Positions 1-64,000 of a stretch of DNA of 64,000 nucleotides are shown here, piece after piece; within the stretch, counting starts at the first letter, position 1, and each line of letters opens with the position of its first letter. The translations under genes and the position numbers were made by a program. A model generated the notes under the pieces. It saw only the letters and a list, made by a program, of their open reading frames with translations, was not told the origin of the DNA and made no database searches. The stretch spans positions 1 through 64,000 of the forward strand of contig QYZZ01000013.1 of assembly GCA_003838145.1 (NCBI GenBank), written 5' to 3'. The DNA is from Tindallia sp. MSAO_Bac2 (GTDB lineage Bacteria > Bacillota > Clostridia > Peptostreptococcales > Tindalliaceae).

Positions 1-27
1 CGAATGATTATTATTGTCTAACTGCAT
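1..27 (-). CDS. possible start of a gene running off the left edge
   Basis: Reading leftwards, an ATG at 27 opens nine codons (MQLDNNNHS) with no stop before the window ends. An AGGTGG-like ribosome site lies 8 bases upstream, and a promoter-like pair lies at 64-92. The peptide is too short to assign. In flagellar clusters flgK often follows flgN, but these residues do not look like a FlgK start, so I give no name. It could also be chance. Confidence 0.3.
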
Positions 28-63
28 TGTTTTTGCCACCTTTACTTTTTTACTACTGAATAT

Positions 64-92
64 AGTATATCACTCTTTTAGGGCAAAAACAA
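64..92 (-). promoter_or_regulatory. weak sigma-A-like promoter
   Basis: On the minus strand TTGTTT (87-92) and TATACT (64-69) are separated by 17 bases, about 40 bases ahead of the possible start at 27. The -35 matches only moderately. The -35 overlaps the end of the 91-162 hairpin. Confidence 0.3.
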
Positions 93-162
93 CCGATTCA
101 TCTCCCACCTACGCTCTCACTGCGTGAGCAAGGGAGGCTAAGAGGTGGGAGACTTCTCGGTT
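91..162. repeat. long imperfect hairpin, possible terminator after flgN
   Basis: The arms aaccga-n4-tctcccacct (91-110) and aggtgggaga-n4-tcggtt (143-162) are complementary around a GC-rich centre that has its own small stems. On the minus strand it is followed by GTTGTTTTTG, so it could end transcription from flgM-flgN. It also has the look of an interspersed repeat inserted between genes. Confidence 0.45.
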
Positions 163-188
163 TTAAGGTTAAAAAATGCGAATTGAAT

Positions 189-227
189 CCCCCTCACCCT
201 AACCCTCTCCCGCCGGGGGAGAGGGGA
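189..227. repeat. REP-like palindromic element, copy 1
   Basis: CCCTCACCCTAACCCTCTCC is followed by the hairpin ccctctccc (203-211) / gggagaggg (217-225). Near-identical copies lie at 4591-4630, 6909-6948 and 9208-9246. All four are intergenic or at a gene end, within the first 9.3 kb. Confidence 0.75.
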
Positions 228-311
228 TTTAACTGATCCAGTTTCCTAACCGCCAGGAGGGGAAGGATCATTACCTGTAACTTTTTCCCTTATAACTTTT
301 AACCTGCTCTT

Positions 312-806
312 CTAGTATTTAGCGTCGAAAATCTGCCGGGTCTGTTTGTTTTTTGTGTCGGCTTTGTTGCCGTAGGGATTTCCTGATTCCTGTTGTGTTA
401 AGGTTTCCAGATTTATTTGAATAAAATCCAGGCTTTGCTGGATTAGGGTTTCGTTCAGGCGGTTTTTCTCGCTGATTTCATGAATGGTTGCCGTCAGTTC
501 CTGCCGCAGGTTTTCGATCTCTTCTGCATCTTTTTCGGACAAAAAAGTAAGAAGGGCAGACAGATTTTGAGGCACCTCCGTGAGCTCCTTCTCCTGGGCA
601 AAGTGGCCGAGCAGCGACTGACGGATTTGTTCGAAACGTCCCATTTCCCGGATAAACTGCTGCTCCTTCAGCGTAAGTTGCTCCAGGTCGCGAACTTTGT
701 TTCGAACCACCATCATAGTCTTTTGATCCGCCAGTTCCAGCAGGGCCTGATACAAATGCTGTTCCTGGCGAAGGGCTTCTTTTAATTGTTCTACTGTTTT
801 GGACAT
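312..806 (-). CDS. flgN: FlgN-type flagellar export chaperone
   Basis: Predicted 164-residue, mostly helical, charged protein of FlgN size and composition (long coiled segments, Gln/Glu/Leu rich). FlgN-family proteins hold the hook-filament junction proteins FlgK and FlgL before export. I start at the second ATG (806), because AGGAG lies 7 bases ahead of it but only 2 bases ahead of the ATG at 812. It lies 28 bases downstream of flgM in the same direction, the usual Firmicute order yvyF-flgM-flgN. The name rests on size, composition and context; the sequence itself is poorly conserved in this family. Confidence 0.75.
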   Translation of the reverse strand: MSKTVEQLKEALRQEQHLYQALLELADQKTMMVVRNKVRDLEQLTLKEQQFIREMGRFEQIRQSLLGHFAQEKELTEVPQNLSALLTFLSEKDAEEIENLRQELTATIHEISEKNRLNETLIQQSLDFIQINLETLTQQESGNPYGNKADTKNKQTRQIFDAKY

Positions 807-834
807 AGGCATTCTCCTATTGACTTATCAGTGA

Positions 835-1125
835 TTAAAGTCTGCTTCTCAGGTTTAGATCCGCCAGCATTTTGTCCACTACTTCTTCCGGTGTTGCTCC
901 TTCTCCACGGGCCATTTTTTCTTTTACTTCCTGCACCCGTTCTTCCCGGATTTCCGGCAACTGCTGATAAGCCTTCAGGGCCGTCTGGAAATCGATGGCT
1001 TTTTCTGAAAGCTCTATTTTATCTTTAACAGAAGAAACATTGCCGTTTTTTTCCGCTGGCTTTGTTTTATTGTTCTGGTAGGTTCTCATGGCTTGAATGA
1101 TCTGCGGGTTGTTTTGAATCTTCAT
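835..1125 (-). CDS. flgM: FlgM, anti-sigma-28 factor
   Basis: 96-residue protein. The N-terminus (MKIQNNPQIIQAM) and the C-terminal half, with the KDKIELSEKA segment and a helix near EIREERVQEVKEKMARGE, match the FlgM pattern. FlgM binds the flagellar sigma factor until the hook is finished and is then secreted. The start is set at 1125, where GAGG is 8 bases upstream; an ATG three codons earlier is too close to the ribosome site. A sigma-28-type promoter at 1168-1194 lies just upstream, which fits the known feedback control of flgM by the sigma factor it inhibits. Confidence 0.85.
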   Translation of the reverse strand: MKIQNNPQIIQAMRTYQNNKTKPAEKNGNVSSVKDKIELSEKAIDFQTALKAYQQLPEIREERVQEVKEKMARGEGATPEEVVDKMLADLNLRSRL

Positions 1126-1167
1126 AAAAAACACCTCTTTCTGTCCGTATTCATCCTTCTATGAAGA

Positions 1168-1194
1168 ATATCGGCAAAAAAAGGTGTTTCTTAA
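1168..1194 (-). promoter_or_regulatory. sigma-D (sigma-28) type promoter for flgM-flgN
   Basis: On the minus strand the -10 GCCGATAT (1168-1175) exactly matches the sigma-D consensus. A TTAA/TAAG -35 (1190-1194) stands 14-15 bases away. It lies in the 99-base gap between yvyF and flgM, 43 bases before the flgM start. Confidence 0.7.
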
Positions 1195-1224
1195 GTGGTA
1201 ATTTATTTATTTCCATTAAATTCT

Positions 1225-1653
1225 CTATTTATCCCGTTTAACATTGACATACATCCGCTGGCTTTTCTTACTGTCTTCAGATTTTTTCGGCTCTTCTTTT
1301 TTCTGAGGTGCCACGGCAGATCTGAATTCATTGGCCATTTCATGGGTGCATTTGTCGCAGAACCGACCGGACTTAATCGCTACGCCACAGCGTTCACAGT
1401 CCAGAAAGAAGTTATGCTCGTCCCTGATTTCCAGACGGCCTTCCCGCAGGAATTTTAGAATCAGTTTTTCCTCCACTTCTGTAGCTTCTGACACCTCTCC
1501 AACGCTGGCGCCCGGGTTATCGTAAAGGTATTCTTTCACCTTTGTATAGGCTTCCTCCGAGTCTTTCCGGCAACGGGTACAGTAGTTATTCCCATCGTAT
1601 TGGTAAGCACGTCCGCAGCTTTTACAGTTTCTGAGATCTAAGGCCATGGGCAT
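1225..1653 (-). CDS. yvyF: YvyF-family flagellar-operon zinc-ribbon protein
   Basis: 142 residues with two Cys4 knuckles: CKSCGRAY...CTRC near the N-terminus and CERCGVAI...CDKC near the middle. A winged-helix-like segment (PGASVGEVSEATEVEE) separates them, and the tail is lysine-rich. This is the layout of the YvyF family found between comF and flgM in Firmicutes. Its function is not firmly known. GGAG stands 5 bases before the chosen ATG at 1653; the ATG at 1647 is an alternative. Confidence 0.8.
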   Translation of the reverse strand: MPMALDLRNCKSCGRAYQYDGNNYCTRCRKDSEEAYTKVKEYLYDNPGASVGEVSEATEVEEKLILKFLREGRLEIRDEHNFFLDCERCGVAIKSGRFCDKCTHEMANEFRSAVAPQKKEEPKKSEDSKKSQRMYVNVKRDK

Positions 1654-1669
1654 TCCTTCTCCTTCCTTA

Positions 1670-2347
1670 TTATGTTTTTTGGTGCACCGACTCTGCGTCT
1701 GCCAGGGCAAAGGTTACAACGGTTACCTCGTCGGCCCCTGCTTCTTCCAGCTCCCGGATGCAGGCCTGGGCCGTTGCTCCGGTAGTATAGACGTCATCAA
1801 CCAGCAGAATTTTCTGATTTTGTATTTTATGAGTACTCTCCTGGTTGATGGTAATACTGTTCCACATATTCCGAATCCGCTGAAGGCGGTTTAGCTGGTA
1901 CATGGGTGCCGTTTCACGGATTCGTATAAGTGCATTGGATTCGTATGTTAATTCTACCATGGAGGCAATGTTTCTGGCAAGCAGATCTGCCTGATTATAA
2001 CCCCGCCGCCGAAGTCTCCGTCGATGCATGGGAACTGGGATTACCATCTGATGGTCTTCCAGTTTCAGCTTTTGGACCATCAGGCTGGCCATAGGCTTTG
2101 CCAGGTAGAGGCCCTCTTTGTACTTTAACCGATGTACCAAAGACTGGGCACTGTCCCGGTAATGGGCCAGGGATTCCACCCCTGAAGGTTTTTCCGCCTC
2201 CATGAGAAAGGGAAATCCCTGAAAACAGGGAGAACACAGGGATGCCTGAGCCCCATGGATAGCTGTGTCCGGACGATGACAGTGAGGGCAGGGATGGAAG
2301 GGAGGGTAAACAAGGTCAAGAAAGGCTTCTATGATTGATGTTTTCAT
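1670..2347 (-). CDS. comFC: ComFC-like phosphoribosyltransferase
   Basis: 225 residues. An N-terminal zinc knuckle (CPHC...CSPC) is followed by a type I phosphoribosyltransferase fold with the PRPP loop ILLVDDVYTTGAT near residue 185 and the basic segment RRRLRRRGYNQA. ComFC-type proteins take part in DNA uptake in naturally transformable species, but homologues are widespread in species not known to be transformable. It overlaps the recD2 stop by 4 bases and lies 16 bases before yvyF, so the three are probably cotranscribed. Confidence 0.85.
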   Translation of the reverse strand: MKTSIIEAFLDLVYPPFHPCPHCHRPDTAIHGAQASLCSPCFQGFPFLMEAEKPSGVESLAHYRDSAQSLVHRLKYKEGLYLAKPMASLMVQKLKLEDHQMVIPVPMHRRRLRRRGYNQADLLARNIASMVELTYESNALIRIRETAPMYQLNRLQRIRNMWNSITINQESTHKIQNQKILLVDDVYTTGATAQACIRELEEAGADEVTVVTFALADAESVHQKT

Positions 2348-4578
2348 GAAGATTCCTCCACAAAATCCAGCAGCTGCACCAGCCGTTCTTCCAGACCGGA
2401 GTAACGCTCCTGGGTTCGGTTGTTTTGAATCATCCGGTACAGAATCTGTTTGTGTCCCACCAGTACCACCAGGCTTCGGGCCCGGGTAATGGCAGTATAC
2501 AGCAGGTTTCGGGTCATCAGTACCGGTGGGCCGGGAAACATGGGCAATATAACGGCGGGAAATTCGCTTCCCTGACTTTTGTGAATGGTAATGGCGTAGG
2601 CCGGTTCCAGTTCGTCCACCAGAGCAAAAGGATAGATCACCTGCCGGTCATCATCAAAGAGGATTGTCAGCAGTTCTTTTTCTGTTTCTATTTTAGAAAT
2701 GTGGCCGATATCGCCGTTAAAAACGCCCCGGCCGGTTTCTTCCTGCCCCGATGAATCCCAGCGTTTCCATTCCAGGCTGTAGTTGTTTCGGATCTGCATG
2801 ATTTTATCGCCTTCCCGGAAGGTTTTGGAACCAAAATTCCGCTCCCTGCGGGAAGCATCCGGTGGATTAAGCACTTCCTGCAGATGTTGATTCATGTTTA
2901 CCGTTCCGGTGATACCTTTTTTGGTGGGGGTCAGCACCTGAATATCCTTTATTGGATCAAACAGATAATGCTCCGGCAATCTTCGGGTCAGCAGCTGCCG
3001 GATTTTCTCCAGGGCCTGGTGAGGATTTTCTTCCTTCATAAAGAAGAAGTCCCGATCCCGGTGGTTCAGGGTGGGTTCTTCTCCCTGGTTGATGCTGTGG
3101 GCATTCATGACAATAAGGCTTTCCCGGGCCTGGCGGAAGATTTCCGTCAGCCGGATCACCTGAATGATGCCGCTGTTTATAATATCTTTTAGAACTGCGC
3201 CTGGTCCTACTGAGGGCAGCTGGTCCACGTCTCCCACCAGAATAAGGGTAGTGGCAGGCCCTATGGCCCTCAGCAGATGTCGCATCATGAGAATATCGAC
3301 CATGGACACTTCATCGATAATGAGGAAATCCGCTTCCAGCGGGTTTTCTTCGTCCCGGCCAAAATAGTGCTCCCCGGTTTCTTCGGAAAAGCCCATTTCC
3401 AGCAGGCGGTGAATGGTGCTGGCTTCCTTTCCGCTGGTTTCTGTCATTCGTTTTGCTGCCCGACCGGTGGGGGCTGCCAGCAATACCTCCAGCTCTTCTT
3501 CTTCGATGAGGCTGATGAGGGAGTTGATCAGGGTGGTTTTTCCCGTTCCCGGGCCACCGGTAATCACCAGCCCCCGGTGATGAAAGGCAGCTTCCACGCC
3601 TTCTATCTGAGCTTCTGCCAGCTGAATGTTCTGTTCTTTTTGAAGGATTTCCAGCCGCCGGCGCAGATTTTCAGGTGCCGGCAAAGGAACTGTGCAGGCC
3701 AGTTCCATCAATTTTTTGCAGGTGAAGGTTTCCGCTTCATAGCAGGGCAGTAAATAAACCCGGTGGTCTTCCGGGCCGGTGGTCATTTGAATTTGCTGAT
3801 TCAGGGCGAGGGATTCTATGGACTGAATCACAATGGATTCACCCACTTCCAGAACGCCCCGGACCCGCCGGATTACTTCTTCCCGGGGGAGGTAGGTGTG
3901 GCCTTCGTAGTTGGCTGTGGCCAGGGCATGGAGGATGCCGCTTTCCACCCGCTGCGGGTCTTCCAGCTCCCGGCCCAGCTTAAGTGCCATACGGTCCACA
4001 GCTTTAAAGCCGATGTCCGGCATGTTTTCCAGTAACTGATAGGGATTGTCTTCGATTATAGCTTTGGCGCCGCCGCCAAAGGCCTGATGGATCCGCAGGG
4101 CAAAGCGGGCTTCGATGCCTTTTTCTGCCAGCCAGAGAATCAGCTCCCGGAGCTGATTGTGGGTCTGAAAGGCTTCTGCCATGGGCCGCCAGCTTTTCTT
4201 CCCGATGCCGCGGACTTCCTGCAGTCGCTCTGGCTGCTGCTGCATGATGGTGAATACTTCTGTGCCAAAGGTATCCAGCATTCGCCGGGCCATGGCTTCT
4301 CCCACGCCGGGGATCAGTCCGGAGGCCAGATATTCCATCATGCCTTCCTGACTTTCCGGCAGCAAGGGGAAGTATTCTTCCACTTTCAGCTGTTCTCCAT
4401 AGCGATGATGTACCTGTTTTTTTCCGCGAACGCGTATCCGGTCACCGGCGTTGAGGCCTGGCAGAACGCCTACCAAAGTCAGCAGCTGGTCTTCGCATTC
4501 CAGGATGCCTACCCGATATCCGTTTTCTTCGTTCTGATATATCATTTCCACCAGTTTTCCTTCGTATTGTTCTACCAT
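2344..4578 (-). CDS. recD2: RecD2-type ATP-dependent DNA helicase
   Basis: 744 residues, normal for RecD2. The N-terminal third holds helix-hairpin-helix segments (GLIPGVGEAMARRM, VRGIGKKS). Then come the Walker A motif GGPGTGKTT, the Walker B segment LIIDEVSMVD, the superfamily 1 motif VGDVDQLPSVGPG, and the C-terminal motifs AITIHKSQGSEFP and LYTAITRAR. RecD2 proteins are 5'-3' helicases that work in DNA repair outside RecBCD. It is the first gene of a run with comFC. Confidence 0.93.
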   Translation of the reverse strand: MVEQYEGKLVEMIYQNEENGYRVGILECEDQLLTLVGVLPGLNAGDRIRVRGKKQVHHRYGEQLKVEEYFPLLPESQEGMMEYLASGLIPGVGEAMARRMLDTFGTEVFTIMQQQPERLQEVRGIGKKSWRPMAEAFQTHNQLRELILWLAEKGIEARFALRIHQAFGGGAKAIIEDNPYQLLENMPDIGFKAVDRMALKLGRELEDPQRVESGILHALATANYEGHTYLPREEVIRRVRGVLEVGESIVIQSIESLALNQQIQMTTGPEDHRVYLLPCYEAETFTCKKLMELACTVPLPAPENLRRRLEILQKEQNIQLAEAQIEGVEAAFHHRGLVITGGPGTGKTTLINSLISLIEEEELEVLLAAPTGRAAKRMTETSGKEASTIHRLLEMGFSEETGEHYFGRDEENPLEADFLIIDEVSMVDILMMRHLLRAIGPATTLILVGDVDQLPSVGPGAVLKDIINSGIIQVIRLTEIFRQARESLIVMNAHSINQGEEPTLNHRDRDFFFMKEENPHQALEKIRQLLTRRLPEHYLFDPIKDIQVLTPTKKGITGTVNMNQHLQEVLNPPDASRRERNFGSKTFREGDKIMQIRNNYSLEWKRWDSSGQEETGRGVFNGDIGHISKIETEKELLTILFDDDRQVIYPFALVDELEPAYAITIHKSQGSEFPAVILPMFPGPPVLMTRNLLYTAITRARSLVVLVGHKQILYRMIQNNRTQERYSGLEERLVQLLDFVEESS

Positions 4579-4590
4579 GGATAGATTCTC

Positions 4591-4630
4591 CCCCCCTCTC
4601 CCTGACCCTCTCCCGCCGGGGGAGAGGGGA
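4591..4630. repeat. REP-like palindromic element, copy 2
   Basis: Same element as at 189-227 (CCCTCTCCCTGACCCTCTCC followed by a cgccggggga hairpin). It sits 12 bases upstream of the recD2 start codon, so it would fall in that gene's leader. Confidence 0.75.
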
Positions 4631-4714
4631 CGTTTTGGACACCGGGACGCATCTTATTTTCCCCGAAAGGCACGGAATAAATAACCTGCCTTTCCATCTG
4701 CTTTTCCATCTGTT

Positions 4715-5389
4715 TTACCTGTTGTTCTTGATTCTTCGCCCCAGAGCCCGGATGTCATCATCGATGAATTCGTGTTCAACACTGGCAACATTAAATCGAA
4801 AGAGTCGGAAGGCAAACTGAATGATAGGTCCGATGGAAAGAACGATAATCAGGGTTCCCAGGCCCACATGTCCTCCCAATAGCCAGCCAGCAATCAGTAC
4901 GATGCCTTCGATGGTTCCACGGACAACGCCAACGGGTCGACGGGTTCTTTTGACCAAAGCCACCATCAGACCGTCTCTCGGGCCGCAGCCAAGGCCGACG
5001 CTGATATAGAGAAAACTGCCGATGCCAATGAGGAAAAGGCCAATAATTACCTGGATAACGCCGATCCAGAAAATATTTTGCTCCGGAATCAGGTTGTTTA
5101 GCATGTAAAAGTCGATAAACAGACCTATAAACATCATATTGCCCAAAGTGCCCCATCCGATTTTTTCGCCAAAAACAAAGTCCAGCAACACAATAACCAA
5201 CCCCATCCCAATGCTGGCCTGGCCTATGGTGATGCCTATGGTTTTGGACAAACCCTGATGGAATACATCCCAGGGTGCCAGCCCGATATTTGCGTTAATG
5301 GTCATAACAATACCGGCGGCAAAAATGGAAAAGCCAATAATCATCCGGATCAATCGGTACAGCATATGTCTTTGTGTTGGGTGTTTCAT
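4715..5389 (-). CDS. YczE/YyaS/YitT-type integral membrane protein
   Basis: 224 residues with about five hydrophobic spans. The family-type phrases ANIGLAPWDVFHQGL and VGLGCGPRDGLMVAL each follow a membrane helix. Members are uncharacterized or loosely tied to export of small molecules; no substrate can be read from the sequence. It ends in a short charged tail (DDDIRALGRRIKNNR). It is transcribed alone, with the REP element and recD2 downstream. Confidence 0.8.
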   Translation of the reverse strand: MKHPTQRHMLYRLIRMIIGFSIFAAGIVMTINANIGLAPWDVFHQGLSKTIGITIGQASIGMGLVIVLLDFVFGEKIGWGTLGNMMFIGLFIDFYMLNNLIPEQNIFWIGVIQVIIGLFLIGIGSFLYISVGLGCGPRDGLMVALVKRTRRPVGVVRGTIEGIVLIAGWLLGGHVGLGTLIIVLSIGPIIQFAFRLFRFNVASVEHEFIDDDIRALGRRIKNNR

Positions 5390-5430
5390 GTTTTAAAGTC
5401 CTTCCCGGTTTAAATTAAAAAATTCTATTC

Positions 5431-5595
5431 TTAATGCCAGTAGCTCAGACGTATAAGCTGAAGCAAGATATCGGCCTGATTTTCGCAGATTTGTATCTCA
5501 TTCTCACTTAAGCGAGTATATAGAAGCGGTTCTATTTTTCTGGATTCCAGATGCCACAACAGAGTTTTGAATCGGGGATTCAGGATTCTATACAT
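5431..5595 (-). CDS. small ORF, 54 residues, unknown
   Basis: An ATG at 5595 has GGGAG 7 bases upstream and opens a 54-codon frame (MYRILNPRFK ... LIRLSYWH) ending at 5431. An extended -10 (TGTTATAAT) lies 37 bases ahead of the start. The peptide is mildly basic at the start and leucine-rich later, with one Cys; no family is recognised. A start, ribosome site and promoter in the right order make it more likely than chance that this is a gene. It could alternatively be the leader of the YczE-type gene 41 bases downstream. Confidence 0.45.
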   Translation of the reverse strand: MYRILNPRFKTLLWHLESRKIEPLLYTRLSENEIQICENQADILLQLIRLSYWH

Positions 5596-5631
5596 GATAT
5601 CGCTCCCTGAAACGTTTTGGTGAATACTGCT

Positions 5632-5640
5632 ATTATAACA
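5632..5640 (-). promoter_or_regulatory. extended -10 promoter element
   Basis: Minus strand TGTTATAAT, a perfect extended -10 hexamer with its TG. No good -35 is seen 17 bases upstream. It would drive the 54-codon ORF and the YczE-type gene. Confidence 0.5.
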
Positions 5641-5679
5641 TGACGTTGATTTTTATTAAAGTTTAAGGCTTCAGGCTTT

Positions 5680-5935
5680 GGATAATTGATAATTAAGTTC
5701 AAAAGCGTTAATAACAAAGGCGTGAGGCAATTGACAGTTGAGAATGGATAATGGATAATGGATAATGGATAGTTGATATTGGATAGTTGATAATTGATAA
5801 TGGATAATTAAGTTCAAAAGCGTTAATAACAAAGGCGTAAGGCAATTGACAGTTGAGAATGGATAAAGGATAATGGATAATTAAGTTCAAAAGCGTTAAT
5901 AACAAAGACAAGAGGGCGAGGGTAGTGGATAATGG
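5680..5935. repeat. GGATAAT-rich repeat block
   Basis: Three copies of a unit that begins aattaagttcaaaagcgtta start at 5691, 5806 and 5879. Between them run short tandem ggataat/gatagttgat units and cagttgagaatggata. Related pieces occur at 39611-39650 and 63550-63590. No credible gene lies within it. It fills most of the 561-base gap between the YczE-type gene and glcK and ends just before the glcK ribosome site. Confidence 0.8.
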
Positions 5936-5950
5936 AAGGGGGCGGCGAGT

Positions 5951-6922
5951 GTGTATTATATTGGTGTTGATCTTGGAGGCAGTTCCATAAAGGCCGGACT
6001 GGTAACGGAGCAGGGGAATATTGTTATGAAAGGTCAGAAGCAGACGAAGGTAAAAGAAGGGTCTGAAGTGGTTATTCGGGATATGGCCAGTCTGATAGAA
6101 GAGCTGCTGGAGGAGTCTGAGCTGGACGGACGGGAAGTTGGGGGTATTGGAGTCGGCATTCCCGGAGCTGCCCGGGAAGACGGGCTGGTTTATTTTGCCA
6201 CAAATATTTTTTGGACCAATGTGCCGCTGGGAAGTCAGCTGAAGGGAATGACCAATAAGTCGGTTCATGTTGCCAATGATGCCACCATGGCAGCGGTAGC
6301 CGAATATACCCTTGGCATTACAAAGGGTTCGGCCAATTCTCTGTTTATTACTTTGGGCACCGGTGTTGGAGGCGGTGTTATTATCAATCATCAGGTTTAT
6401 AGCGGCAGTCATGGCATAGGGACTGAACTTGGCCATATGGTGGTGGGAAAAAATCCGGACTATGACTGTACCTGTGGTAATAATGGCTGCTGGGAGACTT
6501 TTGCTTCCGGCACAGCTATGAAGAATCATGCCCGCAGGTTGTTGGAACAGGGGCATGAGAGTATTTTGCCGGACTTGGCAAAAGGAGACCCGGAGGGGAT
6601 TAACATACGGAATCTCTTCGACGGTTTCCGTCAGAAGGATGAGGTGTGCATACAGGTTGTAAACCGCATGACCCGCTATCTGGCTTCCGGTATTGCCAAT
6701 CTCATTAATATATTTGATCCGGAAGTCATCGCTTTGGGGGGCGGGATTTCTGCTTCTGCTGACTGTTTTTTGGAGGATTTAAAGGCTTTGGTGGCTCAGC
6801 GGATTTATGTTAAGAGCATGAATGTCACCCGCATTGAGATATCTCAGTTGGGTAATGATGCCGGGATTATTGGTGCGGCCATGTATGCTAAAACTATGGA
6901 AAGTAATTCACCCTCTCCCTAA
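5951..6922 (+). CDS. glcK: ROK-family glucokinase
   Basis: 323 residues, standard for ROK glucokinases. Visible features are the N-terminal ATP loop GVDLGGSSIKAGLV, the catalytic Asp of VANDATMAA (about residue 110), the glycine-rich FITLGTGVGGGV, and the ROK zinc site His162 plus CTCGNNGC (Cys173/175/180). It phosphorylates glucose to glucose-6-phosphate. The start is GTG with a GGGGGCGG site upstream. Its last codons (NSPSP) are encoded by the edge of the REP element at 6909, so the C-terminus appears to have grown into the repeat. It is one of only two plus-strand genes here. Confidence 0.92.
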   Translation: MYYIGVDLGGSSIKAGLVTEQGNIVMKGQKQTKVKEGSEVVIRDMASLIEELLEESELDGREVGGIGVGIPGAAREDGLVYFATNIFWTNVPLGSQLKGMTNKSVHVANDATMAAVAEYTLGITKGSANSLFITLGTGVGGGVIINHQVYSGSHGIGTELGHMVVGKNPDYDCTCGNNGCWETFASGTAMKNHARRLLEQGHESILPDLAKGDPEGINIRNLFDGFRQKDEVCIQVVNRMTRYLASGIANLINIFDPEVIALGGGISASADCFLEDLKALVAQRIYVKSMNVTRIEISQLGNDAGIIGAAMYAKTMESNSPSP

Positions 6923-6948
6923 CCCTCTCCCGTCGAGGGAGAGGGGAT
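6909..6948. repeat. REP-like palindromic element, copy 3
   Basis: CCCTCTCCCTAACCCTCTCC followed by the cgtcgagggagagggg hairpin. It contains the glcK stop codon and could serve as its terminator, as a T-run (gattttt) follows on the plus strand. Confidence 0.75.
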
Positions 6949-6953
6949 TTTTA

Positions 6954-7080
6954 GAGCTGACTCTTTCCATTGAGAGAGACTTTGAGAACTGAATCTTTCC
7001 ATCGAGAGGAGACTTTGAGAACTGAATCTATCCATCGAGAGGAGACTTTCAAATCTGATTCTTCGAATAGAGGGGATATT
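6954..7080. repeat. degenerate 33-bp tandem repeat, four units
   Basis: Units start at 6954, 6984, 7017 and 7050. The two central ones (gagaactgaatct-t/a-tccatc...) are 33 bases and differ at one position; the outer two are diverged. The array follows directly on REP copy 3 and stops before the histidine kinase stop codon. Confidence 0.7.
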
Positions 7081-7100
7081 CACAGGTCGTGACCGGCCAG

Positions 7101-8501
7101 TCAGGATAGAGTGAAGTAGAATTCCACGCCAGTTTCCCGGTTTTCCACGCCGTATTGGCTGCCATGGAGATCCAGTACACCCTTGACGATGGCCAGACCC
7201 AGGCCGGTTCCTTCCCGGGTGTTGTCTCCGCGGTAAAAGCTTTCCCATATGAGGGATAGTTTATCTTCGGGGATGGGCGCACCATCGTTGTAAACACTAA
7301 CCCGGACCTGGTTTACTCTACGGTCCAGACTGATAGAAATTTTTCCGCCAGCAGGGGTATGGCTGACGGCGTTTTTCAGCAGATTGTTCATCACCTGCTC
7401 TAACCGCCGGGGGTCTCCGCTAACCATTACTTTATCCCGGGGCAGATGACTTTCTGTTCTGATGTTCTTTTCATGACACAGCAGACTGAAGTGGTCCAAT
7501 GAGTTCTGCAGCAGTTCTGTCAGATCCACGGGTTCCTTCTCCACCCTAAAAACACCGGATTCCAGCTGTTCCAGATCCAGCAGATCTTTTACCATTCCGC
7601 TCATCCGCCTGGTTTCTTCCTGGATGGTGACCAGGTAGTCATGGCGGTCTTCTTCCGTTGGAGCCACATTGTCTTCCAGTGCTTCCGCATAACCCTGAAT
7701 CAGGGCTATGGGGGTCTGAAGTTCGTGGGATACCCGGGCGACAAACTGCTTTCGTAACCGTTCCAGGCTTTTTTCCTTGTCCAGCTCTGTTTGAAGGGCA
7801 TCTATGGTTTCTTCCAGCTGATTTGTCAGTTCCTGAAAAGAGAGTCCCAGCTGTCCGATTTCATCCTCCGGTACTTTTCTCCAGGGAAGACGAAATCCTG
7901 CCGGATCTTTTTTCTGCACTGCCTGGTTTAGTTGAATCAAAGGCTTTGTGACACTTCTGGAGAATCGGAGGGATAGGATCAGAGCAATAACAAGAGCCAG
8001 CCCTGCCAGCATCAAATTAAACTGTCCGGCGATGGACAGCACTTCTTCCATGGGCTGCAGGGGCACCTGAAAAAACAAGTTATAGTCGCCGATGGGAGTC
8101 AGCAATGTCAGATAATTAAGAGGTCCGCTTTGTCCCTGGGTCTGATGGGTTGCCATTCTTCCACTTTCCATATGGCGCATCATGGAATGTGGCATCCGAC
8201 CTCCCCGACTGGGCGTTTCATCGTCAGCCTGCAGCAGTGCCTGACCGTCCTGATCCAGCAGGGCTACCCGTCCGTGGAGCTCCTCTGCAGCTTCCTCCAT
8301 TTCCTGTTGAAACACCTCTCCCGGGCCGTGTTCCTGAAGGCTGTTCAGTAACACTTTTTGCCTCTGTTCGATCTGACTGGTTTTCTGACTTATATAATAA
8401 GGCTCCAGGAGAAAATTCTGTGCACTCCAAACCAGGCCAAGGATAAGCAGGCCAAAGAGTATAAACATCAGGTTTAATCTTCTGGAAATAGATGCTTTCA
8501 T
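7101..8501 (-). CDS. membrane sensor histidine kinase (HAMP, HisKA, HATPase)
   Basis: 466 residues. One membrane helix near residues 11-29 and another near 163-180 enclose a short extracytoplasmic domain. This is followed by HAMP, the phospho-acceptor His259 in RVSHELQTP, the N box NNLLKNAVSHTP, and the G2 loop GTGLGLAIVKG. The extracytoplasmic part is rich in Met, His, Gly and Arg (GRMPHSMMRHMESGRM around 101-116), which could bind metal, but this is only a suggestion. Its start overlaps the response regulator stop by 4 bases, so the two are translationally coupled. Confidence 0.92.
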   Translation of the reverse strand: MKASISRRLNLMFILFGLLILGLVWSAQNFLLEPYYISQKTSQIEQRQKVLLNSLQEHGPGEVFQQEMEEAAEELHGRVALLDQDGQALLQADDETPSRGGRMPHSMMRHMESGRMATHQTQGQSGPLNYLTLLTPIGDYNLFFQVPLQPMEEVLSIAGQFNLMLAGLALVIALILSLRFSRSVTKPLIQLNQAVQKKDPAGFRLPWRKVPEDEIGQLGLSFQELTNQLEETIDALQTELDKEKSLERLRKQFVARVSHELQTPIALIQGYAEALEDNVAPTEEDRHDYLVTIQEETRRMSGMVKDLLDLEQLESGVFRVEKEPVDLTELLQNSLDHFSLLCHEKNIRTESHLPRDKVMVSGDPRRLEQVMNNLLKNAVSHTPAGGKISISLDRRVNQVRVSVYNDGAPIPEDKLSLIWESFYRGDNTREGTGLGLAIVKGVLDLHGSQYGVENRETGVEFYFTLS

Positions 8502-9178
8502 GGGTTTTCCACCTCAAACATATAGCCGACGCCACGGACGGTATGAATCATGGATCCGGCAGCTCCCAGTTTTTGCCGCAGTCGTTTCACATGGGTATCC
8601 ACGGTGCGGAGGTCTCCGTAATAATCGTAACCCCATACCTGATTCAGTATGGTTTCCCGACCCAGAGCATGATTCATGTTTTTCAGGAATACCAGCAGCA
8701 GTTCGTATTCCTTCGGGGTCAGATCCACTGCTTCCCCTTCTACGGCAACCTGATGGCGGGCTGTATCTACGGTTAGGCCTTCTACTTCATATCCTTTTTC
8801 TTCCGGTTTAATGCCGCTCCGTTTCAGCAATGATTTGGTGCGGGCCATTAATTCTTTAACGCTGAAGGGTTTGGTTACATAGTCATCCGCCCCCAGCTCA
8901 AAGCCAAAGAGTTTGTCGTTTTCTTCGCTTCTTGCCGTCAGAAGAATGATGGGGGCCTGACTGGTTTCACGGATTCGCCGGCAGACTGTCCAGCCATCAT
9001 AGCCGGGCATCATAATATCGAGTATTACCAGATCTACGGGATGGCTTTCGAAAAGTTCCACTCCTTCTTCTCCGTCTGCGGCTTCCAGCACCTGGAACTG
9101 CTCCCGCCGAAGGTAGGTTGCCACCAGTTTCCGTAGTTTTTCTTCGTCTTCCACCACCAGGATTTGTGGGTTGGCCAT
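8498..9178 (-). CDS. OmpR/PhoB-type response regulator
   Basis: 226 residues. The receiver domain has phospho-acceptor Asp54 (VILDIMMPG), acidic DE near residue 11 and the TKPF lysine near 104. A C-terminal winged helix (LTPKEYELLLVFLKN ... VDTHVKRLRQKLG) binds DNA. It pairs with the kinase downstream through an ATGA overlap. The target genes cannot be read from the sequence. Confidence 0.93.
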   Translation of the reverse strand: MANPQILVVEDEEKLRKLVATYLRREQFQVLEAADGEEGVELFESHPVDLVILDIMMPGYDGWTVCRRIRETSQAPIILLTARSEENDKLFGFELGADDYVTKPFSVKELMARTKSLLKRSGIKPEEKGYEVEGLTVDTARHQVAVEGEAVDLTPKEYELLLVFLKNMNHALGRETILNQVWGYDYYGDLRTVDTHVKRLRQKLGAAGSMIHTVRGVGYMFEVENP

Positions 9179-9207
9179 TTAGATTCGCTCCTTTCAATGT
9201 TTTGTGT

Positions 9208-9246
9208 CACCCTCTCCCTAACCCTCTCCCGTCAAGGGAGAGGGGA
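9208..9246. repeat. REP-like palindromic element, copy 4
   Basis: CCCTCTCCCTAACCCTCTCC followed by a cgtcaagggagagggg hairpin, with diverged extra copies of the gggaagagagg motif up to about 9340. It lies in the leader of the two-component operon. Confidence 0.7.
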
Positions 9247-9353
9247 TTAAATTGACCTTCCCGTCAAGGGAAGAGAGGCTTTAAAAAAGACTCTACCCGG
9301 TCAAGGGATTATGGAAAACAATCCCTCTGAGGGAAGTGTTTATTGATCTTTAC

Positions 9354-9362
9354 ATTATAACA
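9354..9362 (-). promoter_or_regulatory. extended -10 for the two-component operon
   Basis: Minus strand TGTTATAAT sits directly after the 9359-9402 terminator stem, and its upstream half lies inside the stem. It is about 175 bases before the response regulator start. No clear -35. Confidence 0.4.
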
Positions 9363-9402
9363 CGAAAAAGACTCGCTTGTTTCTGCGAGTCTTTTTCGTG
9401 TT
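9359..9402. terminator. strong hairpin terminator after the aminotransferase gene
   Basis: Perfect 18-base stem, aacacgaaaaagactcgc (9359-9376) with its complement at 9385-9402, and an 8-base loop. The T-rich arm on the minus strand fits a terminator for the gene ending at 9462. Confidence 0.85.
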
Positions 9403-9461
9403 GTATGGGTGTTTCTTAACTTTCAACTCATAACTTTTAACTCTTAACTGTATCAATCAAT

Positions 9462-10778
9462 CTATCGTTGCGCTTCAAACTGCTTCAGCAGTTTCACAAA
9501 TAACTCCGGTACTTTTTTCATGTTTTCCGGTGATTCTACAAAGGAGATTCTGAACTGGGTGCTTCCCGGGTTTGGCTGTCCTTTTTCGATGTCGTAGAAG
9601 CCTTTCATGGGTGCTACCAGTAACGTGGTTTCGACTCCGTCGATTTCTGCTGAACCTTTGCCGGCACAGTAGAGTACAAAGTCTACGGCATCAAAGCCCG
9701 GTTTAACAACGTTTCGAACGTCGATGACTGAGTAGATGGACGCGTCCGGGCTGGAAACGATCAGGCCGGGTTCGTTTTCTTTCAGTCCTTTGTTCACCAT
9801 GAGAATCTGCTCTTTATAGTAGTCCCTCATCTCTTTGCACCAGCCAAGGATGTCTTCCTTGCTCTCTTTTGCCAGTCCGCCGAAAATATACTGCCCGATG
9901 GCGTTGGCGCAGAGGTTGGCTGTGTATTCTGCAACGGAACGGGTGTGGAAATCTTTGTTGTCAGTGATAAGGGCTCCGATTCGAAGTCCGCAGGCATTCC
10001 ATACTTTGGATGCGGTTTCGATGCTGATTCGTCTTCCTTCGATACCGGGAACTTCTTTATCTGTTACGCCCCAGATGCTGACCAGCTTCTTGTTTTCATC
10101 ATAATACAGCTCACGATATGCTTCGTCACTGATCATCCACATATTGTATTTAACGCATAGCTTTGCCAGTTCGATCATTGTTTCATGCTCGTACAGCTGG
10201 CCTGTCGGGTTGTCATAAGGGATTACCAGCATACCGCCAGGATTGTTGGTTTTAATCACGTCTTCAATTTTATCCAGCTCCGGCAGTGTAAAGTTGCCGT
10301 CTTCTCCCAGTTGTCGTTTCACGGTAATGGTTTTTCTGCCGACACGCTGGGAAAAGGAAATATAGTTGGTATATGCCGGGTCAATCATCATTAGTGGCTT
10401 TTCACCGGAGGCGGCTGGTCCGCAGATTCCAAGAATAGCCAGTTCCATGGCAGCAGAGCCGCCGTCTGTTACCTGAACAAACAGGTTGTCTGCGTCAAAA
10501 CCCTCGCAGTTGAGAATGTTTTTAAAGGCGTTCCGACATTCCTCTGTTCCGGCTGTTCCCGTATAGCGAACAACACCTTTGGCAAAGGGACTTTCAGGGG
10601 CATCCAACTCAAACATTCTTTTCATCATTGCCGGATTCGTGGGCAGCGATACGTTTCCGATCCCCACATTGATAACGGCTTCCGGCTTTACTTCCCGCTC
10701 ATCGTACTTCATTTGAGCCAGTCTGACATCGGAAGGCTCCCTGGATTCAAAATGTGCTGACAAAACAGGTTTGCTCAT
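9462..10778 (-). CDS. class I/II PLP-dependent aminotransferase
   Basis: 438 residues from the ATG at 10778, which has GGGGAGGAG 8 bases upstream. A longer frame reaches back to 10877, but that extension has no ribosome site and does not look like the fold. Visible features are the PLP-binding Lys in IETASKVWNACGLRIGA, the DEAYRELYYD segment, the YDNPTGQLYE turn and the C-terminal Arg in FRISFVES. It is an aspartate- or aromatic-type enzyme; the substrate is not determined by sequence. In a Stickland fermenter such enzymes often start amino acid oxidation, which is an inference here. Confidence 0.85.
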   Translation of the reverse strand: MSKPVLSAHFESREPSDVRLAQMKYDEREVKPEAVINVGIGNVSLPTNPAMMKRMFELDAPESPFAKGVVRYTGTAGTEECRNAFKNILNCEGFDADNLFVQVTDGGSAAMELAILGICGPAASGEKPLMMIDPAYTNYISFSQRVGRKTITVKRQLGEDGNFTLPELDKIEDVIKTNNPGGMLVIPYDNPTGQLYEHETMIELAKLCVKYNMWMISDEAYRELYYDENKKLVSIWGVTDKEVPGIEGRRISIETASKVWNACGLRIGALITDNKDFHTRSVAEYTANLCANAIGQYIFGGLAKESKEDILGWCKEMRDYYKEQILMVNKGLKENEPGLIVSSPDASIYSVIDVRNVVKPGFDAVDFVLYCAGKGSAEIDGVETTLLVAPMKGFYDIEKGQPNPGSTQFRISFVESPENMKKVPELFVKLLKQFEAQR

Positions 10779-10941
10779 GATTATTCTCCTCCCCGCTTTA
10801 TAATTGCCCTTTTCAGGGCAGGTCAATAAATTGTTGGTTCCTGACATCATTTTAACATATTCCCAAATGCTTTTCATTCATTTGACGAGTGATTTTATCC
10901 TTTTATTAATAATCGGAATTATCAGAAGTCGGGGTTGAAAA

Positions 10942-10974
10942 TAGCCACAGGCGGGGGACTTTATCCTGTGGCTA
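10942..10974 (-). terminator. terminator of the 5-oxoproline operon
   Basis: Stem tagccacagg (942-951) / cctgtggcta (965-974), followed on the minus strand by TTTTC. It lies 31 bases after the pxpA stop. Confidence 0.8.
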
Positions 10975-11004
10975 AAAAGAAAAGGGTTCGTGAATATTTT
11001 TCAG

Positions 11005-11766
11005 TTAGATAGGCATTATTTCAATATTTTCATCCTGCAGGGCTTTTCGGATTTTCTGAACAAATTCCAGAGCCTGAGGACTGTCTCCATGAACGCATAT
11101 GCTGTCGGCCTGGATGGCTATATCTTCCCCGGTGATGGCTTCTACCTTGCCTTCTTTTACCATGCGTATTACCCGTCCAATGGCTATATCGGCGTCCTTG
11201 ATCATAGCACCTTCCTGGCTGCGGGCCACCAAGGTTCCGTCCGGATTGTAAGCCCGGTCCGCAAAGACTTCATGAACGGATTTTAATCCGACGGCTTCAC
11301 CGGCTTTCACCAGCTGGCTGTTGGCCAACCCCATCAGTACCAGATCCGGATTGACGGCCTTTACTCCTTCAGCAATGGCCATGGCCAGCTTTTCATCTTT
11401 GGCTGCCATATTGTAAAAAGCACCGTGGGCTTTAACATGCCGGAGCTTGGCTCCTGCCGCCCGGACAAAGGCATCCAACGCCCCCAGCTGATAAATGGTA
11501 TAGGCTTTCGCCTCCTGAGGGGTAATTTTCATTTCCCGGCGTCCAAACCCCATTAAGTCCGGATATCCCGGGTGGGCTCCCATGCTGACGCCCTCTTTTA
11601 CAGCGGTTTCCACGGTTTTTGCCATCACCATGGGATCCCCGGCATGCCAGCCACATGCTATGTTGGCTGAGGTCACGTATTTCATTACTTCTTCATCCAA
11701 CCCCATTGTATAGGCTCCGAAACTTTCCCCTATATCGCTGTTCAGATCAACTTTCAGTAACGTCAT
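11005..11766 (-). CDS. pxpA: 5-oxoprolinase subunit A (LamB/YcsF family)
   Basis: 253 residues, typical of PxpA. The N-terminus [17 protein letters not shown] carries the family's acidic residues; also seen are [12 protein letters not shown] and [15 protein letters not shown]. PxpA works with PxpB and PxpC in the ATP-dependent hydrolysis of 5-oxoproline (pyroglutamate) to glutamate. It is the last gene of the operon, with pxpC 54 bases upstream. Confidence 0.93.
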
Positions 11767-11820
11767 TTCATTGCCTCCTTCCCGTATCTTTTAAGCTTCT
11801 GCTTCAGAATCAGGACTTGA

Positions 11821-12903
11821 TTATTCTTCTATCTCTTCAATGGTCAGACAGTACTGTTTTCCACCTTTTCTATATCGGAAGAGTTCTTTTCTGGATATAA
11901 TTTTCGGACTATCCTGTGCTGATGACGCTTTTTTCTCATCTTCCGCTGAAGTTCCAAGACTTAGCTCCCTGCGATAATGCTCTATCCGGGCTTCCTGATC
12001 TTTTAGCAGTTGTTGGGCTTCTTCCACCGTCACCTTTTGGAAACTGATCTGATCTCCCGGCTTTGCCTGAGCCATTTTGGGCAGATCCACGCTGATGACG
12101 TTGGCTATTTTTGTATACCCACCGGTGGTCTGCCGGTCCGCCATCATGACGATAGGCATTCCGTGTCCCGGCACCTGAACGGCTCCCATGGCAATGCCGT
12201 CCGAGATAATATCGCCGCCGCTTTCATGGGTTATCTCCGGTCCGTTAAGACGGTATCCCATACGATCACATTCGTTGGTGACGGCGTAGGAAGAACTGTA
12301 GAAGGTGTTTATTCCCTCATCTGTAAAAGCTTCTTCCTGGGGTCCGGCTACCACACGGATGGTGATCTCTTGTGGGTATTCGTACTGATCCTGGTTAACA
12401 CTTCGATCCTTCAGCTTATCCAGAGATGCGGAGGGTTTTCCGATATCCAATGCATCCCCTGCCTTCAGAGCTCTTCCCTCATAACCGCCAATTTTTCCCC
12501 GGGTGTATGTGGCTTTACTGCCCATGACGGCAGGAACCTGGATGCCTCCGGCAACGGCCAGGTATGCCCGGCAGCCTTTTTTAACCGCTTTAAAGGCTAT
12601 CTTTTGACCGCTTTGAACCAGAACAGACTGCCACAAAGGCAAAGCCTCTCCTTCCAGTACAGCGCCCAGGTCTCCGCCTGTTACTGCAATGACCATATCT
12701 TCTTCAAATTCTATTTCCGGACCCATCAGGGTTATTTCCAGCACTGCTTCGTTTTCATCATTTCCCGCCAGCAGATTTGCCACCCGTTGAGAAAAAGCAT
12801 CCATCACGCCGGAAACCGGCACGCCAAATTGCTGATAACCAACCCGTCCACCGTCCTGCACCGTCGTTAGCAGACCCGGCTTGTTTATTTTGATTTTACC
12901 CAC
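11821..12903 (-). CDS. pxpC: 5-oxoprolinase subunit C (KipA / carboxyltransferase domain)
   Basis: 361 residues from a GTG at 12903 with GGAGG 8 bases upstream, embedded in the end of pxpB (8-base overlap). A longer in-frame ATG at 12957 lies deep in pxpB without a site. The family start KPGLLTTVQDGGRVGYQQ and the conserved SSYAVTNECDRMGYRL and GMPIVMMADRQTTGGY are present. The subunit resembles allophanate-hydrolase subunit 2. The C-terminal tail after about residue 300 is charged and likely flexible. Confidence 0.92.
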   Translation of the reverse strand: MGKIKINKPGLLTTVQDGGRVGYQQFGVPVSGVMDAFSQRVANLLAGNDENEAVLEITLMGPEIEFEEDMVIAVTGGDLGAVLEGEALPLWQSVLVQSGQKIAFKAVKKGCRAYLAVAGGIQVPAVMGSKATYTRGKIGGYEGRALKAGDALDIGKPSASLDKLKDRSVNQDQYEYPQEITIRVVAGPQEEAFTDEGINTFYSSSYAVTNECDRMGYRLNGPEITHESGGDIISDGIAMGAVQVPGHGMPIVMMADRQTTGGYTKIANVISVDLPKMAQAKPGDQISFQKVTVEEAQQLLKDQEARIEHYRRELSLGTSAEDEKKASSAQDSPKIISRKELFRYRKGGKQYCLTIEEIEE

Positions 12904-13642
12904 GGGACTCACCTCCATCCAGCGGCATAACTTTGCATTGATAGGTCCGATTTTCAATTTGAGGCTTTATTTCCTGGTACTCTTCCTCTGTAATGGCCTC
13001 AAAACGAACATAATTACCGGCTTTCAGCAGAAATGGATTTTCCAGCTCCGGATCATAAAGCGGCACCGGTGTCCATCCAATCAGCTGCCAGCCGCCAGGA
13101 CTGTCGATGGAGTAAATGCCGGTCTGCTTTCCGGCGATCCCTACAGAGCCTCCTTTAATTTTGGTTCGTGGTGTCTCAAGTCTTGGTGTGGCAATCCGTT
13201 CGTCCATTCCACCCAGATATGGAAATCCGGGGGTAAAGCCCAGCATATAGATTAGACAGTCTCTGGAAGTGTGGATCTTGATTACGTCCTCTTCTGTTAA
13301 ACTGTTATGTTCCATCACCGTTGTCATGTCCGGTCCGTATTCTCCTCCGTAAAGAACAGGAATGATCATTACATCCGGTGCCGGAAGCTCAATGTTCTTA
13401 AGCTCCTTTTCCAGTTCCATCATTTGCTCTTTCAGATTATTGAAGGTGATTACCAGCGGATCATAATGAATCATCAGCGAACGGTATGTGGGGACGATCT
13501 CCGAGATACCCGCCACATTCTTTTGGTCTATAGCGATGGACATGGCCCGGATTTTTTCGTTAATGGTAGTGGATATTTCGTTGCCGAACTCCATTACCAG
13601 GGCCCGGTCTCCTGCAACCAGATAGCGCGTGCTTTCATACAT
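12896..13642 (-). CDS. pxpB: 5-oxoprolinase subunit B (KipI family)
   Basis: 248 residues. Conserved segments are GDRALVMEFGNEI, PVLYGGEYGPD and the cyclophilin-like core LGFTPGFPYLGGMDERIATPR with VGIAGKQTGIYS and GGWQLIGWTP. In the PxpABC complex this subunit pairs with PxpC. In Bacillus the homologue KipI also inhibits the sporulation kinase KinA, but operon membership here favours the 5-oxoprolinase role. Confidence 0.93.
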   Translation of the reverse strand: MYESTRYLVAGDRALVMEFGNEISTTINEKIRAMSIAIDQKNVAGISEIVPTYRSLMIHYDPLVITFNNLKEQMMELEKELKNIELPAPDVMIIPVLYGGEYGPDMTTVMEHNSLTEEDVIKIHTSRDCLIYMLGFTPGFPYLGGMDERIATPRLETPRTKIKGGSVGIAGKQTGIYSIDSPGGWQLIGWTPVPLYDPELENPFLLKAGNYVRFEAITEEEYQEIKPQIENRTYQCKVMPLDGGESRG

Positions 13643-13669
13643 GGCATAAACCTCCCTGCCTCTTACTTT

Positions 13670-14452
13670 TTATTGATTCCGTATTTCTTCCTCAGTGATG
13701 GTAGTGATAAACATATGCCCCGGTGAATGAGTGATAACCAGCTCCGGTTTAGCTTTCTTCAGCGCCATTTGCGGTGTTACCCCACATGCCCAGAATACCG
13801 GTATTTCACCTTCTTTGATGACCGGCGCATCTCCAAAGTCTGCCTGCTGAACATCTTTAATGCCAATTTCTGCAGGATCGCCGATGTGCACCGGTCCACC
13901 ATGGGCCTTTCGGAATCCAGTGGTGATACGGGCTGCTTCCTCTGCCTGCTGCTCTGTCATGGGCCGCATACTGACTACCATGGGGCCTGAAAAAATTCCT
14001 GCCGGGTTCGTCTGAATATTGGTAATGTACATGGGAACATTACTGTCTTCCTCGATATGCCGTACGGGTATACCAACCTGCATCAGTGCTTCTTCAAAAG
14101 TGAAGGAACAGCCGATGAGAAAGGTAACCATATCATCCGTGTATAGATCTTCAATGCTGTCTACTTCTTTTTCCAGTTCTCCGTGGCGATAAATCCGGTA
14201 TTTGGGTACATGATAACGGATGTCTGCCTGGGGACCTGCCTGAGGCGGTGCTGTCTGCCCCGGGTCTGTTACGTCGATAATGGGGCAGGACTGCTCGTTT
14301 CGAATACAAAAGAGCAGAAAGTCAAAGGCATCTTTCTTTGGCAGTATTACTACATTGGCCTGAGCGTATCCGGCAGCCAGACCGGAGGTGGGCTTGCGCC
14401 ATTCACCTTTTTTGATAGCATCCCAAATTTCCGGTACAGATTTATTTTTCAT
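13670..14452 (-). CDS. ycsI: YcsI / DUF1445 family putative hydro-lyase
   Basis: 260 residues, the family's usual length, with the typical N-terminus [23 protein letters not shown] and the C-terminal [29 protein letters not shown]. The family often travels with pxpABC. A mammalian mitochondrial D-glutamate cyclase contains a related domain, so acting on D-glutamate or 5-oxo-D-proline is a reasonable guess. The reaction has not been read from this sequence. Confidence 0.85.
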
Positions 14453-14468
14453 GACGCTCCTCCTTTAT

Positions 14469-15668
14469 TTAGAACAGGTTGGCGATGTTTTGCAGTGACA
14501 TGAATCCACTGTAGGCTGTCAGGATAACCGTGATTACTCCCAGCACGATTAACCAGGTTGGGTGATTATAGTCGCCTACGATGTCTTTTCTTCGGGATGC
14601 CAGCAACATACTTCCCAGGGTTACCGGAAGGATCAGACCGTTAAGTGAACCTGCCAGTACCAGCAGAGTCGCCGGGCTTCCCACAAAGCTCATTACAAAG
14701 GTTGAGAAGGCGATAAAACCGATGATGAATTTCTGCTCGTGTTTGTCGATGGTGCTGCTAAGGGTTTTCAGGAAAGACACAGAAGTGTAGGCGGCTCCGA
14801 TAACTGAAGTCAGACCTGCGGATAACAGAACTACTCCAAAGAACCGATAACCAATGTTTCCGGCGCCGTGCAGGAAGGCTGATGCTGCCGGATTTTCCGG
14901 ATCCAGTGCCATTCCACGGTAAACCACCCCAAGAACTGCCAGGAAAAACAAAACACGCATAACAGATGCAACACCGATACCGGTTACAGCACTGCGGGTG
15001 ATGTGTCCCAGGTTTTCTTCGCCTGAAATATTTGCATCAATAAGTCTGTGGGCACCGGCAAAGGTGATGTAACCACCCACGGTACCTCCAAGCAGTGTGA
15101 TGATGGGAAATACCAATAGCATCGGATTTTCCGGTGCAATACTGCGAACGGCAGCTTCTCCTACGGGAGGTCCACTGGTAGCGGCCACATATGCCACCAG
15201 GATGATCATCAGGATTCCCAGGGTTTTAGTTACTTTATCCACCAGGGGTTTGGCATCTTTACTGACAAAGATCATGATTCCGATAATACCGGCAATAAGA
15301 CCGCCAAAACGCGGATCCATTCCCGTTAATACATTAAGTCCAAGGGCTGCTCCACCGATGTTACCAATGTTGAAGGCCAGGCCTCCCAGTGCTACCAGAA
15401 AAGCTACAAAATAACCAAGGCCCGGGAGTACTTTATTGGCAATGTCCTGGCCTCGAAGACCGGATACTCCGATAATTCTCCAGATGTTTACCTGCACTAC
15501 CAGGTTCAGGATAATGGACACCAGGATTACAAAGGCAAAATTGGTGCCATACTGTTCGGTAAATGTTGCGGACTGGGTCAGAAACCCGGGTCCGATGGCT
15601 GAGGTAGCCATAATAAAGGCTGCACCCAGCAAGGCGGCTGCGTTTTGCTTCTTAGGATCAAGACTCAT
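14469..15668 (-). CDS. ycsG: NRAMP-family transporter, YcsG type
   Basis: 399 residues with about 11 membrane spans. The first helix contains ATSAIGPGFLTQSATF, the NRAMP-like equivalent of the metal-binding DPGN helix, here with GPG and no clear DPGN. YcsG-type members sit at the head of 5-oxoproline operons and are annotated as divalent-metal transporters. The altered helix and the operon context fit an organic substrate such as 5-oxoproline at least as well; this is an inference. First gene after the sigma-54 promoter, with GGAGG 5-6 bases before the ATG. Confidence 0.85.
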   Translation of the reverse strand: MSLDPKKQNAAALLGAAFIMATSAIGPGFLTQSATFTEQYGTNFAFVILVSIILNLVVQVNIWRIIGVSGLRGQDIANKVLPGLGYFVAFLVALGGLAFNIGNIGGAALGLNVLTGMDPRFGGLIAGIIGIMIFVSKDAKPLVDKVTKTLGILMIILVAYVAATSGPPVGEAAVRSIAPENPMLLVFPIITLLGGTVGGYITFAGAHRLIDANISGEENLGHITRSAVTGIGVASVMRVLFFLAVLGVVYRGMALDPENPAASAFLHGAGNIGYRFFGVVLLSAGLTSVIGAAYTSVSFLKTLSSTIDKHEQKFIIGFIAFSTFVMSFVGSPATLLVLAGSLNGLILPVTLGSMLLASRRKDIVGDYNHPTWLIVLGVITVILTAYSGFMSLQNIANLF

Positions 15669-15725
15669 TCTTCTTCCTCCTTCAATAATAATATAGATGG
15701 TTTATAACTTCCACCTCTAATTGAA

Positions 15726-15742
15726 TGCAAGCTTTATGCCAA
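15726..15742 (-). promoter_or_regulatory. sigma-54 promoter of the 5-oxoproline operon
   Basis: Minus strand TTGGCAT-AAAGC-TTGCA matches the -24/-12 consensus (TTGGCAC-N5-TTGCA) at all but one position. The predicted transcript start is near 15715, about 47 bases ahead of ycsG. Confidence 0.85.
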
Positions 15743-15805
15743 CATCTTTTTTGGCTTCATTTCAAATATTAAGACTATTTCGCAGAAATTCCAGCTTGCT
15801 TGCTT

Positions 15806-15841
15806 GAGCACTTTCGCACAAAAAAAAGAGCGCTTTCGCAC
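15806..15841. promoter_or_regulatory. two tandem candidate activator sites
   Basis: gagcactttcgcac (15806-15819) and gagcgctttcgcac (15828-15841) differ at one base and are spaced 22 bases centre to centre, two helical turns. They lie 64-100 bases upstream of the sigma-54 -24 element, where NtrC-type activators usually bind. The second copy lies inside the terminator of the adjacent response-regulator gene. Confidence 0.6.
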
Positions 15842-15845
15842 TCTT
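15826..15845 (-). terminator. terminator of the sigma-54 response regulator
   Basis: Stem aagagcgc / gcactctt with one G-U pair and a four-base loop. A run of eight T follows on the minus strand, 14 bases after the gene's stop. Confidence 0.8.
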
Positions 15846-15858
15846 CTTTCCATGTTCT

Positions 15859-17244
15859 TTAAAGGTTTAGCTTTTCCGCTCGGCGCTTCAGGGCAAAACG
15901 GCTGATCCCCAGGATTTCCGCCGCCTGGGTATGGTTGTTATTGCACTGTTTCAGAGCTTTTTCCAGGTAGGCAGCCTCTATTCCCTGCAGATAGGCTTCC
16001 AGTGAAAAATCTGCCGGAATTTCCGGCCTTTCCAGCTCCCAGGATATTCCCTTAGCTTGTACGGCTCTTTTATCTTTTTGTATTTCCGGCGGCAGATCCA
16101 CTGCATCGATGGTTACTCCGGAGTGCAGGATCGCCATGCGCTCCATCACATTTTTCAATTCTCTTATGTTTCCTTTCCAACTATATTGGAGCATGGACTT
16201 TTTAGCTTCTTCCGTAAAACCCTGGATTTTCTTCTGGAATTTCTGATTGTAATGACTTAGAAAATGTTGGGCAATCAGCAGTACGTCCTCTCCACGTTCT
16301 CTGAGGGGCGGAAGGTTTATTGGCACTACGTTGAGCCGGTAGTAAAGATCCTCCCGAAATTCTTTTTGGTCCATGGCTTTTTCCAGATTTTTATTGGTTG
16401 CTGCCATGACCCGGATATCCACCTCAATATCTTCCAGCCCACCTACACGTTTGAATTTTCGTTCTTCCAGCACCCGAAGAAACCTGGTCTGTGTATCCGG
16501 GCTCAGTTCTCCTATTTCATCCAGGAAAACAGTGCCTCCGTCGGCAATTTCCAAAAGTCCTTTTTTCAGAGCATTTGCTCCGGTGAAGGCATTTTTTTCA
16601 TGGCCAAAAAGCTCGCTTTCAATAAGGTTTTGAGAAATGGCGGCACAGTTGATACTGACCATGGGTGCTTCTTTTCGCTTGCTGGCATTGTGTATGGCGG
16701 ATGCCACCAGTTCTTTGCCGGTTCCCGTCTCTCCCCGGATTAAAACCGTCACATCATCGTTTTCCGCCAGCACCTGTATCTTGTTAAATACTTCATCCAT
16801 GGAAGGATGCTGGCCAATGATGGGCTGCCTGGCAGCAGCTGAGGCTTCCTGCTCCAGAATATAGAGCTTTTTCTTCATTTTCAGACTGGCTTCGATCCGG
16901 TTCAGGATCACCTGAACTTCATCCAGATCAAAGGGCTTGTGCATGTAGTCGAAGGCGCCTTTTTTGATAGCGGATACGGCGGTGCGAATGTCACCATAAG
17001 CAGTCATCATAACTACCTGAATATCTTCATCTCTTTCTCTGATGGGCTGGATCAACTCCAGACCGTTAACGTCCGGCAGTCTCATGTCCAAAAATACCAC
17101 CTGAGGCTGCCGCTTGTCCAGTTCCTCCAGGCCTGTCTGACCATCCACGGCTGTATAAGCCTTATATCCCATATCCGTCAGCCCTTCTTTCAGCGACATC
17201 CGGATGGTTTCTTCATCATCAATAATTAATACTTTGATCTTCAT
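15859..17244 (-). CDS. NtrC/AtoC-type sigma-54 response regulator
   Basis: 461 residues in the order receiver (phospho-Asp in [13 protein letters not shown], about residue 54), AAA+ ATPase (Walker [12 protein letters not shown]) and Fis-type helix-turn-helix at the C-terminus ([20 protein letters not shown]). The sigma-54 contact loop reads KNAFTGA where GAFTGA is usual, a first-position change. It overlaps its kinase by 26 bases. With a sigma-54 promoter and paired upstream sites next door, it most likely activates the ycsG-ycsI-pxpB-pxpC-pxpA operon. Confidence 0.92.
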
Positions 17245-19033
17245 ACTTTTCCCTCTCCCCTGCCTTGATTTGTGGGAAGGATACCCGGAACCGGCTCCCC
17301 TCCCTCACTTTACTGAATACGTCTATCTGCCCGTTATTTTCTTTTACCAGTTCGTGAACAACGGACAGTCCCAGTCCGGTTCCCTGGGGATCCGTGGTAT
17401 AAAACGGGTTAAATATTTTTTCCATTTCTTCTTCACTGATACCACTGCCATTGTCTTCAAATTCTATCACCACCAGGGGGCCGGTAAAAGGTGAAGCCGG
17501 CTGCTGGTAGCCGCTGATAATCAGCTTTCCGTACTCTTCCATGGCATTGACAGCGTTCAGCATCAGATTCAGAAAAATTTGTTCCAACTGCCGTTGATCA
17601 ACCAATATCATCAGGCCAGGTTCTTTCAGTTTCAATTCCACTTCAATCATTTTTTCTTCAAAGGTTTTCCGGTGAAGATCCAGGGATCGCTGAAGAACCG
17701 TTGGTATTTCCACCGGCTCATATTCCGGCTTTCGGGGTCGGGCGAAGTTCAGCAGCTCTGTGATGAGGCTGTCGATGCGGTCAATTTCATATAAGGTATT
17801 GCTAAACAGGCGCTGGCTTGTTTCACTTTCTTCCTGTATCAGTCGGCGCTGCAACACCTGTAGACTGGTTTTCATACCCGCCAGCGGATTTCGGATTTCG
17901 TGAGCCATGCCGGCGGCCAGCTGGCCAATGGAGCTTAAACGATCCAGCAGTTCCATATTATTTTCGATTCGTTTTCGTTCGGTTATGTCCCTGAAGCTGC
18001 AAATTACACCCGTAACCTGTTCAGCCTCATTTTTCAGTTGCGAGGTCATCACATCCAGATATCGTTTTTCCGGTGACTCCTGCTGTTGCAATGTATGGAT
18101 CATATTTTGACTGTCTCCGCTTTCCAGGGTTTTCTGAATCTGCTGCCGGATGTCCTTCAACATTAAAAATTCCCTGTCATTGACACCGGGAATCTGTTCC
18201 AGTATTTCCCGGGCTGCCGGATTTACAGACAGCAAATCACCGCTGGAGTCTGTGGTTATGATCCCTGTTGTGATGCTTCGCAGGATATCTTCATTAAATC
18301 TGGTCATATCCAGCAGCTTAGTGGTACTTATGCGCAGTCGTTCAATCATTTCATTAAAAGCTTTGGCCAACTGCCCGATTTCATCTTTTCGTAGCAGGGA
18401 TACTTTTTCGCTCATGTGATCCTGCCCTACTCTGCCAAAGGCTTCCACCAGCTGCCGAATGGGTTTTGAAATATGATAGGAGATAAGGATGGCTGCCTGC
18501 ATGGACAGTACCAGAGAAACAATGGCCAGTAAAATCATATACTTCTGACTGTCCAGAACTTCCTGAGAAAACATTTGGCGGTTCATGCCATACCCGATGG
18601 TCCATCCCCAGGGTTGATACTGACGATAAACCAATACATTGCTGCCTATCTGAACACTGCCGCCGGAATCGATTTTTTCTGTTTCCTGAAAAGCTTCAAT
18701 CCATGGTTCTTCTGACACGAAAAGGCTTACCAGCAAATTGTTTTCCTCCGTCATGATAAAGCCGTTCTCAGCGTCTGTTTGATGGTAATAGGCTATGGCC
18801 TGCCCTTTTGCACTTTCCATATCCAAAGCCCCTGCTTCCACCTGCCGGTTCAGGTCGTTTAAGTAAGCGGAATAACTTTTCAGGTGTTTTTGAAGATGCT
18901 CCGTCTCATTTCTTAAGAGCATTTGGTATCCTGTCCAGTAAGAAACGCCACCCAAAGTGACAATTGAAAGGATCAGCAACAGTACAAAGGGGATCAGTAT
19001 TTTATTTTCAATATCAAACCGAAACCATTTCAT
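17219..19033 (-). CDS. membrane PAS histidine kinase (NtrB-like)
   Basis: 604 residues. Membrane helices near 12-32 and 167-187 frame a Cache-like extracytoplasmic sensor. Next come HAMP (SKPIRQLVEAFGRVG), a PAS domain near 245-350 (GIITTDSSGDLLSVNPAAREIL), the HisKA box AAGMAHEIRNPLAG, and the ATPase motifs FNPFYTTDPQGTGLGLS. It is the partner of the response regulator it overlaps. The sensed compound is unknown; an amino acid or 5-oxoproline is suggested only by context. Confidence 0.92.
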   Translation of the reverse strand: MKWFRFDIENKILIPFVLLLILSIVTLGGVSYWTGYQMLLRNETEHLQKHLKSYSAYLNDLNRQVEAGALDMESAKGQAIAYYHQTDAENGFIMTEENNLLVSLFVSEEPWIEAFQETEKIDSGGSVQIGSNVLVYRQYQPWGWTIGYGMNRQMFSQEVLDSQKYMILLAIVSLVLSMQAAILISYHISKPIRQLVEAFGRVGQDHMSEKVSLLRKDEIGQLAKAFNEMIERLRISTTKLLDMTRFNEDILRSITTGIITTDSSGDLLSVNPAAREILEQIPGVNDREFLMLKDIRQQIQKTLESGDSQNMIHTLQQQESPEKRYLDVMTSQLKNEAEQVTGVICSFRDITERKRIENNMELLDRLSSIGQLAAGMAHEIRNPLAGMKTSLQVLQRRLIQEESETSQRLFSNTLYEIDRIDSLITELLNFARPRKPEYEPVEIPTVLQRSLDLHRKTFEEKMIEVELKLKEPGLMILVDQRQLEQIFLNLMLNAVNAMEEYGKLIISGYQQPASPFTGPLVVIEFEDNGSGISEEEMEKIFNPFYTTDPQGTGLGLSVVHELVKENNGQIDVFSKVREGSRFRVSFPQIKAGEREKYEDQSINY

Positions 19034-19044
19034 AATATTCCCCC

Positions 19045-20514
19045 TTATGTATCCAGATCATTTGCGCCGATCTTACTGTCCTTTAAGCCAAGGGGAAAGA
19101 AAACAGCGCAGGAAGCCAGAAATCCGGGAAAAGCGGGATGAATCTGGAATCGTGCTTCAACATTCAGTAAAATACCTAATACCATCACCGTTACTCCTGC
19201 AATGAAGGAATAGATTGCTCCACGGCGGGATGCTTTTTTCCAGAAAAGCCCTCCATAAAGGGGTAACAGAAAGGTGGTTGTAAAAAAGCCCCAGATGTAA
19301 CCGCCATAAACCAGCAGGCTTTCCGGTGGCTTAAGCGATAGCAGCAAAGATACTGTTCCGGCAAAAAATACAAAGGCCCGGTTGATGGTCAGAAGTCTTT
19401 CATCCGTAACGGAGGGCTGAAATATATTTTTATAGATATCATAACTGAATCCACTGGCAGCTACCAGAAGCTGTGAATTGGCGGTGGAAATGGCAGCTGC
19501 CACAATGCTGACCAGTAAAAAACCACTGAAGCGGGAATAAATCACATTATTAATAACAAAGGGCAGTACTTCATCCACGGACATAATGCTGGCTATTTCC
19601 GGCTGCAGTACCCGGCTGCCAATGCCAATGACAAAAATTCCCAGATACATTACTGCCAACAGCAGGACTGAGTAGCAGATCATGCGAATGGCAGTACCTG
19701 TGTTTTTTGCGGAATTAATCCGGATGGCATACTGTGGATTTGCCGCCAGCCCCAATCCCCATCCAAACAGAGAAGTGATGGTTAAGAGGGGGGGAGCGGC
19801 TCCTTTCGAGAATGGCGCCAGCAGTCCTCCCGGTTCTGTGGCCTGCGGCAGGCCGGGGAAGGCTTTTGTATCAATCAGAGCTGCCTGCTGATGCATTTCC
19901 CATAGGCCGCCTGTGTCTTTCAGGATCAGGCCTGCTGCTAAAAAAACGCCTACAACGATGAGAAAAATATTCAGGCTGTCTGTCCGGGCTACAGAAAATA
20001 ATCCTCCAAAGGTGGTATACATGACAAAAAGATACACCAGCAGGATAGAAAAAGTGTAGTTAATATCCAGAAATTCGGAAATAACGATGCCAAATCCCCG
20101 TATCTGAATAATAATATATAAAATATAGATAATAACAATCATCAGACCACCAAGGGCCTGCAGGCTCTTGCTTCCATAGCGTATGTAAAAAAACTCAGGT
20201 ACCGTCAGCAGGTCATACTGTTTAAGCCGGGTCGCCAGCCATACCAACATAGTGGCACCCAGAAACCAGGGAACAACAGCGTATAGAACCGTGTTATAGC
20301 CATAAGCAAAAATGGATCCGGAAAGCCCCTGCATGGACGCAGCACTGAACCAGGTGGCTGTAAAGGTGGCCATACTGATGGTCAGGCCCAGGCTGTTGCT
20401 GGCCAGCAGGTAGTCCCGAAGGTTTCGGGTTCTTTTAAATCCGCCTTTTCCAATAAACAGCAGCACCATGGTGTAGCAGGTAAAAAAAATAAGGTAGACG
20501 ATGGATTTATTCAT
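19045..20514 (-). CDS. sodium:solute symporter (SSS family)
   Basis: 489 residues with 13 or so hydrophobic spans. Family marks include RNLRDYLLASNSLGL near the first loop, FTATWFSAASMQGLSG and VSIVAAAISTANSQLLVAASGF. SSS proteins move sugars, amino acids, carboxylates or vitamins with Na+. It lies 11 bases ahead of the histidine kinase, so the kinase may sense what the symporter carries. Its start codon lies inside the end of the small gene upstream. Confidence 0.9.
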   Translation of the reverse strand: MNKSIVYLIFFTCYTMVLLFIGKGGFKRTRNLRDYLLASNSLGLTISMATFTATWFSAASMQGLSGSIFAYGYNTVLYAVVPWFLGATMLVWLATRLKQYDLLTVPEFFYIRYGSKSLQALGGLMIVIIYILYIIIQIRGFGIVISEFLDINYTFSILLVYLFVMYTTFGGLFSVARTDSLNIFLIVVGVFLAAGLILKDTGGLWEMHQQAALIDTKAFPGLPQATEPGGLLAPFSKGAAPPLLTITSLFGWGLGLAANPQYAIRINSAKNTGTAIRMICYSVLLLAVMYLGIFVIGIGSRVLQPEIASIMSVDEVLPFVINNVIYSRFSGFLLVSIVAAAISTANSQLLVAASGFSYDIYKNIFQPSVTDERLLTINRAFVFFAGTVSLLLSLKPPESLLVYGGYIWGFFTTTFLLPLYGGLFWKKASRRGAIYSFIAGVTVMVLGILLNVEARFQIHPAFPGFLASCAVFFPLGLKDSKIGANDLDT

Positions 20515-20653
20515 CCTTCCAGGCCCCCTTTCGCTTCAGATAAAGGGCCAGCAGGGTGGGAGCAAAGGATGACAGCAAAAATAGCCCTCCCACGATGATA
20601 ATGGTGGCAGGCGGAAGTCCCAGGACGGTGTTTATCGAAGCGACCATAGCCAT
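20507..20653 (-). CDS. small single-span membrane protein, symporter partner
   Basis: 48 residues: MAMVASINTVLGLPPATIII..., one hydrophobic helix (about residues 13-37), then a basic tail ending LKRKGAWKDE. Its stop overlaps the symporter start (ATGAATAA, 8 bases), a tight coupling that supports a real gene. Short accessory proteins of this shape occur next to SSS symporters in Clostridia. A second ATG at 20647 gives 46 residues. Confidence 0.7.
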   Translation of the reverse strand: MAMVASINTVLGLPPATIIIVGGLFLLSSFAPTLLALYLKRKGAWKDE

Positions 20654-20695
20654 CAGACCCTTTCGCTGAAAAATGTGAAAACTGTCTCTTCTATT

Positions 20696-22771
20696 CTACT
20701 CTTCTGTCAGTATTTTTTCAACAAAGAGGTCCACCAGCTCCGGATCAAACTGGGTACCGGCTTTTGTTCGCAACTCTTCGACCGCTTCCTCTTTTGTCAT
20801 GGCTTCTTTTCTGTAGGGCTGAGGATGAACCATTGCATCATAGCTTTCTGCTATGGCAATGACTCTGGACTCAACAGGTATTTCTTCTCTTTTTAATCGT
20901 CGGGGATAGCCGCTGCCATCAAAGTTTTCATGATGGCTCAGTATGCACTCGGCCACTTCTTTGTATTGATTGATTCCTCCAAGAATGCGATATCCATTCT
21001 CCGGATGACGCTTAATTTCAAGCCATTCTTTTTCTGTTAAGGGTTCTGCCTTATTTAGAGTCCGGCTTTCGATGGCGATTTTTCCCAAATCATGCAAAAG
21101 GCCTGCATCTACTAACTTTTCGGTTCGTTCTTGAGAAAACTTCATGATAGTACCAAACCTGCAGCACCATTTGGACACCTGGTGCGCATGCCGGTTTTCG
21201 CTTTCATTTGCATTCAGGAAAGTGGTAATAATGGTTTCTATGGTTTTATCACGCATGGTTTTGCTTTCCATCAGTTTTCTTCCATACATTATTTCCTCTG
21301 CCTGCCGGATCGTCTCCTGGATTGATTCTTTGGAACTGCTTTTTGTTGCAGCTCCAAAAGAAACAGACAGTTCTATTCCCGCTACCTTAACCTCAGACAG
21401 ATTTTCTTTCATGCTCTGAATTTGCTTCTCCGCTTCTCCGGTACTGGTCCGTGGCATAAAAATAACGAACTCATCGCCGCCAAGACGGCATATTTCATGC
21501 TGCTTATGACACATTTTTACCATCACATCTGCAACTCTACGCAGCAGTTGATCTCCCATATGATGTCCAAAGGCATCGTTTACCAGCTTCAGTCCGTTCA
21601 CATCTCCCATTACAATGGTTAAGGGCATATGTCGGGGAGCATCCATCCGAATCAGTTCTTCTTCATAAAGCCGCCGGTTGCCGATCCCCGTCAGCTGATC
21701 TGTGAAGCTCAGGTTTTCTATTCTGTCTTTGATGGCTTTCAGTTTACCGGCCATTTCGTTATAGGAATCCGCCAGCTTTCTGATCTCACCTTTTTCCTTA
21801 ACTTCAATGCTGTGGGCCAGATTTCCCTTCCCAAACTGGACGGCTCCTTCCAGAAGTTTTTCAATGCCCTGAAAACTGTAGCGGATACCGACCAGGATGA
21901 TGAAAGATCCCAGAATCACCAGACCAATCATAAAAGCGCTGAGGTAACGGTACATTACCTGGTAGGGAGCCATCACTTCCGCTGTGTCTATTTTCACCAG
22001 TATGCCCCATTGCCGGCCATCCAGGTTTACGGAATGATAGGCGTCAAAAACATCTTCATCCTCCAGCAAAACACTGATTTGCAACGGTTTATTACCGCAT
22101 TGCCGTAGCGGATTCAGGCATATCATCTGATTATTATCCCGTGACAACAAAATTATTTCTCCTGTATTTCCCAGACCTGTGTAGTCCCCAAGTATACTCA
22201 TCATTCTTTCCAGAGAAATTTCCACCCGCAGGACACCGATAATATGCTGCGCTTCTTCTTTTTCAGCTGCCGTATCATAAAGAGGCATCGAGAGAGTGTA
22301 GTATGGATTCTGTTGCGGATCCCAGAAAAAATCACTTAGATAGGTGCTTTTTTGTCCGTATCTAAAGAAGGGATCCTGGTGAACTCCCCGACCAGTGCGG
22401 GATTCGTCTGTCGAAGCTGCCACCACTCCTTCCAAAGTCACGATTTCCACCATTCGAACTGCATCGACGGAGGCAGCTGCATCTTTAATAATGTCCTTCA
22501 TTCTGTTTCTGCTGGCTTCCGGATCCTCTGTAGCTTCATATTCCATTAAACTGTCTCTCATTTGGGTTCTGGATGCAATAAGGCTGACTCTTTCAAAATC
22601 CTGCTCCACCAGGCTGGATACCTGAGTGGCCTTGGAAGACGCCAGTGCCGCCAGACGCATCGTGGTTTGCTGTTTAATAATATTAAACCCCATTGTTTGC
22701 ATCACAAAGATCACCAGGATTAGAATAATCATCATGGTTACAATGTAAAGGATAACCATTTTCTTTTTCAT
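20696..22771 (-). CDS. membrane protein with Cache, HAMP, GGDEF and HD-GYP domains
   Basis: 691 residues from the ATG at 22771, with GGAG 9 bases upstream. A membrane helix near 6-26, a large double-Cache-like sensor, a second helix near 275-295, and HAMP come first. These are followed by a diguanylate cyclase domain with an intact GGDEF site (CRLGGDEFVIFM) and an HD-GYP phosphodiesterase domain (LLHDLGKIAI, HHENFDGSGYP). Both c-di-GMP-making and -breaking motifs look intact. No RxxD inhibitory site precedes GGDEF. It lies 24 bases after ppk2. Confidence 0.92.
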   Translation of the reverse strand: MKKKMVILYIVTMMIILILVIFVMQTMGFNIIKQQTTMRLAALASSKATQVSSLVEQDFERVSLIASRTQMRDSLMEYEATEDPEASRNRMKDIIKDAAASVDAVRMVEIVTLEGVVAASTDESRTGRGVHQDPFFRYGQKSTYLSDFFWDPQQNPYYTLSMPLYDTAAEKEEAQHIIGVLRVEISLERMMSILGDYTGLGNTGEIILLSRDNNQMICLNPLRQCGNKPLQISVLLEDEDVFDAYHSVNLDGRQWGILVKIDTAEVMAPYQVMYRYLSAFMIGLVILGSFIILVGIRYSFQGIEKLLEGAVQFGKGNLAHSIEVKEKGEIRKLADSYNEMAGKLKAIKDRIENLSFTDQLTGIGNRRLYEEELIRMDAPRHMPLTIVMGDVNGLKLVNDAFGHHMGDQLLRRVADVMVKMCHKQHEICRLGGDEFVIFMPRTSTGEAEKQIQSMKENLSEVKVAGIELSVSFGAATKSSSKESIQETIRQAEEIMYGRKLMESKTMRDKTIETIITTFLNANESENRHAHQVSKWCCRFGTIMKFSQERTEKLVDAGLLHDLGKIAIESRTLNKAEPLTEKEWLEIKRHPENGYRILGGINQYKEVAECILSHHENFDGSGYPRRLKREEIPVESRVIAIAESYDAMVHPQPYRKEAMTKEEAVEELRTKAGTQFDPELVDLFVEKILTEE

Positions 22772-22795
22772 GGTGATCAACTCCATCGGTTTAAG

Positions 22796-23665
22796 TTATT
22801 CCACCACACCACCATAATAATCCGGCACGAAGGTCTGATCGGTAATAGGCGGCCGCACATATGCCATATCATTCTGCCGGGGCGGCAGTTCAATCGGCTC
22901 CGGGGTTAAGTCTTTATAAGGTATCTGATCCAGCAGATGATGGATACAGTTTAACCGGGCGTGACGCTTTATGTCTGCATCCACCACATACCATGGAGCC
23001 TGCTTAATGTCTGTATGGGCAAACATCTCATCCTTTGCTTTGGAATACTCCATCCACCGTTTTCTGGATTCCAGATCCATAGGGCTTAGCTTCCAGCGTT
23101 TAGTGGGGTCTTCAATCCGGGACTGGAAACGCCGCTCCTGTTCTTCATCCGACACCGAAAACCAATATTTGATAAGTATGATGCCGGATCTTACCAGCAT
23201 CCGCTCAAACTCAGGGCAGGATCTCAGGAATTCCCGGTGTTCTTCTTCCGTACAAAAGCCCATGACTTTTTCCACCCCGGCCCGGTTATACCAGCTGCGG
23301 TCAAAGAGAACCATTTCTCCGGCTGCTGGCAGCCGGTTTACATACCGCTGGAAATACCACTGGGTTTTTTCTCTTTCTGTTGGGGTTCCCAGAGCTTCCA
23401 CCCGACAAACCCTGGGATTAAGGCTTTCGGTAATCCTTTTGATGACCCCTCCTTTTCCGGCAGCATCCCGTCCTTCAAAAATGACCACTACTTTAAGCCC
23501 TTCGTGCTTAATCCATTCCTGAAGCTTCACCAATTCCTTCTGTAAGCGCATCAGTTCTTTCTCGTAAGGCTTCCGCTTTAGTTTTTTCTGTTTTGTGCCG
23601 TTTATTTTCACAATCTGGTAGTTGCTCTTTTCTTTTTTATTCTTTTTGTCTTTGGAATCACTCAT
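22796..23665 (-). CDS. ppk2: polyphosphate kinase 2 family
   Basis: 289 residues from the ATG at 23665, with AGGAG about 8 bases upstream. An ATG at 23743 would add 26 residues encoded by a repeat. The Walker A motif FEGRDAAGKGGVIKRI, the lid segment with ...WYFQRYVNRLP and the Walker B motif VLFDRSWYNRAGVE are present. PPK2 enzymes pass phosphate between polyphosphate and nucleotides. The single-domain length fits class I, which mainly makes GTP/ATP from NDP. Confidence 0.92.
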   Translation of the reverse strand: MSDSKDKKNKKEKSNYQIVKINGTKQKKLKRKPYEKELMRLQKELVKLQEWIKHEGLKVVVIFEGRDAAGKGGVIKRITESLNPRVCRVEALGTPTEREKTQWYFQRYVNRLPAAGEMVLFDRSWYNRAGVEKVMGFCTEEEHREFLRSCPEFERMLVRSGIILIKYWFSVSDEEQERRFQSRIEDPTKRWKLSPMDLESRKRWMEYSKAKDEMFAHTDIKQAPWYVVDADIKRHARLNCIHHLLDQIPYKDLTPEPIELPPRQNDMAYVRPPITDQTFVPDYYGGVVE

Positions 23666-23707
23666 AAACACGTCTCCTCTCATTTTTGATGAATAATCGG
23701 TTTTTTC

Positions 23708-23858
23708 ACTTCTTCGCGCCCCTTTGTGTCCTTTGCGGTTCAAATTCTTTCAAAGAAAATTTTACCACTAAGAACACGAAGAAAGGCTGAGATAAGAAAA
23801 GCATAATAAATAATTGGTCTTAAGAACTTCTTCGTGCCCCTTTGTGTCCTTCGTGGTT
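23708..23858. repeat. paired CTTCGTGCCCCTTTGTGTCC repeats
   Basis: Two near-identical copies, cttcttcgcgcccctttgtg... (from 23709) and cttcttcgtgcccctttgtg... (from 23827), flank a diverged inverted copy, ccactaagaacacgaagaaagg (about 23765-23786). They fill the gap between the RND pump stop and the ppk2 start. This short sequence type is known from intergenic regions of many unrelated bacteria. Confidence 0.7.
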
Positions 23859-23878
23859 AATTGGTTTTGAACTTGAGT

Positions 23879-26800
23879 TTAACTGCTTTTTTTCCTTTCT
23901 GTTAACTGATACAGTATCGGCAGAATAACCAAAGTCAGAAATGCGGATACCAGCAGTCCTGCCATCAGTGATATGGCCATAGGAGTGAACAGGTCACTGC
24001 GGGAAAAAATAAGCGGCATAAGGCCCATCACCGTGGTAACCGTCGTTAAAAGTATTGGGCGTATTCTGAGAGCCACTGCCTCTCTGCAGGCCGCTTGTGC
24101 ATCATATCCTTTTCTTTCCTCTGACTGAATATAGTCCAGTAAAATAATGGCGTTGTTTACTACTATTCCGAACAGGCTGACCATTCCAAGGAGAGCAGTA
24201 AAGGACAGGGGCTGTCGAAACACCCATAGACCGACGACAGATCCCAGGGCTGAAAATGGAATGGTCAGAAGAATAAGCAGGGGCAGTCTCAGATTGCCGA
24301 ACTGAATCACAAGAATGAGAAAAACAATCATCACTGCAAAGGCTCCGGAAATTCCAACTTCGCCAAAGTATTTAATAATTTCCTGTTTTTCACCGGCATA
24401 ATTTATACTGACATTAGCCGGTGGTTCCGCTTCGATTTTATCCTCCAGCTGGTTCTGAATGTTAACGGCATTGTATCCACTGGCAGCATCACTGTATACG
24501 CTGATGGTTTCGCGGCTGTTATACTTTCGGATGGTTGGCGGCTGCGGATTGACGCTTACCCGGGCTATTTGATGCAATGCTGTTTTTTCTCCGGTGCCGG
24601 AAGAAGATATGCCGAAATTTTCAATTTTGGTTATACTGTCCAGATCACTCTCCAGGAAAATATCAGTTTCCCGGTTTTCAAGGGTGATATTGGTAACAGT
24701 TTGCCCCATTAGTGCTAGGTTAAGCTCCCGGGCTATATCGTATCGACTGATTCCCAGACGCCGGGCAGTTTCATCCTCCGGCTCTATCTGGTACTCATAG
24801 ACAGGTTCTTCATGATCATCCCGGACATTTATCGTTCCGGGAATGGAATTCAGCATTTCCTGAATCCGGTAGGAAGCCTTCTGGCGATCCTGCTGTTCAC
24901 CACCACTGATGCGGACGATCACCGGTGCTCCTATGGGATCTGCCAGCTCCAGCTGTTTGATCTCACCTCTTCCACCAACCAGCTCTCTGTCAAGCCTACG
25001 CTGGATATCATCTGTCAGCTGGGAAATCCGGCGGTATCTTCCGCCTGATTCCAGATCCACCCGCAGCATCACCTGGGAGTAATCCCTGGCTTGCAGTGGC
25101 AGAGGCAGGGTGTTGTAAAACTTGGGGAATCCATCTCCCACAGAGGTGCTGATACTGGTTATCTCCGGTTCATTCTGAAGGATGGAGACGGTGGCTTCTG
25201 TCAGCTTTTCGGTATGGCTCATCCCCAAGTCTCTTTCAGCATGAATGTCCACATAAACCATGTCCGTGTCTGCTTTTGGAAAAAACTGCAGCCCCAGCTG
25301 GGTACCCAAAGCCACTGTTACCACCACCATCAGCAACAGCAAAACAAGGCTGAACCGCGGTCTTCGAAGGCCGGAATCCACTATGGAATACATTTTTTTA
25401 TGCCAGAAATCCGACTGGCGTTTCTTCCGTGGCTGAAAGAACAGCCGGGCTGCTGTTGGTACAAAAACCACAGATATCAGGTAGGAGGAGGCCAGAGCCA
25501 TCATAACAATCTGAGGAACGCTGCGGATAAAATCTCCTGCCAGGGAATCCAGAAATAATAATGGAAGAAAGGCGCCAACAGTGGTAAGCGTGGAGGAAAA
25601 TACCGGTGCCGTTACGTCCCGGGTTCCCTGAACCGTGGCTGTATGAATATCTTCCTCCCGGTCAAGGCGCACCTGTATAGCATCCGAAACGACAATGGCA
25701 TTATCCACCAGCATTCCCAGGGCTATGATCAGCGCCGTAATAGAGATCTGATGAATCTGGATGCCGACAAAGCGCAACAGTCCCATGGTCATAAGAATTG
25801 ATAAGGGTATGGCGCTGGATACCACCAGTGAATTGCGAAATCCCAGACCCAGAAACACTACGATGATAACAAAAAGCATTCCCTGCAGCAGGTTTACGGT
25901 GAATTCATTTACCTTCCGGGATATATCATCCGGCTGAAACAGCAGTTTTTCAACGGCCACTTCTTCTGGCAGCGTTTCTTCAAAGACGGCAACGGCTTCC
26001 TTCACTTCCCTGCCTGTAAACAGAGCATTATGACCTTCTGCAAAATATCCGCTTACCAGTACTGCCGGATCATCGTAATGCCTGATTACCGGCTGATCCG
26101 GTATCAGCTCTCTGCCAATACTTGCCAGTCCTCCCAGTCTCAAGGTTCCGGAGGTTTCAGGAGATGATAAAATAACCAGGTCCTTCAGGGACTCAATATC
26201 TTCAAAGCCTGCCGGCAGGTTTATTCCCACCGCATCTCCGGATGAAGGGGCTACTTCCCCCAGTGGAATGGTAGCTGACTGAGCTTCGACGATGGATAGC
26301 AAATTATCCATGGATAGCGGCAGCTGGTTTAATTCTGCTGAGTCCACCTGAATTCCGATCTGATACTCCTGCTCCCCGGAGGTTTCCAGACGAGCCAGAC
26401 CGCTTATACCGCTTAAAGAAAACTTAAGTTCTTCAGCCAGATCCATCATTTGCTCCGGAGGAAGTATCGGACTGGTAATAGCCAATATAAACCCGGCGGT
26501 TTCGTCCAGTTTTGTATTTACCTGAATGGTTTCCGCTTCTTCCGGTAAATCCTGTTGGAGATCTCCCATCTGGTTGCGTAAATCCCTCCAGGCTTCGTCG
26601 ATATCGGTTCCGTATTCCAGCTCCAGTACCACAATGGCCATTCCGGCTACAGAGCGGGAATCAGATCGAATAAAACCATTAATGGATTCCACTTCTTCCT
26701 CAATTTTTCTGGTTACCAGCCTTTCAACGTCTTCCGGCAAAGCTCCCGGATATTGTGCCGTTATCAGTGCCATTGGTGGTGCAATTTCCGGATATTCCTG

Positions 26801-26905
26801 CTTTGGAGCGGTGTAATAGCTGATGATACCGGCTATGGTAATCATTAACACCAGAAGAAAAACCAGCAGGCGTCGACGCAGTACTCCTTCCAGAAATCGG
26901 GTCAT
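23879..26905 (-). CDS. RND-family efflux pump (AcrB/SwrC type)
   Basis: 1008 residues in the standard RND plan: N-terminal helix, a porter loop (GALPEDVERLVTRKIEEEV), a block of helices with the proton-relay helix (ALIIALGMLVDNAIVVSD), then the second loop and block (GIVVNNAIILLDYIQ). The second half mirrors the first. Gram-positive members export surfactin-like or lipophilic compounds; the substrate is unknown. It overlaps the adaptor gene by 4 bases. Confidence 0.93.
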   Translation of the reverse strand: MTRFLEGVLRRRLLVFLLVLMITIAGIISYYTAPKQEYPEIAPPMALITAQYPGALPEDVERLVTRKIEEEVESINGFIRSDSRSVAGMAIVVLELEYGTDIDEAWRDLRNQMGDLQQDLPEEAETIQVNTKLDETAGFILAITSPILPPEQMMDLAEELKFSLSGISGLARLETSGEQEYQIGIQVDSAELNQLPLSMDNLLSIVEAQSATIPLGEVAPSSGDAVGINLPAGFEDIESLKDLVILSSPETSGTLRLGGLASIGRELIPDQPVIRHYDDPAVLVSGYFAEGHNALFTGREVKEAVAVFEETLPEEVAVEKLLFQPDDISRKVNEFTVNLLQGMLFVIIVVFLGLGFRNSLVVSSAIPLSILMTMGLLRFVGIQIHQISITALIIALGMLVDNAIVVSDAIQVRLDREEDIHTATVQGTRDVTAPVFSSTLTTVGAFLPLLFLDSLAGDFIRSVPQIVMMALASSYLISVVFVPTAARLFFQPRKKRQSDFWHKKMYSIVDSGLRRPRFSLVLLLLMVVVTVALGTQLGLQFFPKADTDMVYVDIHAERDLGMSHTEKLTEATVSILQNEPEITSISTSVGDGFPKFYNTLPLPLQARDYSQVMLRVDLESGGRYRRISQLTDDIQRRLDRELVGGRGEIKQLELADPIGAPVIVRISGGEQQDRQKASYRIQEMLNSIPGTINVRDDHEEPVYEYQIEPEDETARRLGISRYDIARELNLALMGQTVTNITLENRETDIFLESDLDSITKIENFGISSSGTGEKTALHQIARVSVNPQPPTIRKYNSRETISVYSDAASGYNAVNIQNQLEDKIEAEPPANVSINYAGEKQEIIKYFGEVGISGAFAVMIVFLILVIQFGNLRLPLLILLTIPFSALGSVVGLWVFRQPLSFTALLGMVSLFGIVVNNAIILLDYIQSEERKGYDAQAACREAVALRIRPILLTTVTTVMGLMPLIFSRSDLFTPMAISLMAGLLVSAFLTLVILPILYQLTERKKSS

Positions 26906-28143
26906 GAATTGTCACCCGCTTCCCTGATGCGAACCGGCTCTCCATCTTCCAGATTACCCATGCCTTCCACTACCACTTCCTGGCCAATACCAAGGCCACG
27001 CACATAAAGCTGATTTTCCGACAGGCCGACGATCTCCACCGGAGTCATGACGGCTTTTCCTTCTTCGACAATATAAACATAATCCGGATCTCCGGACTGA
27101 ACAGCACTGACAGGCAGCATTGTGCCTTCCATTTCATCACCGGGAATAAGAACCCGGGCAATGGACCCGGCAATAAATTCATTTTCTGTCAGTCTTATTT
27201 CAACCGGAAAGGTTCTGGTAAGTGGATCCGGATGATGAGAAACGGAAACAATCTCTCCTTCATATACTTCATCATCTATTATTACTTCTGCCGGGCCTCC
27301 CTGCCCTATATCTGCAATTTCGTGACGGGGAACACTTATTTTAACCATCCAGCCTTCGCTTCTAAGAGACAGAAAAGGGCTGCCTTCAACATACATTTCG
27401 CCTTCTTCATAGTAAATATCAGAAATCCTGCCAGCGGCTTCAGCTTTTAAGGATGTTCTGTCAAGCCTGGTTTCATAATGCTGCATTTCAGCTCTGACAG
27501 CATCTCTTTGTGCCCGCAGGCCTTCAATTTCTTCCTGCCTGGCACCTTCCAGCACTTTGCCTAACTCCGCTTCTGCCTGCTCCAGCTCCGACTGGCTGGC
27601 TGCAGCTTCCATGGCTGCCTGATCCAGTTCTACTGTGCTTGCTGCTCCAGAGTCATGTAAGGCCTGTATTCTTTCCAGCTGTTTTCGGGCAAAATCAGCA
27701 GCTTCCCGGGCTTTTTCCATTTCCAGCTCTGCCTGACGTATTTCCTCTCCTCTGGCTCCGGCAAGTGCCTGGTCCAAGCTGGCCTGTGCCGCATTAAGCC
27801 TCGCTTTGGCGCTTTCCAGACTTAACTCATAATCCTGGGGATCTATTCTTGCCAAAAGCGTATCCGGCTGAACATAGTCTTCTTTTTCTGCATAAAGGTC
27901 CTGGATGCGCCCGGATACCTGAAAACTGATGCGCAGGGTTTTTTCCGGCACAATTTCACCATTGTATTTAAGGGTTTTTGAATACGTATTTTCTTCGACC
28001 TTTATCGTCCGAACCGGCCTTTCCAGAATTTCTTCTTCCACCGTTTCCCGGGTTGAACAGCCGGTCACATACACACCAAGGCATATAATGAGTGCGCCTG
28101 CCATGAGTTTCCCCAGCTTTTTCTTTGTGCTCATTCTAATCAT
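26902..28143 (-). CDS. RND periplasmic-adaptor-type lipoprotein (HlyD/MFP)
   Basis: 413 residues. A signal sequence ends in the lipobox VTGC (Cys at about residue 29). A lipoyl half, a long coiled-coil hairpin (about 95-215, Glu/Ala rich) and beta-barrel domains follow. It links an RND pump to the wall side of the membrane. GGAGG is 7 bases before the ATG. No outer-membrane channel gene is near, as expected for a single-membrane cell. Confidence 0.92.
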   Translation of the reverse strand: MIRMSTKKKLGKLMAGALIICLGVYVTGCSTRETVEEEILERPVRTIKVEENTYSKTLKYNGEIVPEKTLRISFQVSGRIQDLYAEKEDYVQPDTLLARIDPQDYELSLESAKARLNAAQASLDQALAGARGEEIRQAELEMEKAREAADFARKQLERIQALHDSGAASTVELDQAAMEAAASQSELEQAEAELGKVLEGARQEEIEGLRAQRDAVRAEMQHYETRLDRTSLKAEAAGRISDIYYEEGEMYVEGSPFLSLRSEGWMVKISVPRHEIADIGQGGPAEVIIDDEVYEGEIVSVSHHPDPLTRTFPVEIRLTENEFIAGSIARVLIPGDEMEGTMLPVSAVQSGDPDYVYIVEEGKAVMTPVEIVGLSENQLYVRGLGIGQEVVVEGMGNLEDGEPVRIREAGDNS

Positions 28144-28233
28144 TCAATAACCTCCAGTGGAGCATTCGCGTTAATTAATGCGTTTTGTAAAATAATTATA
28201 CCCCTCTCCGAAGTTTAATACCGCCTAAAAAAA

Positions 28234-28291
28234 GAGTACCGCAGGGACAGTCCCTCTGGTTTAAACCAGAGGGACTGTCCCTGCGGTACTC
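28234..28291. terminator. 58-bp perfect palindrome, terminator of the chemoreceptor gene
   Basis: Bases 28234-28262 are the exact reverse complement of 28263-28291, with no loop between. A run of seven T follows on the minus strand. It lies 11 bases after the chemoreceptor stop. A second partial agtaccg copy sits beside it. A palindrome this long and perfect is far larger than termination needs. Confidence 0.8.
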
Positions 28292-28302
28292 CGGTACTCT
28301 TT

Positions 28303-30306
28303 TTACGCTTTAAATCTTTGGACCAGCTCTCTCAGCCGGGTGGCCAGACTTTCCAGGTTTTCGCTGGCGTCGGCGATTTCCGCCATGGAGGCTGTCTGCT
28401 CTTCTACCGATGCTGATACTTCCTCTGTGGATGCGGAATTTTCTTCCGCAATGGCTGCCAATCCCTGCAGGGCATCGAGAATTTCGTTCTTCATAACTTC
28501 CATCTCCTGCATGGAACGATCCAGTTCATCCCGGTTGGTCCGGTTGGTTTCTGTGGCAGTTTCTATTTGTTCGTAAACTTTTCGGCTCTTTTCAATGGCT
28601 TCCTGCAGCTTCTCCAAATCCTCAAAGCCTTTTTCGATCCTGCTAACGGCTTCCTTTGAGTTTTGGCTAAGCTCTGCCACCACTGCATCAATCTGCCGGG
28701 TAGACTCATTGGATTCTTCCGCCAGCTTGCGGATTTCTTCCGCTACTACCGCAAAGCCTCTGCCTGCTTCTCCAGCCCGGGCTGCTTCGATGGCAGCGTT
28801 CAGCGCCAGCAGGTTTGTCTGTTCGGCAATAGCCGAAATCACCCGGCTGGCCTCGCTGATTTTATCTGCGCTTCCGTCTGTCTGACGGATTCCCTGTTGT
28901 ATGTCCTGCATTGCTTCATTTGTTGTCTGGTAGCTTTCGGAAATGTTCTGGATTTCTTCTATTCCCTGCTGAATATTGACAAATACTTCTTTGGAAGACT
29001 GGGTCAGAGCCTCCATCAATTTTGTATTGCTCTCGATCTGCTCTCCAAGCTGCGAAGCCTTTGTGGATCCGCTTTCTGTCCGCTCTGCCTGGTCCGTCGC
29101 TCCTGCTGCAATGTCTTCTACCGCCCGGGCCACTTCTTCTGATGCCCGGGTATTCTGGGCAGATGTTTCCGTCAATGCCTTGGATGAAGCAGAAACTGCA
29201 TCAGATGCATTTTTTACGTCTTCCAATATTTCCCGTACGGTTCCAACCATATTATTGAAGGAATCCGCCAGCTGTCCAATTTCATCCTGTGAATGTTTCC
29301 GGCAGGCCACCGTAAAGTCTCCGGACTCCACTTCCCCAATAGTACCCTGTAGATCAGACAGAGGTTTCAGGATGGCCTTTCTAAGGAACAGATACATAGC
29401 CAGTGCCAGGAGCAGTGCAATTACCCCGGATAGTATGTAGGAAATTTGCTGAATCTGCTGACTGTAACCCAATATGGCACTCCGGTCCACCACTGCCTTG
29501 ATATATCCCCCCACATTTCCCTGATAGTCTGTGTAGGGCATCAGAATGACACTCTCTCTTTCATTATCAGAAATAAGGGTGACCATTTCACCTGCTGCTA
29601 TGCGGTCGATATAGGGCAGTTCAAGCTGCCACTCATCTGTTGCAACGGTGGCTGCCATAAAACCTTCTTCTTCTCCGTCGCCATCTTCCAACCAGGAGAG
29701 GGATTCCTCTGTCAGGGTATAAATAAAATACTCCCCGCCAAAGTTATCTTTAATTTCCTGCAGAAAGACGTCGCCAAATCCGCTGCCATACTCAACGGAT
29801 CCGGTATGCTGCCCCTGGTAAAACATGGGTACCACCACCCGGAAACCATATCCGCCCCTGCCTTCTTCCAGGCCTTCGACAATTTCCAGGGTCTCGTTGG
29901 CTTCGTTAACAGTAAAACGGAAATCCCGGAGACTGTCTCCGTAGTTTTCCGGCATGTGAAGCCTTAAGAAGGCAGTGGAGTCCGGCAGGTGAAACTGTAT
30001 TTGTGCCACTTCCTCCTGCAGGGTTTCATATACCGGCATTAGCTCTTCCTGTAATTGCTCCCGGTCCCGTTCAGCAAACAGTTCCTGCACCCGCAGGTTG
30101 TTAGCAATGGTTTGAACTGACATCCGCGCACTGTCCAGCTGCGCCTCCATTTGCGCCTCCACAGCACTTTCCAACAGCCGGTTATAGTCTGCTTCTTTTG
30201 AGTCAATCATTTCTGCCACATAATGGTTCACCACCAGTGTCAGGACCAGCATGGCAGCCACAACACTGATACCAATACCACTGATAAATTTTGTCCGGAG
30301 TTTCAC
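28303..30306 (-). CDS. methyl-accepting chemotaxis protein
   Basis: 667 residues from a GTG at 30306, with GGTGGTGG just ahead. The longer frame to 30372 lacks a site. A membrane helix near 9-29, a large extracytoplasmic sensor up to about 285, a second helix and HAMP precede the coiled signalling rod. The hairpin tip is [27 protein letters not shown], in pieces that match the highly conserved receptor tip. The ligand is unknown. It ends in a short RELVQRFKA tail with no CheR-binding pentapeptide. Confidence 0.93.
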
Positions 30307-30423
30307 GCTCCACCACCCCTGTTCGTTTTTGTCGGTTATATCTAATGTACCAGAATTTTTGCAATGACGCATCAGATTAATCCTGACATTTGTCCTTATC
30401 TTTCCGATTTATGTCTTTTTATT

Positions 30424-31467
30424 TTATCTTCTTTCATTCGGAATCCGATATCCCCGATGTAAATTCATTAAATCTCTGAGTACAGAGGCTGCTGCCGGTA
30501 TAAGGCCGGAAGCTCCCCCCACCAGTGTCAGATCACCTAAAGTGTCAGAAGTATACCTAACGGCTTTGTTTTTTCCATCAACACCGTATAAGGGGTGATC
30601 CGGCAACAGTATTTCCGGCTTTACTGTCATGGTAAGGCCACTGTCATTTTTTTCTGTTCTTCCCACCAGTTTCCATTTTCCGGCTTTTTCAGCTGCTACT
30701 TTGAAGTCTGCCGGTGTGATCTTCGTAACGCCTTCCACCCTGATGTCTGAGAGCTGTTTCTCCTCTTTCATCAGCACATTAGTCAGAATCAGAAGTTTTG
30801 TCGCTGTATCCCAGCCTTCCACATCCAACGTCGGGTCTGTTTCTGCAATGCCGGCGGCCTGAGCTTTTTCCAGAGCTGTTTCATAGCTGCAGCCTGAGCT
30901 TTTCATTTCATCCAGGATAAAGTTTGTTGTGCCATTTAACACGCCTTCAATTGAAGTGATATCTGCACCGGCCATGTCCATGATTCCTCCGTTTACTGAA
31001 GGCAGGGCGCCACCGGTGGTACATCCAATCCATAGCTGTGCATTGTTTTTATCCGCCAGTTCTTTCAGCTGATGATAGGCCAACAGTATCGGTCCCTTGT
31101 TGGCCGTTATAACATGAATTCCTTTTTTCAACGCCCTCTTAATGTGGGTCATGCCCGGTTCACCGGTTTCTTTGTTGGTGGGGGTTAATTCTATCAGAAC
31201 ATCCAGGTCTTCCATTTTCAGTATTTCTTCCACTCCGGCCTTTGCCACTCCGATTTGCGGAAAGTCTTTCATGGGAAGGTTCTTCTCATTATGTCGGATT
31301 AATTGTTTCAGGCTTATTCCTTCGGCATCCAGCACAGCACCACTGCTGTCCATATGTGCGCAGAGTTCCACTTCAAGTCCTTCTTCCGCCATTTTTTCTT
31401 TTTTGTTTTCCAGCAGCCGGATCAGTGCTTTACCTACGCCGCCGTTGCCAATGATTGCGATTTTCAC
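30424..31467 (-). CDS. hom: homoserine dehydrogenase
   Basis: 347 residues, a short form without the C-terminal ACT domain. The NAD(P) loop GNGGVGKALIRLL is at the start, followed by ITANKGP, the TTGGALP region, EGVLNGTTNFILDEM and the AETDPTLDVEGWDTATKL signature. It reduces aspartate semialdehyde to homoserine for threonine and methionine synthesis. The start is GTG at 31467, with GGAGG 8 bases upstream. The 14-bp tandem repeat begins 18 bases upstream of the start. Confidence 0.92.
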   Translation of the reverse strand: MKIAIIGNGGVGKALIRLLENKKEKMAEEGLEVELCAHMDSSGAVLDAEGISLKQLIRHNEKNLPMKDFPQIGVAKAGVEEILKMEDLDVLIELTPTNKETGEPGMTHIKRALKKGIHVITANKGPILLAYHQLKELADKNNAQLWIGCTTGGALPSVNGGIMDMAGADITSIEGVLNGTTNFILDEMKSSGCSYETALEKAQAAGIAETDPTLDVEGWDTATKLLILTNVLMKEEKQLSDIRVEGVTKITPADFKVAAEKAGKWKLVGRTEKNDSGLTMTVKPEILLPDHPLYGVDGKNKAVRYTSDTLGDLTLVGGASGLIPAAASVLRDLMNLHRGYRIPNERR

Positions 31468-31485
31468 CGTATCATCCTCCCGGAA

Positions 31486-31569
31486 TCTTTCATTATTTAT
31501 CTTTCATTATTTATCTTTCATTATTTATCTTTCATTATTTATCTTTCATTATTTATCTTTCATTATTTA
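31486..31569. repeat. six perfect tandem copies of a 14-bp unit
   Basis: TCTTTCATTATTTA repeated exactly six times (84 bases) between hom and the divergent membrane protein gene. It lies within 20 bases of the hom start and a few bases before the plus-strand promoter. Confidence 0.95.
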
Positions 31570-31571
31570 TA

Positions 31572-31600
31572 TTGAATTGTTTCTCCTGTTTGCTTACAAT
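31572..31600 (+). promoter_or_regulatory. sigma-A promoter for the plus-strand membrane gene
   Basis: TTGAAT (31572-31577), a 17-base spacer and TACAAT (31595-31600). It starts three bases after the tandem repeat, so changes in copy number would alter what lies upstream of its -35. Confidence 0.6.
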
Positions 31601-31653
31601 GGTAGTGTGTTTCAAGAGAGGGGGTTATTCAAATTCATGCTGTTATAGGTGCT

Positions 31654-32262
31654 ATGGGATTTTTGGATATTTTTTTATTTCTGATTTCCATCCTTATTGT
31701 ATACTGGCTGATTCGGGAATTAACACGGGATCAGTGGGCTGGCGAATTATTAAAGAAGCCGGTGACGCAAAACAAGAATATGTCCTTTTATCTGTGGCTG
31801 TTCCTGCTGTTTTTCTGGGTATATTATTCCGGCGAGTTTCTCAGGGCTTTGCAGGCTGCTCTGGCCAGCCCGGAGCCGGTCACTGAAGCTCAGATGTCCA
31901 ACCTGGTTACCCGGGGCATCACAAGTGTTTTCTGGGTTCTGTTTAGCTGGGTAAACAGCCTTCGGGCAAAAAACCAGCCGGAAATACGGGAAAAAGGATT
32001 TTTTGCCTCAGAAGGTTTTGTGCCCTGGGATAATCTCAATTGGACCCAGTGGAATGACGAAGGGCATCTGACCCTGGTTTACCGCCCTACCCTTCCGACG
32101 CCGCTGTCAAAAGAAGTTCGCCGTGTTTGGAAAATACAGCCGGAGGAAATAGAAGAAGTTCAGCAGCTGTTGGAAACCTATGCTCCGGAAGGAGTTGGTC
32201 AGGTGCTGGTGGATGAAAAAGGAAAGCCACGAAATCCAAAAAGACGCAAAGGTAAAAAGTGA
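31654..32262 (+). CDS. unknown membrane protein, 202 residues
   Basis: The first 30 residues are a hydrophobic helix (FLDIFLFLISILIVYWLI). A second helix lies near 45-65 and a weaker one near 86-100. The soluble C-terminal half (from about 115) has a strand-rich pattern with WNDEGHLTLVYRP and ends in a basic tail (PKRRKGKK). I do not recognise the family; the C-terminal part recalls bacterial PH-like domains. The ATG has only a weak AGG site; an upstream in-frame ATT with a GAGGGGG site is possible but rare. Confidence 0.7.
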   Translation: MGFLDIFLFLISILIVYWLIRELTRDQWAGELLKKPVTQNKNMSFYLWLFLLFFWVYYSGEFLRALQAALASPEPVTEAQMSNLVTRGITSVFWVLFSWVNSLRAKNQPEIREKGFFASEGFVPWDNLNWTQWNDEGHLTLVYRPTLPTPLSKEVRRVWKIQPEEIEEVQQLLETYAPEGVGQVLVDEKGKPRNPKRRKGKK

Positions 32263-32281
32263 CGCATTTTATAAATGCGTC
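32261..32281 (+). terminator. terminator between converging genes
   Basis: Stem gacgcattt / aaatgcgtc with a 3-base loop, then catttttc. It covers the last codons of the hybrid kinase gene that converges from the right. Confidence 0.6.
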
Positions 32282-34323
32282 CATTTTTCTATTATCTCCA
32301 ATAGTTGCTGAAAGTCAATGGGTTTTGACATATAATCATCCATTCCGGAAGCCAGGCATTCTTCCCTGTCCCGGTTCAGAGCATGAGCGCTCAGGCCGAT
32401 AATGGGCGTGTGTTCGTCGGTTCTTCTCTCGAAGGTACGGATAACTTCTGTAACCTCAAGACCGCTGATGGACGGCAGTTGAACGTCCATCAGTATCATG
32501 TCGTATTTCTTCTGGCCATATTTTTGAATTGCTTCAATGCCATCTGATGCAACTTCCAGATCGGCTCCGATTCTTTCTATCAGTTTTTTAAGCAGGATCT
32601 GGCTGATTTCGTCATCTTCAACGGCCAGAATTTGCATGCTTCCTTTGGCAATTTTAAATTCAGCTTCGTTAAGATCGGAAATTGAATCCGCATCACCTTC
32701 GGAGCTTTCCACTTTCAGGGGCAGATCGAAATAAAAACGGCTCCCTTCCCAGGGATTGCTTTCCACCTGAACGGTGCCACCCATTTGTTCCAGCAGCTTG
32801 TGGACGATGGTGAGCCCAAGACCCGTTCCCTGGTAGGACTTAGTGCTGGAGTCATCCAGCTGTGTAAAGCTTTCAAATAGCTGGTGGGCTTCCATGGTGT
32901 CAATGCCTATGCCTGTATCAATGACTGAGAAACGGAAAATCCCAATGGGGTTCTGGAATTCCTGCAGAGATATTTCCACAGCAATACTGCCTTCGGATGT
33001 AAATTTAAAGGCATTGCTTACCAGGTGGTAAATAACGCGGCACAGCTTACCCCTGTCACCCATCACCTGGAGCTTAAGGGAGTCGTCACAACGGAAAGAA
33101 AAATCAATGTTCCGGTTCTCTCCGATATCCCGGAAAGGTTCCACTATACCGGATATTGCCTGACAAAGATCAAACCACTCTTCCCGAAGCCCTGTAAAAC
33201 CATGTTCAATTCGGGCAATATCCAGTAGATCCGCCACAGTGTTCATCATACGATCCGAAGATTCTCTCAACATATTCAGCAGTTCCTGCTGTTCTTCGTC
33301 CAAATCGGTGTTCTCCAGCAGCATGGTAGCTCCAAAAATACCATTCATCGGTGTGCGCATTTCATGGCTTATATTGGACAGAAAGCGGCTTTTTGCCTCA
33401 TTTGCAGCATCCGCCTCTTCTTTGGCTTTCCGCAGAATCTCCTCTTCTTTTTTTCGTTGAGTTATATCCGTGTATAAAATCTGATGTCCGATGATTTCAC
33501 CGTCAAGGTAATAAGGCTGCGAACGAATCATAATCGGTACAATACTGCCGTCCTTCCGGCTGCGCTCTGTTTCTACTTCCACATGATGAATGTACTTGGC
33601 TTTGCTGTTTAGCAACTCAGCCTCTTCTCGCTGGTCTTCGTTGGCGATCAGATCATCAATATGGTTCCCGACAGCTTCTGCTGATGTATATTGAAAAATA
33701 TCGGTAAAGCGTTCATTAATGCGCTGAACAATTCCATCCCGGCTCATCATTACCAAACCATCCGGTGAGGTTCGAAATAATCCGTCCATGATGGCCTTCT
33801 GATGCTTCAGTTTTTCATCTACCCGAGCCTGTGCGGCATGATATTTTTCCTCACTTTCACGTATTCGCTCTGTCATATGGCGCTGTTTGGTAATATCCTC
33901 ATGAATTCCTATCATCTTAATAACATTGCCGCTTTGGTCTCTTTCCGTTACCTGACCCCGGGTACGAATCCAGCGGTACTTTCCATCCTTTCGCTGCATT
34001 CTGAAGGCTGCATGAAATTCCGGAATTTCGCCTTCAAAATGTCGGCGGCGTATTTCCAGTACCCGATTCCGGTCCTCAGGGTGGATTTTTTGCACAAAAA
34101 AATCCAAGGTGCTTTTCACCTCTTCGGGTTCATAGCCCAGTATTTTAGTCCAGGTATCCGAAACCTGTATAGTGCCTTTTCTGTAGTCACTGATCCAGGC
34201 CATTGTTCCCGATCGATCCATTGCCTGTCTCAGGGTTCTGAGCTCTTCGTAACAGCGTTTTATTTTCCTGATTTGCTCTGCCTGTTTGTTGCTCAGCACT
34301 ACCCTTCTCTGCTTTTTTGTCAT
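32269..34323 (-). CDS. soluble hybrid histidine kinase (PAS, PAS, HisKA, HATPase, receiver)
   Basis: 684 residues from the ATG at 34323, with GGAGG 7 bases upstream. No membrane helix. Two PAS domains (about 35-150 and 175-290), the HisKA box NISHEMRTPMNG, the ATPase loop GTGLGLTIVHKLLEQMGG and a C-terminal receiver with Asp in MILMDVQLPSISG follow in order. There is no adjacent output regulator, so the phosphate must pass to a partner elsewhere. Confidence 0.92.
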   Translation of the reverse strand: MTKKQRRVVLSNKQAEQIRKIKRCYEELRTLRQAMDRSGTMAWISDYRKGTIQVSDTWTKILGYEPEEVKSTLDFFVQKIHPEDRNRVLEIRRRHFEGEIPEFHAAFRMQRKDGKYRWIRTRGQVTERDQSGNVIKMIGIHEDITKQRHMTERIRESEEKYHAAQARVDEKLKHQKAIMDGLFRTSPDGLVMMSRDGIVQRINERFTDIFQYTSAEAVGNHIDDLIANEDQREEAELLNSKAKYIHHVEVETERSRKDGSIVPIMIRSQPYYLDGEIIGHQILYTDITQRKKEEEILRKAKEEADAANEAKSRFLSNISHEMRTPMNGIFGATMLLENTDLDEEQQELLNMLRESSDRMMNTVADLLDIARIEHGFTGLREEWFDLCQAISGIVEPFRDIGENRNIDFSFRCDDSLKLQVMGDRGKLCRVIYHLVSNAFKFTSEGSIAVEISLQEFQNPIGIFRFSVIDTGIGIDTMEAHQLFESFTQLDDSSTKSYQGTGLGLTIVHKLLEQMGGTVQVESNPWEGSRFYFDLPLKVESSEGDADSISDLNEAEFKIAKGSMQILAVEDDEISQILLKKLIERIGADLEVASDGIEAIQKYGQKKYDMILMDVQLPSISGLEVTEVIRTFERRTDEHTPIIGLSAHALNRDREECLASGMDDYMSKPIDFQQLLEIIEKWTHL

Positions 34324-34458
34324 CCCGTCACCTCCAGGCATATCCACCATTATGTTGTATCATCAGTTATACCCCTAATCAAGTGTTTATAGCATAAAAA
34401 GACAAAACGCACCGCGTACAATACCTTTCATAAAAGGTTTTTGCTTTTGAGATGCGCT

Positions 34459-35124
34459 TTATAACTGTATCCAGTTGTTCTTTACTCCGTGGAGTACCGC
34501 AGAGGTACGGTCGCTGACATTGCATTTCTGAAAAATATTGGTCAGGTGGTTTTTAACGGTTTTTTCACTTATAAACAGTTTTCCAGCAATTTCCTTGTTA
34601 CTAAGACCGTTGGCTACTTCCTGCAACACCTCCAGCTCTCTGGGGGTCAGCATATCCGGATCCGGTTGCTTTGAACCGCCAGTGAGCCGGCTCAGCTCTT
34701 TAAATATCTTTCCCGTCAGCGCAGCCGGAATAAAGGATTCACCATTTGCCACTTTTTTGATGGCTGTTATCAATTCATCCGGCCGAACGTCTTTAAGAAC
34801 ATATCCGGATACTCCGCACTGAATAAGTTCCACCAGGTATTCTTCCTGGTCGTGGATTGTCAGGGCAATGATTGCCATATCCGGCATTCTTTCCCTGATT
34901 TTTTTCACTGCCATAATTCCGTTAATCTGAGGCATATTAATATCCATCAGGATAACATCCAATTCCATGGATAGTGCTTTTTCAATGGCTTCGCCGCCAT
35001 CTTCCGCTTCTGTTACCACCTGAATAGCAGGATCCAGAGAAAGAACTTTCATCAGTCCCTGACGGATTAGAGCGTGATCATCAACGATCATCACTTTTAT
35101 TGGGGATATGTTTTTACTGTTCAT
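34459..35124 (-). CDS. NarL/FixJ-type response regulator
   Basis: 221 residues. The receiver has phospho-Asp in DVILMDINMPQING, and a LuxR-type helix-turn-helix (LTPRELEVLQEVANGLSNKEIAGKL in part) follows. It overlaps the DegS-like kinase by 4 bases. As the last gene of a run that starts with the pilus genes, it may control them. Confidence 0.92.
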   Translation of the reverse strand: MNSKNISPIKVMIVDDHALIRQGLMKVLSLDPAIQVVTEAEDGGEAIEKALSMELDVILMDINMPQINGIMAVKKIRERMPDMAIIALTIHDQEEYLVELIQCGVSGYVLKDVRPDELITAIKKVANGESFIPAALTGKIFKELSRLTGGSKQPDPDMLTPRELEVLQEVANGLSNKEIAGKLFISEKTVKNHLTNIFQKCNVSDRTSAVLHGVKNNWIQL

Positions 35125-36290
35125 TCTTTTTCACCCGCACTTCCATTGCCATCGCCGGCTTCGATAGGAACCGAGACACTGATCTGTGTGCCATTTCCAC
35201 GTTGCGACTTGATGTTAATGGTTCCTTTCATCAACTGTACCCGCTCTTTCATCCCCATGATACCATAGCCGGAGCTCTCGTTTTCCGGTTCCACCTGTTC
35301 CGGATCAAAGCCCTGGCCATTATCTCTTATAAGGACATTCAGTTTCTTCGGCATAAATTCTATTTTTATCACCACTTCGTCTGAATTGGTATGCTTTTGA
35401 ACATTGGTCAGTGCTTCCTGAATAACTCGGAAGAGCCCGATTTCGATGGAATTATCGAAGCGCTTTTCGCTTCCGATCACACTTATTTCCACATGAATGC
35501 CAAAGGTTTCTGAATATTGTTCAGTATAGCGCTTTAATGCTGACAGCAATCCCAGATCATCCAGGGACATGGGCCGAAGATCAAAAATAATTTTACGGAC
35601 ATCTCCCAGGCTGTTTCGAACCAGCTCCATCAGCTCTTCCAGCTCGCCGCTTACTTTTTCCGGACTGACTTCCATCAGCTTCATACAAAACTCGGCTCTC
35701 ATAACAATATTGGCCAGACTCTGTGCCGGACCGTCATGAATATCCCTGGCCACCCTTTTCCGTTCTTCCTCCTGGGCACGAATAATTGACAGACCCATAC
35801 TTTGCTGAGTTTGAACCTCTCCCATCTGGCTGAAAAACCTGGATAAGTCATTGGTTAGCAGCTTGAGTGCCATGCTTACAGTAGACATCAGTTCTTCTGA
35901 GCGTTTCCTTGCATTTTCCAGGGTTTTCATGTTTTGCTCCAGATGATCCCGCTGCAGCCGCAGTATTTTTTCTGTTTCCCGCTTTTGCATCAGCTCCAGC
36001 ATTTTTTCGTGGGCTTCGTCATAGGCTTCTTTGATGGCTTCCTTACTGTACCGATGAAAATCCCGGTTTACAATCATCAGGTGATTTCGGAGCTTCCGGG
36101 ATTCCACCTCCAGCCGATCCACTTCCTCGATGACCCGGTCAATACGAATTCGTATATCCAATAGCTGACGATGGCACCGATCATACTCTTTACGCACATC
36201 ATCTTCCAGCCGGTAAAGGTCTTCCTTACCTTTTTCCACAGCTTCAATGGTTTTACCAATGACTTTTTCCAGGTCTTCGATTTTAATCAT
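35121..36290 (-). CDS. DegS-like soluble histidine kinase
   Basis: 389 residues, no membrane helix. A long charged coiled coil covers about residues 1-185. HisKA_3 with the acceptor His in RVARDIHDGPAQSLAN and a HATPase domain (EALTNVQKHTN, RDNGQGFD, GYGIMGMKERV) follow. The layout is that of DegS, which senses through partners rather than its own membrane domain. The HAMP membrane protein 24 bases upstream is a likely partner. Confidence 0.9.
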   Translation of the reverse strand: MIKIEDLEKVIGKTIEAVEKGKEDLYRLEDDVRKEYDRCHRQLLDIRIRIDRVIEEVDRLEVESRKLRNHLMIVNRDFHRYSKEAIKEAYDEAHEKMLELMQKRETEKILRLQRDHLEQNMKTLENARKRSEELMSTVSMALKLLTNDLSRFFSQMGEVQTQQSMGLSIIRAQEEERKRVARDIHDGPAQSLANIVMRAEFCMKLMEVSPEKVSGELEELMELVRNSLGDVRKIIFDLRPMSLDDLGLLSALKRYTEQYSETFGIHVEISVIGSEKRFDNSIEIGLFRVIQEALTNVQKHTNSDEVVIKIEFMPKKLNVLIRDNGQGFDPEQVEPENESSGYGIMGMKERVQLMKGTINIKSQRGNGTQISVSVPIEAGDGNGSAGEKE

Positions 36291-36313
36291 AAGGGGTCAC
36301 TCCCTTTGCTGTA

Positions 36314-37285
36314 TCAGGCTTGCTCTTCTATTCGAAACTGCTGCAAGAAGGATTGCAGTTTGCCGGTAACTCGAACCAGCCGTTTCCCGTTACTGTGGAT
36401 GTCCCGGATCCATTCCTGGCGTCTTTCCGGATTGGATACGGTTTCCTCCGTTTCCAGCTGCTCTCCCCGGCTGACGATCATTCGGGAGGAATAATCCAAT
36501 TCTATCACAGAGCGGTTAATAGAGTCAAAAAGGACCGCCAGCTGCTGGTTCATTAAATTGAAACCTTCTTTCAATTGTCCCAGTTCGTCCCGGGTATCTA
36601 TCTCCAGATTTTCCGAGAAATCTCCGGTGGAAATTCTCTCAGCACTGACCAGTAGATTTTTTATCGGCTTTCCAACAGATTTTACGATAATCAGCCTTAC
36701 CAGAAAAAGACTGACCAGCACGGTGGCCACAAAAATCCTTAGCCACTGATAAGCAGTGTCATCCAAAAATTGTTGCCCTGCACTGAAGTCATTGATAAAA
36801 TGCAGATATCCCAACAGCTCCCGGGATTCACCATGAATGGGTGCCACAAACAGCAGGCCGGGTTGTTCGTCGGTGATTCGTACAGCCTGTACCTGTACCA
36901 GTCCCGTCTCCATAGCTGAATCCAAAGCGCGGGTCTGCATCCGGTTGCCGATGCTGGCTTCGTTTTCATGATAGGTAATGGCGCCGGTTGTATCCGTCAG
37001 ATAAGCCTGATGTATTTTAGAGTCTTCCTGCATAGACCTGAGCCAGTTCATCACACCAGCTTCTTCTCCGTTTTGAAGTACCGGAGCCATGGCCTCCTCG
37101 GCCAGACCAGCCAGACTGCGGCTCAGCTGCATTTCCTGCTGAACCAGTATATTCCGGTTCATGCGGTAGGTCATGGTTCCCATCCCTATCATCAGCACCG
37201 TTATAAGCAGCGTTATGGTGACGCTGATCTTAAAGGTTAAGGAGAAGCCCCGCTTCTTTTTTTTGTTTGTACCCTTTTTGAACAT
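36314..37285 (-). CDS. membrane sensor with HAMP domain but no kinase
   Basis: 323 residues from the ATG at 37285, with GAGG 7 bases upstream. A basic N-terminus and a helix (about 17-38), an extracytoplasmic domain of about 120 residues, and a second helix near 185-205 come first. HAMP (VGKPIKNLLVSAERISTGDFSENL) and a short helical end follow. The protein stops where a histidine kinase or receptor rod would normally begin. This suggests it passes signals to the adjacent soluble kinase. Confidence 0.8.
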   Translation of the reverse strand: MFKKGTNKKKKRGFSLTFKISVTITLLITVLMIGMGTMTYRMNRNILVQQEMQLSRSLAGLAEEAMAPVLQNGEEAGVMNWLRSMQEDSKIHQAYLTDTTGAITYHENEASIGNRMQTRALDSAMETGLVQVQAVRITDEQPGLLFVAPIHGESRELLGYLHFINDFSAGQQFLDDTAYQWLRIFVATVLVSLFLVRLIIVKSVGKPIKNLLVSAERISTGDFSENLEIDTRDELGQLKEGFNLMNQQLAVLFDSINRSVIELDYSSRMIVSRGEQLETEETVSNPERRQEWIRDIHSNGKRLVRVTGKLQSFLQQFRIEEQA

Positions 37286-37304
37286 GGTTTTCCCTCTTTT
37301 CTTT

Positions 37305-37634
37305 TCAAAATTCAATCTTTTGTCCTATTTGGATGTTTTTTTTCCGACAAAGACCTGCTTTGATCTCCAGTACCATATCCGCCTTTTTAACTGGTTTTTT
37401 CCAGGTATTAGGTGGTACTTCAGAGTCTATATGAAGGATTCTGCCATGAGAATCCAGATACAACACATCTATGGGATAATTCATCCACCAGGTATGAATC
37501 TGGCGGCATGGCTTCAGCAATAGCCCGGTATCCTCCGGAAGCTCCCGGGTACCCAGCAGTCCTTTCAGTCGTTTCCAAAAGCTTTCAGCCTTTATGACTG
37601 TTTCTGTAATTTTTATGCTTTCGTCCGACGGCAC
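37305..37634 (-). CDS. DUF192 family protein
   Basis: 109 residues from a GTG at 37634, with GGAGG 8 bases upstream. Family marks are FWKRLKGLLG, LLLKPCRQIHTWWMNYPIDVLYLD and VLEIKAG. DUF192 proteins are small, of unknown function, and often found next to Tad pilus genes. Here it lies between the sensor and tadC. Confidence 0.85.
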   Translation of the reverse strand: MPSDESIKITETVIKAESFWKRLKGLLGTRELPEDTGLLLKPCRQIHTWWMNYPIDVLYLDSHGRILHIDSEVPPNTWKKPVKKADMVLEIKAGLCRKKNIQIGQKIEF

Positions 37635-37661
37635 CGACACCACCTCCCATTATATACTGTC

Positions 37662-38582
37662 CTAAAAAATTTCCAGTATCTGGAGCATGGCCGGCCCCAG
37701 CAAAATAACGAAGATGGCCGGAAATATGAACATGACCATGGGAATCAGCATTTTTACCGGTGCCTTCATTGCCAGTTCTTCCGCTTTCTGCCGCCGCTTC
37801 TGCCGCATTTCCTGAGACTGCACCCTAAGGACATTTCCCATGCTTATTCCCAACTGTTCAGCCAATACGATGGATCCTACAAAGTTCGAAAGGCTTTCCA
37901 CGTTTATTCTTTTCGCCATATCTCTCAGTGCATCCCGTCTGGGCTTTCCCATCTTGGTTTCTCTGAGAACATTTAAAAACTCTTCTGCCAGTAAGCCATC
38001 GGACTTTTCAACAATTTTCATCAGCGCTCCTTCAAAACCCAGACCTGCTTCCACACTGACAGTAAGAAGATCCAGCATATCCGGAAGGCTTCGCTGAACT
38101 TCATCCTTTCGTTTTCGAATTCTCAGGTTCAGGTAATAATCAATGGAAAACCATCCAAGGGCCAGAGCCACAGCCATAAAGACACCACTCTGCCATAAGG
38201 CCTGATTACCAACCAGGTGAAGCATCCATGCCAGGCCTCCAAAGGCCAGTGAAGTCAACAGTTTTATAACCATCCATTCTCTTGCCGCCAGTCCCGCCGG
38301 TACTCCTGCCTCTATTACCTTCTGTTGCAGCACTTCTTCTTTTGTAAAGGGAACAATGGATAGCATCATGCCGGACATTTTTCCCAGCATTGGTTTAAAG
38401 ATTCGCTGGTAAAGAGGAGCCGACAGTTCCTGCTTTCGGATGGGAACTTCCTTCGCCCCAAGCACCTCGTCCATTCTTCGGTCCATGCGCTGTTTTTCGC
38501 CAAATATCAGTTTGTGAATAAGAAAGGGAATGGTAAAGGCCATTCCAAAAGCTCCTGTCATGGTTAATGCCATGGTCAGCAT
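37662..38582 (-). CDS. tadC: TadC, Tad pilus inner-membrane platform protein
   Basis: 306 residues from the ATG at 38582 (GGAGG 8 bases upstream; a GTG three codons earlier overlaps the site). Membrane helices lie at the N-terminus, near 90-135 and at the C-terminus, around a T2SS-F domain (LPDMLDLLTVSVEAGLGFEGAL). It forms the pilus assembly platform with TadB. Confidence 0.9.
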   Translation of the reverse strand: MLTMALTMTGAFGMAFTIPFLIHKLIFGEKQRMDRRMDEVLGAKEVPIRKQELSAPLYQRIFKPMLGKMSGMMLSIVPFTKEEVLQQKVIEAGVPAGLAAREWMVIKLLTSLAFGGLAWMLHLVGNQALWQSGVFMAVALALGWFSIDYYLNLRIRKRKDEVQRSLPDMLDLLTVSVEAGLGFEGALMKIVEKSDGLLAEEFLNVLRETKMGKPRRDALRDMAKRINVESLSNFVGSIVLAEQLGISMGNVLRVQSQEMRQKRRQKAEELAMKAPVKMLIPMVMFIFPAIFVILLGPAMLQILEIF

Positions 38583-38597
38583 GTCCGACACCTCCTT

Positions 38598-39572
38598 TTA
38601 AACTCGAATCTGAATAATTTTTCGAATCATGACAAAGCCGATGATTTCACCAAAGACAGCCATACTTACCATCATAAGTCCAATAGGATGGTGGAATAAA
38701 GACTGAATGTAACCCGGATTAATAGCCAGCATAAACAGAGCCAGAATCACCGGCAATAGTCCGATGATCAGTCCGGAAATCCTTCCCTGAGCCGTCAGGG
38801 TTCGAATTTCTCCCTGTATACGAACCCGCTCCCGGATGGTGCCAGCAATTTTATCCAGCACTTCCGCCAGATTTCCGCCTACCTGGCGCTGAATCAGCAC
38901 TGCTGTTACCACCAGGTCCAGATCATCACTGTTAACGCGGTGCGCCAGATTTTGAAGGGCTTTTTCCGTGGAGGTTCCCAGATTGACTTCCCGAAAAGTA
39001 CGGTTAAATTCTTTGGCAATAGGATCCGGCATTTCTTTTCGCACCATATCCATACTCTGCAAAAAGCTGAAACCGGATCTTAAAGAGTTGGACATCACCA
39101 CTAAAGCATCACATATCTGACTGTTAAAGCTGCTCAGCCTTTTATGCCTTGCCCGGTTTACCAGGAAGAAAGGTGTAAAAGACATAATAACTCCTATAGC
39201 AATGGCCCACCAGAAATTCAGGGTTAAGCTGATGACCATGCCGAAGGTGATGAAAAATCCCGCCATTACCAGCACCATGAATTCACCACCGCTGAGAAGC
39301 ACATCGGATTCTTCCAGCTTTTTATCCATTCCTCTTCCCATTCGGGTTAGAAGCCCGGACTGTCCGAAAGATTTCAGCAGTTTTCTCAGCGGATCTATTT
39401 TTTCTTCTTCCTGCTTTTTTTCCGGTATTTCTCCGGATTTAATATTTTTCTGAAGTTTTTTAACCCGTTTGCTGACATTTTCAGAGCCGCCAGGCTGCCT
39501 GCTCTGGTAGATACCAAGGATTAACAGAAACCCGGTTAAAAAAAACAGTATGCTTACGGTTTGAAGCGTCAT
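38598..39572 (-). CDS. tadB: TadB, Tad pilus inner-membrane platform protein
   Basis: 324 residues from the ATG at 39572, with GAGG 8 bases upstream. Same fold as TadC: N-terminal helix, central helix pair near 120-155, T2SS-F domain (ICDALVVMSNSLRSGFSFLQ) and C-terminal helices. It lies 15 bases before tadC. Confidence 0.9.
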   Translation of the reverse strand: MTLQTVSILFFLTGFLLILGIYQSRQPGGSENVSKRVKKLQKNIKSGEIPEKKQEEEKIDPLRKLLKSFGQSGLLTRMGRGMDKKLEESDVLLSGGEFMVLVMAGFFITFGMVISLTLNFWWAIAIGVIMSFTPFFLVNRARHKRLSSFNSQICDALVVMSNSLRSGFSFLQSMDMVRKEMPDPIAKEFNRTFREVNLGTSTEKALQNLAHRVNSDDLDLVVTAVLIQRQVGGNLAEVLDKIAGTIRERVRIQGEIRTLTAQGRISGLIIGLLPVILALFMLAINPGYIQSLFHHPIGLMMVSMAVFGEIIGFVMIRKIIQIRV

Positions 39573-39589
39573 TGGATACACCTCTCTTG

Positions 39590-39650
39590 GAGCGGCAGCC
39601 AGTGCCGCTCAATTGAAAATTGAGAATTGATAATGGATAATTAAGGTCAA
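39590..39650. repeat. hairpin plus GGATAAT-type repeat between tadA and tadB
   Basis: A short inverted repeat (gagcggcagccagtgccgctc, 39590-39610) is followed by ttgagaattgataatggata, a relative of the 5680-5935 block. It sits inside the pilus operon, in the 95-base gap after the tadA stop. Confidence 0.6.
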
Positions 39651-39667
39651 AATCTTACACAAGCATA

Positions 39668-41038
39668 TTAAAAGAGGGAAGGGTTAAAAAGTTCTGTCGG
39701 TAAATTGATACCGTTAGACTCCAGGGTTTCAATGAATTTAGGACGAATACCCGTGGAGATAAAGTCACCTTTGGTTTTTCCATCTTCATCTAGACCGGTT
39801 TGCTTGTAAACAAAGATATCCTGTAGCGTTATTACATCGCCTTCCATACCCTGCACTTCCGTTAAATGAGTGATTCTACGGGAGCCATCCCGCATTCGGG
39901 TCTGTTGGATGATTAAGTCCACCGCAGAGGCAATTTGTTCCCGGATGGCCCTTACAGGAAGGTCCATTCCTGCCATCAGCACCATGGTTTCCAGTCGGGA
40001 AAGCATGTCCCTTGGGGAGTTGGCATGGCCGGTGGTCAGGGAGCCGTCATGGCCGGTATTCATGGCCTGAAGCATATCCAGTGCCTCTCCGCTTCGCACC
40101 TCTCCAACAACAATACGGTCCGGCCTCATACGAAGGGAATTTTTTACCAAATCCCGAATGCTGATGGCCCCTTTTCCTTCTATGTTAGGCGGTCTGCTTT
40201 CCAGTGTAATTACGTGGGGCTGTCTCAACTGGATTTCCGCTGCATCTTCAATGGTTACAATCCGTTCTGTTTCCGGGATGAAGGAGGACAATACATTCAG
40301 GGTGGTGGTTTTACCACTGCCGGTTCCACCGGAAACAATAACGTTTAAGCGTCCCCTTACGCAGGCATCCAGAAAGTCTGACATTTCCTGCGTTAATGTA
40401 CCAAACTGAATCAGGTCTTTAACCGTAAAGGGGTCAGTAGAAAATTTACGGATGGTGATGGTGGGACCGTTCAGCGCCAGCGGGGGAATGATGGCATTTA
40501 CACGGGATCCGTCAGGCAGACGGGCATCCACCATGGGACTGCTTTCATCAATTCGCCTTCCAATAGGCGCTACAATCCGTTCGATAATATTGATCACATG
40601 GTTATCGTCCCGGAATCGGACATCCGTTGTTTCCAGCTTTCCTTTTCGTTCCACAAATATCTGCCGGGGACCGTTTACCATTACCTCGCTGACATCCGGG
40701 TCTTCCAGCAGCGGTGTAATTGGTCCAAAGGCTATGATTTCGTCTGTCATTTCCTTTTTCAGACGTAAACGATCCATTCGCATTTTACTGTCCATACCTT
40801 TTTCTTCAGCAAACTGATCCACCAGTTTTTCAATCTGCTTAGTCAGGGCATTTTCATCTTCTTTTTCTGAAGGTTCAAGGTTTTTCAGCTTATCAACAAT
40901 TTTCCCATGAAGCTCTACCTTCCATTCTGCCAGTGGATCGTTGATTTCTACAGGTTGTTTGCTTTGTTTTGAGGAGGTTTGTTCCTCCTGCTGTTTTTCT
41001 TTTTCCATACGATGTTCCAGCTTTTGCAGCAGAGACAT
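39668..41038 (-). CDS. tadA: TadA/CpaF pilus assembly ATPase
   Basis: 456 residues. A helical N-terminal region is followed by the GspE-type ATPase: Walker A SGGTGSGKTTTLN, the aspartate box TIEDAAEIQL, Walker B DRIVVGEVRSGEALDMLQAMNTGHDG in pieces, and the His box GHANSPRDM. It powers pilus assembly. It lies 65 bases after tadZ. Confidence 0.94.
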   Translation of the reverse strand: MSLLQKLEHRMEKEKQQEEQTSSKQSKQPVEINDPLAEWKVELHGKIVDKLKNLEPSEKEDENALTKQIEKLVDQFAEEKGMDSKMRMDRLRLKKEMTDEIIAFGPITPLLEDPDVSEVMVNGPRQIFVERKGKLETTDVRFRDDNHVINIIERIVAPIGRRIDESSPMVDARLPDGSRVNAIIPPLALNGPTITIRKFSTDPFTVKDLIQFGTLTQEMSDFLDACVRGRLNVIVSGGTGSGKTTTLNVLSSFIPETERIVTIEDAAEIQLRQPHVITLESRPPNIEGKGAISIRDLVKNSLRMRPDRIVVGEVRSGEALDMLQAMNTGHDGSLTTGHANSPRDMLSRLETMVLMAGMDLPVRAIREQIASAVDLIIQQTRMRDGSRRITHLTEVQGMEGDVITLQDIFVYKQTGLDEDGKTKGDFISTGIRPKFIETLESNGINLPTELFNPSLF

Positions 41039-41103
41039 GGGATTCTACTCCTTTCAGTTTAGTGGATAGGGATCAGAGGTCGGGCTTTAGAAATTACTGT
41101 TGC

Positions 41104-42324
41104 CTAAAAGTTAAAAAGGCGGTTCACTACTTTTTTCCCGGATCCTTTTGTATCATCCTTTGGTTTTTCCAGATCCAAGTCTTCCATTAACTGGTATATA
41201 CTCTGGGACACCTGGGCATTAGCCTGGTTGATGACAAAGGGAAGTCCTTTGTTGATCGCTGTTCTTACTACTCGCTGATCTTCCGGTATGGTTGCGGACA
41301 ATCTGGTGTCCAGCGTTTCCTCCAGATCCTTAATTTTGATGCCTTCTTTGCTTTGTTGGTTCAGCACTATTTTTGTTCTGGAGGCGTATTTTAAAGTAGT
41401 AAATATTTCCTTGGCATTTTTAACGTGTTTCAGAGTGGTCAGGTCCTGATTCAGCATCAGGGCTATTACGTCACTGGCGTCCAGAATATTCAGGTTTGCA
41501 TCGCTGTATACCGGTGCTGTATCCACTAAAATATAGTCATAATGATGCACCAGAGTCTTCAGAATTTCTTCCACATGGGAAGCTTCCACCAGCTCTGCCT
41601 GCTCCGGACTGCCGGGAGCCGCCAGAATCTGAACTCCTGTCAGATGTGGCACCATGTAGCTCTCCACCAGAGAAAGGCTCATGCTCTCCTCTTCCCGGGC
41701 CAGATCTGACACCGTTCCTTTTGCATTCACATTTAGCATTACGGCTACGTCGCCAGCTGTCAGGTCCAGATCCAGCAAAGCTACTTTCTTTTTTGTTTCT
41801 CTGGCCAGGCAAACTGCCAGATTGCAGGCAATGGTGGTTTTACCCACGCCGCCTTTGGTGGAAAAAAAGCTAATAACTTTTCCTTTTTTTGCCGGCTTGG
41901 AATGCACCTCTTCCCGGTGAATCGGAATTGCAAATTGCTGGTTCCGGCGTTTTTGGGTTTCAAAGACCCGGCGAATGGTTTCCGCCAGTTCACTGGAGGT
42001 AAGAGGTTTTACCATGTACTCCCGGGCTCCGGCGGTCATGGCTTTTCTCAGGTATTCCTGCTCTCCCTGAATGGAGACGATGATGATGGCACATTCCGGT
42101 GATTCCATGGATATTTTTTCTGTTGCGCCGATACCGTCTAAGCCCGGCATATTCACATCCATTAAGATCACGTCCGGCTTCAGTTCCAGAGCCAAAGCAA
42201 CGGCTTCGTTGCCGTCACCGGCTTCTCCTACCACTTCCATATCGTCTTCAAAGTACAGTAATCTTTTTATATCTTCTCTGGTGTTGGCAATATCGTCTGT
42301 TACTAGAACCCTGATGGGTGTCAT
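41104..42324 (-). CDS. tadZ: TadZ/CpaE-like receiver-ParA protein
   Basis: 406 residues. An N-terminal receiver domain has Asp in VILMDVNMPGLDG (about residue 56), followed by a ParA/MinD ATPase with the deviant Walker A FSTKGGVGKTTIACNLA and LDLDLTAGDVAVML. These proteins place the Tad machine in the cell. The receiver looks complete, so it could be phosphorylated. Confidence 0.92.
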   Translation of the reverse strand: MTPIRVLVTDDIANTREDIKRLLYFEDDMEVVGEAGDGNEAVALALELKPDVILMDVNMPGLDGIGATEKISMESPECAIIIVSIQGEQEYLRKAMTAGAREYMVKPLTSSELAETIRRVFETQKRRNQQFAIPIHREEVHSKPAKKGKVISFFSTKGGVGKTTIACNLAVCLARETKKKVALLDLDLTAGDVAVMLNVNAKGTVSDLAREEESMSLSLVESYMVPHLTGVQILAAPGSPEQAELVEASHVEEILKTLVHHYDYILVDTAPVYSDANLNILDASDVIALMLNQDLTTLKHVKNAKEIFTTLKYASRTKIVLNQQSKEGIKIKDLEETLDTRLSATIPEDQRVVRTAINKGLPFVINQANAQVSQSIYQLMEDLDLEKPKDDTKGSGKKVVNRLFNF

Positions 42325-42354
42325 GGTATTCCCTCCTCTGTAAAATCAGCGCCT

Positions 42355-43092
42355 TTATCGAACCAGTCCGTCGGTTCCGGTCATCGGGATATTTATTTCC
42401 GTGTCGTCTTCCGGCGATCTTAAGGTAAACTGAATGCTTCCCTGCTGTATGGCCAGGGCAATCCACTGGGCTTCTTCCGGTTCCACCATTACCGTAACTG
42501 TTGACGGTTCGGAACTTCCTTCGGCCGATCCTTCAATCCGGGCATTTACTGCCAGAACCGGGACGTTGGAAATAATGGTGGAAGTTACTGTTTCTCTGGA
42601 TGTATCGCTGCTTCCATATTCATCGCCGGAGCTTTGGGTTTCTTCATGATCGAAAGTCACCATCACATCCACCCGGTCATTTATTTCGATAAGCCCATGC
42701 AGTGCTGTCACCATGCCTACAGGAACGGATATGGCTCTTTTGCCTTCATCCACCTTCACCGCAAGTCCTCCCTGCCGGTCTTCCCGATCCATCAGTTTCC
42801 GGTCAATCAGTTGTTCACCTTCATATATATCGCTTCGGGCCAGCTTTCCCACGGCTTCCTCCGCTTCCAGTACCGCACCGCTCATCACATATTCCACCGG
42901 TACTTCCACAAACTCCAGCATGGAGCTTTGAATAGTAGCTCTGGCAGGAATGTTCTGGGTTGCTGTAGCCACTTGAGTGTAGTTTCCGGATAGCTGGTAG
43001 GTTGCCTCCACATGTTGAAGATAACGGAAAGCTCCCAGAGAAGCCATGGCTCCAAATACTATGGCAATGAGTAAAATCAGTTTGTTTTTCAA
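42355..43092 (-). CDS. cpaB: CpaB/RcpC-like Flp pilus protein
   Basis: About 245 residues. A signal-anchor helix (LILLIAIVFGAMASLGAF) precedes an SAF domain (ATQNIPARATIQSSMLE) and an RcpC-type domain. I prefer a TTG start at 43092, which is 6 bases after AAGGTG; a GTG at 43101 is an alternative. It lies between the TadG-like gene and tadZ. Confidence 0.85.
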   Translation of the reverse strand: MKNKLILLIAIVFGAMASLGAFRYLQHVEATYQLSGNYTQVATATQNIPARATIQSSMLEFVEVPVEYVMSGAVLEAEEAVGKLARSDIYEGEQLIDRKLMDREDRQGGLAVKVDEGKRAISVPVGMVTALHGLIEINDRVDVMVTFDHEETQSSGDEYGSSDTSRETVTSTIISNVPVLAVNARIEGSAEGSSEPSTVTVMVEPEEAQWIALAIQQGSIQFTLRSPEDDTEINIPMTGTDGLVR

Positions 43093-43132
43093 CGGATACA
43101 CCTTCTTCCTAATTTCATTTTTATCTTATTCT

Positions 43133-44092
43133 CTATTCAATCAGCCTGGCTTTTGCCACACCGTAGTAGTCCTGATTCGGGTCTGTTTCTACATAAAGGC
43201 CTTCAGGGGGAACCAGCTCAATAAAATATCCCACAACGGAGCTGTTGTTGCCCTGTCCCCGTACTTCTTTCAGAAAAAAGGCCCCAAAACCTACAATATA
43301 AACTTCGTCTCTTCCCTGTATGCTGGCAGGGTCATAGATGGGAACAATCATGACCTTGCTGCAGTCCGGATGGTGATTGTCAAAAGTACATTCAGGCGTA
43401 TGCTGGCATTGATTGATCCGGTATTCCACTCCGTCTTCCGTCGGTCCGGACATATTTCCGGGTTCGGTCTCTATCCACTCACCCACCCGGACGATGCCGT
43501 CGTAACCATAGCGGATATTATTCCGATAAGATGATGCTCCTTTAAGTCCCAGAGCCAGGGCTCCGTAGTTTCCCGGGCCATAATCATCGTGAGATCCGGC
43601 TTTCAGTTCATATTCGACCCCATATTCCAGTTCCTGGTCCGGGATGCTAAAGGGAACGATCCCACTCATTCCGCTTACAGCACCGTAGGCTGCAGTGGCA
43701 TTGGCTGAAGCTGTACCTGCCGTGACGCCAAGGGCTTTTCCAAAGAAAAACTCTTTTTCCCTGCGGGCCTCAACTTTTATTTCACCGCTCCCGTTAGGAA
43801 AAGAGACAGTTATTTCATCGTCTGTTGCACCATTGAAACGGGCATATTCTTCTGCAATCTGTTTCGCCATGTTCGTATCCGGCAGTTCCCGGGCGCCTGC
43901 CAGGGCTGCTGCATCCGCCACATTAATGAGCCGGTTCTGCTCCAGTTTAAGGCCGCCGAAATCCACTACCAGGGCAGCAAAACCGATCATCACCATCAGG
44001 AATACAGCGAAAATAACCAGTACATTTCCATCTTCTTTTTGAAGGATTCGATTCCATCGCTCCAGAATGTTCATTTTATACACCTCATTCAT
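43133..44092 (-). CDS. TadG-like pilus-associated protein
   Basis: 319 residues. An N-terminal segment GNVLVIFAVFLMVMIGFAALVVDFG and ADAAALAGARELPD form the TadG-like N-terminal domain with one membrane helix. The rest is a wall-side domain with three or so Cys (QCQHTPECTF, HHPDCSKV) that may pair or hold a metal. It overlaps tadE by 8 bases. Confidence 0.85.
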   Translation of the reverse strand: MNEVYKMNILERWNRILQKEDGNVLVIFAVFLMVMIGFAALVVDFGGLKLEQNRLINVADAAALAGARELPDTNMAKQIAEEYARFNGATDDEITVSFPNGSGEIKVEARREKEFFFGKALGVTAGTASANATAAYGAVSGMSGIVPFSIPDQELEYGVEYELKAGSHDDYGPGNYGALALGLKGASSYRNNIRYGYDGIVRVGEWIETEPGNMSGPTEDGVEYRINQCQHTPECTFDNHHPDCSKVMIVPIYDPASIQGRDEVYIVGFGAFFLKEVRGQGNNSSVVGYFIELVPPEGLYVETDPNQDYYGVAKARLIE

Positions 44093-44510
44093 GTCTCATG
44101 GTGGCAGAAGCTTTTAACGGCACCGGGTTAGGTAATATATCTCCCAGCAAAGGGGTTACCAGAGGTAAGTCGTACTGAATTTCTATCTCTACTGGAATCC
44201 CCGGTGTCCGGGCGGATTCCACCGGATAGATTTTTAGTATACTTAACTGTGTATCTGCATTTGCCAGGGTTACGGATTCTCTGATCCGGTCTTCAATTTC
44301 TATATCCGTTCTTCCTACGGCGCCCAGCCTTGCTCCTTCACGCACTGCGCTGGTGATGTTGATATAAGAGTGAAACACCCGGCCAAACTCCACCGTTCCA
44401 AAGAGTAACAGCACAATAATTGGCAGTATCAGAGCCAACTCCACCAAAGATTGTCCCCGTCTGTTTTTTATATGTCTTAAAGATTTTAAGATTCTTTTCA
44501 CTTTTATCAC
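44085..44510 (-). CDS. tadE: TadE-family pseudopilin-like protein
   Basis: 141 residues. The N-terminus RRGQSLVELALILPIIVLLLFGTVEFGR is the TadE pattern (seen in pieces), with the Glu of the prepilin-like helix. TadE proteins are minor pilin-like parts. It overlaps tadV by 4 bases. Confidence 0.9.
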   Translation of the reverse strand: MIKVKRILKSLRHIKNRRGQSLVELALILPIIVLLLFGTVEFGRVFHSYINITSAVREGARLGAVGRTDIEIEDRIRESVTLANADTQLSILKIYPVESARTPGIPVEIEIQYDLPLVTPLLGDILPNPVPLKASATMRHE

Positions 44511-45019
44511 CCCACAAGATATGCCAGTATGGTTCCCAGTGATATGGCAATGCCATACGGGAAAGAAGCAACAGCAGTTTGGTTCAGCCCTTCCAGAACC
44601 GTTCCTTTTGGGATCAGCAGAAACAGTGATGTCAGAGCAGCTCCAAAGTTTCGGAAGGTGTATCCAAGTTTTTTCCGTTTAGCCAGAATAATCAGCGCGA
44701 TAATTCCGCCTATAATCGCCGTAATAAGAAAAGTCTGGAATACAAAGGCCGGACCCTTATAAAGTCCTATGATACCCATTAGTTTTACGTCTCCGGCTCC
44801 CATACCTCCTGCTACAAAGGGAAGAATCAATAATCCCATTCCTAACAGCAGACCCAAGGCCGAACTTCCGAATCCGGAAAAACCACCGGTGATGACGTTT
44901 CCCAGGAGGCCGATGACAAAGGCCGGCAGCAAGACCTTATTATATATTTTTTGTTCTTTGACATCTGTATAAAAGCAGATGGCAATGGTAATGAGCAGTG
45001 CTCCGTCTAAAATTGTCAT
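44507..45019 (-). CDS. tadV: A24 prepilin peptidase (TadV/CpaA type)
   Basis: 170 residues, all membrane, in the short TadV form without the N-methylase domain. The two catalytic Asp lie in CFYTDVKEQKIYN and GGMGAGDVKLMG. It cuts the Flp pilin leader at the Gly-Met bond. Confidence 0.92.
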   Translation of the reverse strand: MTILDGALLITIAICFYTDVKEQKIYNKVLLPAFVIGLLGNVITGGFSGFGSSALGLLLGMGLLILPFVAGGMGAGDVKLMGIIGLYKGPAFVFQTFLITAIIGGIIALIILAKRKKLGYTFRNFGAALTSLFLLIPKGTVLEGLNQTAVASFPYGIAISLGTILAYLVG

Positions 45020-45085
45020 TTTTTCTCCTCCACTCTAGGTAAAATGCTGGGTAAAAATGATGTGTTTCATCTTTTTGTAAAAAGA

Positions 45086-45110
45086 GCCCTGCCATCCGTG
45101 CCGGCAGGGC
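45086..45110 (-). terminator. terminator or attenuator between flp pilin and tadV
   Basis: Stem gccctgcc / ggcagggc with a 9-base loop. CTCTTTTTAC follows on the minus strand, 38 bases after the pilin stop. It would leave pilin mRNA in excess over the assembly genes downstream. Confidence 0.8.
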
Positions 45111-45147
45111 AATAATGATTCTTTACGAATACCTTGTAAGCATCAAA

Positions 45148-45333
45148 CTATGGTGTTGGTGAATGATCTTCTGTAACGTCATCTGTGACTCTGTCAAACA
45201 GATCAGTCAATCCTCCACCCAGGGCTACCAAAGCCACCATTACCACTACCGCTACCCCAGCCAAAATCAACCCATATTCTGCCATACCCTGGCCGCTTTC
45301 GTCCTTCATCAGTTTCATCATTTTTTCCATCAT
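45148..45333 (-). CDS. Flp-type major pilin
   Basis: 61 residues. The leader MMEKMMKLMKDESGQG is followed by the mature start MAEYGLILAGVAVVVMVALV, the Flp pattern with Glu at mature position 3 and Tyr at 4. It has a short acidic tail. Confidence 0.93.
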   Translation of the reverse strand: MMEKMMKLMKDESGQGMAEYGLILAGVAVVVMVALVALGGGLTDLFDRVTDDVTEDHSPTP

Positions 45334-45418
45334 TCTAAATAACCTCCTTAAAAATTTGTTTGTGTTGGATTTGTTAACTTCTCTTGTTTTCTAAATTCTG
45401 CTTTTTACCTGAACTTTC

Positions 45419-45592
45419 TTAATCCACATCGTCCAGAACCGTCGGAAGGAAATCGCTGATGGCTTGCCCCAGAAGTCTGACCGCCGCTACAACAGCAAGA
45501 GCTACAAAACTAAGTATTAGTGCGTATTCCGTCATTCCCTGTCCGCTGTCCTCCGACATTAATGGTTGGATAAATCTTTTTTTCGCTTCCAG
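45419..45592 (-). CDS. second Flp-type pilin, apparent CTG start
   Basis: 57 residues: the leader ends SEDSGQG and the mature part begins MTEYALILSFVALAVVAAV. A stop codon lies in the ribosome site, so the frame must start after it. GGAGG stands 9 bases before CTG at 45592, which gives a 19-residue leader like that of the neighbouring pilin. The only ATG (mid-leader) has no ribosome site and leaves just eight residues. The tail is short and acidic (TVLDDVD). Confidence 0.8.
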   Translation of the reverse strand: MEAKKRFIQPLMSEDSGQGMTEYALILSFVALAVVAAVRLLGQAISDFLPTVLDDVD

Positions 45593-45652
45593 TAGGCGTC
45601 ACCTCCAGCTCTTTTCTTCTTTCGGCTTTTCTTTTTCTCTATCTTTAACCAC

Positions 45653-45658
45653 ATTATA
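45653..45658 (-). promoter_or_regulatory. -10 element upstream of the pilus operon
   Basis: Minus strand TATAAT about 60 bases before the second pilin. No strong -35 is seen. Confidence 0.4.
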
Positions 45659-45710
45659 ATGTAGAAATAGTTGCCTGCCATGAACCATCAGTCCAGTTTA
45701 AATAAAAAGA

Positions 45711-45735
45711 CAGGTCCTATTTCATCTAGGACCTG
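45711..45735 (-). terminator. terminator of the prd operon
   Basis: Stem caggtccta / taggacctg with a 7-base loop, followed on the minus strand by TCTTTTTATTT. It lies 38 bases after the permease stop. Confidence 0.85.
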
Positions 45736-45773
45736 CCTTCTTTATATATGGGACTATTAAGTTTATCTGTAAT

Positions 45774-46661
45774 TTAAGCCTGAGTTTCTGTTGCTACTTC
45801 TCCTACTGTTCCCTTGTTTGCAATTCCAGCTCTTAACATAGTTACTGCTGTGTAAAGAATTATTCCAATTACTAACCAGGTTAAGATGTTAATTGGCAAT
45901 GATGTTACCAGGTACGCTGCAATAAACACCGCAGGGATACCACCAAGGGTAAGACCCAGTGCTACTTTACCATCAAAAGCTTTGTTTTTGATGAATTTTG
46001 CACTTCCAACCGGCATCAGGTATGCGCAGGATCCCATCATGATGGGGAATGCTACCAGCGGGCTCATTCCAAGAGTGTATACCAGTGCCATACAAGGTGC
46101 ATAAAGACCAATTCCAAGAGTCATCAGTGCGCCAAGGAAGAAGTTAACCACAACGCCAATCACTAAAGTCATTCCTGAAAGACCAGTTGCTTCTCCACCA
46201 CCAGGCATAATACCTACCTGACCTGCAAACATAAATCCTGCTGTAACAAATAATGCTATACCCATACCCATCTGAACCTTTTTCTCAGGCAGACCGGAAA
46301 CGATGTCGGCTCCAAAGAAAGCTCCAGCTGCTGCTGCTAAAAGCATTGATACAAGCGTTACTGGTTCTACTTCTACACGCTGAATAAAGATAAAAGACAT
46401 AACAACTACCGGCAATGTGTGACCAACGTTCAGAGATCCTGGGATTACACGATCCTGAGCAAGTTTAGCACCTTTCACCCAGGCAGTGGTCGGTGCAAAA
46501 GATCCAATACCCAGAGTGTCGAAAAAGTTCGTTACAAATCCTACTGCAGTACGGTGAAGCCCAGGCATTCCTGATGGATCTTCTTTATAACCTTTAACCC
46601 ACATAACTACGAACCATAATGTCATGACTCCGAGAACACCTAATATTACATTTGCCAACAT
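45774..46661 (-). CDS. TSUP (TauE/SafE) family permease at the end of the prd operon
   Basis: 295 residues with about eight membrane spans, in two similar halves (GFVTNFFDTLGIGSFAPTT near the start, GVVVNFFLGALMTLGIG later). TSUP proteins export or import small anions such as sulfite or sulfonates. No terminator separates it from prdF, so it is probably cotranscribed. A role in proline or 5-aminovalerate movement is a guess from position. Confidence 0.8.
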   Translation of the reverse strand: MLANVILGVLGVMTLWFVVMWVKGYKEDPSGMPGLHRTAVGFVTNFFDTLGIGSFAPTTAWVKGAKLAQDRVIPGSLNVGHTLPVVVMSFIFIQRVEVEPVTLVSMLLAAAAGAFFGADIVSGLPEKKVQMGMGIALFVTAGFMFAGQVGIMPGGGEATGLSGMTLVIGVVVNFFLGALMTLGIGLYAPCMALVYTLGMSPLVAFPIMMGSCAYLMPVGSAKFIKNKAFDGKVALGLTLGGIPAVFIAAYLVTSLPINILTWLVIGIILYTAVTMLRAGIANKGTVGEVATETQA

Positions 46662-46758
46662 AATAATTCCCTCCTTATTTTATCATTTCATTTATATTTG
46701 TTTTATCTGCTCTACGCTTAATTCTTGAACCATCAGGCTTTTATGATGATCCATTTCT

Positions 46759-47763
46759 TCATAGTGCAAAACCGTGCTTTAGTGGATCTTCCGGATCGAT
46801 GACAAAGTGGTTAAATCCGGTGATGTATGCGCTGCCGGTGATTTCAGGGATAACAGCATCAAATTCCCCTACTTTGGTTTTTTCAAGAATAACTCCTTTG
46901 AACATGGTTCCGGTAATGCTTTCATAAACGAAGTTTTCGCCTGCTTCCAGCTTGCCTTTCGCATGAAGCGTTGCCATTTTTGCGCTGGTGCCTGTACCGC
47001 AGGGAGACCGGTCCAACTGACCCTGTCCAAATACCACAACATTCTTATAATCTGCGTCTTCATGGGTAGGCTCATCAAATATTTCTACCAGATCTACGGT
47101 TTTAATGTGTTTTTGTTCCGGATGCTGAACTTCAATGGTGTGGTTGATGATGTCTCTTATTTGAAGCCCCAGCTTTAGCAGTCTGTCTGACTCAGTAACT
47201 TCGACTTTCAGTCCCAGTTCTTTTGCATCGATGATTGCAAAGAAGCTGCCGCCAAAGGCGATATCCATTTTTATATCACCGATTTCCGGTACATGAATTT
47301 CAACATTTTCTTTATATAAGAAGGATGGTACATTAGTGATGGAAATTTCTTTTGCCTTGCCATCTTCTACTCTTACCTTAGCTTTAATCAAACCGGCAGG
47401 TGATTCCATCACCAGGTTTGTATATGGTTCTTCTACATGAACCATGCCGGACTGAACAGCCACACTGGCAGCACCGATGGAGCCGTGACCGCACATGTTC
47501 AGGTAACCGCCGCCATCCATGAAGATAATGCCAAAATCAGCTTCTTCATCGGTGGACGCAGTGATGATTGAACCAAACATATCGTTGTGACCTCTCGGCT
47601 CATGCATCAGGGATGTTCTTACGTAGTCCAGGTTGTTTTCCAGGTATGTTTTTTTCTCCGCCATGCAGGTTCCCGGTATTTTAGGAATTCCGCCGACAAC
47701 AATTCGGGTTGGTTCGCCCATGGTATGGGAATCGATGGTGTGTATACTTCTTATAAATCTCAT
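46759..47763 (-). CDS. prdF: proline racemase
   Basis: 334 residues. Both catalytic cysteines are visible: MCGHGSIG (near residue 91) and SPCGTGTSA (near 255). It converts L-proline to D-proline, the substrate of the reductase. Its ATG shares one base with the prdE stop (TAATG). Confidence 0.94.
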   Translation of the reverse strand: MRFIRSIHTIDSHTMGEPTRIVVGGIPKIPGTCMAEKKTYLENNLDYVRTSLMHEPRGHNDMFGSIITASTDEEADFGIIFMDGGGYLNMCGHGSIGAASVAVQSGMVHVEEPYTNLVMESPAGLIKAKVRVEDGKAKEISITNVPSFLYKENVEIHVPEIGDIKMDIAFGGSFFAIIDAKELGLKVEVTESDRLLKLGLQIRDIINHTIEVQHPEQKHIKTVDLVEIFDEPTHEDADYKNVVVFGQGQLDRSPCGTGTSAKMATLHAKGKLEAGENFVYESITGTMFKGVILEKTKVGEFDAVIPEITGSAYITGFNHFVIDPEDPLKHGFAL

Positions 47764-48230
47764 TATTTACCCTCCCTCATTTTTAGTTTCAGAAAAGCCA
47801 GCGCTTTTCTGGCGTCCAGGCTGCTCATGTTGTTTTCTCCGACGTTTTCTGTTTCAATGCCTGCTTCTGATTTATTAATATCAACAATTGCATCCATGTA
47901 TTGGTTTTTCACCACGAAATTCGCCTGAGTACCGATAAAGCTCAGTCCGGTAACCGGAATTCCCCGCTTTCCTATTTCTGCCATTGTATTTGCGTAATCA
48001 ACGTGGCTGTTTCCCCAGCCGTCCACAGATACAATGGCCCCGTCCACGCGCATAGCTTCCAGCCATGCAGCTGCCCTTTTCCCAACGAAATACTTTTCAT
48101 CGTTGCTTTGTGGTGTGCCGACGATGATAATGCCTGTCAGATCGATATCATCATCAGCTGCAACGACTTCCAACAGCGGGTCGCGAAAGTGATGCAACGT
48201 TGTTTCCTTTGTAGATGGTCCTACTCCCAT
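47763..48230 (-). CDS. prdE: PrdE, small PrdA-like protein
   Basis: 155 residues from the ATG at 48230, with AGGTG 6 bases upstream; a GTG three codons earlier overlaps the site. Its whole length follows the C-terminal third of PrdA (GVGPSTKET against CIGPASKEN, then IIIVGTPQSNDEKYFV against VVFVGSPQANSEKFYV). It has no cysteine at the PrdA cleavage position. Function within the reductase is unclear. Confidence 0.9.
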   Translation of the reverse strand: MGVGPSTKETTLHHFRDPLLEVVAADDDIDLTGIIIVGTPQSNDEKYFVGKRAAAWLEAMRVDGAIVSVDGWGNSHVDYANTMAEIGKRGIPVTGLSFIGTQANFVVKNQYMDAIVDINKSEAGIETENVGENNMSSLDARKALAFLKLKMREGK

Positions 48231-48245
48231 TAAAATCACCTGCTT

Positions 48246-49007
48246 TTAAGTCATTGCCCGAAGAGCTCCATCCCGATATTCGTTGGGTGAAAGAATGATG
48301 GGAACGTTTGCCAGATCTATTATTGACCTGCCACCCTCCATCCCGGATGGTTCCTGGGGTAGTAGCTGATTGTCGTACATTGCTCCCTGACCGGCAACCT
48401 GTTTCACAATAGCAACTTTTTTACCATTGGGTTTGCTTCGGTCATAAAACTCATGTTTTTCCGTATAGGATCTGCTGTCCATTTTCTTTAGATGATTGCG
48501 TATTTCCTGAATAAACTCATCGCAGCAGCGATGCGCTTGCAGTATTGCTGTTCGGTTTGTGCCCTGTTTTTCTTTCAGGGTCACATTGAAAGAAATAATA
48601 TAGTCCTGATCTGACGGTGTACCGGCTTTATTGAGAACCAGTTTGTCTTTCAGCATGCCTTCGGAGGATCCAAACTCCGCCACCTGATTTCCAGCTTCAT
48701 CAACACCAGTCAGCATAACGCATACGCCTGTAAGTGTGTGAGTGGTTCCTTCACCAAGGCTTCCCAGAACTTTTGTTGAGATCGGCATAATATCCATAAT
48801 GCTGTTGGTCCACCGGTCATGCTTCATGGGTTCGATTATATCCACCTGAACATCTTTTATAAGGTCATGTTTTGATAATTTTTTGTCAAAATCAGGTATA
48901 AAAATTGATAGCTTTGGTAGTTCAATTATGGTTTTGTTGTCTGACACCACCTGGTCTATGTGAAAGGTTTTAATGACCAGCCGGCGATATTGTTTTTCCT
49001 GTTCCAT
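48246..49007 (-). CDS. prdD: PrdD, PrdA-like protein
   Basis: 253 residues that follow the middle of PrdA (AEFGSSEGMLKDK against GEFGSSEGELDKN; GQGAMYDNQLLPQEP against GQGAMHDNLILPVEP). It ends exactly where PrdA is expected to be cut. PrdD and PrdE together therefore look like a PrdA relative made as two chains. It lacks the first 180 or so residues of PrdA. Confidence 0.9.
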   Translation of the reverse strand: MEQEKQYRRLVIKTFHIDQVVSDNKTIIELPKLSIFIPDFDKKLSKHDLIKDVQVDIIEPMKHDRWTNSIMDIMPISTKVLGSLGEGTTHTLTGVCVMLTGVDEAGNQVAEFGSSEGMLKDKLVLNKAGTPSDQDYIISFNVTLKEKQGTNRTAILQAHRCCDEFIQEIRNHLKKMDSRSYTEKHEFYDRSKPNGKKVAIVKQVAGQGAMYDNQLLPQEPSGMEGGRSIIDLANVPIILSPNEYRDGALRAMT

Positions 49008-49034
49008 TCATCATCACCCTATTTGGCTGAATAT

Positions 49035-49060
49035 TCCCGGTCGGTCGATACCGACCGGGA
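49035..49060. repeat. perfect hairpin between prdB and prdD
   Basis: An 11-base stem (tcccggtcggt / accgaccggga) with a 4-base loop, 12 bases after the prdB stop. On the minus strand no T-run follows, so it may protect or process the mRNA rather than end it. On the plus strand a T6 run follows, giving a good terminator against antisense transcription. Confidence 0.8.
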
Positions 49061-49072
49061 TTTTTTGATTTA

Positions 49073-49801
49073 TTATACTTTTGCGATGTACTCGTATGCC
49101 AGTGGTACAATTTTACCAGCACTTGGTATTTCGACCAGTTGTGTCAGTGAATCGATAACAATGTTCCGTTGCATTTCCACATCGTTTGGAGCTCCGGCAT
49201 TTGCTCCCATTGGTACCAGTGGAGCTACCGCTCTTGGAGTACCATTTTGTCTTACTACCGGTGGTAGTGCTGCAATGATAATTGTAGGAATCCCCGATTC
49301 CTCTATCGCTCGCTGTACAATAACAGCAGAGCGGTGACAGGTACCTCAGCCAGCGGTTAGAAGAACCGCATCAACGCCTTCTTCATGAAGCTGTCGGGCT
49401 ATTTCCGGGCCTGTTTCTTCCTTAAACTTGGTCTGGTCGCCGCCGCCACCCATGAAACCGTGGTTTACGCCAGAGATCTCTTTGATAAATCCTTCTTCCG
49501 CAAGTTCACGAACCCGGTCAATGGGGAACATGCAGTTAATGTCTTTGTTGACGTCTGCATTGTCGTAACCGCCGTGAGAAACCATCATTTCCTCTACGGG
49601 TGCGTCTCCCGGAATTACACGGAATGTAAAGTCGCCTGCCAGGTTAAACCTCTTGTCGGACTGCATATGCACACCTGCTGCGGTTGCAAGAGCCACTTTC
49701 ATGTCTTTCAGCTCTTTTGTCACCGGTGTCCAGACAGGAGGAGGGGTGATTGGTACAAATATTTCTGACTGCAGATTTTTGACAATTGTCATATCAGCCA
49801 T
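49073..49801 (-). CDS. prdB: PrdB, D-proline reductase selenoprotein subunit
   Basis: 242 residues with selenocysteine at residue 152, encoded by TGA at 49346-49348. The frame goes on for 90 more codons to TAA at 49073 and ends LAYEYIAKV. The active site reads LLTAG-Sec-GTCHRSA. PrdB reduces the ring C-N bond of D-proline bound to the PrdA pyruvoyl group. A SECIS-like hairpin follows the TGA at 49307-49333. Ordinary gene callers stop at the TGA and give a 151-residue fragment. Confidence 0.94.
49307..49333 (-). promoter_or_regulatory. bacterial SECIS-like hairpin in prdB
   Basis: On the mRNA strand CGCTC-T-GCTGT pairs with ACAGC-GAGCG around the loop TATTGT. It begins 13 bases after the TGA, with the loop about 24-29 bases away, the range used by SelB. 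Confidence 0.75.
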
Positions 49802-49803
49802 GT

Positions 49804-50058
49804 TTACGCCTCCTTTGTTTGTTTGTTTCGCTTTTCAATATTACTTACATATGTTTCATTGACTTCTTCGCTCAGCACTTCCACAAAGCTCATGTTCAGA
49901 CCAACTTCCTGCCCCACCTTAACCGGATAGTCATTGATCAGCATCCGCATGGGGACTTTCAGGAAACCAAGCCTTCCTTTCAGATCAATGGATACGGCTC
50001 CATCTTTTACTTCAACAATTATTCCTTCAATGTAGATAATTTTGTCTCCATATTTCAT
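49804..50058 (-). CDS. small conserved prd-cluster protein (CBO2463/CBO2479-like)
   Basis: 84 residues, beta-rich first half (GDKIIYIEGIIVEVKDGAVSIDL) and a helical end. A protein of this size between prdA and prdB is common in proline reductase loci, but its role is unknown. It ends 2 bases before prdB starts. Confidence 0.8.
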   Translation of the reverse strand: MKYGDKIIYIEGIIVEVKDGAVSIDLKGRLGFLKVPMRMLINDYPVKVGQEVGLNMSFVEVLSEEVNETYVSNIEKRNKQTKEA

Positions 50059-50134
50059 CGTTTCACCTTCAATCTGAATATTCCTGACGGATAATTTGCC
50101 TGCTACTTATGCTGAGGATACTTTGTCTCTGCTT

Positions 50135-52042
50135 TTAAGCTTCCGGTTCGTAGATTTCCAGTCTTTTCTTGCTTTTGGGAAGAATCTGCTCGTTTGCTAC
50201 CAGATCCATTTCCACTCCTGTTTGCTGTTCGATCATGTCGATATTGTTTTCTTTAACAACAGGATTGAATTTTCTTTCCGGCTCTTTGATTTCCTCACCA
50301 GCCATAGCTGCTTTCAGCATCAATGTTGCCCGGATCGCATCTTCTTCGCAAAGTGTATTGTTAGCCAGGATTTCGTTTTCGATTCCCTGATCTGACTTGT
50401 TGTGATCCACCATGTATTTCATATGCTCGTTACCAACAACCAAAGCTCCCTGCTGTGCGCAGAAAGACATACCTACTACAGTTACTTCTCTTTCTCCCAC
50501 TTGCTCATGATGGCTGGCAAAGTCGATGTGGTTGTTTCCAAATCCTTCTGTGGTAATGAAAGCCCCGTCCAGATCCATGGCTTCCACCAACATTCCCAGT
50601 CTATCGGAGACATAGAATTTCTCGGAGTTTGCCTGTGGTGATCCGACAAATACAACGCCGGCCAGATCCAGTTCTTCATCTTTCATCACATGCTCTACCA
50701 ATGGCTCTCTCCAGTAGTGACGTGAGTTTTCCTTGGAAGCAGGGCCGATGCAGGTAAGTGCATGGATACCGCCGTCCAGTACTTCCAGTGGAGAAAGCAT
50801 TACAGGTACATTTCCAAGGTCTACGTTTGGCTTTCCGCCAACAATGCCCACTGGCTCTACCGGCAGGATCAGGTTGTCGTGCATAGCTCCCTGTCCCATG
50901 ATTTCTTTAATAATAAGAACTTTCTTTTTACCAGGTCTTCTATATTGAACCAGCTCTTCTTCTTCAACCACCAAGTTATCATCCAGTTTTTTGATAGCTT
51001 CACGGATTTCCTGAGTGATAAAATCTGTCGCTTTGTGAGCTGCCAATGGTCCCGGACGCTCCATGTTCATTTTTTCTTTAATGACAACTTCTGTTTTGAT
51101 TAGGATGTCGCCTTTATCCGGTGCTCCCGGACGTCCCCACATTATGTTTTTGTCCAGTTCGCCTTCAGATGATCCAAACTCTCCAATCTGAACGCCTTTT
51201 GCATCGGTTCCGGTTACTACCATTACAACGCCATCCAGTACGCGAGTTGCACCGGCACCTAGCTTGCAGTCCTGTTCTTTGGTTGCAATTGGCTGAACAT
51301 CCATGATGGTTTCGGAGTACTGGTTGTAGTTTTCTTCCGGAATAATATCCACTTTGATGGACGTTACAATATCACTTACGTTAACAGCGTCGTCACAGAT
51401 ATTTTTACGCAGATACAAAGTTGTTCCATCAATCTTGGTTTCATCTGCCATTTCAACTTTATCGATCTTAAAGTGCTTTTTAACCAGTGAACGCATTTTT
51501 TTAGCTTCTGCGGATTCCTCTGAGGATACTGCTTCTGCAGCGGCTGCCTGCTCAACAGGTGCAGTTGCTGCAACGCCTGCTGCCGGAGCACTGGATGCCA
51601 CAGCGCCAGTTAGTCCTATAGGGAATTCCAAGTCAATATTTTTACCTTCACCAATATGAATCTTCACAACTCCACCAGCGTTTTGCACAACTGGCTGCTG
51701 AGCTGGTTGACTTACTGCCTGAGCAGCTGGCTCAGCTGATACAGGTGCTTCCTTGGCTGCTTCTTTTGGCGCTTCTTCTGATTCCATTGCCTGGATGCCT
51801 TCTACAACATCCGGAGTTAAGGGAGTCAGTGAATCAACGGTTTTTGTCACTTTTGCACCAATTACCTCACCAATTTTTAAGCAGTTCTCCGGGATGGTTA
51901 ACAACCCAGAATCCTCCAGGTCCGGGAAAATAGCCGGATCTTCAAGGCTGCTTGCTTCCAGAACGGTTCCTGCTTCAGTTCTGCAACATACAACCGCAAC
52001 TTTGTTCATGTTCTTTTTCGCAGCTTCTGCTGTGATTGCCAT
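50135..52042 (-). CDS. prdA: PrdA, D-proline reductase proprotein
   Basis: 635 residues. By comparison with characterised PrdA, the chain is cut before a Cys that becomes the pyruvoyl group; here this is Cys431 in HALTCIGPASKEN, giving pieces of about 45 and 23 kDa. Residues 80-175 form an Ala/Pro/Gln-rich linker between an N-terminal domain and the PrdD-like middle. GGAGG lies 6-7 bases before the ATG. The pyruvoyl group binds D-proline for reduction by PrdB. Confidence 0.95.
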   Translation of the reverse strand: MAITAEAAKKNMNKVAVVCCRTEAGTVLEASSLEDPAIFPDLEDSGLLTIPENCLKIGEVIGAKVTKTVDSLTPLTPDVVEGIQAMESEEAPKEAAKEAPVSAEPAAQAVSQPAQQPVVQNAGGVVKIHIGEGKNIDLEFPIGLTGAVASSAPAAGVAATAPVEQAAAAEAVSSEESAEAKKMRSLVKKHFKIDKVEMADETKIDGTTLYLRKNICDDAVNVSDIVTSIKVDIIPEENYNQYSETIMDVQPIATKEQDCKLGAGATRVLDGVVMVVTGTDAKGVQIGEFGSSEGELDKNIMWGRPGAPDKGDILIKTEVVIKEKMNMERPGPLAAHKATDFITQEIREAIKKLDDNLVVEEEELVQYRRPGKKKVLIIKEIMGQGAMHDNLILPVEPVGIVGGKPNVDLGNVPVMLSPLEVLDGGIHALTCIGPASKENSRHYWREPLVEHVMKDEELDLAGVVFVGSPQANSEKFYVSDRLGMLVEAMDLDGAFITTEGFGNNHIDFASHHEQVGEREVTVVGMSFCAQQGALVVGNEHMKYMVDHNKSDQGIENEILANNTLCEEDAIRATLMLKAAMAGEEIKEPERKFNPVVKENNIDMIEQQTGVEMDLVANEQILPKSKKRLEIYEPEA

Positions 52043-52072
52043 GCGAATCGCCTCCTATTCTTTATTGTTTCA

Positions 52073-53359
52073 TTAATCTTCACATCGTCTGATCAGTTTT
52101 TCACCGGCGGCTCGCAGAACATGATCCGTACTGTGGTAAGTTGGAACTCCCAACCTGGGAGCTACAGTCATCACTGTGTTCGTTCAGTCTCCGCAACTGC
52201 CGGTAAGTAATACCTGAATGCCTTTTTTCTTCATTTTCATTACGGTCTCTGCCTGTCCAGGGCATTCTCCCGGTTTATCACACCGATATCGACCGTTAAT
52301 TTCCACCATTCTCTTGCACTTTTCTTCTGCTACTATTTCAGCACCCATCGCCTCTGCTATTTCTCTCAGCCTTGGCTCCTGTGCACCGCATTCGCAGGCC
52401 AGCAGTCCAATCTTTCGGCTTTCCTGAGGGTAGGGCATGGAAACCAAAACGCCACCCAGGGTTTTTACAATTGGTGAGTCTTCTTTGCCGGCACTGCCGG
52501 TAAAGGGACCGCCCAAGGTAATTTCCCCAAAAGGTTTTACAAATCCGCCGGCTTGTTGAATGTATTTTCCAACAGGCTCTCCCAGCGGAACATCCAGAAA
52601 TACTTTTCCCTTTTGTCCATCTTTGACCCGTCCTGCTACAGTGAAGTCCTTTTCGATAAAGGGCTTTCTTTTTTCAATGGCGTTAACGATATGTTTTACA
52701 GTCTCAACATTTTGTACCACCGTTCCTGCTTCCAGCGGCAGCTGTCCCGGTTCCAGTTCAACGCCAAGTATTTCTCTAACAACAACCCGTTCATCACCGG
52801 ATGGATAAATATCCGGTAAATATGTTATTTCAATGCCTCTTTCCAGGGATGCTGCTCTTTTAATCGCTCTTACTGCTTTTTTGTATTTGGCTTTAACTGC
52901 GATATAAGCTATCGGGGCTTTTGTAATTTCCTTTAAGTATTTGGCACCCCGGACAACAACCTGAGGATGATCTTCCATAAACTGAAGATTGTGGGCCAGT
53001 AATGGTTCGCATTCTGCACCGTTTATAATCACACTGCCTGCCTGCAAATCAGCTTTCAGTTTGATGTGTGCCGGAAAACCTGCTCCTCCGGCGCCAACAA
53101 TGCCCGCTTCCTCTATGGCTTCCAGCATGCTGTCAGTCTCTCTGATTTTTACGTATTCATCAGGCTGTTCTACCTGAGGTATGATGGATATTATTTCATC
53201 CGTAATTTCACTTACGGTTCCGTAGACGCTGGCATGAATGTTTGCACCCAACCCCTGAGGTTTGGCAATCAGCTGCCCCTTCTTAACAAAATCACCAACA
53301 GAAACAATTGGCTGACAGGGTGCTCCAACATGCTGTCTTAATGGTAAAACGATATTCAT
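52073..53359 (-). CDS. prdC: PrdC, RnfC-like electron-transfer selenoprotein
   Basis: 428 residues from the ATG at 53359, with GGAGG 8 bases upstream; a GTG at 53368 overlaps the site. TGA at 52184-52186 is read as selenocysteine (about residue 392) in a C-G-D-Sec motif. The frame continues 36 more codons to TAA at 52073 (ending EKLIRRCED). The RnfC-like core has VGAGGAGFPAHIKL and INGAECEPLLAHN. It is thought to pass electrons to the reductase. It is first in the operon, 23 bases after the predicted transcript start. Confidence 0.92.
52145..52163 (-). promoter_or_regulatory. bacterial SECIS-like hairpin in prdC
   Basis: On the mRNA strand AGCTCCCA pairs with TGGGAGTT (one G-U) around the loop GGT, about 29-33 bases after the TGA. 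Outer ACTGT / ACAGT segments could extend it. Confidence 0.7.
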
Positions 53360-53392
53360 GACCCTCACCTCCTTTTGCTGTCTAGATATAAT

Positions 53393-53409
53393 TGCAACCT
53401 CCGTGCCAA
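53393..53409 (-). promoter_or_regulatory. sigma-54 promoter of the prd operon
   Basis: Minus strand TTGGCAC-GGAGG-TTGCA, an exact match to the -24/-12 consensus. The predicted start is near 53382. Confidence 0.93.
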
Positions 53410-53550
53410 CTTTTGATATTTCTTTATCAATTTTTTTCGTTTTCTTTTAAAATGTTGATAAATCAGACTTTACGACTTTTATTTTTTTATTTTTATAGAC
53501 TATTCCTATATATCTATATGCTTTTCCGATATTCTATTAACAACAAAAAC

Positions 53551-53564
53551 GTCAGCGGACTGAC
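53551..53564. promoter_or_regulatory. candidate PrdR operator 1
   Basis: GTCAGCGGACTGAC, a perfect dyad (GTCAG-N4-CTGAC) 142 bases upstream of the -24 element. The same motif recurs at 53681-53694 and, less perfectly, at 53662-53675. Apart from these motifs the 344-base gap between prdC and prdR is AT-rich and I see no gene in it. Confidence 0.6.
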
Positions 53565-53650
53565 ACTTTTAATCAGACATATTTTTATATGTCTTTTTAT
53601 CTATGTATATATCCTGTATTTTTAGGCTTTTCACTCGATTTATTTCCAAA

Positions 53651-53705
53651 AACAAAATAGTGTCAACTGATTGACGTATAGTCAGTCAGCTGACACTATT
53701 TTGTT
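53651..53705 (-). terminator. prdR terminator containing two more operator-like dyads
   Basis: A 20-base inverted repeat with one mismatch (53651-53670 / 53686-53705), followed on the minus strand by GTTTTTGG, 7 bases after the prdR stop. Inside it lie GTCAACTGATTGAC (53662-53675) and GTCAGTCAGCTGAC (53681-53694), the same dyad as at 53551. Confidence 0.8.
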
Positions 53706-53712
53706 TGATAAA

Positions 53713-55476
53713 TCACAGATATTCTTTCATATCATAAAATTTAAACTTATAGTACAGTGTACTTCTGGGTATATTCAGTAGTTTGGCCGCCTTCGCCTTA
53801 TTATTTCCAGCGGTTTCCATGGCACTTCGAATAGTTCTGATTTCCATTTTTTTGATGTTTTCCTGCAGATCCAGACTTGCCGGCTGATGATCATCTTCCT
53901 GCTCATCTCCCCGTTCAAGAATTCGCTCTGGTATGCTGCTCTTCTTTATTACATTTTCTTTCGAAAAAATCACCAGGTGTTCTATTGTATTTTTCAGTTC
54001 CCGTATGTTGCCAGGCCAGTTGTAGTTCATCAGGATATGAAGCACTTCTGCATCGATCTGCGGAACCATCAGGTTGTTTTCCTCACAGAAATCAGTAATG
54101 AAATACCTTAAAAAGATAGGAATATCTTCTTTTCTGTTTTTGAGACTGGGTAGATCAATATGAACCACATTAAGGCGATAATACAAGTCTTCCCTGAAGG
54201 ATCCCTGAAGCACCATAGCCTCCAGGTCTCTGTGAGTTGCCGATATCAGACGCACATCGATATCAATGGGCTTTTCTCCTCCAACCCGTACAATCTGTCT
54301 TTCCTGAAGTACCCGAAGCATTTTTGCCTGCATATACAAAGGCATGTCTCCAATTTCATCCAGAAAAAGTGTTCCATGATTGGCCAGCTCTACTTTTCCG
54401 GTTTTTCCTTTGTTTAATGCTCCGGTAAAAGCACCTCCTTCATAGCCAAACATTTCACTCTCAAATAAATTTTCCGGAATGGCGCTGCAGTTTATGGCGA
54501 CGAAGGGGCCTTCGCGGCCACTGGCCTGATGAATGGCACGGGCAAAAACTTCTTTTCCGGTTCCGCTCTCGCCGCCAATGAGAACACTGCTGTTGGCAGC
54601 TGCCACTTGCTGTGCTTCCTGAATTTTTTCCCGGATGATATCGCTTTTCCCTATAACATTATGGAAAGAATACTGTTCTTCATGGATTTTTTCCACTTCT
54701 GTTTGCAAGAGATCCAGCTTTTCTTTTGTCGTTTCCAGCTCTTCTGAAAGATTGGTGGTCTCAGTAATGTCTCTGTCAGTTGATACCGCCGCTATCATTT
54801 CCCCATTAATGAAAATGGGTATGGAGCTGATAATGGCATAGCTTCCGGGTCGCGGACTATGGTATACATTTCTTATGGGTTTTTTGCTTTTAAGGGTTTT
54901 GAGCAGTAAGGCCGTAGGAAAAAGTTCTTCCAGGTTTCGTCCGACGATATCCTTCTGATCAACCTGATATAGTTTTTCTATCCCTTGAGACCATAGCAAA
55001 ACCAGTCCCTCTGCATTTACCACACAAACTCCTTCATATAAGCTGTCCAGAATTTTTTCCAGCGCTGTGTGCATTTCGTCAATTTTTGAGTAAACCTTGT
55101 TCAAAATGTCATTGACACGAATGATTCCTACAACCTTACCTTCACGAACCACGGGTAACCGGCCAATATTGTTCCTTCGCATAAGGTTTCTGGCTTCAAT
55201 GGCTTTGGCTTCTTCCGTTGAAACAATGACATTTTGATTTGCCATTTCGTCCAATGACCTGGTCAGATCTTCTTCCGATCTGATCTGTTTCATCAGATCC
55301 TTAAAGGTTAACACGGCAACAACTTTTTCTTCTGCATCTATAATGATAATATCATCCAGATTATGGCTGACCATTGTATTGATGGCTTGTCGGGTATTCG
55401 CTTCATTGTTTATCTTAATCAGCCGCTGGTCCATAATATCGCCAACTGTGTATCGGTCAAGTTGGTGCAAAAACAT
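53713..55476 (-). CDS. prdR: PrdR, CBS-PAS sigma-54 activator
   Basis: 587 residues. Two CBS domains (about 6-60 and 75-130), a PAS domain (about 145-245), an AAA+ domain ([16 protein letters not shown], the sigma-54 loop [11 protein letters not shown]) and a Fis-type helix-turn-helix ([20 protein letters not shown]) come in order. There is no receiver domain. Its place beside a sigma-54 promoter on prdC and the family known from Clostridioides support activation of prd by proline. The CBS pair may also read an adenine nucleotide. Confidence 0.93.
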
Positions 55477-55499
55477 ACCATCGCTCCTTGTTTTTTAAA

Positions 55500-55522
55500 G
55501 AAACCCGCCGAAGGCGGGTTTC
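55500..55522 (-). terminator. terminator of the aminotransferase gene
   Basis: Stem gaaacccgcc / ggcgggtttc with a 3-base loop and TTT on the minus strand, 10 bases after the stop. prdR begins 24 bases further on, so prdR may rely partly on read-through. Confidence 0.8.
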
Positions 55523-55532
55523 CAGTCAGTTA

Positions 55533-56783
55533 TTATCCGTTCACCTTGTCAATGGCCTGTTTAATGAGCCGTGCGGATTTTTTGCATTTTTCTGCTGATA
55601 CGGCGCAGGGAGCAAAGCGAAGGCCGCGTCCCAGCGGCAGCAGGAATAGGTAGTCTTTTGTCAGCTCAGCTGCTACATCGTCCGGGTTTTCACATGGAAT
55701 GGTGATAAAAAATCCTGCCCGATAAGGGAAGATTTCCAGTCCAATTTCCGATGCTTCATCCACAAAAGCCTGTGCCCTTCCTTCCAATATACCTTTGAAG
55801 GAATCGCGTTCTTCGTTTATCTTTTTAAGCAGTTTTTCATCGTTGTACACATTGGCCAGAAGTTTCTGAGCTCCCCGGGTTCCATTGGACCAGCAGGCAC
55901 GACTGGAGAAGGTGGCTGCGGCCAGAAACTCATCCGCCACTTCCTCACTGCTGCTGAGGCAAACCAGAGCACCACTGCGCAGGCCATAGAAAGTAAATGC
56001 CTTTGACATACTATATCCCACCAGCACCAGGATGTTTTCGGATAAGCCTTCAAACTGCTTCATAAACCCCCGGGATGTTTTCATGTCGCCGGCAAAATCA
56101 ATGTAGGCGATATCCAGATACAGGATAATTTTCTTTTGCTGCTTTTCCTGCAAGTCCTTCAAAAATTCGATAACTGCTGCCCATTCCTCATCTGTCAGAC
56201 TATAACCTGTCGGGTTATGAGCCGGTGTATTCATCATGATCAGTAATCTTTCCTGTTTTTCAGCCAGCTCCTGAACTTTTTCCTTAAAGGAGGTGATATT
56301 AAAGGCTTTCTTTTCATCGAAAAGCTGGAAAGTAGCCAGCTTCCGACCATGCTCTTCTGCAATGGTTTTATAAGGCGCCCAGTACCAGTCTGCCGTCAGC
56401 ATGGATTCGCCTTCTTCCATATAGTTCCAGACCGCATGCCGAATGCCGCCGGAACCACCAGGGGTAGATACCACCCGGACGTGACCTTCAGGACGAAAGT
56501 CTCCAAATACAGCCTTCTCAGCCGCCTCCTGGAAATCCGGCAGTCCGGCTATAGGCGCATAAGCTGCAATTTCGGCTTCCGGCAGGTTTTTAAATTTTTT
56601 CATCACTGTCTGCATCACCGACAGGCTTCCGTCGTCTTCCATCAGCGCTCCGATGGTTGAGTTAATTACCTGCTCTGCACCAACTTTTTTTGCTGCTTCC
56701 TGAGCTTTCTTGTTGGCGGCAAATACTTTATCGTCCGCAACAGGACGTTTGGAATGGGGTGCTACCATAGTTGTACTCATCAT
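55533..56783 (-). CDS. aminotransferase class I/II (aromatic or aspartate type)
   Basis: 416 residues. PLP Lys in VGYSMSKAFTFYGLRSGA, the NTPAHNPTGYSL turn, YLDIAYIDFAG and the final Arg in GRGLRFAPCAVS are visible. The substrate is not certain; the Ser-Lys site and tyrosines suit aromatic or acidic amino acids. GGAGG is 5-7 bases before the start. Its nearness to prdR suggests that the oxidative branch of Stickland fermentation is coded beside the reductive one, an inference. Confidence 0.85.
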   Translation of the reverse strand: MMSTTMVAPHSKRPVADDKVFAANKKAQEAAKKVGAEQVINSTIGALMEDDGSLSVMQTVMKKFKNLPEAEIAAYAPIAGLPDFQEAAEKAVFGDFRPEGHVRVVSTPGGSGGIRHAVWNYMEEGESMLTADWYWAPYKTIAEEHGRKLATFQLFDEKKAFNITSFKEKVQELAEKQERLLIMMNTPAHNPTGYSLTDEEWAAVIEFLKDLQEKQQKKIILYLDIAYIDFAGDMKTSRGFMKQFEGLSENILVLVGYSMSKAFTFYGLRSGALVCLSSSEEVADEFLAAATFSSRACWSNGTRGAQKLLANVYNDEKLLKKINEERDSFKGILEGRAQAFVDEASEIGLEIFPYRAGFFITIPCENPDDVAAELTKDYLFLLPLGRGLRFAPCAVSAEKCKKSARLIKQAIDKVNG

Positions 56784-56804
56784 TATTCCTCCTTATAAAC
56801 CTGT

Positions 56805-56810
56805 ATTATA
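56805..56810 (-). promoter_or_regulatory. -10 element of the aminotransferase gene
   Basis: Minus strand TACTATAATAC holds TATAAT, 21 bases before the start codon. The -35 is poor. Confidence 0.45.
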
Positions 56811-56884
56811 GTATTTCCTGCACATCATTATCCCTATTATTTCACATTTTCTATGTTTTTGCTATATCTGCCCGGAAAATATTT

Positions 56885-56912
56885 GAGAGCGGGGTTATCA
56901 TTTCCCGCTCTC
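56885..56912 (-). terminator. terminator of the second chemoreceptor gene
   Basis: Stem gagagcggg / cccgctctc with a 10-base loop, followed by AAATATTTT on the minus strand, 10 bases after the stop. Confidence 0.75.
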
Positions 56913-56922
56913 TTTGAGATCC

Positions 56923-59322
56923 TTAAATTTTAAACTGAGCCATCAGCTGGTTAAGCTGATTGGCGATTTCTGACAGATCCTGGGCTGCCTGGCTGCTCTC
57001 TGTTGCACCTTCTGCCGCTTCAGAAGCTGCCTGGTCGATTTCCTGGATGTTCTCGGAAATATCGGATGCCCCGGCGGAAACTTCACTGTTGGCCCGGGAT
57101 ATTTCTTCCATTTGACTGGTCGCATTGCTGCTGTTTTGGGCCACTTCATCGGATGCCATCGACAACTCTGAAGCTGACCGTGCAATTTCATTAACACCTT
57201 TGGATGCTTCTGAAGAGCTTCGCAGTACATCTTTTGCATTATCAGTTACTTTGCTGATGCTATTGGTTATCTTTTGGACTCTTTCGGCAGCATCTACCAC
57301 GTTTTCAGAAATATTTCCGGTTGTAGCTGACTGCTCAGTTACGGCAGCCGCTATTTGTCCGGTAATGTCCTTCACCTGCTTGATAACATCCGTAATACCA
57401 TCAACGGCCTTTACGGTACCCTTCATATCTTTTTGCATGGACTCAATCTGGTGAGCAATTTCATCCGTTGCTTCTCCGGTCTGCTTAGCCAGCTCTTTAA
57501 CTTCATTTGCTACTACGGCAAACCCTTTGCCGGCTTCTCCGGCTCCAGCGGCTTCAATAGCTGCATTTAGGGCCAGCATGTTTGTCTGGTCTGCTATATC
57601 ATTGATCACTTCAACAATTTTATTAATTTCTGCTGATGATTTATCTAATTGTTGAATAGCTTTAGTTGTATGCTCCACTTCTCTTTCCGCTTCGTCACTG
57701 ATAGTAAGGGATCTTTCGCAGTTTTCACTGATTTCGCCTAAGGAAGAATTAATCTCTTTAATGGCAGTTGTTATTTCCGCTACCAGATTATTTACTTCCC
57801 GGGCATCTTCAGTTACTGAACCCATATCACTGTTAACACCTTCTATCAGTTCCGTCACATTGTTGACTTCTGATGAGGTTTCTTCGGAAGCCGAAGCCAG
57901 ATTTCTAATATTGGCTGACATTTCCTCCACAGCGGATGCTATCGTGCTCATGTTGGTTCCGGTTTCAGCAGTTGCTTTAACAGTACCATCAATGCTGGCA
58001 TTGATCTGTTCAGTCGCTGCACTGACAACACCGGTTTTAGCGCTCATTTCTTCCGTTCCGGCCGCCAGGTTATTGGCTACGTCCAGCACTGAGCTGGCGG
58101 AACTTCCAACTGAATCTGCCTGCTGTCTAATTTTAGAAATGATTGTTCCCAGGGTTTCAAGGGTGCTGTGTAATCCTTTAGCCATATCACCGACTTCGTC
58201 CTGACGATCTTTATAAAGACTGATACTGTCGTCCTCCGAAAGCCTGAAGTCGTAGGATGCAACCCGCTGGATGGATTCAGACATGGCCAGCATCGGATTA
58301 GATATGGATCTTGATCCCAACAGGATCAGAGCTGTTGCAATCATTAAAGCAACCATCGTTAGCACGATCATGGTAATCATCAGGGTTTGAACCCCTGCCA
58401 TTGCCTCAGCTTCATCAACCTCTACAATCATTCCCAATGGAGTGTCTCCGATGAATGCAACTCCGTAAGCACCAAGAACGGTGTTACCCAGATAATCATC
58501 ATAGAGTCCCACTCCGTAGAATTCATCCTCTCTGTTCTGAATAGGATCCGCCAGATCTCGGGTTGCCCGTGTATCTATGGTCACCTGAAAAGCAGCATTC
58601 TGGCTGTATTCTCCAAGAAGTGTATCTGTATAAAGCATGCCCGTTTCATTTACCAGATAGATATCTCCGGTTTCGCCGATAAGATAGACACCTTCCTGTA
58701 GCATTTGCTGCAGAGTGTCTACCGGAATATATCCGTTGACAGTGCCTATAACAGCTCCCGTTCCACCTCTTCTGAGAGGTGTGGAAACAGTTACGTAATA
58801 ATCGTCTATTATGTCCGAAAATTCAAATTCCGAAATATTCTGCTCTCCTGCTATGGCTGTCTGAAAATAATCCCGGGGAGAATAGTCCGCCCCCTCTATG
58901 CGGTCCTTCAGATTACCACTTCCGTATATTCCATTTCCAGCTGCATCTGTCAGGTAGATGCTGAGAAGTCCATATTCTTCTGCCAGATCCGGAAGAACAG
59001 ATTCAAGCTCATTATAAGCGTTCTGCCATTCTTCGCTTTGTTCCCCAAATTCCTCCAGGATTTCAACAGCATCATATAAGTCGTCCATTCTGGAAAGGGT
59101 TAATCCATACATCAGCTTTTCTTCCATATATTGTTCAACTCTTCGCTCTGTCATTTCCTGATAAAGAGTCATTTCAGAAAATATACTCTCCCGCAGTTCA
59201 TTTCTTGCTTGAAAATAACCAACGGAAGCAATTATAATCATCGGGATAAGTCCTGCTACAATAAAAATGACAAACACTTTGTTTCTGATCTTCATATTAT
59301 CTAATAGTTTTTTCCCTGGCAT
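56923..59322 (-). CDS. methyl-accepting chemotaxis protein with double-Cache sensor
   Basis: 799 residues. A helix near 15-35, a large double-Cache sensor (about 40-300; [14 protein letters not shown] and VSTPLRRGG are typical), a second helix and HAMP precede the signalling rod. The tip reads [24 protein letters not shown]. Double-Cache receptors often bind amino acids or carboxylates. GGAGG is 7 bases before the ATG. Confidence 0.93.
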
Positions 59323-59400
59323 ATGCAGCCCTCCAATTTAGTTCCAAATTATTCACACTCAGAATGATACCCAGGACCTATCTATCCAATCAGTAGAATA

Positions 59401-59430
59401 AAAAAAGCCACAAGAAAATGTGGCTTTTTT
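59401..59430. terminator. terminator of metK
   Basis: Stem aaaaaagccaca / tgtggctttttt with a 6-base loop, 2 bases after the metK stop. Confidence 0.88.
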
Positions 59431-59432
59431 GA

Positions 59433-60614
59433 CTAAACTTCTTTTTTTAATGCTTCTGCTTTATCTGTGCGCTCCCAGGTTAAATCCACGTCGGTGCGTC
59501 CCATATGGCCGTAGGCAGCTATTTTTCGGTAGATAGGTCGTCTAAGCTCCAGGTCTCTGATAATAGCTGCAGGACGCAGGTCAAAATGACTGCGAATCAA
59601 TTCGATAAGCTTTTCCTCAGGTATAGTGCCTGTTCCAAAAGTATCCACCAGAATAGAAACTGGCTGCGCCACACCGATGGCATAGGCCAGACCCACTTCG
59701 CAACGAGTGGCTAGACCGGCGGCAACAATATTTTTAGCCACATAGCGGGCAGCGTATGCAGCTGAGCGGTCCACCTTTGTTGGATCTTTACCGGAGAAAG
59801 CTCCGCCACCGTGCCGGGAGTAACCCCCGTAGGTGTCTACAATGATTTTACGGCCGGTAACGCCAGCATCGCCCTGGGGTCCTCCAACAACAAAGCGTCC
59901 GGTGGGATTCACCAGGTATCGGGTTTTTTCATCAATAAAACCTTTCGGAACTACTGGTCTGATAACATGTTCAATGATGTCTTTTTCTATGGTTTCGTGC
60001 TCCACCTCCGGACTATGCTGAGAAGAAACTACCACTGCATCTACTCTGACGGGTACGTCATCTTCATATTCAATGGTTACCTGCGTTTTTCCGTCAGGCC
60101 GAAGGTATTCCAAAGTTCCATCCTTTCGGACTTCGGCAAGGCGTTTTGAAAGTTTATGCGCCAGTGAAATTGGCATCGGCATAAGCTCCGGCGTCTCTGT
60201 GCAGGCATATCCGAACATAATCCCCTGATCACCTGCACCTGTTGATTCCAGTCCGTTTTCTTCTTCGCCTTTTCTGTGTTCCATAGATTCATCCACGCCC
60301 AGAGCTATGTCACCTGACTGTTCATCAATAGATGTCAGCACTGCGCAGGTATCACTGTCAAAGCCAAACTTGGCACGGGTGTATCCGATTTCTTCCACAG
60401 TTCTTCTGGCTATCTTAGGTATATCCACATAGCAACTTGTGGTAATTTCTCCTACAACCATTACCATCCCTGTTGTCACTACGGTTTCGCAGGCTACCCT
60501 TCCTTTAGGATCTTTTTCAAAAATAGCATCCAGAATAGCATCAGAAATCTGGTCGCAGATTTTATCCGGATGACCTTCAGTCACAGATTCAGAAGTAAAA
60601 AATCTTTTTTTCAT
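59433..60614 (-). CDS. metK: S-adenosylmethionine synthetase
   Basis: 393 residues from the ATG at 60614, with GGAG 5 bases upstream; the ATG at 60617 is too close. Motifs [28 protein letters not shown] and [15 protein letters not shown] are standard for MetK. It makes SAM from methionine and ATP. It is controlled by the SAM-I riboswitch in its leader. Confidence 0.97.
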
Positions 60615-60649
60615 CATGTCTCCTCCTTGTATATTATTAATTTAACCGG

Positions 60650-60813
60650 AAAAGGCCTCTTCACAAGAAGAGGCCTTTTAAACAAATACAAAAGCTTTCG
60701 CTTTCGATTCCTCATCTCTCAGAATCCACATTCTGCAGGATTTAGCACCATACATCCGAAGATTATGGTTGCCGGATTTCATCGGGCCCGTCCCTCCATC
60801 ACTCTTTATAAGG
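60650..60813 (-). ncRNA. SAM-I (S-box) riboswitch with terminator
   Basis: On the minus strand the aptamer (60710-60813) has the SAM-I landmarks in order: the CCTTAT P1 side, AAAGAGTGATGGAGGGA, GCCCGATGAAATCCGGCAACC, GGTGCTAAATCCTGCAG and CTGAGAGATGAGG closing P1. A 12-base terminator stem (60650-60661 / 60668-60679) follows, before the metK ribosome site. SAM binding should favour the terminator. Confidence 0.95.
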
Positions 60814-60861
60814 TAGATCGATTCAGTTGTACAAAACAATTAATCTTTATTCACAAGCTTA

Positions 60862-60891
60862 ATTATAGCATTTGAATATAATTACTGTCAA
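60862..60891 (-). promoter_or_regulatory. sigma-A promoter of metK
   Basis: Consensus TTGACA (60886-60891) and TATAAT (60862-60867) with an 18-base spacer. It lies a few bases past the neighbouring gene's stop and about 50 bases ahead of the riboswitch. Confidence 0.9.
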
Positions 60892-60895
60892 CAGT

Positions 60896-62401
60896 TTACT
60901 GAAAATGGTTTTCAACTGCTCTGTCCAGCAAAATAGCCATTTCAGCTCTGGTCATTGCCCGACCGGGATTCAGGTTCATCTCTTCTGAAGCTTCCAGTAT
61001 CTCTGATTCAATCAACAGATTGACGGCAGGGACTGCCCACTCACTCAGGCGGTGTGCATCTCCAAAGGCCGGTTCAACATCTGCTGCCTGATTCAGATCC
61101 AGTTCAAGAGCTCTTGTCAGCATCATTAACCCCTGCTCTCTGGTGGCATGATCTGTAGGTCTGACAGTTCCGTCAGTGTGCCCTGTAATGATTTGATAGA
61201 CCATCGCCACCTCAAGAGAGTCCTGTGCCCATTCACTAACCTTATCCCAGTCCTGCGGCAATGCTTCTGGCTGAAGCTCAGCTTTTTCGTTGTCCAAATC
61301 GAAGGCTTTTTCAAAGACAACGGCCAGTTCCTGTCTTGTCATAGGCCGGTCTGGTTCGTATCGGTCTTCAGAAACACCACTGACAACACCGGCAGCATTA
61401 AGCCTTTCCACCGCATATCTCGCCATATGCTCTTCCATGTCGATGAAAACCGGTTCACCCGTTTTTTCTCTTTTCTCCGGCTCTTCAATTTCTTCCAATT
61501 CATTATGTGGTTCCAGTTGTTCCTGGTTCTGTGCATTCAAATTGCGGAATACGTCTTTTTTATCCAATTCTGCTACAGCTACAGGTATCAAATCCAGACT
61601 TCTTGCCCATCCTTCCATTTCACTATCAAATGATTCCAGCCGATACCAGTATACTCCATTTTCCAGTCTGGCATTGCTGGTAACCCTTAGCTGAGATCCC
61701 TGCGAGAAGCGGTTGGTTTGCTCCCCTCCAATATCCTTAGACAACCTGAGGTCTTGAGGAGCAGCTTTTACCCTGTCACCAGGCTGATAAAACAGCAGAT
61801 GCCCACGACTTACCGTATCCGGATTTGGTATGTTAAACCCAAGAGGTGTCCTTATTCCAGAAGGTACTTGACTCCAGTCCAAATCCGTCACCGCAACGTT
61901 ATATCGTGTTCGTATCAGGTCGAAAATGCCATCCTGATATGTATTACCATTTCTGTCTGTCGGATTGTTCCGATTGAGCCAACCGTTGTACCCCCACAAT
62001 GCAAAATACCAGTTTTCCAGTACATCCGGGTCCCGGTCCCCCACAGTAGCAATGTCTTCGAAGAGCCAGCGGCTTAACAAAATGTCAGCCCCCACTTCAA
62101 TATTATATTTTGTGTCATAAAGCAATGCTTCCCGGTCCAAACGACTATTATGCACTTCGTTTATTTGCATGATTCCCTGATTCCCTGCATAGATGAAGGG
62201 CTGACCGTTTCTGAACTGACTTTTGCCGCTTTCCTTCCATGCAATGGCTCTAAGAAGTACTGGTGGAATGCTTTTCTGCAGGGCTACTTCTTCAATTATT
62301 TCGTTAATTTCCTCCCGGCTGATTTCATTGTTGGCATGTGCAGGTATCAGTGCTGATTGAAGCAGCATTATTATACCTATTATTGCCACAAATTTTTTCA
62401 T
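60896..62401 (-). CDS. secreted SLT lytic transglycosylase-like protein with SLH domains
   Basis: 501 residues. A signal peptide (about 1-23, cut after AHA) is followed by an SLT-type domain with Glu in AIAWKESGKSQF (about residue 53) and GNQGIMQINEVHN. An SH3-like region lies near 235-285, then a charged linker, then three SLH repeats (YAVERLNAAGVVSG; MTRQELAVVFEKA; MTRAEMAILLDRA). SLH repeats anchor proteins to the cell wall, so this is a wall-held peptidoglycan-cutting enzyme. Confidence 0.88.
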   Translation of the reverse strand: MKKFVAIIGIIMLLQSALIPAHANNEISREEINEIIEEVALQKSIPPVLLRAIAWKESGKSQFRNGQPFIYAGNQGIMQINEVHNSRLDREALLYDTKYNIEVGADILLSRWLFEDIATVGDRDPDVLENWYFALWGYNGWLNRNNPTDRNGNTYQDGIFDLIRTRYNVAVTDLDWSQVPSGIRTPLGFNIPNPDTVSRGHLLFYQPGDRVKAAPQDLRLSKDIGGEQTNRFSQGSQLRVTSNARLENGVYWYRLESFDSEMEGWARSLDLIPVAVAELDKKDVFRNLNAQNQEQLEPHNELEEIEEPEKREKTGEPVFIDMEEHMARYAVERLNAAGVVSGVSEDRYEPDRPMTRQELAVVFEKAFDLDNEKAELQPEALPQDWDKVSEWAQDSLEVAMVYQIITGHTDGTVRPTDHATREQGLMMLTRALELDLNQAADVEPAFGDAHRLSEWAVPAVNLLIESEILEASEEMNLNPGRAMTRAEMAILLDRAVENHFQ

Positions 62402-62419
62402 GCTTCATTACTCCTTTCT

Positions 62420-62449
62420 TTGAACAACCACCTACGGTGGATTGTTCAA
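62420..62449. repeat. hairpin upstream of the SLT/SLH gene
   Basis: ttgaacaa-ccacc pairs with ggtgg-a-ttgttcaa around tac. It lies 115 bases after the AEC transporter stop and 19 bases before the SLT/SLH start. No T-run follows on the minus strand. It may be a repeat hairpin or an mRNA 5' structure. Confidence 0.55.
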
Positions 62450-62563
62450 TTAAGAATTTAAAATTATGAATGATGAATTAACTTCAAGAGACAAATTTAT
62501 GCAGGAAGATAACACATCTTTTTTTCGGGTTATATTATTGATCCATGAGCTGTACTCCACTGT

Positions 62564-63499
62564 TTATAAAAAGGTTGCCCAAAGCGGTATGGTAATCATC
62601 GAAAGAATGGTTGTGATAAAAACTGCCTTGGAGGCCAGATAATCATCAGCGTCATACATACTGGCAAAGGCTCCTGTAACTGCTCCCACCGGCATGGCTA
62701 TAATAATGACCGGGATACCCAGCATCATTCCATCAAAGCCCAAAAGCCGGAGTGGTATGTACGCCAATAACGGCATCAGCAGCAAACGGTTAAAGGTAAG
62801 CAGGTACAAACTCCTGTCTCCAAGAATGCTTTTTAAGGAAACTTCACCCAGCAGTGCCCCGATGATCAGCATAGCCAGCGGTGTCGTGGTACTCCCCAGC
62901 ATCTCCACAGCCTGATAAAGTGGTCCTGGCAATCTGATGGAGAAAACGAAGAAGCTAAAACCGAATATAAGTGCAATAATTCCGGGACTGAGAAGGGCTT
63001 TGCGCAGATTCATTTCCTGTCCACTTCCTTCACGTGAGCTTCTTGACATAATAGCAACACCCAGCGTCAGCAACACAAGATTAAAAGGCATATTGTAGAG
63101 TGCGGCAAAAAAAACGCCCATCTCTCCATAAATGACATTCACAACCGGAAATCCCATAAATGTTACGTTTGAAAAAATCAACGCAAATTGTATGACATCC
63201 TTTCTTTTTGCCTTTTCTTTGCTTGTCTTTTTATAAATGTATGAAAAAGATATAATGCCGATATAGGCACAAATTGATATGATGATAATTTGAATGCTGG
63301 AAGAAAGCACTTCGCTGTCAAAAGGAAATTGCATTGCACTGATGACCAGAGCCGGCAGTGATACGTTCATCAGCAGACTGCTCATGCCCTTTATGGTAGA
63401 TTGATCCAGCGCGGAAGCTTTCCGGGCCACAAAGCCAGTCAGCATAATAAAAAATAACACCATGATCTGACTTACCACACTTATAAAAGCCTGATCCAA
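62564..63499 (-). CDS. AEC-family transporter
   Basis: 311 residues from a TTG at 63499, with GAGGG 6 bases upstream. The frame open to 63604 reads through a GGATAAT repeat and is not coding. About ten membrane spans in two halves; the second starts with PGPLYQAVEMLGSTTTPLAMLIIGALLGE, typical of the auxin efflux carrier family. Bacterial members carry carboxylates such as malate. Confidence 0.88.
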   Translation of the reverse strand: MDQAFISVVSQIMVLFFIMLTGFVARKASALDQSTIKGMSSLLMNVSLPALVISAMQFPFDSEVLSSSIQIIIISICAYIGIISFSYIYKKTSKEKAKRKDVIQFALIFSNVTFMGFPVVNVIYGEMGVFFAALYNMPFNLVLLTLGVAIMSRSSREGSGQEMNLRKALLSPGIIALIFGFSFFVFSIRLPGPLYQAVEMLGSTTTPLAMLIIGALLGEVSLKSILGDRSLYLLTFNRLLLMPLLAYIPLRLLGFDGMMLGIPVIIIAMPVGAVTGAFASMYDADDYLASKAVFITTILSMITIPLWATFL

Positions 63500-63549
63500 T
63501 TGAATCCCTCTTTCCCTGCGCCAGAACAAAGACGCTTCGCGTCTATTGT

Positions 63550-63590
63550 AATTGAGAATTGATAATGGATAATGGATAATTAAGTTCAAA
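63550..63590. repeat. GGATAAT-type repeat, another copy
   Basis: attgagaattgataatggat-aatggataattaagttcaaa, close to the 5680-5935 units. It is in the leader of the AEC gene. Confidence 0.7.
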
Positions 63591-63647
63591 TACCGGCAGG
63601 GCACTCGTACCCTCAGGGCACTCGTGCTATTTCCTATAGCTTAATAA

Positions 63648-63674
63648 AGCCTTCTGATTTAGATTCAGAAGGCT
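63648..63674 (-). terminator. terminator of the phosphohexomutase gene
   Basis: Stem agccttctga / tcagaaggct with a 7-base loop and TTATT after it on the minus strand. It lies about 100 bases past the stop. Confidence 0.75.
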
Positions 63675-63773
63675 ATGGCTCTATTTATTTTATCACTGTT
63701 TCGACTATCTTATCTTTTCGTAATGATAATGTAATCTTTTTGAAAAGAATTTGACATAAATGCAGGCTGCGAA

Positions 63774-64000
63774 CTAAATATTGGCAATTATTTTTTCCAC
63801 CTGACCGACCCATCTTTGAAGCCGCTGATCTGTATCCTGCACACCATTTCCTTTTGCTGCTGCATAGATTTTTAGCTTCGGTTCCGTTCCGGAGGGTCTC
63901 AGGCACACCCAGTCATCTGTGCTGATTATCAACTTAATAACATTGGAAGCAGGGAATCCTGGCATTTTCTGGTAATCCTCTATTTTAATTATCCGGTCTT
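63774..64000 (-). CDS. phosphoglucomutase/phosphomannomutase, C-terminal end (partial)
   Basis: The last 75 residues of a gene whose start is beyond the right edge. The frame is open to 64000. The phosphate-binding loop LRPSGTEPKLKIY is the mark of the alpha-D-phosphohexomutase C-terminal domain. Whether it is the glucose (pgcA-like) or mannose/glucosamine type cannot be told from this piece. Confidence 0.9.
   Translation of the reverse strand, partial: DRIIKIEDYQKMPGFPASNVIKLIISTDDWVCLRPSGTEPKLKIYAAAKGNGVQDTDQRLQRWVGQVEKIIANI

Follow-up and report, generated by a model that had tools for sequence, protein, structure and literature searches.

Predicted intrinsic terminators are centred on predicted PrdR activator sites downstream of prdR in many genera

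In a 64,000-nucleotide stretch of clostridial DNA (the window), two of three predicted activator sites (UAS) for the sigma-54-dependent regulator PrdR form the core of the predicted intrinsic terminator of the prdR gene itself. Comparison of about 32 genera suggests that evolution has repeatedly built predicted terminators exactly on predicted PrdR sites.

Three predicted PrdR sites lie between prdR and the prdC promoter

The genes prdR, prdC, prdA and the remaining prd genes follow one another in one direction in the window. Read along the gene strand, the prdR stop codon is followed by 17 bases, site 1 (53695-53680), 3 bases, site 2 (53676-53661), about 95 bases, site 3 (53565-53550), about 140 bases, the sigma-54 site (53408-53393) and prdC. 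The features of this region are as follows.

53713..55476, minus strand: prdR, sigma-54-dependent activator, 587 aa (NF041552 TF_PrdR, 872.9 bits against a cut-off of 795)
53650..53706, minus strand: hairpin of the UAS pair with outer arms AAACAAAATAG/CTATTTTGTTT, then a U-rich tail; predicted prdR intrinsic terminator, from folding
53680..53695, minus strand: predicted PrdR UAS, site 1 of the pair, TGTCAGCTGACTGACT (13.7 bits, matrix made without this genus)
53661..53676, minus strand: predicted PrdR UAS, site 2 of the pair, CGTCAATCAGTTGACA (16.7 bits, the top of the 64 kb)
53550..53565, minus strand: third predicted PrdR UAS, TGTCAGTCCGCTGACG (14.4 bits; 157 bases upstream of the -24 element)
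53544..53571, minus strand: second hairpin resembling a terminator, weak (-8.2 kcal/mol), with the third UAS at its centre and a T-rich tail after it
53393..53408, minus strand: sigma-54 (-24/-12) site of prdC, TGGCACGGAGGTTGCA, exact consensus match
52184..53359, minus strand (52040-53359 with TGA read-through): prdC, proline reductase electron-transfer protein (TIGR04481, 536.8 bits)

Ordinary ORF calling truncates both prdB and prdC. An in-frame TGA is read through in prdB (49050-49801, minus strand; U152), consistent with selenocysteine, and another in prdC (U392) is probably a selenocysteine codon as well.

An earlier note on this DNA had described a dyad, GTCAG-N4-CTGAC, at 53551 and 53681, with a weaker copy at 53662, and had placed all three 140-300 bases upstream of an exact sigma-54 promoter for prdC. 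Pattern matching confirmed these positions, with exact matches at 53551 and 53681 and two mismatches at 53662, and placed the three predicted sites 157, 268 and 287 bases upstream of the sigma-54 site before prdC (TGGCACGGAGGTTGCA). While the dyads are present as described, the true motif is longer (YGTC-N8-GACR), and the supposedly weaker copy is instead the highest scorer when sites are ranked with a leave-genus-out matrix, built on 134 sites from 30 other genera. With this matrix, the three sites take ranks 1, 2 and 3 in the window. Single-site scores are not extreme, as 20 simulated windows contained 10 matches of at least 13 bits; what exceeds chance is the grouping of three sites in one gap.

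The exact dyad occurs only twice in the window and five times in the entire 2.48-Mb genome, and the 33 matches with up to two mismatches in the window exceed the count in every shuffle (18.0 ± 3.7). We considered the three other exact genomic copies as further PrdR targets and rejected them since all lie inside reading frames; two of these score as UAS-like and one does not score at all. A strict pattern for close site pairs returned no match in the genome, a result that carries no weight, as this pattern misses even the pair in the window.

Activation of the prd genes by PrdR is cited as established in C. difficile (PMC7438776, PMC6615313). The PrdR UAS consists of TGT and ACA inverted repeats 10-12 bp apart, and several UAS have been reported before the prd operon of that species (Nie et al. 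2019, PMC6615313). All three window dyads have TGT/ACA half-sites at this distance and lie upstream of a prd -24/-12 promoter near prdR. Their half-sites (TGTCAG/CTGACT, CGTCAA/TTGACA and TGTCAG/CTGACG) comprise in each case one exact copy and one with a single end change. Because both the motif and the presence of several sites before the promoter fit the published description, the three dyads are strongly supported as predicted PrdR UAS of the already known kind; the proposal that they are PrdR operators is likewise strongly supported by their motif, number, spacing and position across the order. The resemblance to the UAS of Clostridiales extends to the regulator family, the TGT-N10..12-ACA dyad and the several sites before a prd sigma-54 promoter, whereas the main text of PMC6615313 mentions neither terminator nor hairpin, and the pair-plus-one layout and terminator overlap described below were not found there.

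The UAS pair is the core of a predicted prdR terminator

Sites 1 and 2, together with their flanking arms, form a stem of 21 outer and 4 inner pairs whose centroid fold has an energy of -34.6 kcal/mol and a z of -10 relative to shuffled sequences. The hairpin starts within 7 bases of the prdR stop codon and has the stem-loop expected of an intrinsic terminator. In the terminator scan, the hairpin was scored at -30.5 kcal/mol with its centre exactly on the UAS pair, and TTTTTGG follows at this boundary as the U-rich tract, the T's pairing in part with the A-rich 5' arm. Two dyads are thus built into the predicted prdR terminator, as the earlier note had stated, and the arrangement recurs in many genera. 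Its picture of a hairpin at the last two dyads holds but was incomplete, since the 53551 copy also has a small hairpin of its own (53544-53571). An Rfam search gave no family at the gathering score, and sub-threshold miRNA matches were dismissed as expected from any long hairpin.

A pair-plus-one layout is common in prdR gaps

We searched 394 genomes of the order with NF041552 and obtained 95 with a match at E <= 1e-150, 62 of them above the family cut-off; no PrdR was found in the viral contigs searched. The comparison set comprised 50 prdR-prdC gaps and 60 gaps between prdR and the following prd gene, falling into 32 genus-level groups in which three further within-genus copies are counted as groups of their own, with the first listed gap taken for each genus. 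Apart from the leave-genus-out and paralogue tests, the gaps that supplied the matrix also supplied the layout statistics.

A -24/-12 site is present in nearly all of the 60 gaps, and the dyad recurs in most gaps of the order. Its motif across the gaps is YGTC-RRWWWWYY-GACR, with 140 sites of at least 10 bits against 0.75 in shuffled gaps, although this matrix was trained on the gaps it scored. In the common layout, two sites spaced 17-19 bp (about 18) lie at the prdR stop and are followed by a third, usually 100-130 bp beyond the first and about -120 to -175 from the -24 element. The distance from the prdR stop to the pair is at most about 50 bases in most genomes, and in some the pair overlaps the stop codon. 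At five loci the first PrdR site appears to span the stop codon, so that the 3' end of the coding sequence would fall within both UAS and hairpin.

The second prdR-like gene of one genome (locus L192) stands in a diverged cluster of prdR-, prdC-, prdA-, prdB-, prdE- and prdD-like genes with 33-53% identity. There were no clear PrdR sites in this cluster (best score 8.7 bits), which suggests that its regulator may have a different recognition sequence.

Predicted terminators track the sites across genera

Each gap was scanned for hairpins followed by a T-run, and the control kept the UAS in place and shuffled the flanks 24 times. At dG <= -8, a predicted terminator overlaps the UAS in 23 of 32 genera compared to 6.4 ± 2.1 in the shuffles (maximum 10), and at dG <= -20 in 15 genera compared to 1.3 (maximum 3). 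Among the 26 genera with a predicted terminator, 22 have one centred on a UAS site or pair. The centre of the best terminator falls within 1 nt of a site or pair in 17 and exactly 9 nt from one site in 5. The latter distance corresponds to the middle of an 18-bp pair, and in these genera the other copy of the pair spans the stop codon or is degraded. In the remaining 4 the best terminator is centred away from the UAS. The best prediction lies elsewhere in g39, g5 and g104, and the UAS are kept with no predicted terminator on them in g103, g50, g87 and g90.

Positional coincidence could in principle produce such an overlap, if terminators and UAS both simply lie just after the stop codon and palindromes resemble hairpins anyway. 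Intrinsic terminators usually lie close behind stop codons, the UAS dyads do have hairpin potential, and the flank shuffles still yielded the 6.4 genera with a weak UAS hairpin. We nevertheless consider coincidence very improbable and disfavour it, given an excess over the flank shuffles of about 3.6-fold at dG <= -8 and more than 10-fold at dG <= -20, the centring of the hairpins on the sites, mostly to within 1 nt, and the covariation of arms and spacers presented below. The centring includes third sites: in four groups (g38, which is Clostridioides-like, g105, g113 and g10) it is the third site that bears the hairpin, at a distance of about 115 bases from the stop, which argues that the hairpin tracks the UAS rather than the stop codon.

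On a PrdR tree, the state (hairpin on the pair, on the third site, or none) changes at least 15 times, although the tree is a quick one and a few changes reflect the energy threshold. The earlier note had held that a hairpin kept where the dyad is gone would speak against its reading; we saw the reverse, in that the dyads persist and the hairpin is present in some genera and absent in others. No terminator is predicted on the pair in the two nearest relatives (L138 and L146, two genomes of one genus).

In these two relatives, the third site before prdC lies inside a stem with 19-base arms (AGACCACCCCAAAAAG...) and no T-run, a kind of stem that the pair lacks. A mobile repeat was considered as the source of these long arms and rejected, as the arm was found nowhere else in the two genomes.

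Arms and spacers covary

Among the 19 genera with the pair, the outer arms (8 positions per side) are paired in 99 of 152 cells compared to 73.1 ± 5.6 when the 3' sides were redistributed among genera, and the spacers (4 positions) in 45 of 76 cells compared to 32.5 ± 3.2. None of 2,000 shuffles reached either value, although the P values are optimistic because the shuffles ignore relatedness. The arms and spacers are not conserved in the way the UAS are, and stay complementary while their sequence varies: the dissimilar arms AAACAAAATAG, AATACAAAAG, AAAGGATGG, AAAGAAAT and TAGAAC each pair with their own partner. At locus L164, a G in one half-site is matched by a C in the other, so that the stem is preserved although both dyads become weaker. 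Arm complementarity at the third site, with one gap per genus, was not above chance (3.36 compared to 2.89 ± 0.41).

PrdR-like paralogues repeat the overlap

A second set of 15 PrdR-like genes, behind which no prd genes were found (at three of these loci the contig ends soon after the gene), was absent from the matrix training. Most have the pair-plus-one layout after their own stop codon. A predicted terminator lies on the UAS in 13 of 15 compared to 4.5 in shuffles (maximum 7), and at dG <= -16 in 9 compared to 0.7 (maximum 2). Pair-level covariation was not significant in this set (P 0.14 and 0.16), because the hairpins are often built from a single site and different arms.

Enhancer sites as terminator stems

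We hypothesize, with good confidence, that palindromic enhancer sites have been reused as terminator stems, such that the sites activate prdC while the terminators end prdR and insulate the promoter. From the three sites, PrdR would act on the sigma-54 promoter to activate prdC and the prd genes that follow. Because each site is a palindrome, its RNA can form a stem, long where two tandem copies pair and short where one copy folds on itself. Once mutations had supplied complementary arms and a T-run, a site would become an intrinsic terminator, which would end prdR and keep prdR transcription out of the sigma-54 promoter, and selection would repeatedly have preserved the two functions in one set of bases. 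Direct results of the computation are the sites and their conserved layout, the hairpins, the exact centring and the compensatory changes. Our inferences are that PrdR binds, that termination occurs in the cell and that the terminators insulate the promoter.

A terminator on the pair leaves the pair exposed to polymerase, so PrdR and polymerase must meet there. One alternative, which we regard as unlikely, is autoregulation, an effect of bound PrdR on its own termination that the earlier note had raised as a possibility. Here PrdR on the pair blocks polymerase leaving prdR or alters termination, and proline would set the amount of full-length prdR mRNA. Given the position of the pair, near the prdR stop in most genomes and over it in some, polymerase has to traverse it to complete the message, and LacI at O3 makes a roadblock of this type that shortens its own transcript (PMC3711431). 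However, conservation does not single autoregulation out, since in some genera the hairpin has moved to the third site, and no terminator is predicted on the sites in several others (g103, g50, g87 and g90), nor on the pair in the two nearest relatives. Autoregulation also fits poorly with the Clostridioides-like genomes, where a PrdR UAS pair before a separate prdC folds at -17.9 kcal/mol, and this hairpin follows a polysaccharide deacetylase-like gene unrelated to prdR. The assignment of g38 to Clostridioides is inferred from its prdA and prdC promoters, whose sequences are identical to the published ones of C. difficile 630. Similarly unlikely is a reading in which the fused enhancer and terminator form a regulatory switch: proline-dependent PrdR occupancy would change termination of its own gene, and one element would read out this occupancy for both the target promoter and the activator mRNA.

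In Neisseria and Pasteurellaceae, DNA-uptake signal sequences are known to serve as the stems of terminators (Kingsford et al. 2007, PMC1852404). There too, close complementary copies of a short recognition sequence are co-opted as a terminator stem, but those signals serve uptake and number at least a thousand per genome, whereas the PrdR UAS are predicted gene-specific activator sites. We found no description of such co-option for activator sites in the papers searched. LacI O3 resembles our case in that an operator lies near the 3' end of the regulator's gene and before the controlled operon; however, it is a repressing roadblock shown by experiment (NAR 2013, PMC3711431), while the PrdR case pairs an activator with a terminator-like hairpin predicted from sequence. 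Among the papers searched there was no direct precedent for an operator lying within the terminator of the gene for its own regulator, an absence that is weak evidence.

These data provide a comparative case, spanning many genera, of the sites of a bacterial enhancer-binding protein built into predicted intrinsic terminators, and they tie the evolution of activator sites to the end of the neighbouring gene. They also caution against motif finders that treat activator sites and terminators separately. For proline Stickland metabolism, that of Clostridioides included, they refine the description of the PrdR motif and of its fixed arrangement of three sites.

Genes next to the PrdR-like paralogues

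Genes downstream of the paralogues were named by eye from their sequences. At seven loci (L174, L176, L181, L185, L188, L194 and L195), a PrdR-like paralogue with three sites precedes genes for sodium:neurotransmitter symporter-like transporters. FAD-dependent oxidoreductase-like genes come next at several of these loci, and L188 also has a proline-racemase-like gene. The PrdR-like paralogue may control a second proline or hydroxyproline pathway.
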